Origin: Acanthamoeba sp. SK_2022b
Taxonomy: Eukaryota > Discosea > Longamoebia > Acanthamoebidae
DNA length: 64,000 nt
Direction: 5' to 3'
Assembly (NCBI GenBank): GCA_027943245.1
Contig: JANDJZ010000027.1
Span: 124,001-188,000 of the forward strand
Shown: positions 1 through 64,000 of the stretch, piece by piece
How positions within the stretch are numbered: the stretch's first letter is position 1
How the letters are laid out: the number at the start of each line of letters is the position of its first letter
Made by a program: the position numbers and the translations under genes
Notes under the pieces: generated by a model
What the model was told of the DNA's origin: nothing
The model's input: only the letters and a program-made list of their open reading frames with translations
Databases searched by the model: none

Positions 1-90
1 CTGTCCTGTGGTCATCTTCTTCCCCACCGCCGCTACTTTCTTGGCGCCACCTGCGCTGCTCAACTTATCGAAAGCTGTCGTGACCGTCAT
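1..90 (-). CDS. N-terminal fragment of an unidentified protein, cut by the window edge
   Basis: The minus strand is open from the window edge up to an ATG at 88-90. The piece starts MTVTTAFDKLSSAGGAKKVA and runs off the end. The same frame stays open upstream to about 260 and reads as a Pro/Ser/Lys-rich stretch (NPPTFGPPAPKPLSTPPVGS), with an in-frame stop just before it. Either the true N-terminus lies in an upstream exon or this stretch is 5' untranslated. No family is recognisable from so little sequence. The head-to-head F-box gene begins at 541. Confidence 0.35.
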   Translation of the reverse strand, partial: MTVTTAFDKLSSAGGAKKVAAVGKKMTTGQ

Positions 91-540
91 CTTTTTCTCT
101 TTGGTGTTGGTGATGCCAGTAACCTTACTTCGATAAGTGTCCGATGTCTGTTCAGACCCCACTGGAGGCGTTGATAGGGGTTTTGGTGCCGGTGGTCCGA
201 ACGTGGGCGGGTTATCGATAGGACGCAACGCAAAGAGGGAGCACAAAGTCAGACCCACAAGTCAGAAGACATCACCAGCGGAAGGAAGGCGAGAGGGTGT
301 CTGTAACTCCTCCCTGACCAGTTGTAGGCAGCTGGCCGCAGTCTCTTGTCCACCGTCTCTACTCCGAAGCTCCTGCTGACGTCAGCGCCAAGGCAGAAAG
401 CTGACGTCAGCAAAGGTCGCAGTATTTTCCTCGTTGCTCTTCGGCCACTCGCAATGTGAGGGGAATGGCCTGCCGAACGAGCCCCGGAGAACAACAAGGT
501 GATGGAGCCAACGCTGTGCGAGGCTGCGTGCCCATGGGCG
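91..540. other. Intergenic, probably a shared divergent promoter
   Basis: It lies between a leftward partial gene and the rightward F-box gene. A near-repeat of GCTGACGTCAGC occurs at about 374-414. It is a palindromic TGACGTCA (CRE/ATF-type bZIP site) present twice within 40 bp. No other gene is seen, apart from a possible continuation of the left gene's frame to about 260. Confidence 0.35.
374..414. promoter_or_regulatory. Paired TGACGTCA palindromes (bZIP/CRE-like sites)
   Basis: Two copies of a palindromic CTGACGTCAGC-type sequence lie about 25 bp apart, roughly 130-160 bp before the F-box ATG. TGACGTCA is the consensus site of CREB/ATF bZIP factors in eukaryotes. Use here is inferred from position and duplication only. 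Confidence 0.35.
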
Positions 541-1800
541 ATGCTGCCTGATGAATTGTGCACACACATCTTCTCTATGCTGGAAGTGCCGGACCTATGT
601 TCTTCGACTCGTGTTTGCAGAGTACATCCCCCCCCCTCCCAAGTTCTTTGTCCCGTGTAGCTCACCGCTCATCGGGCTACAGCAATGGAGTGGCCTCGCC
701 TGGGCGGAGCAGAAGGAGCTTGACTTGTCGCCCTTCTTCAAGCGCGTAGGCGACCAAGTCCTTTTCGCGCTCCTGAAGAAGGTTCCTAAGGTGGTATCAG
801 TGACCATAAAGAGCATGCTCGGCTCGAAGGCGCGAGTTACCGACGCGGCCATTGAGGTATACCAACTCACTTGTAGTAGTGCCGCTCCTGACCACTAACC
901 CACCCGGCGCAGGAGCTCGTTCGACGCTGTCCTAAAGTGGAAACCCTCTCTCTGATCAATTGCACTTTGCTCACTTCGGTAACCATCGAAACGATAGCAA
1001 GAGGCTACGGGAGTCAGTTAGTTTCGCTCTCAGCTGAAGGTAACGGAGCGGCCTCATACTTACCCTCAGGCGGTAGTTAACTGACCCAGGATTATATGTC
1101 AACCGACTCTCAGGATGTGTGTATGCGATCACGGACCAGAGCATCCGGATGCACTTTGCTCACCTGGCACCTTTGCAGCGTCTCAGTGTGGAGGGCTGCT
1201 GGAGGATAACTAACGAGGGCATCAAGACGCTCTCGCAGACCTGCACCGCACTTAAAACCATCAAGCTCAGCGGCTGCTACAAGCTCTCTAATGATGCCCT
1301 CAAGTTCCTGGCAAACAACTGTCAAAGTGAGTTCACACCGATCCCAAGGTTGTTTTGTGCCAATGTCACAGCGCTGAGTCGTCCACACAATAGGCATGGA
1401 GAAGTGGAGATTGGCCAGACTTCCTGCCCTCTCTAGCGAAGGACCTAAATACATCGCCCACACCAGAGGAGCCACCCTGCGCGTACTCGATGTGTCAGGT
1501 AAGCGCCTGATCTCGCCCCGGCGGATTGCTCACTGGTCTCCTTTCTGACCTAGCGCCATTCTCAGCTTGTCCTGTGACCAACTACGGAATTGCGGCCGTC
1601 TTGACCGGGTGTCCCAACCTCCAAGAGCTATCGGTGAAGCATTGCAAGCACCTGTCCAACGAGGCCTTCCTAGAGTCGATGACCCACGGCACGAGCCTGA
1701 TCACGATCGACGTCCAACGTACGCAGCTCATCCACACCCTGACCCACAAGGCCAGGGCCACGCTGAACCTCCTCTTCCCGATCGTGTGTGTGTGCGTGTG

Positions 1801-1894
<94 letters not shown>

Positions 1895-2463
1895 GCACAG
1901 GCGTGAACCTCGATAACGAAGGAGTGAAGGCAATCATTACTGCCTGCCCCAACTTGAAGGTCGCCAACTTCAAGGTACGACTCCCTTACCTTTGACTTGC
2001 TGCGATGCGTGAGGAATCTCACGCGTTTCCACGGCGAACAGTGCGCAAACCACCTTGACCCGGCGCTTCTGGGCACCATTCCCATCCATTGCCCCGATCT
2101 GGAGGTGTTGCGCCTCTATGGCGACAGCGTCGACAAGAACCTATTCATCAACATCAGTGTCCACTGCAAACGTCTGCACACGCTGGATTTGAGGCGACTG
2201 AAGGTGCCCTTTGACGACGTCAAGGTCATCGGCTCAGAGGCTAGGTGCGGATTGCACGTTCTCTCTCGTTGAGTGCCCCCCTCCGCTGTGTTTGGCTAAC
2301 ACTGCCGATTACGGGCCCATCTCTCAGTGCCTGCAAGAAGAGCCTGCGTCGGCTTTACGTCATCGAAACCTTGCTCTCTGCGGAGCATCTGGCGTGGTTG
2401 CAAGCTGGGCTCCCTCTTGCCTTGATCCGCGGGCAGAAGAAGACCCCACCACCGCAGCAATAG
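541..2463 (+). CDS. F-box / leucine-rich repeat protein (SCF substrate adaptor)
   Basis: The protein starts with an F-box (MLPDELCTHIFSMLEVPDL), which continues across a small intron into CRQWSGLAWAEQKELDL. It is followed by Cys-containing LRRs (CPKVETLSLINC, LQRLSVEGCWRITNEG, LKTIKLSGCYKLSNDA, CPNLQELSVKHCKHLSNE, CPDLEVLRLYG). This is the FBXL/AMN1 arrangement: the F-box binds Skp1 in an SCF ubiquitin ligase and the LRR arc binds substrate. About seven introns are visible, one carrying a long (GT)n tract. The last exon ends GQKKTPPPQQ and stops at 2463. The splice joint near 1325-1441 is uncertain. The C-terminus diverges from the LRR pattern. Confidence 0.85.
1784..1893 (+). repeat. (GT)n microsatellite inside an intron of the F-box/LRR gene
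   Basis: About 110 bp of nearly pure GT with a few GC/TT interruptions. It is flanked by an upstream donor after the LRR exon ending ITIDVQ and by an acceptor (CGCACAG) before the exon starting GVNLDNEGVKAII. The frames open through it are artefacts (Cys-Val or His-Thr runs). Confidence 0.95.
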
Positions 2464-2509
2464 GGCTGGTCCCGGCCGTCGGCAGCACATTCGTCGGAGT
2501 GTTCCGAGC

Positions 2510-2515
2510 AATAAA
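2510..2515 (+). terminator. AATAAA polyadenylation signal of the F-box/LRR gene
   Basis: AATAAA sits 47 nt after the F-box stop and only 36 nt before the next ATG at 2551. This leaves almost no separate promoter space for the DsbA-like gene. Confidence 0.5.
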
Positions 2516-2550
2516 GCTGGCTAGCACGGTCCACAACAAACAACGCAAAA

Positions 2551-3577
2551 ATGCAGTTGAAGATGACGATGGCGCTTGTGGTGCTCGTCGTGGCGGTGAT
2601 GGTTGTCTGCCTCGCGGACGCGCAACAGCTGCCCATCCCTGCTCAGCCGACTGGCGTGAGCCGCGGCAACCCTAATGCGCCCATCCATCTCGTTGAATTT
2701 TTGGATTACCAATGCCTGCACTGCAAGGGTACAGCAAAAACACTCCCTAAATCTTTTCTTGTTATTTATCTGCCGTTCAAGAGCTCTGTGATTGATTTCG
2801 TGGCCGCCGCGGCAGAGGCCTACCCCATCGTGGAGCAGGTGCTCAGCTACTACGGCCCTAGCAAGATCTACTACACAGCTCACACCTACCCCCTATGGTT
2901 GCATCGCCAAGCCTACACTGTGGCCCAGGTAATGCACTCTGCCGTACACCACCGTCTCCTCCTACTCACCATCACCCCTCCACAGGCTGCCAAGATGGTG
3001 GCCCTGCATGCTCCTCAGAGTACGGACTCGTGACGGCGTGCGCTGATGGCAGCCAACACTCATGAATCACTCCTACACAGACTACTGGGCGTTCCACAAG
3101 TACGTGTTCAACAACCAGGACCAGTTCTCCAACGCCGCCTTCTTCAACCAGACCGGCAGCGCCCTGTACGCCCCAGCTTTGCACTTATGTCGCCCCTTCG
3201 CCGCTTCGCGAGGCATCAAACCCATTGGCTGACCGGTTGCCACACAGGTACAAGCTCTTGGCCAGCTGGACGCCCCTCTTTGGCGTTTCACAGGAGCTCT
3301 TCTACTCCGAGATTGACGGGTACGGGTCGGCAGCCAAAGAGTTTGGTTGAGTGGGTAAGCTTGGATGACGACTGATTGCTCTCGTGATGTGGTCTTATCC
3401 CTTAAACAACCCAGCAATGTAATCCCCGGAGTGGTGAACGGCGAGATGCACTATGGCACGATCAACCAGGTCTACCAGACGCCCACCTTCATCATCAACG
3501 GCTTCAAGGCTGAGTCCCTCGACCAGAACTCGACCTTCAACGACTGGAAGCACCTCATCGACTCCCTCCTTGCCTAA
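2551..3577 (+). CDS. Secreted DsbA-like thioredoxin-fold protein (Thioredoxin_4 type)
   Basis: A clear signal peptide (KMTMALVVLVVAVMVVCLADA) precedes the motif HLVEFLDYQCLHCK, a thioredoxin-fold beta strand plus CxxC redox centre. Later exons give a helical insertion (DYWAFHKYVFNNQDQFSN) and YQTPTFIINGFKAESLDQ, the cis-Pro loop (TPTFIING) typical of DsbA/Thioredoxin_4 proteins. The expected role is thiol-disulfide exchange in the secretory pathway or outside the cell. Five or so exons; the first intron starts right after the CxxC codons. The joint near 3350-3416 (phase before NVIPGVV) does not resolve cleanly by eye, so a short exon or frame problem is possible there. Confidence 0.75.
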
Positions 3578-3658
3578 AGCGAAGGCCCGTCACAACAGGT
3601 GCTCATCTTCATTGTCATCCGTACATCTTTGTGCCGTGAAGAGGTTGTCTCGTCGCAC

Positions 3659-4813
3659 TCAGTGAAAATCGTGTGCCTTGATAGTTTGATCCGTGGAAGG
3701 ATCCATGAAGTCCTTCCCCTTCATTTCGATCGAGGTGCAGAGCTTGATCTCGCTGTCGCAAACCTTCTCGAGCTTCGTGTAGAGGGGGTGGTGGTGCGGC
3801 TTGTTCGACACGTTGTCGGCCTTGTTGTATCTGCGTGTAGGTTTGTTAAGGCCCTGTTCTTCCGCTTACATTTGCACGACTTAAAGAGGGACGAGAAGCT
3901 TCAGGCGTACGCGACGAGGAAGGCATATCTGGGAATGGCGGAGTTGTTCTGATCGCTCCTGTGGAGAAGGTTGCCATGGAAGATGAGCGCATCGCCCGGC
4001 TTGAGCTCGACATACACCAGCTCCTGCACTTTGGCCGCCTCGGCCACCCGGGCGGGGTCGGCGCCGGTCTGGCCGCCAATGCGCACGTGCTCGATGCGCC
4101 CCATCCTGTGCGACCCGCGAAGGACCTACACTAGACAGGATAGGACCTCAACGCCCGCGGAGAGGCAACACGAGTGGTGGCGTACTTGAAGGCACCCGTT
4201 CTCCTTGATGCTGGGATCGAGAGCAATGAAGATGGTGGCAAAGTCGGGGTAGAGGAATCCGTTCTGGTACCAGTAGCCGTAGTCCTGGTGCCTGGCGAAC
4301 AGACCAGTGCCACGACTGTCAGCACCACGCTGGGATGGGTAACGCAAGGTGCGAACGCACCATACAAAGCTACCGCCTGTATGAGCCTCCTTCATGATGA
4401 GCTTAGTGTGGTAGTGGTAGACCTCACCACCAAGAAGCTGTTCGGCGCGGTTCACCAGCTTATCAGCGCGAGCAATGATGCCGGTGACGTCTTAGTGGTG
4501 GAGAGCGGTCAGACTGGTTCGGTTGAGATAAAGGTGTGGAGGCCGAACCGCTTCCTGGATGATTCCAGAGCGAAAGCCTGCTGTTTCTGCCCTGTCCGTC
4601 GCTGACCTCAAAGGCGTGAGCCACGACGGACTCATCTTCATCAAGAGCCTGCCACCTCTAAACTTTAGCACTGGTATGGCAAGTAGGCTGCTTGAGTACC
4701 TTGCGAACTGCAGCGAGTTCTTCGCTATCCAGAAGACCAGTAACCACAAGGAAGCCATCTCGCTGCCATACCCTTACCTCTTCATCCGAAAACAACGCCT
4801 GTGAGTCTGCCAT
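3659..4813 (-). CDS. Phytanoyl-CoA dioxygenase (PhyH) family Fe(II)/2OG oxygenase
   Basis: Six exons join in frame from ATG 4813 ([20 protein letters not shown]) to the stop at 3659. The N-terminus shows the family opening [20 protein letters not shown]. The HxD iron ligands are in [18 protein letters not shown], followed by [15 protein letters not shown] and [13 protein letters not shown]. The distal His and the 2OG-binding Arg are in [19 protein letters not shown]...[10 protein letters not shown]. All three iron ligands appear intact, so it should be an active dioxygenase. The substrate (phytanoyl-CoA or another small molecule) cannot be told. It is tail-to-tail with the DsbA-like gene, with 81 bp between stops. 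Confidence 0.88.
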
Positions 4814-5301
4814 CTTCTCACTCTGCCCTGTAACCTATGGATTTTTTGGGCGCTGTTCTGGGCATTTTCTTGTCCTCTGTGTTTTCTTGAGACCTAGGGG
4901 ACAGGCAAAGGAAAGCGTTTTGGCTATCTGGCTACAGTCCAACAAAAGCATGGGTGGTCCTACATTCACAATATATTGCTGAGCCCAAGGAGGTGCATGA
5001 GCATGTATATAGCCCCCCTGTGGGCTCTGGCTGCCTGCAGGCCAATCATGCATATAAAGTGATTTATTATTATTTATTTTAGGGCTTCCAGGTGAGATGA
5101 TATCTTCCACATCTGTGCTGCACACAACCAAGTAGAGCTGAGCCATGCTAAGGCACAGCAACAAACTTCATCTGCAGCCTTGTCTCACACCCTGAGCTAG
5201 GTAATCCTCTTGCTCTGTTGCTGTGTGCGTATTGATAAAAAAATGTTATCCATGCAACGTTTTTTCTGGTCTTCCGTGGTTGGCCTTCTGCCTTTGCTAC
5301 G
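4814..5301. other. AT-rich, CpG-free intergenic stretch
   Basis: No gene is seen between the PhyH start (leftward) and the DnaJ stop. From about 4918 to 5227 there is not one CpG, while TG and CA are common. It includes CATATAAAGTGATTTATTATT (5050-5070), which could serve as a TATA region for PhyH. See findings. Confidence 0.6.
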
Positions 5302-6378
5302 TCAGTGCAGGGCCGGGAGCTGGTGCCGACCGTTGCCCTGTGGTGTGGCGCCCCGCTGAGAGTGCTGACGCTCCGCTTGCTCAGCCTCGACGTCCATCCA
5401 ATCACCACCAGTTGGGCGGCACTGCTGCTGTTGCTCGAAGTCGGCTAGGCTGCGGCGGATGGCTTCCTCCAAGTCTTCCTCCGTCTGCTCGTTCACCCGC
5501 TGCTCGGCCCGCTGCCTCTCTTTTTCTTGTTCCAGCGAAAGACGTATGGCCTCCTTCAAAGCCACGTCCTCCTCTGACTCTTCTTCTCCCTCCTCCTCCT
5601 CCTCGACTTCTTCTTTTTTGCCATAGACGACCTGTTCTGCGATCACCTCGCCTTCTTCGTCATCGTCGCTGGAGCTGCTGTCCTCGCTGTCGCTGAAGCC
5701 GTGAATCTTGATCTCCACACGAGTGGCACGGGCGGGCGTGGGCGGAGGGGTTGGCGTGGCATCGCTCCGTTGGTCGAGAAGGTCGAACAGGCTTCCGCTT
5801 CGGCGGCTGGCGAAGAATGAGGAGGAGAACGGTCGCGAGGAGAAGAACGGCTCGCTGCTCATGGACCAGAAGGACGGACCGGTGCCGCTCATCGCTCTCG
5901 GCATTGAGTCCTGGCGCCTGGCCCGTGGCGTCATGTCGGCCCACGGATCCCTCTCGCCAAAGAACTCCTTGAACACGTCAAAGGGATTGCGGAAGCGCCA
6001 GCCAGGGCCAGTGCCGCCCCAGCCATCGTCGCTCCAAAGGTCGTCGCCGAATGCATCAGTGCTGCCGAACCAGGATGTCGCTCGCCGAGGACGGGCATGG
6101 CCTGCTCGGATGCGATCGTACTGCCGTCTCTTCATCGGGTCGCGCAGTACTTCGTACGCCTCTGCCACCTGTCGCATTGGGAAAGGTTAGGTACGCGGGG
6201 GGGGGTCGAGCGCTTCATGTGGGCATACCTCTTTGAAGCGTTGTTCGGCAGTGATCAAGTCCTCTGGATTCTTATCTGGATGCCACCTTACCGCAAGACG
6301 GCGATAAGCTTTGCGCACTTCCTCATCAGTGGCTGTGATGGGAAGCTCCAACACAGCGTAGAAATCGATTGTTGCCAT
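5302..6378 (-). CDS. DnaJ (Hsp40) co-chaperone with C-terminal ubiquitin-interacting motifs
   Basis: Exon 1 (from ATG 6378) carries a J domain: FYAVLELPITATDEEVRKAY, then the HPD loop in RWHPDKNPEDL. After one intron (about 6180-6230, holding a run of C on the sense strand) the J domain ends VAEAYEVLRDPMKRRQYDR. A Gly/Trp/Phe-rich linker and a long acidic coiled region follow. Then come two copies of the UIM pattern (acidic-E-A-I-x-x-S-L): LKEAIRLSLEQEKERQR and LEEAIRRSLADFEQQQQ. A J domain plus UIMs is the arrangement of DNAJB2/HSJ1, which hands ubiquitylated Hsp70 clients to the proteasome. That role is the natural inference here. About 340 aa. Confidence 0.88.
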
Positions 6379-6821
6379 GTACAGTTTTGATTACGATACT
6401 AAAGGCTCGTGAATTGTCAGGGCAAGGGCACAGGTCCTCGGCCATGTTGGTTGTCAGAAAAAGCTGCAGAAGGCATAACCGTCCAGAACGCTATTGACAG
6501 CTGAGAGCGCGCAGCTGCTGGGCAAATCTCCATCTTGTTCAAATCTGGGGAAAACCAACAGGGGCCCGCGCAGGTTTTCGACCCGCCTTGAATTTTTGGC
6601 ATTTGCCCCAACGAACGCAAGACTGGAGCCGTTGGTTTGCGCGCCAAAAGAGGAACGAGAACAGGCTGGCGAACTGAAGGGAGAACGCACACGCGTACCT
6701 TCACATTTACACCATTACACCAGCCAACAACCGCCATGGTACCACGCCACGGACCCTTGTCAAGTTTTAATGGCCGTTCTTCTCACGCCTGGCCCTCCTT
6801 TTGTGGTATCGACTAAAGTCG
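6379..6821. other. Divergent promoter region between the DnaJ and E2 genes
   Basis: The two genes start head to head. No convincing coding exon or strong TATA box is visible. Short open frames on both strands have no family features. Confidence 0.5.
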
Positions 6822-7684
6822 ATGCAGGAAAACATCTCGCCCAGCACCATCCGTAAGGTGGCTGGTGAAATGCGCAAGCTAATGGAGAGTCCCATTGATG
6901 GAGTAAAGATCATCCCCAATGAGTCTGACATCACCGACATCCAGGCCATCATTGAAGGCCCTGGTTCGTTAATTCATCTTCCTCAGCCTCACTGCGCGCC
7001 GCCTGGCCTTACAATCAGCCATTTTCTCAATCTGCAGTCGATACGCCCTATCATGGAGGTGCCTTCAGAGTCAAGCTCAAGCTGGGTGCTGAGTTCCCTG
7101 CCGCCCCACCGAAAGGTGCTTGGTGCTCACCCATGTTCGTTTCCCATCAGTTCCTCTTAATTGACGCGAGCGCCACCACCAGGTTTCTTCCTTACCAAGA
7201 TCTTTCACCCCAACGTGGCCAAGAACGGCGAGATTTGTGTCAACACGCTCAAGCGGGATTGGAAAGAGGACTTGGGCATCGGGCACATCTTGTTGGTGCG
7301 TAGCTGATGTCGTTCGCGCAAGTTCGCCCAGGCTCGTGCTAACGTACTGCCGGATGACCGCGGCTTCAGACCATCAAGTGCCTCCTCATCGATCCCAACC
7401 CGGAGTCGGCCCTCAACGAAGAAGCAGGTAAGCTTCTTCTCGAGGCCTACGACGAGTACGCCAAGCACGCCCGATTGTGGACCACCATTCACGCCCAAAA
7501 GGAGGTCGCCAGCTTGAAGACCGCCGCGAAGGACGTGTCCAGCACGACAACCAGCGCTTCGGCTACAGCTCCGAGGGCTCCTAGCGCAGCCAAGTCCGCC
7601 TCGGCGAAGAAGACCAGCGTGGCCGCGTCTGCCAAGAAGAAGACCGAGGGCGAGCAGAAGAAGAAGAGCATAAAGCGGTTGTAA
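6822..7684 (+). CDS. UBE2S: Ubiquitin-conjugating enzyme E2, UBE2S type (K11-chain elongating)
   Basis: Four exons give [20 protein letters not shown], then [20 protein letters not shown], then the HPN motif and catalytic Cys in [20 protein letters not shown]. The diagnostic [19 protein letters not shown] and [20 protein letters not shown] follow. A Lys/Ala/Ser-rich tail ends [10 protein letters not shown]. This matches UBE2S rather than other E2s: a UBC fold plus a basic C-terminal tail used to dock on the anaphase-promoting complex and extend Lys11-linked chains. The start ATG is the first one followed by the conserved helix. Ends at TAA 7684. Confidence 0.93.
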
Positions 7685-8226
7685 AGGTCCAGCCCAACGG
7701 GACACAGTTTTGTACAGCGAGAGCTACAACGTTGTAGGAGGAAAGTAAAACGTTCTTCGCACCATCCGTTTTGATCTCACCCAAACACCCGGCGAGAATG
7801 ATGTTGTTGGAGAAGGTGGTATGGTCAGCCGCGGGCGATACTCTCCAGATGGCCACCTGAGTGTGGGACAACCAGAAGATCGTCTTCACTATGGCACGGA
7901 GGCCAAGCCCATCAAGACTCAGTCACGCCGGCACGTCGACCCTCAAGATGAGCGGCTAGTGGCTGGTCGCAACCAAGCCTGAGTCTGACGATGTGACTGA
8001 GTTTGCGACGGTTACAGCTTCTGCTACAACTGCGACCAGTGCAATGGCGGACTACAAGTGGTTCAGCCTCTACGGCCAGCGCAACAAGCTCGACAACTGC
8101 AATGCCAGCAGTCAACGTAGGCGCCCTGGGCCGGGAAGATGAAAGCCATCACGAGCAGTACAAGTTGCTGAGCAACTGCATTGTGGGCGATGAACCGTTC
8201 TACAATTTTGCCATCTCCCCGTGCCG
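7685..8226. other. Unresolved region between the E2 and the Hcp-F-box gene
   Basis: A perfect palindrome-like CTACAACGTTGTAG lies at 7724-7737. Frames on both strands look partly coding. On the minus strand, 7710-7889 reads KTIFWLSHTQVAIWRV and so on. On the plus strand, 8044 onward reads MADYKWFSLYGQRNKLD with GC-rich third positions. Neither joins to a complete gene by eye. It may hold 3' exons of the Hcp-F-box gene, a small separate gene, or only untranslated sequence. Confidence 0.3.
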
Positions 8227-9180
8227 TCACCACCCGCGCTGGCCCTCGTCACCGGCTTGCTGCGGCCAGAACGGGGCCACAAGGTGCCCATCGAGATGGG
8301 TGTCGTTGGTGGTGAGGTCATAGCCTACAGTGTGAGCCGCGAACACCTTCAGCTGGTCGTCGCTTGCCGCATACAGGAATCGCTTGCACACCTAGAGAAA
8401 GGATGATTAGTCGTCATCAGCCTAGTCAGTGGCCAGGAGACTGGCGGATGGGAGGGGCACCTTGGCGGCACGGGAAAGGGATTGCTGGTCGAGACGCAGG
8501 AAGATGCTGACGATCAGCTCGAGGGGCAGAGGGAACCCGGTATCAACGCCCAGATGCGGGTTGAAGGCGGTGTAGGAGGGAGTCTGCGGCAGCGCCAACG
8601 GTCGCCTGACCTTGTCCACCACGCTCATTTCCATCCGCTGGAAGTGGAGCGACAGCGATTCGCTGCCGGGCGCGACCTCGAGCTCCTGATTGTCCATGTC
8701 GTCCAGTTCACCGTCCGCCGACATGGATAGGCTGGAGAGAAAGACGGAGGAGAGGGTGAAGCGAGTCGTGACGCTGTCGTAGACGTGCTCGACAATGGCG
8801 CTGCGGAAGGGTCGCCGGAGGGTGGTGTAGTGGAGCAGCAGGGGGCTGGTGGCATCGCTAAGCTTGCTAAGGGTGACCTCACTTAGTGATGGAGGAGAGA
8901 TCTCGGTTCTGCTCTCCCGTACGCGTCGGTAGAAGGCCTCCTCTTCCGTCTCGTCCACAATGATGTCGCCAGCACCGACAGCAGCTTCCTCTTCTCCGTT
9001 GGCCCTGGAGGTGTTTCCAGGCCGCCGGCCACGCCCCACGCCGACACCAGCACCGAACTGACACGAAATGAGGGGTATCCAGCCCTCATATCCTGCGGCC
9101 CTTGCGCTGCCCTGTATGCCCTCCAGCTTGAGGTAGAACCTAGTCTCTGGGGCCTTTTTGCTGGTGGTTTGCGTAGTCAT
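8227..9180 (-). CDS. Hcp-like (type VI secretion tube fold) domain fused to an F-box
   Basis: Two exons (9180-8461, 8391-8227; 69-nt intron ending TTTCTCTAG) encode about 294 aa. Residues 14-50 read RFYLKLEGIQGSARAAGYEG-W-IPLISCQFGAG. Residues 98-130 read SLSEVTLSKLSDATSPLLLH and RRPFRSAIVEHV. Residues 140-191 read RFTLSSVFLSSLSMSADGEL and SESLSLHFQRMEMSVVD. These follow in order the pattern of bacterial Hcp proteins (PF05638): start strand, W/S-W-G strand, the F-x-K-x-x-D-x-x-S-P-x-L block, the V-x-V-x-S-x-S strand and the E-x-x-x-L-x-F-x-x-x-E end. Residues 216-255 are an F-box (PLPLELIVSIFLRLDQQSLS, then AAK-VCKRFLYAASDDQL across the intron). The stop at 8227 is the first in frame; further exons cannot be excluded. 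Confidence 0.75.
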
Positions 9181-9801
9181 TTGGTACCGCTAACACAGTG
9201 CTCTTGTTCGAGTAAGTGAGTTACCGCAGACAGGACGAGCCGGCCAAACGCGTTCGACAAGCTCAGCGCCCGTGAAGTGAAACCTACTGCTTCATTTCAA
9301 ACGGGGTTGCGCCAAAGAATTAAGACGAAAAAAAGAAGGAAGGAAGGAAAAGAGGAGCAAAGCTGGTAGAGGCTCGATAACCTCACTACAGGCTCCGGTT
9401 CACCCCAGTGCGCGCAGGCAGTGGGCTCCACCAATTTATTGATGGAGAAGGAGAGTGTGGGGCGGGGCAAGCCGAAGAGGTGGCCGAAATGAGATATACC
9501 TTTTTTGCTACCCCTTTCTCTCATCTGCCCCTCGAACACGTGCTGCGATGACACGGCCAGCTGTGTGGCAGATCCGTATGAAGCTTTTGTCGGCCGTTTA
9601 CGTACCGCATGCAAGCATTACATGACGTACATTCTCTCCACACATCACCCACCACATCTCGCAGTACCTCCCACCACCATCCGTACACACACATTCGGAC
9701 GCCCGGTCGCTGGCTGGCCGATATCCTTTTCATCCTCGCCTTCAGAGCGCCCTCTCTGTTTCTTACACCATGGTAGTGGCAGGTACCTGTGAACGTACGA
9801 C
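9181..9801. other. Promoter of the Hcp-F-box gene and 3' flank of U1-70K
   Basis: About 620 bp lie between the Hcp-F-box start and the U1-70K stop, both on the minus strand. Open frames here lack family motifs. The part nearest U1-70K could hold its 3' UTR. Confidence 0.45.
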
Positions 9802-11071
9802 TTACCTGCGGTATCTGCTGGTGGAGGCCCGTGGCGGGTAGCTGGGGGTGAGAACAAAAAGTGAGAGGGGGGGACTGAGCGCACAAACCTTTCTTTGTCG
9901 TAGTCCCTGTCGCGGCGGCTATCGCGGCTGCGGTCCCTGTCCCGGTCACGGTCACGGTCCCTGTCTCGGTCGCCATCGCTGCTTCTGTACCGATCGCTTC
10001 TATCACGGTCTCCGCGGTCGCCACGATGATCGCTGCGGTCGCTGTAGCCATCCCTCTCGCCTCTGTCACGCTCGCTACGCTCGCGGTACCTGTCCCTTTC
10101 GCTCCTCTCGCGGTCACCGCGGTCGCTGTAGCTCTCCCTCCTTTCCATGTACTCGGACGGACGGCGTGACTCGGAGGGAGCATAGTCGCTTCCTCCCGAC
10201 TCGTGCCTGCGCAGTGCGCCAAGGTCAGCGCTCCACGGCCAGGGGTGGTGAGAACGTTACGTCGTAGAGGCGTCGTTAGTACCTGGGCTCAGAGGGCTTG
10301 GTGCCTGGAGCACGAGGAGCACGGGAGCTCCCAAGGCCGCCACCAAAGCGCCTGGGCCTCCAGCCCTTGACCGTACGCCCCCTCTCGACGTCCACCAACA
10401 CTCTGCGGCCATCGACCTTCTTGCCATCGGCTAGCTTGTAGGCAGCTGAAGAAGGCCAACCGATCAACACCACTTTTACGTAGATGGAAGAGTGGCAGGG
10501 GGGGGGGTACTTCGCATGTCCTTCTCTTTCTCGAATTCGATGAAGGCGTAGCCCCTGGATTTGCCCTCCTTGTCTTTGACCAGCGTGACCTTTTTAACGG
10601 GGCCATACTCTTCGAACTCCCTCTTGAGGCGGCGCTCGGTCGTGTCAAAGGCCACCCTAGCCACGAACAAAGTCTTGTAGGCGTCTCCAGTCGCTTCTGC
10701 ATTCTCCTGAGGATCCCCTGTGTGAGAGCAATCGATAATCGTGAGCGTAAGAGGGAATTACAATTAACCACAACTTTACACTAATTGGAATGGCAATTGC
10801 AGAGCGTACAAGTGGCGAGCTGTTCGGCAATGCGCTGCTGATTGGTAGCGTCCTTCTCCTCACGCTTCCTCTTCTTCCTACTTTCCTTGGTGTCGGGCTT
10901 GGGCGGCTGGGGGGGTGGCGTATCGGCAGGATCTTCAAACGCTGAAAGACAAGATGACACACCTTGGTATGTCGGCAGCTTCCTCTTTTTCAGATCCGGA
11001 GGCGGTAGGTAGGGGATGGGTGGCCTCGCCTGAAAGAGGGCCAGAAGATTGGGGGGAAGGAATTGCGTCAT
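9802..11071 (-). CDS. SNRNP70: U1 small nuclear ribonucleoprotein 70 kDa (U1-70K)
   Basis: From ATG 11071 the protein opens [20 protein letters not shown], the conserved U1-70K N-terminus, then a Lys/Arg-rich helix. It is joined by introns to [20 protein letters not shown] and an [22 protein letters not shown] (RNP2) and [17 protein letters not shown] (RNP1). [20 protein letters not shown] and [14 protein letters not shown] follow, an almost invariant U1-70K block. The C-terminus is an Arg-Asp/Arg-Ser-rich tail ending ASTSRYRR. The TAA stop overlaps what looks like a GTAAGT donor, so a longer isoform is conceivable. It binds U1 snRNA stem-loop I and helps define 5' splice sites. The intron after EKDMR begins GTACCCCCCCCCC. 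Confidence 0.95.
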
Positions 11072-11213
11072 CTTGTCGCTGTGGCTCCAATCTCGCTGTG
11101 AAGATGCCAGCCAAAGAGGAGAAACCTTCTGACGCGCTTTAAATTCCGTCGGGGGGTAAATGGAAAAGAAATGTCTCCAAAACTAAAAATAAATTATCAG
11201 TCATATCTTTCAG

Positions 11214-12272
11214 ATGCAAGACAGCCGGGAGTACAATCGAGCCAAGCGATTGCTTGAAGAGAACGTTGACCTCTTGATGGCACCGCTGCAGCTGGAGGTG
11301 GCCAAGGAAGGAGACGTTCCTGCGGACACCTTGCGGCGTGCCCTCTCCAAAGGTGAACTCCTGAACCCGCACCAACGAGAGAGTTGGCGTGTCTGACTCT
11401 CGGGGCGAGCAGTAAACCGTATGCTCGCGCAGAAAGGGCGGGAGGCGTTTGATGACAAGGAACAGGAATCCGTTCTTTTGGCCATCGCTCGCCAGAGAGC
11501 GCAGCATGATCAGGTCCAACGGCAGCTCAAGCGCAGACGAGAAGAGTAAGCCACCGCATCTTGTGTGCTTTGCTGCAGTCGCAATGAGGTCAGCGCTTAC
11601 CACTTAACACTGACCACAATCGCTTTTCACTGACGCTTGCCCAGGTTCAAACTAGAGGACTTTCCACCAGTATGGCCACGAGAAGATGACGTAACGCCTT
11701 CTCTACGACAACAGTACACTCCTCGCCCCACTCTTTACGCAGACCAAAGGCCAACTTGGCTTATGCTGTGATCGGGTCAGGTACTCAAAGCAGCGCAAGA
11801 GGGTAGCGGTCTATGTTCAGGAGATCAATGAAGTGCGCGAGCGGATAGAGCAGTACAAGGTAAACGCGTGGTTATCAGAATGAGCGTAGCTGGCTCCAGA
11901 ACGCGTCTATGCTGTTCTGACAGCTGATCCCCAATTGCAGAACGTTTTGAGCGTGGCCAGTCGAGCACATCTAGACCAACTCGAGGAAGCGACCGAAGCT
12001 TCCCTTGCAGCGGAGCTCAATGCGACCAAGCAACTGTGTACGTTTTACTTGTTGAGGCGCCATCGCTCTGATGCACCTTCAACTAACGGGGGTATACAGT
12101 GGAGGCAATACAGGACAAGCTGACCAAGACCCTCTCAATCGAGCAGCGTCTCAATTATACCCAGCATGTGCAACCTACTACTACGCCAAGCAACAGCAGC
12201 GCGGACGACGGCGCAGTGGACAAGGTGAACATCGCCCTTCTGAACTTTCTTTCTCCCACCAACCATTCGTAA
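11214..12272 (+). CDS. Unidentified coiled-coil protein
   Basis: About seven exons join into a mostly helical protein: MQDSREYNRAKRLLEENVDL at the start, then NRMLAQKGREAFDDKEQESV, ARQRAQHDQVQRQLKRRREE, FKLEDFPPVWPREDD, QEINEVRERIEQYK, HLDQLEEATEASLAAELNA and LEAIQDKLTKTLSIEQRLNY. The last exon reads VNIALLNFLSPTNHS and stops at 12272. Roughly 250 aa, with heptad-like Leu/Ile spacing and no catalytic motif. I do not recognise the family. The size and short helical blocks recall subunits of nuclear complexes (mediator, THO or chromatin complexes), but that is a guess. The start ATG follows an AG acceptor-like pyrimidine run, so an upstream non-coding exon is possible. Convergent with the WH2 gene. 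Confidence 0.6.
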
Positions 12273-12528
12273 ATGCGACAACTCTTCCCCACTGCGCATC
12301 TGAGCTGCGCTGCGCACTAGACGCCGCTCTGCGTCCCGACTACAAGGGGGTACTGTTGCAATTCACATCACCCTCCCCCCCCAACAGTGTGTGCACTCGT
12401 GAGAGGAATGTTGTGTGGAAAAAATTGGTTGCTTTAAATAGGAGGAAGAGGGGAGTAGGAGACGGAGGGGTAGGGTCTGCTCTAGACCCGAGACGTGTAT
12501 AGCCATCGTGGATGTCGTTGGCGAGCGC

Positions 12529-13620
12529 TTAGATGTGCTTGAGCTCGGTGCCCTGGCGGACCTCGTCGAGGAAGCCCTGGCGGTCCCAGGTCTTGAGCTG
12601 AAGGTTCTTGTCAAAGGCCGGAGTGGACTTGTCCTCGGTGTCGACGTGCTTCAGATCGGCTCCCTCCTTGATCTCGCTGAGGAGCTTGTTCTTGTCAAGC
12701 TTGGAGAGCTGGATGGGCTTCTCGGCATGGATGACTGGCTTGGACTTGTCCTCGGTCTCGACGTGCTTGAGGTCGGCGCCGCCCTTGATCTCCTTGAGCA
12801 GGGCGTTGAAGTCGCCGCCGTTGCCGCTGCTGCCGAATAGGTCAAGGCGGGGAGCCGACCTGTCGCGAATCTCGGAGCGGGCCACCTCGTGAAGGGTGCG
12901 GAGGGCGCCCTCCTTGTTGAGGTCCTCGAAGAGACGCTTGCGTGGCGACTCCTTGAAGTGGAAGTCCTTCTTATCGATGGGGAGGCTGCGCATGAGACCC
13001 TTCTCCTGGGGGCTGTCGATGTGCTTGAGGCTGTGCTTGGAGCGGATCTCGCCCAGAAGCGGCTTGATGTCCCAGGTCTTGAGGTGCCAATTAGCCTTAA
13101 GGTTGCCGCCGGCGAAGTCGCTCAGCGTGCGCTCGTGGGTCTCGACGTGGTGGAGGCGCGAGCGCATGCGCTCGAAGCCGCCGACGCGGCCGACCTCGCC
13201 CACGAGCTCTTGGCGGCCGATCTGGTAGCGGGCGTTCATCTCGGACTCGCGGTTGTCGTAGTAGCCGCCGGTGGCGCGGTACTGGGCGAGTTCGGCCTCG
13301 CCGCGCAGCTTCTGCTTGTGGCCCTCCTTCTCCATGCTCTTGTCCCCCATGAGGTGGCCCACGGTCTCCTTGACGCCGCCCATGAGCTGGTCCTTGTAGC
13401 CGGCGACGATAGCGGCCTCATCGGAGATGGTCTCCTTGACGCCCTCGACGGTCTCGGCGCTGAAGAGGTGGCCCATGCTCTCCTTGACGCTCTCCACCGT
13501 GCCCTTCATGGTCTCGATGTTCTCCTGGCCGATCAAGTTGCTTACGCTCTCCTTGACGCCCTCCATCGTGCCCTTGACGCCCTCCATGGCCTCATTGACG
13601 TAGTCGTTCATCGAAGACAT
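12529..13620 (-). CDS. CsbD-like domain protein with multiple WH2/beta-thymosin (actobindin-type) repeats
   Basis: An intronless 363-codon frame. Residues 1-112 are Gly/Val/Glu/Lys amphipathic repeats (VKGTMEGVKESVSNLIG, VKESMGHLF), then YKDQLMGGVKETVGHLMGD and EKEGHKQKLRGEAE, matching the CsbD stress-protein pattern (K-x-x-G-K-x-K-E-x-x-G). Residues 137-363 hold about six WH2/beta-thymosin-type actin-binding units, the clearest being LLKEIKGGADLKHVETEDKS, LLSEIKEGADLKHVDTEDKS and FLDEVRQGTELKHI. The LKHVET-DKS form is the same as in Acanthamoeba actobindin, which binds G-actin. Expected to sequester or organise actin monomers. Codon use is extremely GC3-biased and the gene has no introns, suggesting high expression. 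Confidence 0.88.
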   Translation of the reverse strand: MSSMNDYVNEAMEGVKGTMEGVKESVSNLIGQENIETMKGTVESVKESMGHLFSAETVEGVKETISDEAAIVAGYKDQLMGGVKETVGHLMGDKSMEKEGHKQKLRGEAELAQYRATGGYYDNRESEMNARYQIGRQELVGEVGRVGGFERMRSRLHHVETHERTLSDFAGGNLKANWHLKTWDIKPLLGEIRSKHSLKHIDSPQEKGLMRSLPIDKKDFHFKESPRKRLFEDLNKEGALRTLHEVARSEIRDRSAPRLDLFGSSGNGGDFNALLKEIKGGADLKHVETEDKSKPVIHAEKPIQLSKLDKNKLLSEIKEGADLKHVDTEDKSTPAFDKNLQLKTWDRQGFLDEVRQGTELKHI

Positions 13621-14013
13621 GTTTTCTGTGTTGTAGTTATTACGGTTGTGGTTGTAGCTGTGCTGTTGCTTTGTTGAATGAAGAAATGGTGGAGCTGTAG
13701 GGATTCTATTTATGAGCGGACGAGGGAGGTACGGGAGCGGAGCAGGAGCGCAAGGTCGTGGATGATCCCTGGCAGAAGAGCTCCTCTTTTTCTTCGCTTT
13801 TCGCTCGCTTTCTGCCTGGTGCGCTCGGGGTGCTTCTATTGGCTAATCTTCAAAAAACCTTTGATATGCGTGGTATGCAACCTGAAGCGGCGGAATTCCA
13901 CCTTGAAGGCCGCCCACGCCGCGAAGAAGGGGTAGGAACGAGGGGAAGGGAGTTCATTTCGAGGCTTCTTCGAAGAAGTGAATGGAGATCTTGGGGCTGC
14001 AGAAGGTGGTGGG
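13621..14013. other. Promoter region of the CsbD-WH2 gene
   Basis: It lies between the WH2 gene start and the stop of a small membrane-protein gene, both on the minus strand. It contains a TATA-like element (listed separately). No gene is seen. Confidence 0.5.
13704..13715 (-). promoter_or_regulatory. TATA-like box of the CsbD-WH2 gene
   Basis: The sense (minus) strand reads CTCATAAATAGA, centred about 90 bp upstream of the ATG at 13620. Position and sequence fit a TATA box. Confidence 0.5.
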
Positions 14014-14475
14014 CTAAGGCGAGGCCGGTGTGGATGATGATAACTCAGCTGAGCTCGTCTCCGTGGTGGAAGCGCCACCAGCGCCCTCGAGCGCGTCAGC
14101 GGCTGCCCTGAGTGGTCGTTCGTGCTCCAGCCGCCAGGCTTCCACCAGCTGCTCCTTTGCCTGTTGCAGCAGCCGCGTTGAGGTTTGCTCGGCGAGCAGA
14201 CAGATGTGATAATGACACGAGGGAATGAAGAGTGCTACCTTTCTCCGGCGCGCACGGTCGTCACTGCCAGCAACGATGCTGATGAAGAGGATAAATATGA
14301 CCACCATGCCGATAGGGTGCATAACCACACCCGAGATGCGGTACCCCAGGTCCCGAAGCAGCACGTGCAACGGCACACTAGGCGCTACTTCGAAAGGCTT
14401 GGGTCGATAGTGCAAGGGTAGCTGCGAACGGGAAGCACGTGGTTGGGCAGAGGGGCGGTTCGGTCCACTACTCAT
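14014..14475 (-). CDS. Small single-pass membrane protein, unknown
   Basis: From ATG 14475 the frame reads MSSGPNRPSAQPRASRSQLP, then VPLHVLLRDLGYRISGVVM and a hydrophobic segment GMVVIFILFISIVAG, followed by a basic DDRARRRK stop-transfer-like cluster. An intron probably begins GTAGCACTC right after RRRK and ends at GCCGAG or nearby. The tail is LLQQAKEQLVEAWRLEHER and ends SSAELSSSTPASP at 14014. About 120-150 aa. One transmembrane helix with N-terminal flank, no recognised family. The frame is open upstream of the chosen ATG to 14829, so the start is uncertain. Confidence 0.55.
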   Translation of the reverse strand: MSSGPNRPSAQPRASRSQLPLHYRPKPFEVAPSVPLHVLLRDLGYRISGVVMHPIGMVVIFILFISIVAGSDDRARRRKVALFIPSCHYHICLLAEQTSTRLLQQAKEQLVEAWRLEHERPLRAAADALEGAGGASTTETSSAELSSSTPASP

Positions 14476-14797
14476 CGAAGCGAAGGATCGCGTGGCTAGA
14501 ACAAGGGGGGAATACGCATCAGAACAAAGGATTCGCCCGTGCCGGGGGACAGAAGATGTCGAGATTGCGAGAGATTTTGGTCTGCTTTGCGTGGGCATAG
14601 CAGCGCTCGGTACTGCGGTGCGTGCGGTCGTGCTGCCACCTCTCGTGCACGGCCCGCGCAGCCACAGCCCAGCCTGAGCTCTCTTCATTCTGCGGCTGGC
14701 CACGTTGGATTTTTTGGCGCTTTTCCTCCTCCGTTTGCGCACCATACCCTGCCCAAGCCACTGCAGCGCGGGCCCGCGAGGAAGAAGTTTCTCTGTA
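14476..14797. other. Intergenic between two minus-strand membrane-protein genes
   Basis: It holds the 3' flank of the type I membrane protein and the promoter of the small membrane protein. An open minus frame crosses it but has no family features. No clear TATA. Confidence 0.4.
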
Positions 14798-16559
14798 TTA
14801 CAGGCCGGCATCGTTGTCGGCCGCATCAAAGCTCACCACTCCTCCCCCTTGCGTCCTCTTCTTGGCCCGCCACCATCCCGCCAACACGGCACCTGCGATG
14901 ACGACGATGACCACCGCCACCGCCACGGGAACCACGACTGCAACAGCGACGATCAGCGCCGTGTTGTCGTCACCTGAGCTCGTGCCGTCACGGCCACCCA
15001 CGAGCACACCGAGGCCCAGGCTCGGATCATAGAACAGCGACTGAGCGAAGGGTGGGAATTCTAGCACCAGGTAGTAGCCGCCGTCTCCTCCCTGTCCAGA
15101 GATGGAGTGGTTGATGGGAAGGAAGGTGCCGTCCACCAGCGCCACGTCAAACACCTGGACTTCAACGACGACCACGCCTGACGGTTGATTCGCTGAGGAG
15201 CCCAGCCGGAGGAAATAGGTGGTCATGTTGGCTTGCGGGTGAGCCTTGGCCTCGGTGACGGTCGCGAGTCCGCCCTGCGCGGGCGGCAGTTGGGAGCTGC
15301 CGGCCGGGATGAGGTCAGACAGCAGATATCGCAGGCTCATGCCCGACGCCCCCTCGGTTGAATTGGGCGAGGTGATGATGTTGAGCGACCACTTGATGGA
15401 GCTGCGGTCGATGGTAAAGACCAGGCCGGAGAAGTTGCCTGTGGCCGACTGCTGGTAGAAGCCAAACTCCTGCTCCACGCTTGTGTAGTTGTTGAGGTCG
15501 CCCTTGTAGGTGTATCCGCTGCTGGCAGCCGCGTTGGAGGAACCGTTTCTGGCGACCCACGAGATGCCTGCAATCGCGAGGGGAGCAGCGAGGTGAGGCC
15601 ATATAGAGTTCAAAACCAGCCACCCGGCCGAGTGGGAGTCTCGACCTGATAGAGTAGTGTTGGCGACCTGCACATTGCTCAGCTCCAGGCGCACCGCCAC
15701 AGCTCCTGCCGAAGCCACCGGAAAAGGAGAAAAGCGCTTAAGAGGAACGAACAACTGGCCTTTGGGAGGGGGGAAGCCTTGTAGCGGCAATTCGTGGTGG
15801 GTGGGTACCGGAGGCAGAGGAGGGCGCCGAGAAGTTGACGAGTGGCGCCTCTGTGCCGAAGTCTGCACGAACGTTGGAGATTGGCACTACCAAGGGGGCT
15901 GAGGATGGCGCTGCAGGTGAGGGCGAAAGGGAGGGCGAGGGCGAGAGGAAAGACGAGGGCGAGGGCGACTCCGATGGGTCATCGCAACTGAAAGCAATAG
16001 CAGTCTGAAAGCCCAGCGAAGGATTAATGCTTATCCAGTTCGCGTAGACACTAGTGTCATTGAAGCAGTCGATGCCCCAGGAGTAGTCCGTGCCTCCGAG
16101 GAAGGTGTACGACGCCGTGGCAGGGCTGAACTCGAAGCAGAAGGCGAGCAGATAGGTGCGACTGGCATTGAGAGCTACTGGGCTGGCGAAGGCGGCCAAT
16201 ACCTCCGTGTAGCCGGAAGACGATGTGGGCAGGAGGTCGGAGATGTCCTTGGTGGCCACTGAAATGACCCCCTCGGCTCGATACTCAAACACCTGGGCCG
16301 AGGCTGGCGGAGGTGGTAGGGCGGTGTTGGGGTTGAGTCGGTAGGAATAGCTGGCCACCTTGGTTGCCCCGCCCACGGCGTTGGCGTAGCATAGTCGGTC
16401 GGGGAGGGCGGGCGGTTTGTAGTAAGTGATGACGTTTGTAGTAGGTTGGTAGGAATAATTACTGATGCCTGTGCCGCCAGAGCAGGACAGCAAAAGATAC
16501 GGCACTACAGTGGGCAAGCTCCCCAAGACGAGAAGAGTGGTCAAGTGGCACAGGTTCAT
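14798..16559 (-). CDS. Type I membrane glycoprotein, unknown ectodomain
   Basis: Two exons. The N-terminus MNLCHLTTLLVLGSLPTVVP is a signal peptide. The ectodomain is in two parts joined by a Ser-Pro linker (PSPSSFLSPSPSLSPSPAA). Both parts are rich in Asn-x-Ser/Thr sites and beta-type sequence (YRAEGVISVATKDISDL; FGFYQQSATGNFSGLVFTI). Near the C-terminus ALIVAVAVVVPVAVAVVIVV forms a transmembrane helix, followed by a short basic tail (WWRAKKRTQGG) ending at 14798. About 570 aa. The intron (near 15710-15810) begins GTACCC and ends CTTCGGCAG. Likely a cell-surface or endosomal glycoprotein, possibly adhesive or receptor-like, but no named domain is recognised. Confidence 0.75.
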
Positions 16560-16642
16560 TTTGTGTCTTGTTTAGTGTGGCGGCCGACAATGGAGAAAGA
16601 GAGTTATTGGCGGCCTTATTGGCGGCCGAAAAGTGCGGAGTT

Positions 16643-18278
16643 TCAGTGGTTGGGGCAACCTTTGTGGTCGGCCGCACAGCAGGGGCGTTGCTGCTTTTTT
16701 GCCTCCCTGTATGTCCGGCTCATGCACCAGAAGATCAGGTTGTACCTGTTGCACGCGCGCGCGCGCATTAACATCATCTAGGGGCACGTGATCTCTCCGC
16801 CATGGTCATGAATAGTCGGGTACCTGTCTCCGCTGGTGATGGATTGGGCTCCGTGTCGGTGCTTGCCCTGGTGAAGGAGAGCCTTGCCGGGCGTGTGGTT
16901 GTACTCCCAATTCTCGTCGTGTGTCGATGGGTCATTGAGCAGTCCGCGGAAATAGAGCGAGCCTCCTGTGATGCGGCGCGATCAGTCGAGGGAGCAATGT
17001 ACGTTGGTCACCAACGCCAATTGGAGTGGAAAGCGTTACCCTCGAATTCTTTGCCCAGGCACACGTTCAACGTCACCTCCGAATCGTCGAAATGGAAGTC
17101 CAGCTTCTTGTCCTCCTTCAGCTTGTACTGCACCTGTGGTGGTAGCGACAAAAGGAGTCAGAGGGAGAGATTGGGGGGGGGGGCGCAAAAGAACGGATAA
17201 CAAGGCATCGGCAACCGCACTCCTACGTACAATGAAGCCGTGGTGGTAATCGAGCGACGCTCCGCCCACTTGAGGATAGAGAATGGAAGAGAACGGGATT
17301 ATGTACTTGGTGCGCAGCTCGTCGAGCATGGGCGTGAACCCGATTTCATCGAGGACGAGTCCGTAGTTGTTCATTGAGTTGGGCCGCATCACTGGAAGCC
17401 CCGAGCTCTCGAAGCTCTCTACCTCTTCAATCAGCTCCCTGTAGTGTGGCACGAGGCCGCGATGAGATGGGCCCGTGGTGTCACCACGCTGCTGGCACCC
17501 CACAGCGGAACAGTTGAGGGAACCTACCTGCAGAACTTCATGGTGAACACCTCGAGCGAGTAGATTCCGGTGTCGGTTTCCTTGTGCAGGAAGGACAGCA
17601 GCGCTTCCTTCGAGCCATCCTTTACTGCCTTGACGATCTCCGGTACCAGGTGGTCCTGCATTCGTTCGCGTTAGCACGTTGTTGGAAGAAGAACCCTTGT
17701 CCGTCAGCTGCTCGCCCCTCCAAGACACAACATTACACCAAGTGAGCCCCTCCCCCGGGGGGGGGGTGTTGTACCTCTGAAAAGGTATAGAGGTGAGGGT
17801 GGCGGGGCGTGTAAAGCTCGCTAATGAGCGCCAAGCGCGCTTGCTTCATGGCCAACAGTCGCTGCATCATGTCATCCTGCGTATACAACGGCTCCTGCGC
17901 TCAGGTACCCAGGTAGGACGCACACATTGGGGGGGGGGGGGATGAGTGGAGTGAGACCTACGCCGGCTGCGCACTGGACTGCAGAAGGGGACATACGGCA
18001 GGCTGGCCATCTGGACCCTCCTCGTCGAGTGCCTGGAGCTGCTGTTCGTCCGCAATGAGATACTTAGTGTCGGTGCGCAACTGTGGGTAAGTGCCGCTCG
18101 CATCGGGCTCCACCTCTTCCGAATCCGCAGCATCAAGCACGATAACTCCTCCCACCGCCTGGAACAAGCGTTCCAGCCGTTGCTTTGTGACAAAGCGCCT
18201 CGCTAGCCGCAGCCCCCCGAATATGCCGTGCAGACTCTCGAAGCTAATCAGCTCGTTGTCCTTCGTGGCGGCTTCCAT
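16643..18278 (-). CDS. OGFOD2: OGFOD2-type Fe(II)/2-oxoglutarate dioxygenase
   Basis: Seven or so exons from ATG 18278 (MEAATKDNELISFESLHGI) to the stop at 16643. The core matches OGFOD2: RPNSMNNYGLVLDEIGFTPM, then YPQVGGASLDYHHGFIVQYK. The HxD ligands are in LDFHFDDSEVTLNVCLGKEF, then GSLYFRGLLNDPSTHDEN. The distal His and 2OG Arg are in LHQGKHRHGAQSITSGDR, joined over an intron to YNLIFWCMSRTYREA. All ligands are present, so it should be active as a prolyl-hydroxylase-like dioxygenase; the substrate is unknown. One intron carries a long G/C run (17931-17941). The Cys-rich ending QQRPCCAADHKGCPNH is like other members. Confidence 0.88.
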
Positions 18279-18685
18279 CTTTCTTTTCCAAGCTAAGCTT
18301 AAGCTGTGCCAAGCTATTTATCCCGCTGTCTCGATTTTTAGAGGAAATATTGACCGAAACCGCACCGATATCTGAAGCATGACATTGCTTTCGTTCTTGG
18401 CATTCTGATCCCCTGTCACCGGTGATTGGACAAAGCAATAAAAAAACGATATTACCAGACACGCGAACACTAAGACCACGACAGGACGCGACGAACGTTG
18501 GCCGCAAGGCGTTCTTCATTCCGCCTCGCGCCACCCCTTTGAATTCGCGTGCGAGCCAACAACACACGTCGTCGCCAAGGAGTCGCGCGACCTCTCGGCC
18601 ACAGACCCGGCCAGCCTGCTTGTTCTCAATTGATTTTTTTTAGACGCGACGAGTTCTCTCGTCCTCTTCACCGTTTGCCTGAAAA
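18279..18685. other. Divergent promoter between the OGFOD2-like and RhoGAP genes
   Basis: Head-to-head gene starts. A TATA-like GATAAATAGC (sense minus) lies at about 18312-18321, near 35-40 bp upstream of the OGFOD2-like ATG. No further gene is seen. Confidence 0.5.
18312..18321 (-). promoter_or_regulatory. TATA-like box of the OGFOD2-type gene
   Basis: The minus strand reads GATAAATAGC about 35 bp before the ATG, the same AAATAG core as at the CsbD-WH2 promoter. If used as TATA, the 5' UTR would be very short. Confidence 0.4.
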
Positions 18686-21600
18686 ATGGACGACGCACAG
18701 AAGAGGCTGGAAGCGAGGAAGGCAAGACTGGACGAAGCACGCAAAAAGCGGGTCAACAACCTCAAGCGGCCGGGAGGCGCGGCAGACGCCTCGGACGATT
18801 CGGCCTCTCCCCCTGCGCAGCACCTCGGCTCTTCCTCGTCTGCCTCCGCCGCTCTCTCGGCCTCTTCCTCCATAACCTCCTTTTCCCCTTCTTTCTCGCG
18901 CCCTCCCTCTGCTGCATCTACCGGCCGGCCCTCTCCGCCCACAACTACCCAGCCTAAGTCACCGACATCTTCTTTTGCTCCGACGCCTCACGGAAGAGAC
19001 GCGGCCCAGCCTTCCTCTAATGGCGCGGGGAGTGGCGCCGTTGGGCTGCGGGCGACGAACGGAAACAGCGCAGCACCTGCGCTGGGCTCGTCGTCCTTCT
19101 CCTCCGCTTTGTCTACCACTGTCTCGCCGCGAAACGGGTTTGCCAAACCCCTCCCTCCCTCTGCTAGGGTACTCCCTCCGTTCTTTCCTCGCTTCGTTTT
19201 TTAATCTTAAAAATATTTTTTAAAAATATATATATATTAAATGGATGAAGTGATATTCTTTATTCTTCCTCACATTGTCGAGACGTAAATGATAGAAATA
19301 AATACTTCACAGGTTTCTTATCTCTTCTCTGTTTGCACAGGCGAGACCAGGAGGGAGCAGTTCTCCATCGGCAGGATCTCCGTTCGGTTCTCCATCGCCG
19401 TCTCCGCCTCCCACGAAGAGAGCCGACGCCGCCGGCTCGTCTGCGTCGCCTTCCTTGGCCTCTCCGCTCGGTCCCACGCGTTCGACTCATGTTCCGCCCA
19501 GCAAGCTTGGTGGCGCCGTGCCCGCCGCTTCCACGGTGCCACGCTCACCCGTCTTTCCCCCGTCTGCCCTCTTCACTTCTTCGGCGCCCATTCGGCCACT
19601 AGGAGTCGCCGCCGGTAAGGCGCCGGCCATGCCGGGATCGCCCATCGCCAACCGAGCCTATGGCTCGCCCGTGCTACCACCGCATGCCTCGGCCCCGGCC
19701 CCGCGCCCAGCCGGATTGCTCCAGAGCCAATCGGTACTCATCACCAGCCTTCTCACGATCACGTGGTGTGTCGCTGATGGCGCGCGGCATGGCGTGGGAG
19801 CAGGCGGAAGATCTGCGAAGGAGGCGAGAGGCGGAGGAGGCTGAAGCGCGGAAACGCGCGGAGGAGCAGGAAGAGAAGAGGAGGAAGGAGGAGGCGCAGA
19901 TGAAGAAGAAGAGGGAAGAGGAGGAAGAGGCGGAGGAAAGGAAGAGGAGAGCAGAGGATGACCTCAGGCTCAGGGAGGAGGCGGAGCAGAAGCGGCAAGC
20001 GGAGATGGTCCGAGACGAGAGCCGAAGGAGGGAGGAGGCGGCCAAGCTACAGCGACAGGAACTGGAACAGAAGCAGGCGAACGACGCACAGCTGGAGAAG
20101 GAGAAGGAAGCGAAGAGGCTCCATTACATTGGCGTGTTTGTCGAGATGCAGAAGAAGGAGCGAGAGCAGACCAAGGCGCGACGCGAGGAGGCCAAGGAAG
20201 CGCGCGAGCTTCGCGTGAAGGAGAAGCAGGAGGCTGCTCGCTCAGAGCAGCAGAACCACCAGGCCCCGACCTCCGTGCCTCCCGTGCCAATCGCCTCCCC
20301 GCCAAATGCCATGCCTCCGAAGCCCCTGCCGCCGCCCAAGCCGCAGCCGCAGCAACCGACGGTGAGCGAAGAGAGCCCGGTAGCACAGGAAACGGAAATG
20401 GACCGGGAGATCAGGATGATCATCGAGATCGGACGGCTCAAGGAAGAGGTCGACGTCTACAAGCGCAAGTGCAAGGAGGAGGAGGCGCTGGTGGCGACCC
20501 TCAAGACGGAGATCCAGCGCAAGGCCGAGGCGCAGGCCGAAGCGCAGAGGCGACGGGGCTGGCTGGCCAGTAACTCCTCGAGCTCGGGCGGCATCGCCAT
20601 AACCAAGGACCGTGCCCCCGTGGTGTCCGTCTACCAGACCAAGGACATCACCAAGCGACCTCTCGTCGGCGGCGCCAGGTACCATATAGGGACCACGCCT
20701 AAGCTCTCACCGTTTTCTCACCGCTTGTCTCTGCGCGTCGACAGATTCTTCTCGGTCTACACGCCGGCGGGCGGGGGAAGCCCGATCGACGGCTACGACC
20801 CGTCGGAGGAGCGGACGCGGTCCCCCTCCCTTCCCCAGGCCGTGCCGCCGCCGACCCCAGCCCCCGTGGTGGGCGCTGCCCCGCAATCGCCCCCCAGCAG
20901 CCCCACGCCGGCGGCCGAGGGGAGCGACAGCGGCAAAGGCAAGCTGAAGCGCACCAAGAGCGGCCGGATACTGCGCTCGTTCCTGTCCACCTACATCCCG
21001 TCGGCCTCGTCCTCGTCCTCTTCCGGCGGCTCGCTTTCGAGTTCGGGCGAGAAGGCAACCCGCCTGGGCTCCTCGGTGTCATCCTTTGACGACGCCCCCG
21101 TGGCATCGTCATCGAGCCACAAGGGTAGCTTGATCAAGAAGCGGTGCGTGCTCTCCCCACCGCTCTCTGCTCCCGTTTCCAATCGATCGCGACGATCTCT
21201 GGTGTCCGTGTGGCCGGCATTTTCTGATTGGGGCCCCACGGCGTGAGCAGGGAACTGCGCAAGAGCTTTTCGTTGGAGGCGGGCCAACTGCTCCGGAAGA
21301 AGAAAGAGACGACGGACGACGGCGGCAACAGCGACGACAAGAAGAAGGAAAAGGAGCGTCTCAAGCGCGAGAAGAAGGAGAAGAAGGAGAAGAAAGAGAA
21401 GGAGCGAAGGGAAAAGGAGTTGAAGAAGAAGAGAGGTGGTAAGGGGGTCACGGTGTTCAACTCCACGCTGGAGGAGGTCATGTCCCTCCAGGCCGAGTCC
21501 GACAGTGACGTGCCGGTCATCCTCAAAACTCTCACCGACGCCATCTTCGCTCTCAACGGTAAGCCCCCCCCCCCAGCCCTTGCTTGCGAACAGCCGGACT

Positions 21601-22344
21601 ACGCTAATACCAGACCGACCCACTCCGCCAGGCCATCGATGTGAGGGCATCTTCCGGCTGTCTCCGTCAATAGCCGAGGCACGCATGATTCAAGCACAAG
21701 AGGGGAGAGAGGTTGCTGTGCTGCACATCTTCCTAATTCGTTTTGCGTACAGGTGTCTAAGCTCAAGGATCAGCTGAACGCGCAGAACTACGAGCTCACA
21801 ACGACAGACCCGCACGTGGTGGCGTCGTGCCTCAAGCTGTGGTTCAGGGAGCTCTCGCAGCCGCTGATCCCGCACGATTTCTAATATCCTCTCCCTCCCT
21901 TTCACTCCTCTCTTTCCGGCGTGGCGTGGCGTGGCGTGGCGATTGATTGTGGTGCTGGTGACTCGACTCGATTGGCTGCCTCTTTCTGTTCTCTCCTTAA
22001 CTCTACCCTCACTGACGAGTGCATTAAGAAGGCGCATCACGCCGAGCAGATCAGGCAATTGATCAACCGAATCCCGCCCATCAACCAGAAGGTAAAGCAG
22101 TAGCCGCTCAGCCGAGCAGGTGGCTGACGTTCTGGCGTACACACAGGTGATTGAGTTCTTCGCGCGGTTCCTCCTGAAGGTGGCCGAGGAGGACAACGTC
22201 GTGGTGACGAAAATGGGGCTGGACAACCTGGCCATCGTCTTTTCTCCCGGCTTCTTGCGCTGTCTGGACCCGATGAAGATGATGGCCAATTCGGCGCTCG
22301 AGGGTCTGTTCGTGGAGAACCTCATCGAGATCTACAAGGCCTAG
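18686..22344 (+). CDS. RhoGAP protein with long coiled coil
   Basis: The N-terminus (MDDAQKRLEARKARLDEARK) is helical. A long Ser/Pro/Ala-rich disordered stretch follows, then a very charged coiled coil (EQAEDLRRRREAEEAEARKR through KLQRQELEQKQANDAQLEK) and a second disordered part. A Lys/Glu block (KKKEKERLKREKKEKKEKK) precedes a C-terminal RhoGAP domain. The domain shows CEGIFRLSPSIAEARM with the arginine finger (GIFRLS), then VVASCLKLWFRELSQPLIPH, INRIPPINQKVIEFFARFLL and KMGLDNLAIVFSPGFLRC. It should stimulate GTP hydrolysis by Rho/Rac GTPases at the cytoskeleton. Total roughly 1,000 aa in eight or more exons. The small exon around 21890-22030 is uncertain. One intron (19170-19340) has an AT-rich core. 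Confidence 0.88.
19200..19262 (+). repeat. AT-rich intron core (TTAAAAATATATATATATTAAA type)
   Basis: A block of almost pure A/T in the first RhoGAP intron, in a region otherwise about 60% GC. Similar blocks occur in introns near 23075-23110, 30362-30422, 36086-36122, 44884-44935 and 62170-62215. Confidence 0.7.
21918..21941 (+). repeat. Short tandem repeat (GGCGT)x4-5
   Basis: GGCGT units in tandem inside a RhoGAP intron. Confidence 0.8.
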
Positions 22345-22750
22345 CGGTCCCGCCACTGTACAGTACCCCTGTGTTGAGGCCTCTGCGAATGAACATGTCC
22401 CAGTGGCGCTTTCCGGAAACATGGACAAGAAATTTGAGCCCAGAGGCCAAGGCTGCCCAACCGGCGACAGGGACCTCGATCCCCTTCTCCCCTCTCGAGT
22501 GCAGTGAATGGGGTTGTCGGGGCAGTAGAGCCATCGAAGCGGGTTCGGAGTCCCCAGTATTTCTGCCGTGGGGGATTAAAATGCCAATCAATTAAATACA
22601 ACATAAAAACCTTCACCCCGAATAATAACCTAAAACGCTGCGCCAACCACGGGTGGCGCCCAACAGTGTTTCGGGTCGCCGACCCGACGTGCCAGTTGTT
22701 GTTCTCCTCTCGGTGCCACCTCGCTCTCCTCCCGCTCTCCGTGTGGTGTC
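22345..22750. other. 3' flank of RhoGAP and promoter of the ZIP transporter
   Basis: Both genes run rightward. AT-richer sequence with ATTAAAATGCCAATCAATTAAAT lies at about 22575-22597, which may hold RhoGAP polyadenylation or ZIP promoter signals. No gene is seen. Confidence 0.4.
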
Positions 22751-24393
22751 ATGTCGTTCCCTATCTACGCCGTGGTGGGCATCCCGGTCATCTTCTTGCT
22801 GGGCCTCTTGGGCGCGCTCGCGCCACCCACCATCGCCTTCTTCTTCCCCAAATACGGCATTACCCAGAAGTATTACTTCTCTTTTTTCAACGGTCTCGCT
22901 GCCGGTCTCATCCTCGCCGTCGGGTACTTTTACCTCACCCTTCCCCCTTCCTTTGCCTGGTCTTTTGCTTGGTGTGGTGTCCTTGCTTGGTAACTCAACT
23001 CCGCTCACCCAAAACAAAAAAAGCCGCGGACGATTTCCCTTTTTCTCAAACGCGATGTGAGCTCAAACAAAAACGTTAACTATTTAGTCTATATTTATTT
23101 ATTTATTTAAGTCTCGCTGCGGTGCTGGTGGCCCGTTGCCTTATTTACGGCTTTTTGTTGTTGCATGCTAACGGCCTCTGTGTTCTTGTCTTGGCTGGCA
23201 GTTTCATCCACTCGATACCGGACTCGTTCGAGTCGTTCGGCAGCGTGTTGACGGATGAGGATAGCCAGGTGGAGTCGTACGCGTGGCCGGCATTCATTTC
23301 CATGATGGGCGTCCTTATCTGCTTCACGCTCGAGGAGGTCGTCGACACGTTGAGCGCTCTCTTTGGTGTCTCCAACCTTCACTCCCACGGAGCGCACGGC
23401 CACGGTCACGCATCGCACGGCGCGTCGCACTCAGGACACGAGGACCACGCCTGCGGCCACTCGCTGGAGGACCACGAGCAAAACGACGGCGAATGCGACG
23501 CGCAGCCGCTCGAGGAGATGTGCGACCACCACGGCCACGGCCACGGCGTATCCACTGACGATGAAGTGGAGATGACGCAAATTGAGGGTCTCGCTAAGAA
23601 GAAGGCCACGGCTGCGCCCAAGGACTCTGACGACGAGCTCGACGTCGATGGTGACCTCGTTCGAGCAGCGGTAGAACGCAATGCTCAGACAAAGCGCGTG
23701 GTCAAGATGTTAGTTCTCTTCTTCGGCCTTCTGTTCCACGTACGCGCAGTCTATTCGCACGCTCTGGTCTGCGGGAGTTGGGGCGTGATGCTAATCGGGG
23801 GGGGGGGCTTCGTGATTGCAGAATGTGTTTGTAGGGCTTGCTCTCGGCACGGCCGACAATGACCACGCGCTGTTCATCGCCATCATCTTCCACCAGTTCT
23901 TCGAGGGTCTCGGCCTGGGCTCGCGCGTGGCAACTGCCAACCTGAAGCGATTCCTGTCCATCCTGGTCATTGACATCATCTTTGCCGCTTCTGCGCCCGT
24001 TGGTATCGGCATCGGTATTGGTGTCAAGTCCGCCATCGAACATGACGACTACGCCTACAGCATCGTCGATGGCACATTTCAGGTGCGTTCTCCTCGCTTC
24101 CCGCCAAGAAGTTGGCCGTTTCGCTAAACGTAATGCTGCCCGGCAGGCTCTCTCGGGAGGCATCCTGATCTACGTCGCGTTGGTGCACATGATCCGAGGG
24201 TATGCTGAGGTCGAGGCCAAGGGCATGGCGCAGCATTGGCATAAGTACGTTCATTCTCGGTTCCTCCCCACAAATTATCTGGCCGTCGCTGACCTACGGT
24301 GATGTACCCCTCCTCACACAATGCAGACTGAGCTCGTACCTGGGCCTGCTCCTGGGTGCCGCTGCAATGGCGGTGATCGGTATCTGGGCCTGA
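22751..24393 (+). CDS. ZIP-family divalent metal (zinc) transporter
   Basis: Exon 1 encodes MSFPIYAVVGIPVIFLLGLL and FSFFNGLAAGLILAVG (TM1-2). After an intron with an AT-rich core comes FIHSIPDSFESFG, a variant of the ZIP H-x-x-P-E/D region, then TM3 (FISMMGVLICFTLEEVVDTL). A His-rich cytoplasmic loop follows (23385-23550, HSHGAHGHGHASHGASHSG and DHHGHGHG). TM4-TM5 carry the signature AIIFHQFFEGLGLGSRVA, the metal-binding HxxxE. TM6-8 end LGLLLGAAAMAVIGIWA at 24393. About 390 aa. Imports Zn2+ or Fe2+ into the cytosol. The His-rich loop is the usual metal-sensing element. One intron contains a G11 run (23807). Confidence 0.9.
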
Positions 24394-24698
24394 GGCACCC
24401 GTGATACTGTAGTTTTGTGTACAGACACGATTTCCTCTTTCTGTGAGGGTGGCATACGACGACGACGGACCGCATGTGCGGCAGAGGACAGAACCACAAG
24501 GCTAATCTCTTGACGAGCGACCTCGCCCACCGGATTAATCCTGTTTTTCGAGTAGGAGAACAACAACTGTCATGTTCCAGGCAATACAAGGAACATCCCC
24601 CAGACCACCGCTGGCAGGGGATTTATCTATTCGAGGAATAACAGCTCGGTGCTCGAATTTTATATAAAATCAAAATCTATTGGGACTCGATTCAAGAG
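24394..24698. other. 3' flank of ZIP gene and promoter of the Sel1-repeat gene
   Basis: About 300 bp. It holds a strong TATA-like element at 24661-24669. No gene is seen. Confidence 0.5.
24661..24669 (+). promoter_or_regulatory. TATA box of the Sel1-repeat gene
   Basis: TATATAAAA, 30 bp before the ATG at 24699, the best TATA match in the window. If used, transcription would start almost at the ATG. Confidence 0.5.
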
Positions 24699-27120
24699 AT
24701 GCTGCACCGCGGTCACGCACCAAGTGCTGTTCCCCGCCTTCTGTTGGGCAGACTACCCACACGATTAAGAACAACGAGCACGCAACTTACGCTCTCTTCT
24801 CAATTCTCCTCATCGACCTCTTCTCGATCCAGCATCCGTCATCTCTTTGTACGGTTGTCTTCGTCCGCTGCCTTTCCTTCACCCCTCGCCAGTTGGTGTT
24901 CGCGACCAGTGGCGGGTCGGCGGTACATCAGCGACGCGCCAGCCCCAGCCGGAGCTGAGCTCGTAACGCCTGAGTTAGGCCTACTTACGCCAGCAACCGC
25001 CGCAGAGCTCCGCCACCAGCTGGAGGCGCGAGCTGAGGCCGGAGACGCTGACTCCCAATTCAAACTAGGGGTGCTCTACTGCTTCGGCACAGCAGGCAGC
25101 ACCACCGGTGGCTGCGGTAACCACAAGCAGACCCCTCCGCAAGAGGAGGACTCCCCAGTCATCGACAAGGACAGCCTCGACTTCCTGATCGGCCCTGGTC
25201 CGTCCTACCCCCAACGCAATTCTTTGACGAGTTGAGCGCTCACACCACCGAGCTCAGGCTACGTGGTGCCCAAGGCAGATGGTGAGAATACACGTATCAC
25301 GAACTGGAAGCAGTGGCTCAAGGTCGATCCACCTTGGTGGCCAGTGTGACGCCTCGTCTTGATGTTTACTCACAACCTGCGTACACAGGCCGAGCGGCAA
25401 AAGCTCAAGTCAGCCAGTGAGCCCAAAGATGAAGCAACAAATCAGGCGGAAGACACCATGGGTCCCAACTACGCTCTGGCAGCTAAATGGTAGGCCAGTC
25501 ATAAAGTGCACGCAACGATCCGTGGCTTTTGCGTCTGTCTTTCTAACCCAAACGCTGTCTCCAGGTTCCACCAAAGGTAAGTAGAGCTCTATTGGCCTTT
25601 ATACACCCCCGGAGACTTCATTCAGCTTACTCGCTGGTGGCATACAGTGCTCGTCAAGGCCATCCTCTAGCACAGCATTTCGTAAGTTGCACCGAAGCGG
25701 AGCATCCCTTTATTGTGTGTGACGCGCCTGCTAACATCTCTCTTGTCTGTCGTGGCCCACCAGTTCGCGGTGCAATTGATACGCGGTACGGCGTGGCGCT
25801 CGTGTCATGCTGCACGCTTAGGCACTTTAACGCTCAACCATCTCGTGTAGGCATGGGCGTTGAGCAAAACGTGGAGGAGGCCATCAGGTGGCTCACTGTG
25901 GCGGCAACCAACGGGAACTCTCTCAGCCATTACGAGCTCGGTAGGTCCAACTTCTTCGCTTTTGAGCAGCGTACTGGCTTAACCTTTGAACCAGGTCAGC
26001 TGTACTACGAGGGCTCTCTCGTCCCCAAAGACGATGCAAAGGCCAACGATTACTTTACGCAGGCCGCTGATCTGGACAACCCCAACGCTCAGTTCTGGAT
26101 GGGTGCCTCTCCCTGCAACACTCTTCTTATGGGGAGCGCGCATAGGGTCATTCTAACACGAACGAGTCGGATTGTGCATCATCGCCAGGCTATTGCTATC
26201 ACCAGGGCGTGAATGTCGAGCCCTCCGTGACCAAAGGGCTTGAATACCTGGAGAAGGCTGCTGGGCACAAGCATCCTGGCGCTCTTTACTATCTTGTACC
26301 CTGCTCCTTATCTCCAGCGACCTGTATGGATGATCATCACAACTGTCCACCGCGCGTTTTCCTATTGGCCAGGGGATGATGTATCGCTCGGGCGAAGGCG
26401 TTTCCAAGGACTCAGAGGTACGGAGTCGAACACAAGCTCTACAGACAAAACTTTATCTAAACTTTGTCCCGCCTCCTTCCAGAAAATGCTAGCCTATTTG
26501 ACGAGCTCTGCTGCTGAAGGTGAGGCGGAGGCCTCCTTTTGGTGCGCTTCTCGTCAACCGCCACCATTGTTGCAGTCAGCGCACTGACATCATACCGGCA
26601 ACGCAATCAGCCTCGGCGACATTTACTACAACGGGAGCGATGCAGTGGAAGTCGATTATCCCAAGGCCCTGCAACATTACCGAGACGTAGCTCTCCTCCT
26701 TTCCACCGCATGAAACCGAGTGTGATGCCAACCCATCCTCTTGTGGCAGGCGGCGCGCAAAGGCCATGCCAACGCGATGTGCTGTGAGGTACACTTCGTT
26801 TGGAAAATGCACGCTTGCTTCCCTAACACACGTTCCCAACAACTAGGGTGTCATGTATTTCCACGGCCTGGGCACGGAGCAAAGCGACGAAAAGGCGTTC
26901 TACGCCTACCAGGCTGCCGCTCTGCAAAACCATCCTCACGCCTGCCGCAACCTGGTACTGCTCTCTGCTCCTGAGTTTTTGGAACAACTGTAACAATTGC
27001 GTTGGGCAGGCCTATATGTACCACCATGGTCGAGGGTGCGCCAAGTCAGAGACCAATGCTGAGTTCTTCCTCAAGCTGGCCGCGCAGTGCGAAAGCCAGC
27101 AGGAGCAACCCGCCACATAA
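24699..27120 (+). CDS. Sel1-like (TPR-type) repeat protein with probable mitochondrial presequence
   Basis: The start MLHRGHAPSAVPRLLLGRLP is Arg-rich and acid-free for about 40 residues, as in mitochondrial targeting peptides. It is followed by at least eight Sel1-like repeats over about ten exons: AEAGDADSQFKLGVLYCFG, SARQGHPLAQ, NVEEAIRWLTVAATNGNSLS with HYELG, QLYYEGSLVPKDDAKANDYF, GLEYLEKAAGHKHPGALYYL, LGDIYYNGSDAVEVDYPKAL, GVMYFHGLGTEQSDEKAFYA and AYMYHHGRGCAKSETNAEFF. These are the G-x-x-x-A-x-x-x-L-G and D-x-x-x-A-x-x-x-Y elements of Sel1 repeats, which form protein-binding superhelices. The likely role is an assembly or adaptor factor, possibly mitochondrial; not enzymatic. Several small exons are approximate. 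Confidence 0.82.
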
Positions 27121-27242
27121 CATCACGATTTCTTGAGGCATCAAATGTTTCTCATTCCTCGGTCCGAGAAAAAGTTTATTCTTCGAAGAAAAGGAAATGG
27201 AGGAAAGAACAAAACAAACGGTTTAGTTTTGTGGAGGCCAAA

Positions 27243-29592
27243 ATGGAGGCGAGGAATGGAGCTGCCCTTCTGGCAGCTCTTGTCGAGCAGTTACAAAGGA
27301 TGCGAAAGGAACTTCTGTGTGTAATTTGGTACTGAGCTGCAAGATATCTTATCGATCGATTCTAAGATTGACACGGTCCTTCGTAATTCAGCAGGGACCT
27401 CATGAACGACCCTGCAAATTTGCCGTGCAATCATAGCTTCTGCCATGACTGCATCATGGAAAGCATGAAAGGTGCCATTCTCATCTTCGTAGCCATTCGT
27501 TCCCAATTTTAAACTACGTGCCCACCACAAGCAGTGCGGAAGGGTTGCCCACTGTGCCAGGTACATCACAGCTTGATCAAACCTGTCAGAGATTACTGTG
27601 CGCAATAGTACTAAAGGCGTATTGTCCTGCTGCTGGGCACACAGACCACCTATCAGCGTCGGTCGATTAAAAAGAACAACGTGCTGGCGAACGTGGCGGT
27701 TTGCTATCAGGCCATGGACGAGCTCGTCCATGGTGGCCCCACCGCCAGCAGCACGCCTCGCGGAAGCACTACTTCGACACCAATCAAGTCCGCCGGACGC
27801 ATGAGCGAAGAGTGTGACAAAGACCAGGATGTCTCATCACAATCGACACTCACCGTATGCGCTGCTTCTTTGTGCGCACAAGTCTTGTCTTGTTATGTCG
27901 CGTGGTGATTCTTAACACATCCGATAGGAGATCGTAGAACTTAAGAGGCAGCTGAGAGACCAGGAGCGAGCCATTGGTATGTCAAGCTGCCTCGCTGGTC
28001 CACTCTCGGTGTTGGTGGTAGCGCTAAATGGTAACCATCCTCTCGTTCAGCCGAAATCGACGCGCTGTTGGCCCAAACAAACTACATAGCCGTCGCGCCA
28101 TCTGTAAATGGCACCCCGCGCGGCACCAAGCGAAGAGGCGCACCCAGTCCCGCAAAGGAGGCTCTCACCGATGCCCACTCTGAAGAGGATGAGCCGAGCA
28201 CCACGCCAAAAAAGCGCGTGCGGGTCGAGGCACACACAAAACAGACGAGCGCAGAGCATATGTCGAATGGAGAAGGTGAACAGGAGGACGGCGAAGAACA
28301 GGAGTCGCCAAGCAATGGCCCTGTCACCAATGCTGGCCAGGAAGAGGAAGAGGAAGAGGAGCAGAAGAAAGAAGAGAGAAAAGAGGTCAAGGAGGATGAA
28401 CCGAAGGCCAAAGCGCGAAGGAGCCAAGAGAAGCAAGCGACTCCTCCAGTGAAGAAGAAGCAGAAGAAGGGCGACGCCAAGGAGTCAAAGGGCTCGTCCT
28501 CATCGTCCACGGCCAAGTTCGTCCTGTTGGGCACCGGCCTCGACGCGCAGAAGACGGTGACTCCTCCCTATCTCACTGCTGTGCGAGCGTCGGCCGAGTG
28601 GCTCGGCTGACCCGAGTCCGTATCAGAGAAAGCTGCGACGGCTGGTCGTCAAGCACGGAGGTAAGGTGGTGGGCAACTTCACGAGCAACGTGACGCACAT
28701 AGTGACGCCCGACGAAAATCGCACCGCTCGACGAACTCTGGTAAGAGGCAGCACTCACCCATGGCTAAGTAGCCCAAGCAGTAGTGTGTGGTCGGTTCTT
28801 GATTGTGATTGTGCGTGCAGAAATTCATGATGGGCCTGCTGAATGGGCTGTGGATCGTCAACTTTGCCTGTACGCGATCGTCGTTTTCGCCTGTCAGTCA
28901 GCTTTCGTATCTTTGTGTGCGTGTGCGTGTTGACGTGGTGTGTATGTGTGTACACCATCAGGGGTGACGTCGTGCCTCGAGGCTGGCGAATACGTGAATG
29001 AGGAGCCGTTCGAGATCACGAGCGACACCGTCGGCAAAGGTAGGCCTTCGGTGATTATTCCCACCCATGCGGCGCCATCGTTCTGACGCAACTTGCCCAT
29101 CGCAGGTGGGCCGGCCAAGGGAAGGAAGTGCGCCGGCGGCGGCAAGGCCCTGTTCGAGGGCTACGCCTTCCACCTGCACGGGAGCTTCAAGGCGCCGTCG
29201 CCGTCCAAGGACGATCTCAAGATCCTCATCAACACCTCCGGCGGCACCTTCCTCGACCGTTCGCCCCCCTCGCCCACAAAAAAAGGCACCAAGCGAGGAA
29301 GGAAGAAGAGCGTTGAACCCGACGAGCCTTCCGCCCCGCCAGGTGGGTGTCCCTCTCCGCCTATTACTCTGCAAGTGCTGACGCTGGGCTCCCCTCCATG
29401 GCTGTGGCAGCGGTCGGCGTGGACGACAGTAAGACGGTGGTGCTGTGCGATGTGGGCTGCAGCGTCAAGCAGGCCAAGGAGGCGCGGCAGATGAGCGGGC
29501 GTCGCCCGGTGTCCGTCCTGTGGCTGCTCGACTCGATCTCGCACTTCAAGCCGCAGCCCCTCGACACCTACGTGCTCGGCGACGACGAGTGA
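27243..29592 (+). CDS. RING + tandem BRCT protein (BRCA1/BARD1-like)
   Basis: Exon 1 gives MEARNGAALLAALVEQLQRM and RKELLC, the helix before a RING. Next come LPCNHSFCHDCIMESMK and, after an intron, RKGCPLCQ, completing a C3HC4 RING. The middle is acidic and disordered with basic patches (PKKRVRVE; KKKQKKG). The C-terminus holds two BRCT repeats. BRCT1 is FVLLGTGLDAQKT, LVVKHGGKVVGNFTSNVTHI, GLLNGLWIVNFAWVTSCLEA and GEYVNEEPFEI. BRCT2 is KALFEGYAFHLHGSFKAPSP, ILINTSGGTFLDRSP, VLCDVG and RPVSVLWLLDSISHFKPQPL. This is the BRCA1/BARD1 (plant BRCA1) arrangement: an E3 ligase in DNA-damage repair whose paired BRCTs read phosphopeptides. The RING's first Cys pairs lie across introns near 27310-27400 and are the least certain part. 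Confidence 0.82.
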
Positions 29593-29682
29593 CAGAGCAG
29601 AGAGGGCCCGCGAGCCACGAACGCAATTAGGCAACAAAGAGTGCACTCATTTTCTTTGCGCAAACGCCGTCGACTACTGATT

Positions 29683-30865
29683 CTAGACCTGGGACATGAG
29701 GTCAATGAGGTTGTCGAGGCCCCACATGTAGCCGTCGTCGTTCTCCGCGCCTTCGGCGAGTGGGTAGACGTGGGCAAAGTCGATGAGCCTGAGGTCGCAC
29801 CGCACGTCGTCGGCGTCTGGACTCTCGGGCTCGGCGCCCTCGTAGAGGAGGAGCAGCGACGTCGAGTACATGCGGAAGGCCCCCTCCGCGCGCAGGGCCG
29901 TTCGGAGGTCCTCGAGCTTCCGCCTGATCCCGCGCAGGGCCCCGGCCCGCAGGCCTCCTCGGCCGTCGTGGAAGAATGCGGCCAGGTACGACACGATGGT
30001 GTCGTTGATGACCTTCTTGCCCTCGTCCCTGTTCACTTCGGTGTAGGCCTCCCGTACGACGTCGTACACCTTCATGCCGCAGATTCGGAGGCCGAGCGTG
30101 CAGGTCGTTGTCGTGGCAGCCTGGAACAGACACCACAACACACGCGTGAGGGTGACGTGTGCGCACACGTCACGAGCGGGAAGTGAGCTGCAGCTGCAGC
30201 TGCACCTTGAACTTTTCGTATTCGATCTTCTTGGGTGTGGCGTCGTCTCCCCACTGTCGCACGCCCAACTTGATGTCCAGCAGGCACGGGTAGCGGTAGA
30301 CGGCGGTGAGGTCCTCCAGCACGATGTAATCTGGTGGGTCGAACGAGCACATTCCCACCAGTAATTTTTTAATATAATTAATATATTTTTGTAAAAATAT
30401 ATTAAAATTGTTTAAATATTGTTATTGGTATTGGTATTGCGATAATTTGCAATACAAGGATGGAGGGCTTGGCGCACGGTGGACTTGGCCAGGAGGTTCG
30501 GCCGTGAGGTGCTGCTCGAGGTCGTGGTACACTTTCTCGCTCCAAGTCACCACCTCGCGGTGTTGCGCTTGCCCTTCTTTGTGGGCGTCATTCGCGTGAA
30601 CGACCTGAAGGAGCGCATCTTTGGAGATGTGGAAGCAGCCAAACCACCGCGGGGTAAAGGCCGCGAGCAGGGCGCGTTTGGATCGAGCGAGGTCGCGGTA
30701 GAACCACAGCTCTCTCTGCGCCAGAGGTTTGCAGATTTTGCCGCCCTTGGCCTTGATGATGGCTCCGTGTCCCGCCACCTGGTGCGAGAACGTCTCCAGC
30801 AGGGTCAACGTTTGCTCGCCTTCGCACCCCACGGCCTCTTTCGTCTCTTCATCGAGGAGCTCCAT
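29683..30865 (-). CDS. Inositol polyphosphate (multi)kinase, IPK family
   Basis: ATG 30865 opens MELLDEETKEAVGCEGEQT. The N-lobe reads HQVAGHGAIIKAKGGKICKP and ELWFYRDLARSKRALLAAF. After an intron, DYIVLEDLTAVYRYPCLLDI with KLGVRQWGDD gives the family signature P-x-x-x-D-x-K-x-G (PCLLDIKLG). The C-lobe has FRMYSTSLLLLYEG and LRLIDFAHVYP, the metal-binding D-F-A-H, then DNDGYMWG-type ENDDGYMWGLDNLIDLMSQ to the stop at 29683. This set fits IPMK/Ipk2 rather than IP6K, though the split is not certain. It phosphorylates Ins(1,4,5)P3 towards InsP5 and supplies precursors for pyrophosphates. About 330 aa. One intron has an AT-rich core at 30362-30422. Confidence 0.87.
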
Positions 30866-31038
30866 AAGCACACGACAAGAAAAAGGTCCCCTTCTTTTTC
30901 TTTCTTTCTTTCTTGCTGACGTCACCAGCCCTTGGCGGCAACGTTCCAACGCATCATCACAAACTTGTTACTCGATTAATTCACAAGCTCAGCAGAGATC
31001 GGGCCGGTTTGTGCCGTGGTGGGCAAGACAAAGCAGGC

Positions 31039-33235
31039 ATGTCGGAGAGCACATCTACGTCCACCGGGCCGAAGGGCAAGGGCAGGGCTAACGGATCTGC
31101 TTCATCGGAGAAATGGAGCTATGAGAAGATCGAGGACCTACCTGAGGAGCAGGACTACTTCGCCAAGAAGCTGCCCCAGCACCTCATGGTCGATGATCCC
31201 TCGCTCAACTGGTTTCAGAAGCCCCACACCATCACGGTGATGGCCATTGCCCTCATCGTGCTCATTTTTGGCGCCTTCACAAGGGAGGGAACAGAGACCG
31301 TTGCCAACGTAAAGTTGTACGCGGCCTCCTCCCGAGTCAATTCATCATTGCAGTTCATTATTTTTGTCTTTTACTAATTGCATCGCCCCCCGGTCACCGG
31401 CAGTGGTTTGTGCGCGGGTGCCGTTGTGTTTCTGGTGTTCTGCCTGCTGTATCTCCATGATGGCCCATTCGTTCGCCCTCACCCTGCCGTCTGGCGAGTT
31501 GTCACCGGCGTGGGCATACTCTATCTCTGTTCGCTTGTCTGGATCCTCTTCCAGGTACGCCATCTTCGCTTTCCTTCTCTCTTTGTGTTTTAAATCTTCT
31601 TTTTGCAAGTGATTTGCGCTGATGAATGAGGGGCCTGATCGGTGCTGTGGCCACAGAACGTGCATGACGTGCGTCTCTTCTTGAAGTACTTCGACCCGCG
31701 CCTGGGCGTGCCGCTTCCGGAGCGCTCGTATGCCGCCGATTGCGACCTCTACACGCCGGACGACCCCTCCTCCAACTTCCGTCACCTCATGGTATACAAA
31801 CGCCCACGCGAGCGCAGCCTCGCCACTGCCGCTCTTGATGGAGGAGGGAAGCGGAGGTGACTGACTGGTGGTTGTGGTGTGCCCCTCTAGGACACGGTGA
31901 ACGACGAGTTCGTGCTGGCGCACGTCGTGGGCTGGTTCGCCAAGACGCTGCTGCTGCGCGATGCCTACCTCTGCCTGTTCCTCTCCATCATGTTCGAGAT
32001 CTGGGAAATGACATTCCAGCACCAGCTCCCCAACTTTGCCGAGTGCTGGTGGGATCACGTGCGTCTCTCCCCGTCCTAGACACTAACACAACGTTGTGTC
32101 CAGCATGACTGAGCTAACGAGCTCGATGCGCTCCATGTCTTCATGGACAGGTCATCTTGGACATTCTGATCTGCAACAACATCGGCATCATCGTGGGCAT
32201 GATCACGTGCCGCTACCTCTTCAAGATGAAGGTGCGTTTGCTCGACCCTTTGCCGTGCGAATCTACCTCGCCAAGGGTGGCTCATGTTTCTGTCCTCTGG
32301 CGGCGCCATCCGTGTGTAGGAGTTCAACTGGACGGGCTTGTGGGCGACGAAGCAGGGCAAGATCGTGCGCTCGTTTGTGCCCACCTCGTTCGACGAGTAT
32401 CGCTGGGAGTTCCTCAAGAGCTGGAAGCGCTTCGTCAGCGTGCTCCTCCTCTGCATCGCCGTAAGTGTCCTCCGCCAGTAGTGGAGGAGTTCCACTACTG
32501 GCGGCCTTTCCCTCACGCTTTGTGTTGTCATGGACTGTCCGACCAGCCCGGTGGCTGACCGGTCCTTGTTTTCAGGTCTCCATCATCGAGCTCAACGCGT
32601 TCTACCTCAAGTACATCTTGTGGGTGCCCCCTCCCCACCCGCTCAACATCATCCGCCTCTGCCTGTGGCTCTTCATGGGCCTGCCCGCCCTCAGGGAGTA
32701 CTACCAATTCGTCTCTGACCCGTACGTGTGCCCTGCTCCCTCGAGTTCTATTGGTGTTATTGTCCAATACTCATTACTACTCTTGCTGAACATCGCCTAT
32801 CCTCCCCTCGCCTCGCCGCACAGCAAGTGCAAGAAGATGGGTTCCATGACATGGCTCTGCACGCTCGTGTTCTGTACGGAGGGACTGATATGCATCAAGT
32901 TCGGCCGTGGAATGTTCCCGGACCCGACGCCGCCCGAGGTGCGTTGATTCCCTGTTGGCTCTTTCCTTTCCTTGGCTAGTGCTGACTTGTGGACTTGGGG
33001 GGTGTTGTCGGCGTAGGTGTTCTGGCCGTGGGTCATCTTCCTGGTCGGCGGCACGCTGGCGGCGGTGATCTACTTCTACCGGAAGGAGACGCAGCAGGGC
33101 TCCTCCGGCAACGGCAATGGGAAGAGGAAGAAGGGCAAGAAGAAGGAGAGCAGCAAGGCCGCCCTGAGCGAGGCAAGTGTTGGAGAGGCCAGCAACAGCA
33201 GCAACAACAGCGGCGACAGCAAAAAGTCTCAGTAG
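31039..33235 (+). CDS. Phosphatidylserine synthase, base-exchange type (PSS1/PSS2)
   Basis: Nine or so exons. The N-terminus (MSESTSTSTGPKGKGRANGS) is disordered. FQKPHTITVMAIALIVLIFG begins a multi-span membrane domain. Key family blocks are VHDVRLFLKYFDPRLGVPLP, LLRDAYLCLFLSIMFEIWEM with [20 protein letters not shown] and ILICNNIGIIVGM, then FNWTGLWATKQGKIVRSFVP and FLKSWKRFVSVLLLCIAVSI. The E-x-x-E-x-x-F-x-H-x-L-x-N-F-x-E-C-W-W-D-x-x-x-L-D stretch is the PSS signature. It exchanges serine for the head group of PC or PE in the ER. The C-terminal tail is Lys/Ser/Asn-rich, ending NNSGDSKKSQ at 33235. About 450 aa. Confidence 0.9.
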
Positions 33236-33375
33236 CCAAACCCCCTTTCCTAAGTATACGTCTATTTTCCCCTTTTTTAAGATAGCCAGGAGTGATAGGC
33301 GAAGAGAGAGAGAGAGAGGCAGGAGCTACCGCGAAGTATGTAGAGCAAGATTTTGCTGACTCTTTACGTGCTGTG

Positions 33376-33754
33376 CTAGCACTGGAACCACTTGTCGCCA
33401 ATCTTGACGAGCACGACCTTGAGGTTGATGTTAATCGCTATCTTCTTGAGACCCTTGCTGCCCCACGAGTTGCTGGCCGCGGTAATTCCAGCGATGTGTT
33501 GCTCGGTGAGGACTGTTAAGATGAGTAGATGAGTGGGGCTCCTCGCTACGTAGTTACGTTTAAGTAAGAGGCTACGTACGGCCAGCGCTTTGGCCGCCAT
33601 TGATGCTCCTGAGGATGGTGCCGATATCGTCGTCCGCGTCGGCCGTGGCGTCAGGGGTGCCCCTGCCTGTACCCGTGGCAGTGGTGTCGGCCAGAGCCGA
33701 AGCCACCATCAGGCAGCCGAGGAGGAAGAGAGCGGCAAGAGTGATAACCTTCAT
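33376..33754 (-). CDS. Small secreted protein, unknown
   Basis: Two exons. MKVITLAALFLLGCLMVASA is a signal peptide, followed by LADTTATGTGRGTPDATADA and DDDIGTILRSINGGQSAG. After an intron (GTACGTAG...CTTAACAG) come LLTEQHIAGITAASNSWGSK and KIAININLKVVLVKIGDKWF, ending QC at 33376. About 105 aa, mature part about 85. The C-terminal half is amphipathic, Lys-rich and ends in a single Cys. No named family is recognised. It could be a secreted peptide or antimicrobial-like protein, but that is a guess. An AATAAATAAA run lies upstream at about 33893-33903. Confidence 0.65.
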
Positions 33755-33964
33755 GGGGATGGAGTGCGGAAGTATCGAGTAAAGTAACTGGGAGGCGAGG
33801 GACTTTGATGAGTTTCTGCTCCTGTCCTGCTTGGGCTTTAGTAGGTGGTTGGTGACTTGTGCTTCCACGTGCCCTTCTCTGTGGTTGGTCGCTTTTTATT
33901 TATTGGGCGCCCCTTTTTCCTTTTCTAGGCCTTTGCAGCACCAACGACATTAAATCAAAAAAAT

Positions 33965-36287
33965 TTATGGCGTAGTTGCTCGCACGGCTGAGAGGGCACC
34001 AAAGGCGGCAGCAGAGATGAGCCCGGTGGCGGGGAGGGTCACGACCCAGCTCAGTACTACGTTCAGCAGTAGTCTTGACCCACGCACGGGAGGGAAGGCA
34101 AGTCAAATGATCAGCTGCGTGCGTAAAGACAGAGGCCCGTACCGCCAATTTACGGCCTTGATACCGTCGGCGAGACCCACAGCAAACACGGAGCCCACCA
34201 CGCAATGTGTGGTCGAGGTGGGTATCTTCAGCCGAGATGCCACCAGCACGGTCATAGACGCTCCAAACTCTGCGCGATGTGACGCGTCAACAGAGTGACG
34301 TTGGCCAAGGCGGAGTGTGCAGCAAAGGGAAGGAAAGACAGGTTGCGTGTACCGATGTTGAATCCACGCGAAGGGGTGAGCTTGGTCATGTTGGTGCCGA
34401 TGGTCGACATGACTCGGTAGCCCCACATGGCCAGGCCCAGCGATATGCCCACCCCGCCCGCCAGCAAGATCCACCACGGCACAGCGTCCTAGAAGAGAGA
34501 AATTGCCGATTAGCAAAGGCTTTACATCCACAGTTATAAGGACGACGGCGCGAGTACCTGCTGGTCCACATCACCGCGAAGGTAGATCGATACGATGACC
34601 ACAAGCGGAGCGATAGCGTTTGATACGTCGTTGGCACCATGGGCGAAGCCTACACGCACCAATTTAGAGAGCAAGCTAGAGAGAGAGAGAGAGATTGCGC
34701 ATACCGCCTACACTGGCAGTAAGGATCTGCAGGAAGGAGAAGAGCTCTTCGGTCTTGGCGTCGAACGTCTCGCTGTTGCTGTACATCTCCTCGTTTCTCT
34801 TCTCGTGGTGTTGGAGCACGGAACTCTGGGTCTCGCTCTTGGGCGAGCAGCAGCGCCACAGGGAGTACTCCCTGGCCGTGAACTCGGAGAAGTTCTTCTC
34901 CAGCTCCTCCGCCATCTCCTCCACCACGTCCTCGTCATCCGAATCGAAGCTCCCCCGCCTGTTGCCCCCATGGGCATCGGCAGCAGACGTGGCGCCGTAG
35001 TGCCTGGCGCCCTGCTGCCTCGTGCCTTGGGCGGCGGTCAGAGTTTCCCTCTCGGGGTCCGCAACGCCCTCGAACGGCTCCATGTCGAGCTCGATGTCCG
35101 CCGAAAACTTGCGGGCGATGTGCGTTCGTAGCAGAGGCACGCCGACGACCCAGCAGATGGCCAGGCTGCCCAAGCCCACCCCCAGACACGAGCACACGAT
35201 CGCCCTATGCGCGCGCCATGTACGCATGCGGAGTAAGGGTGCATGCGTGCGCGTGTTGCGTGTGCATTCAAAGGTGGGCGTTACCAAAGGGGAATGTTGG
35301 CGAGCCCAAGACCAGGCGAGCCCTTGTAGATGATGAAGAAACAGAGCGAGCTCAACACGGCGCCGTAGAAGAACGGCAGGAAGCGGAACCCGAGCTCAAG
35401 CGAGTTCCTGCTCCGCAGGATGAACTGGCGCACCGTCACGAACAGGGCCCACGCCGCACTACCGGCTGCGTTGTCGTTGTCGTGTGCGGTTGAGCCCCAA
35501 GAAGAAGAACGCTGAAGCACGACGTTGACTGGCGGGAGGGGTGTACCGAGCAGAGGCGACGTGACCCAGGAGATGGCGATCTTGACGATCCGGTCCCAAT
35601 CCACCCCGGCGCTGCCCTTGGCCACCAACGTGAATCCCACGATGGCGCCGACTGCAGCCCCGCCCCCGGAGTAGCGGTAGTAGTAAGAGTGAGAAAGCGG
35701 CGGCGGGAGGAGGTGGCGGTGGTGGGGAGGTGGTACCCATGCTGTGCGTGGTGGACACGGGGAGCGAGAGGAAGGTGGCGAGCACCAGCCAAATGGCGCC
35801 TCCGATGAGGGCGGCCAGCATGCCCAGCATCAGCTCCTCGGGATCGTCCTCGTACAGCGACGGCTTGATGATTCCCTTCCGCATCGTGTCTGTGCACCAC
35901 GTAGCACATCCGCACACCATTTCGGTCAACGCAAGCGATCATGAGCAGCAAACCACAAGGGCTGCATACCTACAACGTGACTGCCCATGAGGAAGGCGCC
36001 CAGGAACTCTACGATGGACGCAATGACGACCGCTTGCCGGAGCGTGAGCACCTTTGACCCCACCGACGTCCCGAACTGCGGGAGAAAATACATAAATACA
36101 CATATTGAATATTTTTAATAGAAACAGGGCGTACAGCGTTGGCCACGTCATTGGCGCCCAGGGACCATGCCTGCGTGGTGAAGAACAGTGAGGAAAAGGG
36201 AAACAAGGGAGATCTTTCTGCATTTGAGGAACATACAAGAATGAAAGAGATGGCGGCGCCAACGATGACTATCCAAAGCAGGGCCAT
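33965..36287 (-). CDS. PiT-family phosphate transporter (SLC20 type)
   Basis: Eight or so exons from ATG 36287 (MALLWIVIVGAAISFILV). The first signature AWSLGANDVANA is followed by FGTSVGSKVLTLRQAVVIAS and IVEFLGAFLMGSHV. LMLGMLAALIGGAIWLVLAT with FLSLPVSTTHSM precedes VGAIVGFTLVAKGSAGVDWD. A large acidic cytoplasmic loop (34720-35110) separates the second signature, GFAHGANDVSNAIAPLVVIV. The end is KIPTSTTHCVVGSVFAVGLA and ATGLISAAAFGALSAVRATT. The duplicated G-A-N-D-V-x-N-A motifs and the P-x-S-T-T-H pairs define PiT symporters, which move inorganic phosphate with Na+ or H+. About 560 aa. One intron has an AT-rich core (36086-36122), another a GA run. Confidence 0.9.
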
Positions 36288-36604
36288 AGTTGCGCTGCGC
36301 GTTGTGTGCTGTAGCTAGTGCGCGGAGCGGAGAAGGAAGGAGCTGCCCTCATGCACGTCAAGACAGAGCCCAAACGCTCACGCCACAGCGCGTAGACGCC
36401 GCTCAACTCAAACAATGCGCCTCATGATTCAACGGTTGCGTGTTTTGCATTTCTGGCACCCTCGCTCCCGCTCGCCGATTGGGCCCGGCCCTTCTCGTGA
36501 CGGAACGTTCAGTCCGTGGGGAGGATCGTGCGTTTGGGCCCCATCTCTCCTTGGGCCGGCGAGCGTTGCCCCCCCCCCACTCGCGTGAACTCATAACCGT
36601 AGGT
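36288..36604. other. Promoter of the PiT gene and 3' flank of the SDR gene
   Basis: About 317 bp between two minus-strand genes, with a C10 run at 36568-36577. No gene is seen. Confidence 0.4.
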
Positions 36605-37779
36605 TCACCAGGGCTGCTCCTTGCCCTCCTGCAGGAGCTTCCCTCGCGGCCCGTCGGCCGACTGCGTGACGAGGCGCACCACGTCCTGGCCCACCTCCTC
36701 TGGCGTTCGCCACCGCGTGCCCAGCTGCACGGCACCCAATCGTGCGACAACGAGTCAACAAGCGACGAACGGGGCACACCACCAAAAGGGGGGAGAGATT
36801 ACCTGCTGCGGCAGGTCTTCAGGGACCACTCTCTTGCTCATGTCGGTCCTGACGAATCCGGGGATGAGGGCGTTGATGAGGATGTCCTCCTCGGGCTTCA
36901 CCTCAGCCGCGCTCAGGAGCGTGATGCCGTTGAGCCCGAGCTTGGCGATGGCGTATCCGCTGAGAGGAGCGGACAGGCCCGCAGTCAACATCTGAGCGGC
37001 GCGGCACAGATGAGAGGTCAGCTGCCCACCTCCACCACCACCACCCCATCATGAGAGGCAATGCGAGCATGGACGGTGGTGCGTACGCTGAGCTGGGCAA
37101 CGCCAGACGTCAGGTTTATGATGCGCCCAAAGCCGTGTTGCTTCATCAACGGCAAGCACACCTGCAGTGTTTGCAGTGTTTGTTGACAATTTGAGGAGGA
37201 GGTGAAAGTCAGTTCATGACCCGTGTGAAGAGAGCGCGCGTAACGGACCTGAATCATGCGTAGGGCGCCCGTGACATGCACCTCGAGCATGGACTGGAAG
37301 TCCTTGATGGGGATAGCGAGAGAAGACCCCTCGTGCAAATTGCCTGGAGTGGCAGCGGGTCAGGAATGCGCGCACACAGAGAACATCTGTCCAGATGCGC
37401 GGGCAGTGGGGCGCTCCCCTCACCTCCGTTGTTCACGAGGACGTCCACGCGCCCATACTTCTGGAGCACGAACGCACGGAACCGTTCCACGCTCTCGTCG
37501 CTGGAGACGTCCAGCTGGTGGTAGTCCAGCTCGCCCACCCTCTCGCCCTCTGTAAGGCGAACAAGGGGTGAGATCTTTGCCACAGCAAAGTAAGATTACT
37601 CAAAATCAAAAAGAAGAGTACACTGCACCGAGCGAAGCAACGGCAGCCTGCCCGTCAGACTCACTGCGACTGGTGAGGATAGTGATGTAATTGGACAGCT
37701 TTGCCAGTTCCCTGCACACGCCCAGGCCGATGCCTTTGTTGCCGCCCGTCACTACCGCAACTCTCTTGCCCTCTTCCAT
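36605..37779 (-). CDS. Short-chain dehydrogenase/reductase (carbonyl reductase-like)
   Basis: Five or six exons from ATG 37779 (MEEGKRVAVVTGGNKGIGLG). The NAD(P)-binding TGGNKGIG lies at the N-terminus, then LDYHQLDVSSDESVERFRAF and VDVLVNNGG. Catalytic residues are visible: Ser in GRIINLTSGVAQLS and Tyr/Lys in LSGYAIAKLGLNG (YxxxK). The end is LINALIPGFVRTDMSKRVVP and LVTQSADGPRGKLLQEGKEQ, stop at 36605. The NxxG/TGGNKGIG form and length (about 240 aa) fit classical SDRs near carbonyl reductase. NADPH use is likely; the substrate is unknown. Confidence 0.88.
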
Positions 37780-38796
37780 GTTTTGCGCTCTTTCTGTTTT
37801 GTTTTGGCAGGAATTCAGAACAAGTCGAGGGCCAAGGTATTCTGGAGGCACCAGACTTCTGCAAGATGCTCTGGTGGATGCAGTTGAGGTGTGTTAATTG
37901 TAACAAGATCTGACTCTTCTCAACCAGGATGGGCTCCTTCACAGTGAAACAGGGCACAACCAAACAGCCAGCTCCACCAACAGGGATTTGTGCTTGCTGC
38001 ACCCAATGTATTGGCCATAAGCCAACAGTGGCCACAGGACCTGCCAGAGGCATTAGCAACTGCCTTAAATCAAGTTCACTACAAAATTACCCTCCATTTT
38101 TGGGCCTAAAGATATTGCAAACTTAGAATTGGAACTTGGAATGATTGCACAAAAAAACGCCAGTTATTTTTTAACCTTTCATTTAATAATAGAGATTATT
38201 CCTTCAATGAAGAGAGCATGAGAGCATGCACCATCATGATATGTTAGATATATGTTAAATAACTCAAATTATTACTAATGGCAAGGTGCTCAAGTGTCTG
38301 CACATACAGTTTTCAATAGTAATGTAATGCCACAAATGGTGCCACCAAACAACACCTGAGAACATCATCAGTCAGTTAATCATTTTCACCAAAGCAAACA
38401 CCAAACCAGCTGACTGATTATTACACCTCTCCTCGAAATGAAAAGCACACTGCTAAACATTTAAAGCAAGGTACAATTTGCTTGGCAGAGAAAAAGGAGG
38501 GAAGTGACATACTTTTTCACTGGCCATGTGCTCTCTGTGTTGCTGGGCTGCCACTCCCACACTCGCCGCTGTCACTGCCCCTCCCTGTGCCTGTGCCTCT
38601 CTCGTCCGCCTGTCCGCAGAAAGCCTTTTCTTCGCTCTCTTTTCCCTCTGCCAAAAAGAAGAAAAGTAAAATAACGTTTCTCGGTGGCCGCAAAACCTAC
38701 CCTGTTTTCCGAACGCCCGACCCGACATTTCGCTTGCACACCCCCGACCTTTCACATTCCGCCAAAAAGATCATTGTTTTCTTCTGCACTACACTC
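37780..38796. other. 1-kb AT-rich, CpG-depleted intergenic region
   Basis: No gene is seen. From about 37830 to 38560 only two CpG dinucleotides remain, and the base composition is close to 40% GC. A 9-bp inverted repeat (ATCAGTCAG at 38367-38375, CTGACTGAT at 38410-38418) is present. The last 240 bp regain CpG and lead to the lectin gene, so its promoter may lie there. See findings. Confidence 0.6.
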
Positions 38797-40086
38797 ATGA
38801 GGCGCTGGAGGGTCAGGCCCAGGTGCGACCGAGACGATGCCCACATCGAGCTTACACCTGCACCGGACACTCCCGTCCGAGTACGCTTGCCCTCATCAAA
38901 GATTCTCCCTACCTCTGGAACGAATCTCTGTTTTGATGGGGTAGGGAGTGGTTAACGTGGAGGTTGTGGCAGAGTGGATGGGTGATCAGCCCCACCACCG
39001 GACGCACACATCCTGACACGCAGAAGTGGAACGACACACAGTTAGTGTCCTCCTACCGCTACGCTAGGTGACATGCCGCCATCTTGCTCTCCCTTTCCTG
39101 GTCCTGACCCCACCCCACAACACACAGAATCTGCGAGGTGACCGTGTGGTCGGGTGCTTACGTCAATGGCGTCCAGTGCACCTTCGAGGTCTACGACGAG
39201 TCACAGCGACAGTGGAAAACTGTCAGGGGCCAGGAGCTGCACGGCGACCACCACGCGTACGTCCTGGTAGAAGGCGCGGTTGAGTCGCGGGGAGCTCGGC
39301 TCATCTCCTATGCACTTTTCCATCAGACCTACAAAGAGAAGCTTCAAGCTGGAGCGCGGCGAGCACATCGTCTCAGTATCGGGCCGCTTCGGTATGGCTC
39401 TCAACACACCACCTCAGTCCTTAAGCCCTGGACACCCTCACGCGAAGGAGATACGCGCAGGAGGGTGGATGGACCACGTAAGCTTCACCACAAGCAAGGG
39501 CAACACGCATAACTTTGGCAGCGAGGGCAGGTCCACTTCATTCAACCACACCGCCCCTCCGAGGCACAGGTGCGCTGCGCACATAAGGCGCATGTCGCCA
39601 CGAGTGCCGTGTGCTGGTGTGCGTTGTCATGACAAACGAATCGAGTGAGCAGGGTGGTGGCGCTTGCGGGCGGAGTCGGTGGCCACCTGCACAATCTCGG
39701 CTGCACGTTCGCCCCGGGTACGCATTGCGGCCACCGATGTCCAACCCGACCCAGCACTGACCCTTTTCTCCTGGCGGCTCAACGGCACAGACTACCCTGA
39801 GACGTGGCAGCCCAGCAACCACCTCGAGTTCCCGCCAAACTTCCGTGCTGCCGTCAAAGTACGTCCTCGGCGTTTGCGTCCTGCCCTCTCGCTAGCTCGA
39901 GGGGCAAAGTCGCGCTAGACCAATCAACCAACTACATCCGTGCCGCAGGTGCTGCTGATGGCCCGCCAGTGCAATGCGGACGATATGCCGAGACACCCCG
40001 AGTCGCCGCTGCACCTCTTGCCGCCCGAGCTGTTCGACCTGCTGGTGCAGCTGCTCGCCGCCGATCCCGAGTGCTGGTTCTTTTGA
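38797..40086 (+). CDS. Jacalin-like lectin domain protein with F-box-like C-terminus
   Basis: The start is probably ATG 38797 (MRRWRVRPRCDRDDAHIELT). A beta-prism lectin follows: FDG-SGWVISPTTGRTHP, ICEVTVWSGAYVNGVQCTFE, SFKLERGEHIVSVSGRFG, GWMDHVSFTTSKGNTHNFG and VVALAGGVGGHLHNLGCTF. The S-G-x-x-V-x-x-I/V-x-F, L-x-x-G-E-x-I-x-x-x-x-G and D-x-x-x-F-x-T-x-x-G blocks are those of jacalin-like domains (mannose or galactose binding). The C-terminus reads MPRHPESPLHLLPPELFDLL-VQLLAADPECWFF and stops at 40084, resembling a truncated F-box or SOCS-type box. Several introns. The N-terminal exon before the lectin is least certain. Confidence 0.65.
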
Positions 40087-40089
40087 ATT

Positions 40090-40090
<1 letters not shown>

Positions 40091-40145
<55 letters not shown>

Positions 40146-40147
40146 CA
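40091..40147 (+). repeat. Tetranucleotide microsatellite (GCAC)14
   Basis: About 14 perfect GCAC units starting four bases after the lectin-gene stop codon, so within its 3' UTR. The Thr-His-Ala-Arg frames through it are artefacts. Confidence 0.95.
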
Positions 40148-40289
40148 GGCCTGCATAGCTGGCTGGCGATGACGGCCTGCTTTGATGTGCTCTCCTCCAC
40201 CGTATTGAGGAGTACAGTTCAGCGAGCTGTGGGGCGTGGGTTCAAGAGAAACGTGATCGAATTTTCTACAAAGGGGACAGGTTGGAGCT

Positions 40290-42145
40290 TCAGAACATGT
40301 GTTTGTTGATCTCGTGCAGGATGTCCAGGTTGACGGCATCAACTCCGAAGCCGCTCTGAGAGGCGACGCGTCGGCGTGAGGGGGGGGTCAGCTAGAGGGA
40401 GGGGAGGGGGAGAGCATACGAAGGGGTCTTCGATAAAATCCTGCACGTTGGCCAGCGTGATGAACATGAGGGTGACGAAGAACGCCGTCCCAAAGCCCGC
40501 CCACGGCCCGAACATCTGGGCCAGCAGCGCGAACTGGAACCAGTCATACAAACATGAGCGTGGGAGCAAGGAGGAGGAAGATGCGTTCGCGGTACCGAAG
40601 GCGAGATGAGGATCGGGGCGAGGGTGAGGAAGACGAAGGCATAGCCCCGCAGCGTGGAGGCCGTCCGGTAGTCGTGCAGCACCTTCAGTCTCTCGAACGC
40701 CACCATCATGAACCTGCCGACAGAAACAGTTATGTGTGTGCGGTCAGACATCTATATCTTGGAGACACTCGCCGCCACCACGGCATTCAACCACAGATGG
40801 GGAGAGGGGGAGAGAGAAAGGCGCCATGTGCCTGTGGTATTGGAGAGGTCGCGACATGAGGCCGGTGATGCCTTTGTTACGCAATCGAAGCTCCTCTTGC
40901 TTCTACTCGAGCGTTGGAGATAGATCAGCGGTGGCTGCCGATGAGCAAACACGATCCGATGGTGCACAAGGGAGATTACGATGTGGGCGTTACCTTGCTG
41001 ATGAGGTCAAAAAGGTAGTAAACACGAGTGAGCGAGCGCTTCCCTCCGTCGTGCTTGAGATAGGTCTTCATCTCCTCGAACAGGGTGATGATCAGCGCTC
41101 GCATTTCGTTGGCCATCCGCCCATGTCTGTTGAATTCCACGCGCATTTTGGCCTTCTCGGCCAGGTGCTCCCTGATGCGCCGCTCCTTGCCGGTCTCATC
41201 CGCGTCTTCGTTCTCCGAGTCCTGCGCCCTGCTCTTCTCCCGGTCCTCCATCAGCTCTTGGTACTGCTTCTCTTCGTAGTCCCTGTCCACTCCAACGAGA
41301 CGAGAAGAGACGACGCGTCAACATCAACATCACCGCCGCTGCCGCTCACTCTGGTTATCCCGACGCCTACTAAGGCACATATAGGCCCCGGAGAGCGGAT
41401 GGAAAGTGGCGTGCTTCGCGGTACCATTCCCGGTGGCACTGATACAGCGCCACAGCGGCGGACTTTAGGTCGGCCATGTCCATGAGAGCCCTGTGTGTCG
41501 CCCAACAGGTTGCACGCGTATGAGTAATGCTAAACAAACAGGAGTAGCTTTGATTGGTGCCGCTACGCTTACCGTTCTCGCCGCTGGAAGGTCCACGAGA
41601 TGCTGGCCCATGACGCACATGCACGCTACCACATCAGCGACTCGCTCAGCGCGAAACGAGAGAGAGAGAGAGAGAGACGCGCTGACGCGGTGAGTGGATG
41701 GAGCGACGAACCCGAAAGAGATGGGAAAGAAGATGCCGCTCCCAAGGAAGGTGAGAGGCATGTCGGCGACGTAGCCGTGGCTGTGGCAGAACCAGGTGGC
41801 CGCAAGCGAAAGCAGCAGAACCGCCACACCGTAGATGGTCAGCAGTGACCGGAAGGACTTGAGCAGGTACCATTTCGTGGCCGTCTGACCCGAACGCACC
41901 ACCCATTTCACTCCATTGTTTTTGTGTCGAGACAGGGCCCCTTGTACAATAACGGATTAGAAGAGGGGTACCACGTACCACAAAGACGAGGTAATCACGG
42001 TCGAGTGACTTCGTGTAGCCGCGGTACTCCTCGAGAAGGGGCTCGTGTACACCGATGAACCTGAGGTCGTGGCGTCTATGAAATCGGTGGTCCTCGGTGG
42101 TCCTCCCGTGACTCCCCAAGCCCTGCCATGTTACCTCCTCTTCAT
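40290..42145 (-). CDS. Multi-pass membrane protein, bestrophin/UPF0187-like
   Basis: From a likely ATG at 42145 (MKRR-RHDLRFIGVHEPLLEEY) the exons give SFRSLLTIYGVAVLLLSLAA (TM), MPLTFLGSGIFFPISFGFV (TM) and a TFQRREN-ALMDMADLKSAAV segment. A charged loop follows (DYEEKQYQELMEDREKSRAQ, IREHLAEKAKMRVEFNRHGR), then SLTRVYYLFDLIS, TLRGYAFVFLTLAPILIS (TM), WFQFALLAQMFGPWAGFGTA and FFVTLMFITLANVQDFIEDP. The end is VNLDILHEINKHMF (stop 40290). The closing I-E-D-P-F-x(n)-L-D-x-L-x-x-I and the R-R-E-x-A-L helix after TM2 recall bestrophin-type anion channels, but the resemblance is weak. A plasma-membrane channel-like role is only inferred. About eight exons, 5' end tentative. A (GA)n tract lies in one intron. 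Confidence 0.6.
41659..41677 (+). repeat. (GA)n tract in an intron
   Basis: On the sense (minus) strand it is (CT)n, a long pyrimidine tract shortly before a 3' splice site. Similar runs lie at 33303-33319, 34677-34693 and 53971-53983. Confidence 0.7.
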
Positions 42146-42345
42146 GATTTCCTCGAACTTTTCTTTTCTTCTAGGTGATCTTGACCTGGCACCAATGAGA
42201 GGAGCAGGCCAGTGATTCCACAGACATCCCGTCACCAGATGAGGGAGCACTCAACCAGGTTGGCTGACGGCGGAGTGGTACGTCCTCGGCAGACTGCACG
42301 CGTACATTCTGTTAGAGAAAGAAGAACCATAAAGAAAGAGCCCCG

Positions 42346-43067
42346 ATGCGTTTCTTGCTGTGCGTAGATGGAAGTGAGGACTCCTCGAGGGCCATTGAAC
42401 ATCTGAGAAGGATTTTGAAGGAGAAGGACGAAGTCTTCCTACTTCACGCGTGGAAGCCACTCGACCTGCCTCCCTCTGTGCAGATGGTTCGATGGCCACC
42501 AGATTCTCTCTTGTAGTGGTTGCCTTCCCTCACCATTCTGGGGTGGTGCAGATAGGGCCGCTGCCCATCGTCAGCCAGTTTCCGCAGTTCCCCTACCTCC
42601 AACTCAAGGAACGCAAGTTCGTCGAGAACGAGTCCCACTCTATCCTGCTCACCTCAGCCAAGCAACTCATTGGCGAGCACGCCGTGCGCACAGCCCCATC
42701 CCAATATCTCGCTTACTGATGCCTAATTGTCTCTCACTTTCTGTCGGTGTAGGAGCTCGATGAACAGGTGTGGACTGTGAGCAGGGAAGCCAAAGACCCG
42801 AAGGACGCCATTGTTGCCGAAGGTACAGCCAACCACGCCCTAGTTGTCGTCCCCTACTCACCACCTTTTGTGGCAGCTGATGCGAGGAACATAGACCTGA
42901 TTGTCATGGGAAGACGAGGCTTGGGTCCTCTTCAACAGTACGTCTTGCCCCTTTTGTTGGCAGAAGCTGGAGCACTAACCTCCCTCGATATGATCAGAAT
43001 GTTGATGGGGTCCAACAGCCTCCACGTTCTCGAAAGCGCGCATTGCCCAGTCATGATCGTGCACTGA
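42346..43067 (+). CDS. Universal stress protein (UspA family)
   Basis: Starts MRFLLCVDGSEDSSRAIEHL, the Usp beta-strand 1 plus V-D-G-S-x-x-S loop. KDEVFLLHAWKPLDLPPSVQ follows; later exons give QVWTVSREAKDPKDAIVAE (the D-P/A-I element), ADARNIDLIVMGRRGLGPLQ and MLMGSNSLHVLESAHCPVMI. The G-x-R-G-L-G-P and G-S-x-S/N-x-H-V-x-x-x-A-x-C-P-V nucleotide-binding loops are present, so ATP-binding type Usp. About 170 aa in five exons, ending at 43067. Its role in stress resistance is inferred from family; plant and amoeba members often act as single small proteins. Confidence 0.88.
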
Positions 43068-43205
43068 CCTGCACGGGGCGCGTCAATGTACCCCTTGTTT
43101 GCTGCAGCCAACCAAAAATCATAAACAATGATTTGCCGGTGACCGTTGGAGGCTTTTTTCCTTCTTTTTTTGATTTATAATCCACGCACCGAGATTGTGA
43201 AGGGG

Positions 43206-45949
43206 ATGGAGCCGCCCGAACGTCATCGCGGGGCTGGAGGGGGGCCTGCAACATCTCCAGCTCCTCAGCGATCCCAATCTGCCCCCGCGAGGCCCGACAT
43301 CTTCATGGGTAATCCCTTGTGCCTTCTCTCTTTCCTTTCATCTTAATCGATACATCTCGGGTGTTGTTTGTAGAGATCTTGGTCACGACTGCTGTGATTC
43401 TATCTGGGTGATAATCGTTATTGACCGTTACGCGCTTGATGATTTTCTCTCCTGGCAGAGGTGCCGGGGGCGGTGTATGCGAGCAGCCCGGGCACTCCGG
43501 GAGTCGCCCTTCCCAGTGGAGGCAGGGAAGAGCGTCACGTTCAGGACACCGTTGTCGCCCTGTGCCGCGCCACTTTCGTACCACACTCCACAACCTTCGC
43601 TCTTCTTCGCTCTTCTCTTCTTTCGCGCTCTCTTTCTCCAACCGCCTCTTGGCCGCTCTCCTGCCTGTGCGCGCGAGAGCTTGTATCTCGCGCTGCATCG
43701 TGAGCGCTGATGGTGTCGCGATAACGCTGCAGGGCCATTCCTTCCCCGGTTCACAGCCGGTATCTCTCGACCGCAGTAATCTGCGCGGTAGCCTACTCCC
43801 GCTGCCACGCTTTCGTTCCCTTCAACCTGAGGAGCGCTTATACTCTTCACAACACAATAACACACACGTGCGCAGAGATCGCGAAGGCGCCCAAGAACTA
43901 CTGGGTGGCCGAGAAGTCCGACGGGACGCGATTCCTCATGCTCATCAACAAGGAGGGCACCTACCTGGTAGGGCACCCGCGCACTCTCTTGCTCCGTGCG
44001 CCCGCCGTACGGGCCAACAAAACCTGACGCGCACGCACCGATTGGCGGTGGGCGTTCACGCACAGATCGATCGCTCCTTCCGAGTTCGTAAGCTCAACCT
44101 CCACTTCCCCTTCCCCGCGCACAAGACGACGGCGCAGACCCCGCCTGTGCTGGACAAGACGCTTCTCGACGGCGAGATGGTGATCGACCACGTCGACAAC
44201 GTGGTACGCCATCCCTTGACCGCGTGCGCGGCGCTGATGAAGCTCGAGCGTGCTGAGCGTATACTTGGCGTGGTGGCGGTGGGCGTCGCGTCTAGTATAT
44301 TTTGAACTATTTGGTGTATGATACGATTAGCTGGATGGGGGAGAACGTGATGCGACTGTCGTTGGATCAGCGACTCAAGTGTGCTCAGAACGATGTGCTC
44401 TGGCCGAGAAAGCTCGACAAGATGTACGACTACTCCAAGGAACCCGTCAAGTGCGCAGCCCCCTCTCCAAGGCAAGCTCATGCCATATCGCCGAGGCAGC
44501 GCCGCAACGCTAACACCAACCAACACTTTCGCGGCGTGTCTCTGGCGTCGATGGTCAATCGTCAGTGTGAAGCTGAAGGAGTTCATGGCCCTCAAAAACC
44601 TGCCCTACCTCTTCGACCACGTGATCCCCAACCTGAAGCACGAAAACGACGGGCTCATCTTCACGCCCGTCAAGCTGCCCTACATTCCCGGCACCTGCCG
44701 ACAGCTGTACAGTTTCAAACTTGAAGCTGCTCGCGCGAGCCTTCTAACCGCCAACCACCTGACACGTCGCGCGCTCCTCTCCCATTCACGCGCGCAGGCT
44801 CAAATGGAAGCCCGGATCCCTCAACAGCGTGGATTTTGAGCTCAAGGTCGAGTGGAGGCACGCGCCCTTCTCCCTCACTTTTTGTAATCTTTATTATTAT
44901 CCTATTATTTAATGTTTTTATTTATTGTTATTGTTTGGTCACGAGCCAACCGCCTCCTACTCTTCGCTCTCGGGCATCTCTTGCAGGGCACGCAAGCGGG
45001 GCTACAGCCTGCTTGCGGCCGAGCGGCTGGCAAAGCGATTTTACGCCTGGATCACCTTCTCGCCGGAGGAGCGCACCATGTTCGACAACGACCGCATGGC
45101 ATCGGGCAAAATCCTCGAGTGCGTGTGGGACCCTGAATGGCACACCTGGATCCCTGCTGCTGGGTCCGCTCCGGCTTCCCTTATCACCGAAGCTCGCCAT
45201 GCGGGTGGCGCGCACTGCATGCGTGTGCGCGTGTGCTGACTGCGGTGGTGCGCGTGGTAGGGCGGACACGTGGGAGGTCGGGGAGTGGCAGAAGGGCGGC
45301 TGGCGGTATATGAGGGTGAGGGAGGACAAGAAGCTCGCCAACGACATCTCCGTCATCGAGAAGATCCAACGGAGCCGTGCCGACGATATCAAACAAACTG
45401 AGGCACTGCTCCTTCTCTCTCTCCGGGCACAGACGGGGGGGGGGCTGATTGTGGCTATGGGCGGGGTTTGCGCAGCTGCTGGAGCTGCTCGTGCCGCACG
45501 AAGGCTCGCCTCCCGCTCCGCATGCTCCAACATCGTCTTCGTCGTCTTCTGCGCACCACCAGATTAGGCCCGTTCCTCCCATCGACGCGCACCACCGTCA
45601 GCCCGCTCACTCTGGGTAAGTGAGCGCGCAGAAGAAGTCCCTCCCTCCGGCCATGTGGCTGCCCTGCTCATGCTGTGGTGATGTGGTGGTTGGTGGGGGC
45701 TCATGACTGATCAGGGTCAACGCCGGCCAAGAGACGTCGGCCGAGCAGTCGCCTCGATCGCCTCCCCTGTCTTCGTCGCCGGCCGGACGGCCCACGCCCA
45801 TGAAGCGAGGCCGCTCGGAGGAGGAGGACGAGGCGGAAAAGGAGGAGGAGGTAGATGGGGAGGCGGACAGTAGCAGCAGCGCCAAAAAGCAGCGGATCGA
45901 CTTCCTCCTCACCGCCAGCTCCGCTGATGACAACAACGCCGACCCGTGA
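43206..45949 (+). CDS. mRNA capping enzyme, guanylyltransferase
   Basis: About nine exons from ATG 43206 (MEPPERHRGAGGGPATSPAP) to TGA 45949. The nucleotidyltransferase motifs appear in order: FPGSQPVSLDRSNL before motif I; motif I YWVAEKSDGTRFLMLI (catalytic Lys in K-x-D-G); motif III LLDGEMVIDH; IIIa YLVYDTISWM; IV KHENDGLIFTPVKLPYIPGT; V LKWKPGSLNSVDFELKVEW. A C-terminal OB-fold part follows (ILECVWDPEWHTWI, GGWRYMRVREDKKLANDISV), then a Ser/Glu-rich tail with basic cluster ending NNADP. It transfers GMP to the 5' end of nascent mRNA. I see no N-terminal RNA triphosphatase domain. The first 45-50 residues and the exon around 43460-43560 are tentative. Confidence 0.85.
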
Positions 45950-46109
45950 ACCGCGATTGGCCATTCCAGCCCCTCCGATCAGTCGTGTCTCGTTGCGTCC
46001 CCCAAAAATGACTACTTGATCAGCCAAGCGTCGTTTTGCTTTCTCTCTCTATTCTCTGAGCGCCCATGGCGCAGCAATAGTACAAAGAGTGCGGGGCGCT
46101 CGTTCTCCT

Positions 46110-47555
46110 TCAGGGCAGCACGCTGCGGAGGAGAGCCTCCACCTCGTCGTCGAGAGGGTATACGCCGCCATCGTTCATTGCAACCGCCACGGCGGGGAGC
46201 TGCGACGAGGGCAGCGATCCGCCTGGTGTGGCGGCCGCTATCCGCTGCTGGGCCTGGTCCGAGTGGTAGTGGTGCTGGGGCTGTTCGAGCGTCGACGAGC
46301 GGGGAACGAGGTGGTGTGGGAACGGAGCCGCCATCGGCGGCCCGTTCCCGCCCCCCTCCTGGGTAGTCTTGGTCCGGAGGACTCTAATGAAGACATCCCA
46401 ATCGTCTTCCTCCGCCACCTCTCCGCTGCTGCTCCCGCCGCCGAACGGGGTTGTCTCGAGGATGGCCGGCATGCTCCACTTTCTTCCCTGGTCGACGTTG
46501 TAGTGGTAGGCTCCAGCTCTCCCATTTTGGTGAGCGCCGTCCCACTGCTGCGGAGCCGCATCGCCGCTTCGGCCACGCAGCCACCACTGGCTGGTGGTGG
46601 GCGGGGCGGGGCTCGAGAGCCCTGGAGGGTAGCCCCCTCCTATGAAGCTTGTCGTCGTCTGCTGGTATTGCTCGAATTCTGGTGGGTGGTGCCCGCCGCT
46701 CCACGAACCCGAACGCGTGTGAAGAGGCCGACCACTTGTAACGCTGCCCCAACCTCCAGACCCGTGCGCGGTGGAGGTGGTGGCGGATTGTAGTTGTTGA
46801 TGATGTTGATGCGCGGGATACGGAGAGAAGGGCGCGTGCGGGGCGGTGGGCGAGTAGTGGGGGGCGGACCCAAGCGGAAAGGGAGAGGGGAGGGGAGGGA
46901 ACGAGTGCTGCTGGAATGGAAGGACGTCGGCTGCTGGGCTGCTCGAAGGAGCTGGATAGGAAGAGGGGGAGATGGCGGATACAGGGGTGGGGGGCTCATC
47001 CTCGGCTTTGATGATGGATGTTGAAGGCCTCGTAGCGATTTTTCGTCGCTTTTTGCTGTTGGTGTTGTCGGCGTGGGGGGCCGGTGGCTCCAAAGTTGAT
47101 GCCGTGGCAGAGAATGAAGACGTCAAAGAACGAAGCGGTGAAATGGCCGAGGCGGCATTAGGTCGTTTGGTCGGCTTTGGTGGTTTGGTATTCGAGGCGG
47201 GCTGGGATGAGGCGGAAGGGTCCGCGGGCTGTTTGCAGGGGGCACCGTTAGGGCTTGCGTCCGTAGGTGCGGGCTTTGGGGCGCGGCGTCGTCGACGGGC
47301 GGGAGTACAACTGAAGTCGCGTCCATCGTTCCTCGCGGCGAGCGTGGCGAGCCATCCTGCCACGGCCGCACGCGCCTCGGAACCGCCTCGCAGCACGGCA
47401 TCCGCCATGGTGGTGGGGGTGGGCGTTAGGGTTGGTACCACCAGACCAGTTCCATCTTCCTCTGGGGGTGGGTCGCGTGCTCCATCAAAAGACGAAGAAG
47501 AAGATGGAGAAGCGGAAGATGAGTTGAAGGTGGGGGCCTGCAAACTCCTGTGCAT
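46110..47555 (-). CDS. Low-complexity protein, unknown (possible transcription regulator)
   Basis: A single open frame without introns. MHRSLQAPTFNSSSASPSSS starts it; Ala/Pro/Ser/Thr/His-rich throughout, with basic clusters ARRRRRAP and NSKKRRK (nuclear-localisation-like). A Trp-rich part follows (SQWWLRGRSGD; QGRKWSMPAIL), then an acidic DDWDVFIRVL element. The C-terminal DDEVEALLRSVL is an amphipathic acidic helix ending at 46110. The ATG at 47555 was chosen because the eight codons before it have no ATG. Antisense frames are also long (234 and 303 codons), as expected at this GC content. The minus frame is favoured for its length and these ordered motifs. Confidence 0.55.
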   Translation of the reverse strand: MHRSLQAPTFNSSSASPSSSSSFDGARDPPPEEDGTGLVVPTLTPTPTTMADAVLRGGSEARAAVAGWLATLAARNDGRDFSCTPARRRRRAPKPAPTDASPNGAPCKQPADPSASSQPASNTKPPKPTKRPNAASAISPLRSLTSSFSATASTLEPPAPHADNTNSKKRRKIATRPSTSIIKAEDEPPTPVSAISPSSYPAPSSSPAADVLPFQQHSFPPLPSPFPLGSAPHYSPTAPHAPFSPYPAHQHHQQLQSATTSTAHGSGGWGSVTSGRPLHTRSGSWSGGHHPPEFEQYQQTTTSFIGGGYPPGLSSPAPPTTSQWWLRGRSGDAAPQQWDGAHQNGRAGAYHYNVDQGRKWSMPAILETTPFGGGSSSGEVAEEDDWDVFIRVLRTKTTQEGGGNGPPMAAPFPHHLVPRSSTLEQPQHHYHSDQAQQRIAAATPGGSLPSSQLPAVAVAMNDGGVYPLDDEVEALLRSVLP

Positions 47556-48051
47556 GTTGGAGTGCGTGTGGTTGGCCACACGTGCGCAGGCGATGGGGGG
47601 CTGGCCGACAGACGACCGAGAAGAGGATGGTAGGTGGGCAGGCGCGGCGCAAACTCAAAGACAAGAGACCAGCAGGCGTGAGACACGGTTGGGCTCCAAC
47701 CAGCCCACGCGAGAGCGAGAGCTCGTCGTCCCATTTCCCGGGCCCTGTGTGATTGACGTCATGCAATCGCATCGCGGGCTGATCCTGACAATAAACCGGG
47801 CTAGGGGACTGGACGCCGCCGATTCTGGTGAAATGCAGCGGGGAGATGAGTTTGCCCCCGGAAAATCGAACTATCGGACTTGAGAATAGGTGCATCAAAG
47901 GTAAAAGGGGGCAATTAAGGTCTATTAGGCAATCAGGCTGACGTCAGCGTAAGAACTCCCACACGTGTAGCTCGCGTTCGGACACGTGTTGGCGGTCATT
48001 ATCCACTCGCCGCGCCGCAGATAAAAATATTAGGGGGTTACGGCGAAAGCG

Positions 48052-51000
48052 TTAGAAAACGGACCGGAGCCACCTCCTGAAGAAGTCCTTGAAGGAGGAG
48101 GCCAGCTCCCACTGCTCGACTTGGAAGTCGAGGTGGTGCTTCTTGTCGAAGACCGTGAGGCCGATCTGCCAGCGCGGGAGCGTGCCGGCCGAGTACTGCT
48201 TGGCGCTCCACTGCGTGAGCGACAGGCTGTCGAGCGAGAAGAAAATCAACTCCCCTCCCTGGTGCGCACAGACCGCCAACCTACGCGTTAGTGGTGTTCT
48301 TGCGCGTGTGGGTCATTGGGTAATGGTTCCCGGTACCGTGATGGAGAGATCCTCATTGAGGATGTCGACCTCTCTCTTGATCATCTTGTAGAACAGGTCA
48401 AAGTCCAGGTTGACGTGGATGGAGAAATCGCAGAAGTCGGCGTAGTGCTCGCTGCAGTCCACCTTGAAGTCAAGGTCCATATCCAACAGGGTGATGCCGC
48501 CTGTGTGCGTGTGTGTACGCGGATGAAAATAGCACCTGTGAGCAAGCGAGATCGATGTGTGGTGTGTGTGTGTGTGTGTACCGGTGAAGGCGAAGCCCTC
48601 CTGGTAGGTGATGCCTCCAAATGTGCCGTCCTTGGGCGCGAAGTAGAACGACGTGTCGGCGAGGCCCCAGTTGGCGGGCACATCGTGAGTGGGGATCTTC
48701 CAGGCGGGGAACATGCGGTTCCACTCGAGCACGACGTCGAGCATGGTGAAGGCCATGCCATGGGCGCCCGTGATCGAGCCCCGCGCGAACACGTCCTCGA
48801 AGTCGGGCGCGGCGATGTTGCCATCGAAGGCCACCGTCTTGGTGCCCATCTGTTCACGAACGAGAAGGGTACGAGCGTGAGGTCATAAAAGCTGGCGGAG
48901 GGGAGCGACCACTACGCAAAACGCAACGGACACGCAACGTACGGTGAGGTTGAAGCCGATGCCGAGATCGGAGAGGCAGGCGCCGTCGATGGCGCACACA
49001 AGCGGGTCGAAGCCGATCTCGAGCACGACATCCGAAACATCGAAGCCCTTGAAGCCGTACACGTTCTCCCACGTGCCGATCATGTCGCCCGTCAGCGTCA
49101 CCGCGCCGTCCTCGCTGAATTCGCCCACGATGTTGAACAGCAGCGGAGGGTTGTTGGTGAAGGTGGCCTGCGTGCAAGCGAACACACCCAGAGATGAGTC
49201 AATGGCATCAGGGGGTATTGTTTGGGGGGGGGGCGCCATGCGTATACCTTGAACTCAGTGTCGGCGGAGATGGAGAGCGGGAGGGCGTCGACTTCGAGGA
49301 CGAGCTTCTCGTAGGCAAAGTCCTTGGTGATGGCGATCTCGGTGGCGAGTTCGAGGGTGACCGACAGGTCGAAGGGATCCGACGTGAAGAGGGGAATGTT
49401 CAGGCCCACCTACGCATAACCCCCCCCCCCGACTCCGTTGATTAGAAGAGGCGAAGGAGCAGCAAAGAAGAAGGGCAGATCGGGCTGGGCGTACCGCGAA
49501 CTCAAGGTGGCCCATCTCCTTGGACTGGAGGGCGTTCACGCGACGGAGGAGCTCGCCAGTGACGGATCCCTTGGTCCGGACGGTGAGGCCGGTCTTGGTC
49601 GTGCCGTGGGCGTAGGTGGACAAAATGACCGCGAGGTCCACCGTGTTCTCGTTCACGCCACTCACGATGGCGGGCTGGGAACGAGCATGAGGTTAGAGAC
49701 TCGCTAACGATAGCGCGGCGGTGTGTGGGGCGAGTGGTCGCGACACATACCACGCTGCCGGCAACGCTCTTGGCAACCTGGGCGATGGACCACTTGGCGT
49801 CGACCCGGGTGGAGAAAGTGGTGTCGACAAAGTCGTTGTCCGTGGTGATCGAGAAGCTGGTGGAGACCGAGGTGGAGTCGAAGGTGACGACGGCACCGCC
49901 GGCGAACGAGAGCGACTGGACGGCGGCCTGCTGCACGGTCAGCGCCACGGAGGCCGAGTCGATGGCGAGCCAGTGCGCGCCGAAGGGGTTGTTCCACCGA
50001 CCGACGAGCTGGCCAGCGAACGACACGCTGCTGCCCTCGACCCACTTGCCGTTGACATTGAACACGAGGTCCTGCGGCTGCTGGGCGAGCTTGATCGCCA
50101 GCTGAGCGCTCAAGGCGATGGAGGTCTGCTGTCCGCTGGCCACATTGAGGGAGAGCTGGAACTGCTGGAAGCGGATGCTGCGCGTCAGCTCGAAGCTGCC
50201 GGACTCAGTCAGCGACAGCGAGATGGCCGTGCGGTCGGCGTCGAAGATCGGAACGAACAGGTCGAGGTCGAAGGTCAGCGATCCAGGCGAAGCGATCAGC
50301 GTCTGCGCGAAACACGACCGTTCGGAGTTAATCTGACGCTGCGGTCGTGTCTCGCGTGCGCGGGTTGGGAGGGGGGGGGCGGTACCTTGGCGGCCCTGGA
50401 GAGGGTGCCGTCGAGCAGGTGGATCTGAGCGGTGAGGGAGAGGCCCCTCTTGGCGCTGCCGTTGGAGCCGGTGGCGATGGTGAACGACACGGTGCCCTCG
50501 ATGGCGTTGAGCTCGAGCAGGTAGTGCGGCGGAGCGGAGCCGGCGACTTCCCGGTAGAGGGAGCCGAGGGTGCTGATGGGGATGTTGGAGACCGACAGGA
50601 CTACGTCGCCCCTGTTGTCGAGGCTGATGGTCGCGGTGGCCGAGGAGCCGGCGAACTTGAGTGCGGCGTTACCGCTGAACGACAGCTGCGTGACTTGGCC
50701 AGCGCTGATGGCCAGGTTGAGGTTCAGATTCTGCGCGCGTGTCGGTGGTCGTGTGAGACACAAGCCCGACACAGAGTGCATGTGTGCGTGGGTGAACTTG
50801 GTTTGGGGGGGGGGGGTTACGTGGAAGGAGAGCCAAGTGAGGCCAAGCGGGTTGTTCCACGAGCTGAGCTGGCCCACGAAGGTGGTCGTGGTGCTCTGCT
50901 CGCTCCACTGAGCGCTGATCTTCACGTCGATGGGCTGGGCCTGCACGAGACAATGCATGTCCGAGTGACGTGAGCGGTGGTTGGCCCACGCGTTGTGCTG

Positions 51001-53748
51001 CGGCATCTCCACGTACCTGCTCGGGGATGGTGATCGCCACATCGGCGGCAATGGTGACAGAGGGCGACTGGGAGTTGAGGTGGAGAGGAGGGTGAGCAGC
51101 GTCTCATCACGTAGGTTGCGGTGGAGAGGAGGCAACGTACGGCCGAGAGGGCAACGTTGACGGAGAACGAGTTGATCTGGACGTGCGAGGCAAGCGAGAT
51201 CGCACCGGACTCGGAGAGGGAGAAGGTGCTGCTGCCTTGGGCACCGAACAGGGGAACGAAGAGCGAGAGCCTGTAGGACTGGGAAGACGCGGCGCCGAGG
51301 GTCGCGGCGGCCCTGTGGAGGCTGCCGGTGGCGGTCGCGAGAGCGCTCACGGTGAGGCCCTGGGCCGCGGAACCGGAGCTGTACGAGGCGAGGGTGAGGC
51401 TGGCCTGTCCGCTGATGGTGGCGTCGTCGAGCACGGCCGGGGCAGAGCTGCCCGCGACGGTGGAGTAGAACGAGGAGACGGTGCCCAGAGGGAAGTTGCT
51501 CACGGCAAACAGCCAGTTGCCCGACTCGCTCACGGTGATGGTGAAGTCGAAGGAGCCCGAGTCGAGACTGCCGGTGCCGGTGATCGACACCTGGGACGAG
51601 GTGGCCTGACCCGAGGCCGAGACGGTGATCGACAGCGAGACCGACGACACAAACTTGAGCCAGCTGAGGCCGAACGGGTGCTGCCAGGAGCCCTGGAGGG
51701 CGCCCTGGAACTTGGTCTAGACGTTTGGGGGGGGGGACAACAAGTGAGTGGTGTGCCACAGTGAGGTAAGGGCATCAGGTAAGTTACCAGGGTGTTCTCC
51801 TGCCAGTTGGCGGCGACGTTGAAGGTGAGCGGCTGCTGGTGGTTGGCGAGCGCGACCTGGGCGGTGGCGGACAGGCCGACGGTGGTCTGCGAGGAGATGG
51901 CAACCGCGATGCGGTAGGCGCTGATGGAAATGCTCTGCGTGAACGCGAAGCCGCCGGTGGCGTCGAGCGAGAACTTCACATTGTCGACGTTCGAGCTGAG
52001 CAGGGGAGGAAACAGGTCAGCCATGTGTCGGCACTTCTCCTCGACGAGTCAAGTGAATGAAGGCAACCACGTGGTGGTACGAGGGTCTCACCTGTAGACG
52101 GGCACAAACAGGGAGAGGACAAACTTCTGGGGGCTCGTGGCCAGCGTCTTGGCCGCCTTGTCCAGAGTCGAACCGAAGCCGAGCGTGACGTCGGCTGACG
52201 TGGCACGAGCAGACGAATGTCAACCCAACCATCAACACATGCAACAAAATAAACTTAAAATGGATTGGGCATAGGGCAGTGGCGGAGGTCTGATACCAGA
52301 GAGGGAGAGGCCCTGAGGCACGGAGCCGGCGGAGAAGCTGGCCAGGGCGAAGCCCACGTTACCGCTGAGGGCGAGGCCGTTGATGATGTTCGGGGTGGCG
52401 GACTTGGTGACGGTCGAGTAGAGGCTGCCGACCGAGCCGAGGGGCAGGTTGGACACGGACACGACAAAGTCGCCAGAGGAGCCGAGAATGGTGACGGAGA
52501 AGGGCGAGCGGGTCTGAGGCGCGAACGCGAAGACCGCATTGCCAGTGACGGTGAGCTTGTCGGCGGAGGGCGACGAACCGACGGCGAAGGTGAGCGAGGC
52601 GCCGGAAATGGAGATCCAATCGACGCCGAAGGGCTGGTTCCACGAGCCGGTGAGCGAGCCCGAGAAGGAGGCCGTGGTGTTGGCCTTCCACAGGGCGCTG
52701 GCGGCAAAGGTGATGGGCTGAGCCTGGTTCTTCACGCTGATGGCGAGGTTGGTCGAGAGGGAGAAGCTCGTGGCGCTCGAGACCGACACGCTGAGCTTGT
52801 ACGACGAGCACTGGATGCTGCTGGTCAGGGCGAAGCTGCCCTGCTCGGTAAGCGTGAGGTCGATGTAGGTCGGGTTGGGCGAGTAGAGCGGCACGAACAG
52901 ATCGGTGCCAAAGGTGGCCGTCGCCGCAGCGCCGTCGAGGGTCGAGAGCGCGTGGGCCAGCACGTTTGATGAGGGCGAGACGAGGACTGCCGTGCTAGAC
53001 ACGGTAAGTCCGGCCTTATAGGAGTTATAGTCGAACGTGGAAAGCACGACCGAGAGCAGCTCAGTGGACTTGACGCCGCCGAGGAACGCGGGCGCCGACC
53101 CCTGGCCGGGGAATACCGCGCGGTAGACCTTCGGCAGATCAAAGGCCGCGTTGAACTGGAGCTGGAGCTGCACGTCGGTCGACGTCGGCGTGGGGAAGAA
53201 GAACGTGAACGTGCCGATCACCGTCGTGTCCCACACGCGCGCCTTGGCCACCACTGGACGCGTCCCCCCCCCCGACATCAACAAATGCCATTTTGTTGTG
53301 CAACTCGCGAGTGGCTTAAAACAGCCGAAAAAAACGCCGTGACTCCGGTGGGAAGAGGAGGACGAAGAAGAAGTGGGTTGGGGTGGGGGTGAAGAAGCAG
53401 CGCGTACCGACGAGGGAGGTGTCGGTGAGGGTGGCGTTGATGTAGCCCACGCTCACGTTGCCGGAATGAAAGGCGAGGTCGACCTGGAGGGCCAGCTTAG
53501 CGCCGACGGACACGGCATTGACGGAGCCCTGCTGTTGGATGCTAGTTCTGATCTGTTCCAACTGAGCCTGCTGGCTGAAGGGTGCCGGCACGATCTGTAG
53601 TGAACGTTCAAGCCACAGTGTAATATTCAGCATCCAATCCATAGCGGAGGGACAAGAGCGAGAAAGAAGAGGTTACCTTGGCGGAGCCAACGATCGCGAA
53701 GAGGGCAAGAAGGAGGGCCAACCCTCGCAAGAGGGAGGACGAAGCCAT
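48052..53748 (-). CDS. Large secreted repeat protein with an unrecognised roughly 300-residue module
   Basis: Starts MASSSLLRGLALLLALFAIV with a signal peptide (GSAK end), then about fifteen exons to the stop at 48052, near 1,500 aa. Four or five modules repeat the same order. First is an L-F-V-P-L-Y/F strand (LFVPLYSPNPTYIDLTLTEQ; LSLFVPLFGAQGSSTFSLSE; DLFVPIFDADRTAISLSLTE). Next is a W-N-x-P-F-G element (GSWNQPFGVDWISISG; GSWQHPFGLSWLKFV; SWNNPLGLTWLSFH; GRWNNPFGAHWLAID). Last is VSNLPLGSVGSLYSTVTKS-type (VSNFPLGTVSSFYSTVAGS; VSNIPISTLGSLYREVAGS). The last third diverges (GTWENVYGFKGFDVSDVVLE) and ends VEQWELASSFKDFFRRWLRS. Ser/Thr-rich beta sequence, no transmembrane segment seen. Likely extracellular matrix, surface or adhesion protein; function unknown. 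Confidence 0.8.
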
Positions 53749-54230
53749 AGTGGTCTCTCACTTCCTGGGGGTGCGCGGGTAAGAAAAATGAAGTCTGGCC
53801 GAGTATCGGCTTGAGAAAATAATGGTGGCCTCCCGGAGCTTGACACACGGGCAACCCCAGTAATGAGGCGAACCACCTTCCTCGCGGTGGTAGCACGAGC
53901 GCCGCTCCACAACGAGAAGTAGGGCGGGCGATGGTAGTACACCAAAAACAAAGCGAAGACGGCAGGAGAGAGAGAGAGAGGGTCGGTTGTACAGGCTAAC
54001 AAAAAACTTGGAAGAATACATAGCGCGCGCGTCTGTGGCATTGTCTCCCTGCCACACACACACACCACGACTGGGAAGGCTCCATCCACGCTCCCGTTTC
54101 CCTCTCCCACACGGTGAACGGTGCTCTGCTGGAGGGTCGGGATCGATCTATGTGCAGCTCTTTCGCGTGATGAAGTTGTCCTCTCCTTTGTGTAGTAGTC
54201 GTCGTTCTCGTGTTGTCGTTGTGTTTCGTG
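53749..54230. other. Promoter of the large secreted-protein gene; 3' flank of the Spg1-like gene
   Basis: Both flanking genes are on the minus strand. It holds a GA run at 53971-53983 and no clear gene. Confidence 0.45.
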
Positions 54231-55303
54231 TCAGTACTCGAGGATGGCTTCGCCGGCCTTGGTGATCGGTTCTATCGTGCACTTGAGCTCAAACGCCTTG
54301 GCCAACACAATCTTGAATATCTTTTGCACGTTCTCTGATGAGTGCGCCGAGCAGAAGACGAGCGGAGCCTTCATGGCTTTGGCGAACTTACGCGCCTGTC
54401 CATGAGGAGTGAGCATCATGTGAGATTGTGATTATGACCGTGCGTGACCGGTAATCGCCAATGATCGCACCTGTTTTGTGATCTCTTCCTGCTCTTCCTT
54501 GGGGAACGTGGCGAAGAGATCGTATTTGGTTCCGATTAGGAATGGAATGGCGCTCTGGAGGTGGTGGCCATTACATGAGATGGGGAGGTAAGGAGCCTGA
54601 CACAGTTTGCAACAAAAAAAGAAGAAAGGAGAATGGGCATGCCTTATTGAACCCACGCGCTTGCCTGAACCACTCTTTGATGGAGATAAGAGTCGACTTT
54701 CGGGAGAGATCAAACATGAAGAGGATGGCGACAGCGTCGTTGCACACCAGCGGCAGCATCGCTATGAACTCCCGCGAACCTGCCACGCACGTGTGCACGC
54801 AACAGACCCGGCGTGAGTGGGAGGAACCCAAACACTTGGGTCGGCAGGACCTGTACCTCCAAGATCCCATATGCTGAAGTTGATGTCATTGTTTCGGATG
54901 TTGATCGTCTTCTCCATGAAGTTGACTCCTGCAGGCCCCAAATTTAATCAGTTAATTTTCTTAAATTCTGGAGGTGAGCCGTGCTCTAGCCTATGGCACG
55001 ATATAAGTGGTGCTTTTCTTTTTTCATCAAGAACAAGAAAGCTTTCCGCTTGCACAGAAGAGAGAATCGACCTCAAAAAATGGGGGGGAGAGCAAAAAGA
55101 AGCGCACCTAAGGTACAGATGTAGTCCTCGTCGAATTTGTTTTCAACGTACTTGACCATGAGGGACGTCTTGCCCACTTCGCTGTCGCCCACCATGCCGA
55201 CCTTGATGGTGACTGAGTTCTTTCCGCCCGCCGCCCCCTTTCGTTTGTATTTATCGCCTCCTGCCTCCGACCGCTGGCGCTCTCGCTGCGATGTCTCTTC
55301 CAT
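54231..55303 (-). CDS. Spg1/Tem1-type small GTPase (septation/mitotic exit)
   Basis: Five exons from ATG 55303 ([20 protein letters not shown]). The P-loop is in [20 protein letters not shown], switch I in [20 protein letters not shown], and DxxG in [37 protein letters not shown] and [15 protein letters not shown] follow. The base-binding loop reads [20 protein letters not shown] (TKYD rather than NKxD), and the SA loop [16 protein letters not shown]. The [23 protein letters not shown] and GTKYD features are specific to Spg1/Tem1. No C-terminal Cys for prenylation (ends AGEAILEY), as in that family. In fungi it controls septation and mitotic exit; in amoebae a cytokinesis role is inferred. 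Confidence 0.92.
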
Positions 55304-55560
55304 TTTTTATCCTTCCTAGCTTCCAATCCCTGTTTAAAATGGATGGACCCCAGGGATCAAGTTGCAATTCTAAACCAAACGCAAAACAAATCGGAGCGAG
55401 AACGCTGTTCGCAGGCTGTAAGTCATTAATGACACTGACACGCGGTGGAATTGTAACAATTAAAATGTCATGAATGAAGAAAAGTTGCTTCAAGTAAGAA
55501 AAACAAGAAAAAACAAAAACAAAAACAAAAACAAGGAACTGCGGTGCGCGTTTGGCGTAA

Positions 55561-56413
55561 ATGGGTAAGAGAAAGGCCCCAACAAAGGAGGATGAGGACA
55601 TGCCTGGCGTGGCAACGAGAAGCTCAAGGCGTCGTGGGAACTCAGCGGCGGTGGCGACCAAACGCCGAAGGGTTGCCCTCGTAGATGAAGATGAGGACAG
55701 TGAGGGCTCGCCCCCCGCCACTCCCGTCACCAAGGGCACCAAGAAAAAGGCTGTCTCGCCGCCGCACGAGTCCTCAGCAGTCAGTGAAGTCGTACGGCCT
55801 TCCGACTCTCTTTTTCTTTTGCTCTTGCTCTCTGTGCCATAACATCAACCGGCCGGTTGGTGCAGGAGGTGGAGGAGCTGCCGTTCAAGAACTTGGCTAA
55901 AAGCAAGCTGGCAGAGGCGCAGGCTGCCGGCAGACGGCCAATCTTTAAGAACCTCAAGCAAATACTCAAAGCTGAGGAGCCCCTTAGCAAGGAGCTCCCG
56001 CCATCAGTGCCCTCATGTACGTGGCGCAGCACGGCTCTTTGACGCTACTATCGTGGGTGCCAGTGATATAGAGGCCTTCATCTTCTGATCATATGATTCG
56101 CGGGGCAGATAACAGCATCAACGCGCCACCTTCTCTCGTACCGGCCAAGAAGTACTGCGATATCACTGGCCTAGTGGTAATGGCCGCCTCTTCCGAGTTT
56201 TTCAGGGGCGTCAATGCCTTATCTTAACACGACTTTCCTCGTTGCGGACCTTGCGTATGTGCGTGTCTGGCTTGGCGACAGGCGCCCTACACCGATCCAC
56301 GCACAGGCCTGCGGTATGCGTCTACAGAGGTCTTCCAATATCTCCAAACTTTGCCGCACGACTACGTGCAACGCTTCCTCCAGCTGCGCAATGCTGCTAT
56401 CAAGCTACGGTGA
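55561..56413 (+). CDS. INO80C: INO80 complex subunit C / Ies6-like (YL1 C-terminal domain)
   Basis: The N-terminus (MGKRKAPTKEDEDMPGVATR) has basic NLS-like clusters (SSRRRGN, TKRRRVA) and an acidic patch. Then EVEELPFKNLAKSKLAEAQA, IFKNLKQILKAEEPLSKELP and NSINAPPSLVPAKKYCDITG. The YL1-C domain ends APYTDPRTGLRYASTEVFQY with LQTLPHDYVQRFLQLRNAAI. PSLVPAKKYCDITGLxAPYTDPRTGLRY is the Ies6/INO80C signature, which binds DNA and Arp5 in the INO80 nucleosome remodeller. Four exons, about 190 aa, stop at 56413. An AATAAA lies at 56465-56470. Confidence 0.88.
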
Positions 56414-56464
56414 TCCAGACTCGTTGGGCTCCCCTCGCCTGTGCAGACATCTCTCTGGGTCAAA

Positions 56465-56470
56465 AATAAA
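56465..56470 (+). terminator. AATAAA polyadenylation signal of the INO80C-like gene
   Basis: 52 nt after the INO80C stop and 39 nt before the ATG of the next gene, repeating the tight spacing seen at 2463-2551. Confidence 0.45.
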
Positions 56471-56508
56471 AGAACAAACATTTTTTTGTTTAATTTTTTA
56501 TTCCGAAC

Positions 56509-59500
56509 ATGGAGGAGGCAGGGGGCGGAAGTGGGGCTGGTGAGGCTCCGCCTTCTGGGGTTGTGCTGTTGGCGTCGTATGCAGCCTTTGATGGCAACGC
56601 ATCCACGCAGCTCACTCTGCTGCCTCGCACGTAAGTTCAACACTCATCGCCAGGGGATAAGCCTGCTTTCGTTTCACACTCTGCGCAGGTGTGCGTCGAA
56701 TAGCACCGTCCGCGGGGAGCTGTCACTGAGCCTGTGGGCCTACCCGGTATGGCTAGCGATTGTGACGGGTCTTGGCCCGAAAGCCCTCAGGCACACAGGC
56801 CCACTCACAGCACCAAAAGAACAGGAGATGTGAGTGGGGAGAGAAAGCAGTACTGCTGTTTCAGGGATCGGCAATTCAACGCCCGGCCGTGGCTCTCTGG
56901 CTCTCTGTAACACCCTTTCCCCTGCTTCTTCCCGGAACCTCATTGACGGGCGCTGCGGACAGGCCAACGGATCAGTGGTGGGGCAGCTGCAGGGCTACAC
57001 CTTCCGCTCCACTTCCCGGGTGAGTGAGAATCGATGGTACAATACAATGCACATTTTTCCCGCTCCCCGCTTCTGCCACTTGGCTGTTGCCTGTTAACAG
57101 GCTATGCCGCAACCACCATAGGACTCATATTGCCTTGAGATGCCAGCGCCAGGGCGAGACGACCTTGATCGACCTTTTCATCGACGGGAAAGCAGCGGCT
57201 CAGCACGAAGGCAAAGGGCCCATAATCTTACCGAGCTCAAGGAGTACACTGATCCACACACGTTTGGGGCCTTCTCTGCCTGTGGAGGAGCCTTACACAA
57301 GCTCGTGCAGATCCGTTCTTTCTGGCTGGGCTGCCTGCCTCGATGATGGCAAATGGTAAAGGCGACAAGGTGGTGCCCTACATGGGCCTCATGTGCGACG
57401 TGAACCTATTCTACGCAGCTATCCCCACTGGTTACATTGCTTCTATGTACACGCGGTACGATACGCGGTAAGTGAATGCGTAGACCGCTGGTTGTTGTGT
57501 ACTCAAGTGACGCATTCATTCAGCGCTCCTGGTTATCCGCCTCCCAGCGCCCCAGCCGTGCCACTGGAGTCACGGCCCATCAAACACTTGGCCGAGATAA
57601 TCGATTGGCAACCGGGCGCCGACCCTCTCAACATCTCTCATGTTGCCCTACGCGCGAGGCCCGATATTGACGACACTACTCACAAACAGCGCAGGTGTGC
57701 CACAAGTCTCTCTCATTCTCGTCCCTTCTTTGTTCGTCGTTGCCGCACTGGGCTGATTTGCTTCAGGATTCATTGTCACGATATGGCCGGTGGTTACCTG
57801 GACGACCGGTTTGCGCTGGGCTGTACTACGGAGCACATCTACAACTTCTACAACTGGCAGTTTGTTGATATCTTCATCTATTTTTCTCACCATCGGATCA
57901 CCGTTCCACGTACCTCCCCTCCCTCATTCCTCTTCCGCGGTTGCTGCTTCCACTAACGTCTAATACGATGCCTGTGTTTCAGCTGTTGGTTGGATCGATG
58001 CTGCTCACCGGAATGGAGTCAAGATCCTGGTAAGGATTCCACCTCTTGTGGTCTATGCAGCAAACTGCTCGTCTGGTGTTCATTACTTTCTCTCTGGTGT
58101 GCACGCGTAGGGCACCTTTATCACAGAATGGGATGCCTCAAAACCCGACGCACTACATCTTTTAGACGGCCTGCCAGGTGAAGCGAGCGATTCCTCCTTC
58201 CTCGCCTTTGCTGCTACCACTCACTGGTGTATGTTGGTTAATAGGCGGAGGGGATCGCTTCTTCTTTGCGGATAAGCTCATCGCGATGGCCAAGTATTAC
58301 AGGTTCGACGGATGGTTCTTCAACATCGAGTGTGGGCTCGACTCACCTGAGCACGCACAGCGGATGGCCAACTTCATCTCCTACATGAGGACGGCGATCA
58401 AGCATGCGCTTGGTGATGGAGCCCTCGTGATCTGGTACGACAGCGTCACCACCGACGGAACCCTCAAGTACGCATACTTTGGCCAGTTTGTTTTCATCGT
58501 TCAGCGTCATGAAGCTGACCAGCATTAGGTGGCAGAACCAGTTGAACGAGAAGAACGAGGCCTTCCTCGATGCCAGCGATGGCATGTTCGTGAACTATGC
58601 GTGGACGACTGAAATGCTGCGCAGCAGTCACGCCCGTGCGGGGAGGCGTAACCACGACGTCTACTTTGGGATTGACTGCTGGGGGCGGGGCACGTACGGT
58701 GGCGGCCAATACAACTGTCACAAGGCCCTGCAGGCCATCAGCGACCTCCAAGTAGTAGCCTCACCTCTCCGGCGCCACTTTCGCAGTCGTGTTGTTGACC
58801 AATGGATTGCATGGTGCAGAGCCGTCACCCCGCGGAGGGCAGTACGTCCGTAGCGTTCTTCGCTCCGGCGTGGACGTTCGAGGGCAGGCACGGAGGTCGG
58901 GAGGGCTTCGAGCTGGTGGAAAGACGCTTTTGGCTGGGGAGCAACTCGTCAGAGTGTTTCCACTTTGATGTCGACATCGAGCCCACGTTCCTCTCCGCTG
59001 CCTCCTTCGGACAGGTCAGCCCTGGTACGCAGTAATCACCTTTGTGTATTTGAACTTCTGCGATCGCGCCATAGGGCGTCTTAACCGGTCGGGAGCAGAT
59101 TCGATCAAGGAAGACAAATGGTTTGCGGAGAACGGCGGCGACGGGTGGAAGCTAATCCAGGGCGAGCACGTAGGCCCGAATGTGATGCTGTCCGGACAAA
59201 GCGTGTTGCAGGCTTCTCATGGGTGGTGCAGGTAAGTGAGGGCCACACCTCCTTGTTCTTAGGGAAAAGGACTCTGGGTAAGAAGTCTTGGCTGGCCGTT
59301 GTCTGACACGTCATTCGGGCTTTGGGCACAGGCGAGGCCGGGAGTTTGACCTGGTGCGGCTCCTCGAGGGCGAGCTCAACCGGAGAGGCGCCACTGGCAT
59401 GGAGGCCTCTGCCCTACTCGACCAGTTCCAGTCAAGCATCTCGTTTGGGGAATGGTACGACGTGCCCGCGAGCGGGCTGCAGCCACTCTCTATGCGGCGT

Positions 59501-61548
59501 GGCCCCTCACTGCATCATCTCTTCTCGCGCAGGTTTGCGGGCGGGCCTCCAAACTGTGCGGACTCCTTCTACCTCAAGGCACGTCCCTGCCCATCGACTC
59601 TTTCTTGAAGTCCGTTCCCCTGATTAAATCTACTGCCATTAAACAGGTGGAGCTGCGAGACGGCGACCGCAATACGCTGGCCACGTACGATTCGACAGTG
59701 CTCACTGCGGACTCGAATTGGCACTTGGTCGGATCCAGGTTGTTTGGGTTTGGATCGGGCGCTCGCTATCTCTATTGGGAGGTACGCTCGCCTTGGTCTT
59801 CTGAAGAGGGGGGACAAGGGCACCAGCACCGTATCCTGATCGCGACCTCCCTCCCACTGCAGGATGGAGCCAAGGACGCAGAAAACTGGGCAGGCCACTT
59901 TGGGACAAAGATCGCCGGTGCATTCTTGCAGTTCAAATGGCATTCCAATGACCAGCTCGCCTGTACGCATAACCCTCCCCAGTCACGGGCCTTTCATTCT
60001 TCGCGTGAACGAACACACATAAACACACACGAACGCATTTTGAAGAAGGGCTCTTGAGCTTATAGTTTTCCGATTCATGGTGCCAGGCCTTGCCATCAAG
60101 GAGAGCATCGCCAGCTATCTGCCGGAGAGAGAAGCTCCCTGCGCTCTACCCTTCTACACCAACTTTGACCAGGGGGTCGGGCATATGCTCTTTAGCGAAG
60201 GCGAGGTATGACAGAAATCTCGCACACGCGTTCACCCCCAATCCACACCGTGAGCTCACGGGGTGGCTACCTCCTCCGACGGCAGCTGCTACGCGAAGGT
60301 CCGTGGAGTCACCTAAGTCGACAGAGTCTGCAGCCCACCTTCCGTTATGGCCAACGGTAGTGATTACCAGCGCGCCCGCTTTCTCTCCCTTTCACCACAC
60401 CCTGTCGAGGTATTGACGCTGTAGACGACGCAGGGTGGGCGGTTGTGGCGACAGCATCGAGTTTGGCATCGCTCACGACCTGGCGTTCGAAGGAGGTACA
60501 CCCCTCAACCCCCGCTTTACTTTCTCGGAGCTGCAAGGAGCACTTCTCAACGACCGACGACGGCAGGTTCTTCTTTGTTGATATCGGGCATGTTCGACAG
60601 CCGATCTCTGGCGCCGGGTGAGGCGCCCTACCACCACGCGCGGCTGTTCAAGACGCACCTCGCCATGCCCACGAGTCCCTCCACTCTGCTTCTGGTTTCC
60701 ATAGCGACTCGTGACGAGACCCCGGGTGCCACGGTCGAGCTCGTGCTGGAGCTCGACGACGGCGCGCTCCTGCGACTGGGCTCGCCCACGCGTCCTCGAC
60801 CTCCGCTCGAGCGCCAGGCGAAGGGGGGCCTGCTTGTCGTCGAGCCGAGCCAAACAGAGGGCCAGCGCGGATGGGCACGGGTCACGTATCGGGTGCCGGC
60901 CGAGGCGCTGGGAAGACACCGCGTGGTGAGCCTGTCCCTACTCAGCTACCTGGCTCGGACGTCCACGCCAGGCCCCGCTCCGTACAAGGCGCGCGTAGGC
61001 GAGATATGCATCAGCTCGGCCACTGCCCACGCACCGCCGTCGGAGATTGCGCGTCCTCCGCCGGTCAACAACTTGCAGGGCAAGGCGTCGTGGACCGTCG
61101 CCTCGCTGCACCCCTTTAAGGGCCAAGAGGAAGTGCAGGAGGGGGACAGCGTCCAAGGGCGTCTGACGAACGTCTGGCTGACATGGGACCGTCCCAGCGC
61201 CTCGGACGCAGCATCAGAGGTACCCAGCAGGTCAGAATCCTAAAGCGCTATGCTGGTGGCGCTGACTGTGGGTGGGGTGCGTGTGGGAACCAGGTGGAAA
61301 GCTGTGACGTCTACTTCGCCGGCAAATACGTGGGGCGGAGCTACGCCGATGGGTACTTCATGGAGGACGTATTGTACGGGTTGCGGCCTACGCGCGCAGA
61401 CACCGCCGACCAGCAGTTGGGAACGGAGGGGAAAGAAGACGAGGAAGAGATGGAGGAAGTGGTGGGCGAATTCGCAGTCGTCAGTGTAAGCCCTCTGGGC
61501 GTGAAACAGCGGATGGCGGACGCCGCAAGGGTCGTGGTAAAGTGGTGA
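56509..61548 (+). CDS. LamG-like + GH85 endo-beta-N-acetylglucosaminidase (ENGase)
   Basis: Many exons. The first part looks like a LamG/ConA-type domain: ASYAAFDGNASTQLTLLPRT, VRGELSLSLWAYP, GQANGSVVGQLQGYTFRST, ETTLIDLFIDGKAAAQHEG and YMGLMCDVNLFYAAIPTGYI. It is followed by the ENGase core: IKHLAEIIDWQPGADPLNIS, CHDMAGGYLDDRFALGCTTE, YNFYNWQFVDIFIYFSHHRI, GVKILGTFITEWDASKPDAL, YYRFDGWFFNIECGLDSPEH (catalytic N-x-E in FFNIE), MFVNYAWTTEMLRSSHARAG and HDVYFGIDCWGRGTYGGGQY. C-terminal beta-rich domains run to VVKW at 61548. It cleaves the chitobiose core of N-glycans in free oligosaccharides or glycoproteins. The joint between the LamG part and GH85 (57240-57480) is not resolved; two genes remain possible. 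Confidence 0.8.
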
Positions 61549-61572
61549 GAGACCCGACGCTCGGGATTGCGC

Positions 61573-63735
61573 TTAGCACACCGAAGTGAAAGTCTCATCG
61601 TCGGCCTTGCCCTTGCCCTTGGCTTTCTGCTCGTCTGTGTCCTCCTTGCGCAGGGCCTTGGTCTCGGTCACTGCAGCAGCGCGCACGGGCTGGGGACTCT
61701 CCGCGCCGTGCCTGTCGTAGAGGGTCTCGTAGGCGATCACCAAATCCCTGCCCAGCTTCTCGAGGATGGCCTGGCGGTGACGACAAGTTGATGCGTTACC
61801 TCCCGTCAACTCACCTCATCCTACACTCCCTCCCGTGAGAAGCGTACCTTGGTGTGAATCTCGCGCACGACGATGCGCAGGATGGTCTTGGTCTCCATGG
61901 CGGGCGGCAGCTTGTAGGCCGGCACGATCCACCCCTTCTGCCGGAGGGTGTGCATGATGTCGTACTCGTCAAAGTTGAGGGTGCCGCCCTGAATTGTCTT
62001 GAGGCGGATGCACACGAGCGGAAGGCCTTCGTTGCCCTGTCGGTGAATCTCGGAGAGAACGTCGAAGTAGCCCGTGTCCTTGAGCAGGAACGACAGGAAC
62101 CGAGCGCCCTCCAGGCACGATGTGATCACATCCATGTAGCCTACCTGTGATGGCCGAAGGGAGAAACAATTGGTTAAAAAAAATAAACAGATAAAAAAAA
62201 GATAAATGAAAGACCGCGCAACTAAACAAAGCCCAGGGACTCATGAGGGGGACGTCGTACCCGACCCAGGCGCAGGAAGTTGTAGTACTGGCCCAGCACG
62301 CCGATCGAGCTGCGGGAGAAGTTGAGGTTGAAGGTGGGCTCGTCACCGCCGAGGTAGTCCAGATGGAAGACGAGATCATCGGGCAGGTCCTTCTCGTCGC
62401 GCCACAGGATCCAGCCGATGCCGGGATAGACGAGGCCGTACTTGTGGCCTGACACGTTGATGCTCTTCACGCGCGGCACGCGGAAGTCCCACTCCAGGTA
62501 GGGGAAGACGAAGGGCGCCACGAAGCCGCCCGATGCCGCATCTACGTGGATGTCCACGTCGTATCTGGAACAGAACAGGTGTTGCATCTCTCTTTAGCAT
62601 CGGCAGCCCGCATTGGGCGTAGAGTTAGGGGGCTAGTAGAGCCATCCACGTACCCCTTCTCCTGCTGGAGCTTGTCGAGCTCGCGGCTGAGGAGCTTGAC
62701 CTTCTCAAAGTGTCCGGTGAAGGTGGAGCCGAGGATGGAAAACACGCAGATCGTGTTCTCGTCGATGAACTTGACAGCTTCCTTGGCGTCCATCATGTAG
62801 TGCGTGGTGTCGTGGATGGGCACCGCTCGCGGCTCCACGTCAAAGTACCTCGCGAACTTCTTCACCACAACTAGACATTCGAGCCGTGCGAGGTAAGGGC
62901 AAGAACAGTGAAGGAGAAGCGGGAGCTTCGCGATGACCTACCATGGGCGTTGGTGCCGAACACGATGTTGGGCTTGTCGGTGGGCTTGCCCTGCGCCTCC
63001 ATCTTCTTCCTCCATCTGAACTTGGCGGCCAGACACCCGAGCATGATGGCTGCGTTATGTTGGGCCAGTGTCAGCTCACTCATTCTTTCCAGTTGTTACT
63101 GTCGTGTGGAAAATCGCGCGCGCGAGGAGAGAACGGCGGTACCCTCAGAAGAGCCAATGCAGCTGGTCCCGACGGACTTGCTGTCCTTGGGAGAGTTGAA
63201 GAGGCGGGCCAGCATGTTCACGCACCGGTCCTGAACCTCGACTGTTTGCGGATACTCTTCCTGCACAGAGCCCCCCCCCCAACTCTCAGGTCAGTCTCCG
63301 ATCCCACACCCGAGCGCCTGCCAACTCAGGAGCGAACCTTGTCGACAAAATTCTTGCCCAGGTTCTCGGCCATGAGCTTCTCTGCCTCAGGTTCCATCCA
63401 CGTGGCGACGAAGGTGGCCATGTTCTGGATGGGCTTGCCCTCCAGCTCCAGTTCGTCCTTTATGAGCTGGTACACGGCATTGGCTGGGGTCGACGTCTCG
63501 GGCATCTCGAACTACGCCCCAGCAAGCCCAGTGAGCTGCCGGTCGCCTCCAGTGCATAAGCGCCCAACAGAGGCAAGGGAAGAAGTGTTACCTTGGGAAT
63601 GTCCTTGTCGGTGAAGCGCGAGGCGAAGGCAAGAGAGTGAATTTCTGGGCGGGTGCCGGTGCCCATGGCTGCGGCCTTCTCGCGGTCACGAGCGGAGAGG
63701 GCTTCCACGTTTACACGTCCTGATAGTCTCGGCAT
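61573..63735 (-). CDS. Glutamate decarboxylase (PLP-dependent, group II)
   Basis: About ten exons from ATG 63735 ([20 protein letters not shown]). Family blocks run in order: [131 protein letters not shown] (PLP-binding Lys in S-G-H-K-Y-G) and [19 protein letters not shown]. The C-terminus reads [20 protein letters not shown] and ends in an Ala/Lys-rich tail with DDETFTSVC. It converts glutamate to GABA. The pattern (G-H-K-Y-G, S-R-S-x) matches the bacterial/plant/fungal GadA type, not the animal neuronal type. One intron has an A-rich core (62170-62215). Confidence 0.93.
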
Positions 63736-64000
63736 AGTAGTAGTGTTGGCAGTGTGCTGTGGAGGGTGGGGTGAGTGTAATGTAATAGGAAGAGCCATCC
63801 TTGCCTGACCGCACGCAAGGAATGATTCCTGTCGACAACGGGGCTCACGCCGACGACTTTCCTCCGGAAAGAGGCAGGAGGACCGGGGTCGACACAAACC
63901 GACCAAAGCGGGGGTTACACAGAGGACGAGGAGAAAGGAGGCAACATTGTATTGTGGGTGAAAACGAGATCGCGATGGCTAATGGGGAGCAGAACAGTAA
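63736..64000. other. Upstream region of the glutamate decarboxylase gene
   Basis: 265 bp to the window edge; presumed promoter and 5' UTR of the leftward GAD gene. No TATA and no other gene are seen. Confidence 0.4.

Follow-up and report, generated by a model that had tools for sequence, protein, structure and literature searches.

Structure of the Hcp-F-box gene

The window, that is the whole stretch of 64,000 nucleotides analysed here, belongs to contig C439 of a 44.9-Mb Acanthamoeba assembly. A cofilin-family exon in this assembly, with 80 of 84 residues identical to actophorin (PDB 1ahq, from A. castellanii), agrees with that genus, although an Acanthamoeba 18S primer pattern gave 0 matches, which tells against it unless the assembly lacks rDNA. 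On its reverse strand, at 8227..9180, lies a gene of two exons that opens with an ATG at 9180 and encodes a protein of 294 amino acids, in which a predicted Hcp barrel is combined with an F-box. Its parts are as follows.

8227..9180 (-): whole gene from ATG to stop; exons 9180..8461 and 8391..8227, stop codon within exon 2
8392..8460 (-): intron, GT..AG, 69 nt, within the F-box; placed from the sequence, the relatives and the sub-cut-off score of the unspliced F-box
8611..9147 (-): Hcp barrel, residues 12-190
8890..9051 (-): loop L2,3, 54 residues (44-97), enlarged and acidic, with a predicted helix at 79-89; from loop counts and the structure model
8530..8610 (-): linker, residues 191-217; strands 202-207 and 212-214 modelled, confidence low
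8461..8529 (-): first part of the F-box, residues 218-240 (PF12937/PF00646)
8350..8391 (-): second part of the F-box, residues 241-254 (PF12937/PF00646)
8230..8334 (-): C-terminal tail, GYDL...APFWP, residues 260-294, homologous to the tails of F-box-free Hcps

Pfam placed the spliced protein in the Hcp family PF05638 with a score of 40.8 bits, where the cut-off is 23.5 (E 3.2e-10), which bore out the Hcp homology claimed in the initial annotation. A comparison of the predicted structure with Hcp had also been proposed there, and the domain was modelled as a beta-barrel of the Hcp fold with high predicted similarity to solved Hcps. With the unspliced exon-1 frame as query, NCBIfam returned no match and a sequence search of the PDB found no Hcp; the kinship is visible in profiles and structure, and not in a single-sequence search of solved structures. 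Outside the barrel, the structure model of a full-length relative, P0001, was weak (pLDDT 57.7), and the arrangement of its F-box was poorly modelled.

An F-box at residues 216-255, running across the intron, had likewise been proposed, and on the spliced protein the F-box-like profile PF12937 matched residues 218-254 with 36.5 bits against a cut-off of 24.3 (E 4.2e-9), accompanied by PF00646 with 27.7 bits against 20.5. When the gene was left unspliced, the PF12937 match fell to 16.7 bits, below the cut-off, and the 69-nt intron is thus needed for the F-box to be read.

Relatives of the protein bear on the same intron. The first protein searches gave seven of them and a profile built from eukaryote-type rows gave 19; eight relatives are of the F-box type. 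Half of these eight (P0001, P0002, P0007 and P0128) read through the intron site with CKRF..AA or TKRL..AA and continue into the remaining half of the F-box and a similar tail, and all four also score above the cut-off for the PF12937-type F-box; P0007 and P0128 are 47% and 45% identical, respectively, to exon 1 of the gene. The other half (P0003-P0006) diverge exactly at that site, all of them right after the same residue and each with a valine, as if the GT at the start of the intron had been translated, although P0004, a chimeric prediction, counts as weak splice support. This metagenome protein combines the start of an ABC-transporter ATPase with an F-box-type Hcp and appears to be an assembly chimera. 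The longest contigs behind the four read-through relatives measure 954-1093 bases, which is compatible with spliced transcripts; however, contigs of similar size, about 1 kb, carry P0004 (1089 bases) and P0005 (984 bases), both of which run into the intron, so that size is no proof of such transcripts. At the level of sequence, these comparisons confirmed that Hcp and F-box form one intron-bearing gene, as the initial annotation had held, and showed the gene to be conserved. The coordinates given in that annotation, 8227..9180 for the gene and 8392-8460 for the 69-nt intron, were correct.

Genomic setting

The gene is accompanied by a DnaJ-domain gene, an RRM gene and a ubiquitin-conjugating-enzyme gene that was found in several pieces, one of which matched PF00179 with 35.5 bits and another with 18.0 bits, below the cut-off. 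This enzyme, which we take to be closest to UBE2S, is encoded convergently, with about 540 bases (7685-8226), assigned to no gene, between the two. Elsewhere in the window, a second F-box stretch was found at 499-660 (+), with the F-box itself at about 535-621 (34.3 bits); the open frame 1119-1436 that comes after it reads like leucine-rich repeats, and the two probably make up an ordinary F-box/LRR gene.

No type VI genes were found around the Hcp-F-box gene, and the one place where TssC (PF05943) turned up is a different contig, of bacterial look. This contig of 39.9 kb (C331; L009, L010 and L011) has dense unbroken frames and carries TssB, TssC and two Tae4/Tai4 amidase effector/immunity pairs; no match to PF05638 was reported on it. 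It may derive from a contaminant, a food bacterium or a symbiont, and type VI-bearing bacteria may therefore occur with the amoeba or in its culture.

Position of the F-box within the Hcp protein

At least two further Hcp genes are present in the genome, both without an F-box: L002 on contig C752, and L001 on contig C624, where it is flanked by matches to glutathione peroxidase (PF00255, 47.6 bits) and SRP receptor beta (PF09439, 27.4 bits). In both, barrel and tail lie in a single open frame with no intron. Among the relatives, P0008-P0012 are also free of an F-box. A further, weak PF05638 match (L016, C434:33012-33227) scored 16.8 bits, under the cut-off.

The tail, which mostly reads GYDL...PFWP, follows directly after the barrel in the F-box-free Hcps and after the F-box in the fusions. 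A profile made from seven F-box-free tails scored 36.5 bits on this gene, whose tested stretch started earlier than those of the others owing to an earlier RRP, and 23.2, 20.6, 16.8 and 15.8 bits on four other fusions, while the best of 5000 shuffled sequences reached 10.7 bits. Bacterial Hcps were represented by 119 rows, judged bacterial by kinship (115 among the 120 listed of 474 matches, and four from the search with the eukaryote-type-row profile); 94 of them carry YDL within their last 20 residues, and a looser form of the motif is found in 117. Because the tails of F-box-free and bacterial Hcps recur beyond the F-box, the F-box lies inside an Hcp-type protein. A simple addition of the F-box at the C terminus was rejected for the same reason, since a tail homologous to those of F-box-free Hcps follows it. 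The fusion of Hcp and F-box read in the initial annotation therefore stood in so far as both domains belong to one gene, and was revised in that the F-box is nested between the barrel and its original tail. The borders of the insertion are approximate, as linker residues 202-214 were modelled, at low confidence, in the position of the C-terminal part of solved Hcps.

An enlarged loop in Hcps with and without an F-box

Loop L2,3 of this gene comprises 54 residues, against 19-21 in bacterial Hcps, and is not of the bacterial type. Of the 14 Acanthamoeba-type rows 13 could be parsed, and these have loop lengths of 44-62 residues, against 38 in P0129 and P0130; one of the 16 eukaryote-type rows (P0005) and 24 of the 119 bacterial rows failed parsing and do not enter the count. 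Of the 95 bacterial rows parsed, 94 have 19-21 residues, the sole other value, 43 in P0115, being a parsing error. P0129 and P0130 are Hcp proteins that carry acidic inserts and, at the C terminus, long charged extensions; in the tree described below they group with the eukaryote-type rows, but far from those of Acanthamoeba type.

Passages of published work describe an extended loop that protrudes about 20 A from the barrel (PMC2944823), and report for another species that Hcp hexamers no longer stack once two residues of loop L2,3 are mutated (PMC5874247). The long charged insert, which is common to Hcps with and without an F-box, suggests that the eukaryotic proteins retained the ring subunit and lost the tube. 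Since F-box-free Hcps are present too, and with the same enlarged loop, the acquisition of Hcp is probably older than the fusion with the F-box.

Descent of the Hcp family

A phylogeny against bacterial and protist Hcp-like proteins, as the initial annotation had called for, was calculated from 58 rows and 159 columns. The tree omitted the chimeric P0004 and also P0006, which is near P0007; its 42 bacterial rows were obtained by thinning the 119 to 39 at 72% identity and adding three rows of L003, among which one equals P0038 in sequence. One branch (100/96) parted the 16 eukaryote-type rows from the 42 bacterial rows in this unrooted tree. Three alphaproteobacterial Hcps were the seeds of the search that supplied most of its bacterial sample (120 listed of 474), so that bacteria outside this sample could group with the eukaryotic rows. 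Eukaryotic status was established for the genes of this genome and was taken from kinship for the metagenome proteins. The seven F-box rows, two of which (P0003 and P0005) hold the first half of the F-box only, formed one side of a single branch (100/99). The tree fits a single acquisition of Hcp, followed by a single insertion of the F-box.

A bacterial source, which had been proposed at the outset, is supported for the Hcp family as a whole; direction and age of the transfer we infer. Neither a viral source nor a close bacterial donor was supported by the scans. When viral contigs were scanned with the eukaryotic alignment, 11 pattern matches and no relative were obtained. Among 104 pattern matches in genome contigs there was a single relative, of 25% identity, located in an alphaproteobacterial type VI cluster. 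The search with the eukaryote-type-row profile, in which 7996 candidates were scored, contributed four bacterial-looking proteins among its 19, with 27-32% identity to L002. These nearest bacterial-looking proteins are too low in identity to L002 to point to a donor.

The F-box and the ubiquitin machinery of the amoeba

Three matches to the Skp1 family were found in the same genome (PF01466, best E 1.1e-29), together with 421 candidate F-box stretches, of which 150 were scored and all 150 exceeded the cut-off. An SCF system is thus to be expected in this amoeba. The profile matches support an F-box that would be able, in principle, to bind Skp1. Two points count against the model put forward below: the F-box of the gene ends in K at the position where that of Skp2 has W, and the F-box of the relative P0001, compared with that of Skp2 alone, gave no significant similarity (E 0.27).

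A model for the origin and function of the gene

The explanation that we prefer, and hold with moderate confidence when taken as a whole, begins with a bacterial Hcp gene that would have entered the amoeba lineage long ago. There its ring-stacking loop would have been extended by a long charged insert and the gene would have duplicated, and in one of the copies an F-box would have been inserted between barrel and tail. Most likely, the F-box binds Skp1 and so brings the product into a ubiquitin ligase of the Cul1-type SCF class. F-box proteins carry varied arms, and the Hcp barrel would here serve as the one that recognises the substrate, probably as an oligomer, possibly a ring. It would most likely pair with other copies of the protein and with those Hcp paralogues of the cell that lack an F-box, with some other partner as the alternative.

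That Hcp and F-box were brought together by artefact, through contamination, chimerism in the assembly or a wrong gene model, is scarcely credible. At least one contig of the assembly, C331, looks bacterial, but the Hcp part and the F-box part share the reading frame of one exon, the F-box is interrupted by an intron, the adjoining gene is a ubiquitin-conjugating enzyme in several pieces, and the identical architecture of four relatives already contradicts this explanation. More weight, though still in the range of the unlikely, can be given to a protein that binds Skp1 without being an adaptor for degradation, since some F-box proteins have structural or trafficking roles. The protein is short, its Pfam domains are Hcp and F-box only, and the last position of its F-box is K, where Skp2 has W; against this, the F-box-like score lies above the cut-off in the gene and in P0001, P0002, P0007 and P0128.

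It is also conceivable, if rather improbable, that the SCF adaptor captures incoming type VI components for ubiquitination, either Hcp through co-assembly or effectors borne in its lumen, as a cell-autonomous defence against bacteria inside, or eaten by, the amoeba. Such a role would be in keeping with the presence of the F-box, with a barrel that has been kept and is predicted to be highly similar to solved Hcps, and with the bacterial-looking contig of the same assembly, on which type VI genes stand together with the two Tae4/Tai4 pairs. However, the enlarged loop would be expected to hinder stacking on bacterial rings, and the F-box-free paralogues in the same cell would be the simpler partners. 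Were the defence reading true, a captured tube protein would act as bait in a cytosolic sensor built from the attacker's own weapon, with the F-box directing the bound Hcp or effectors to destruction. The gene offers a concrete candidate for defence of the amoeba against bacteria.

What a eukaryote has kept here, and diversified into a small family, is a structural element from the core of a bacterial injection apparatus, and not one of its toxins. One retained Hcp has been wired to a module of the ubiquitin system through a nested insertion, which provides a test case for how captured bacterial parts gain a eukaryotic function.

Comparison with known systems

Among the matches listed in a literature search that covered few subscription journals, no eukaryotic Hcp or Hcp-F-box protein appeared in titles or the openings of abstracts. 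The genome paper of Acanthamoeba castellanii, which reports many horizontally acquired genes in Acanthamoeba, does not mention Hcp, type VI or F-box in its main text, as a term search showed (PMC4053784); passages of two further papers mention Hcp solely in bacterial toxin systems (PMC4431377, PMC3482391). Automatic names in one source already label several of the relatives as Hcp. The combination of Hcp with an F-box and its nested make-up appear to be new.

With the Hcp of bacterial type VI systems (PF05638; P. aeruginosa Hcp1, E. tarda EvpC), the protein shares the predicted barrel fold, the order of the conserved motifs and a tail end of the YDL type; it differs in being encoded by a eukaryotic gene with no type VI genes around it, in the length of L2,3 and in the F-box that it contains. 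Compared with its own F-box-free paralogues L001 and L002, it has the barrel, the type of charged loop insert and the tail in common, whereas those genes have barrel and tail in one intron-free frame and lack both F-box and intron. The F-box itself, of the LPxEL..IF..L..L.RA..VCKR type, resembles that of SCF substrate receptors such as Skp2. The usual partner domains of such receptors are WD40, LRR or similar; here, in contrast, the partner is an Hcp barrel, and the F-box is placed close to the C-terminal end. The dae genes of ticks and protists, which are domesticated type VI amidase effectors, are likewise type VI genes retained by eukaryotes, but they encode a secreted enzyme, whereas the gene described here joins a structural tube protein to a ubiquitin module.
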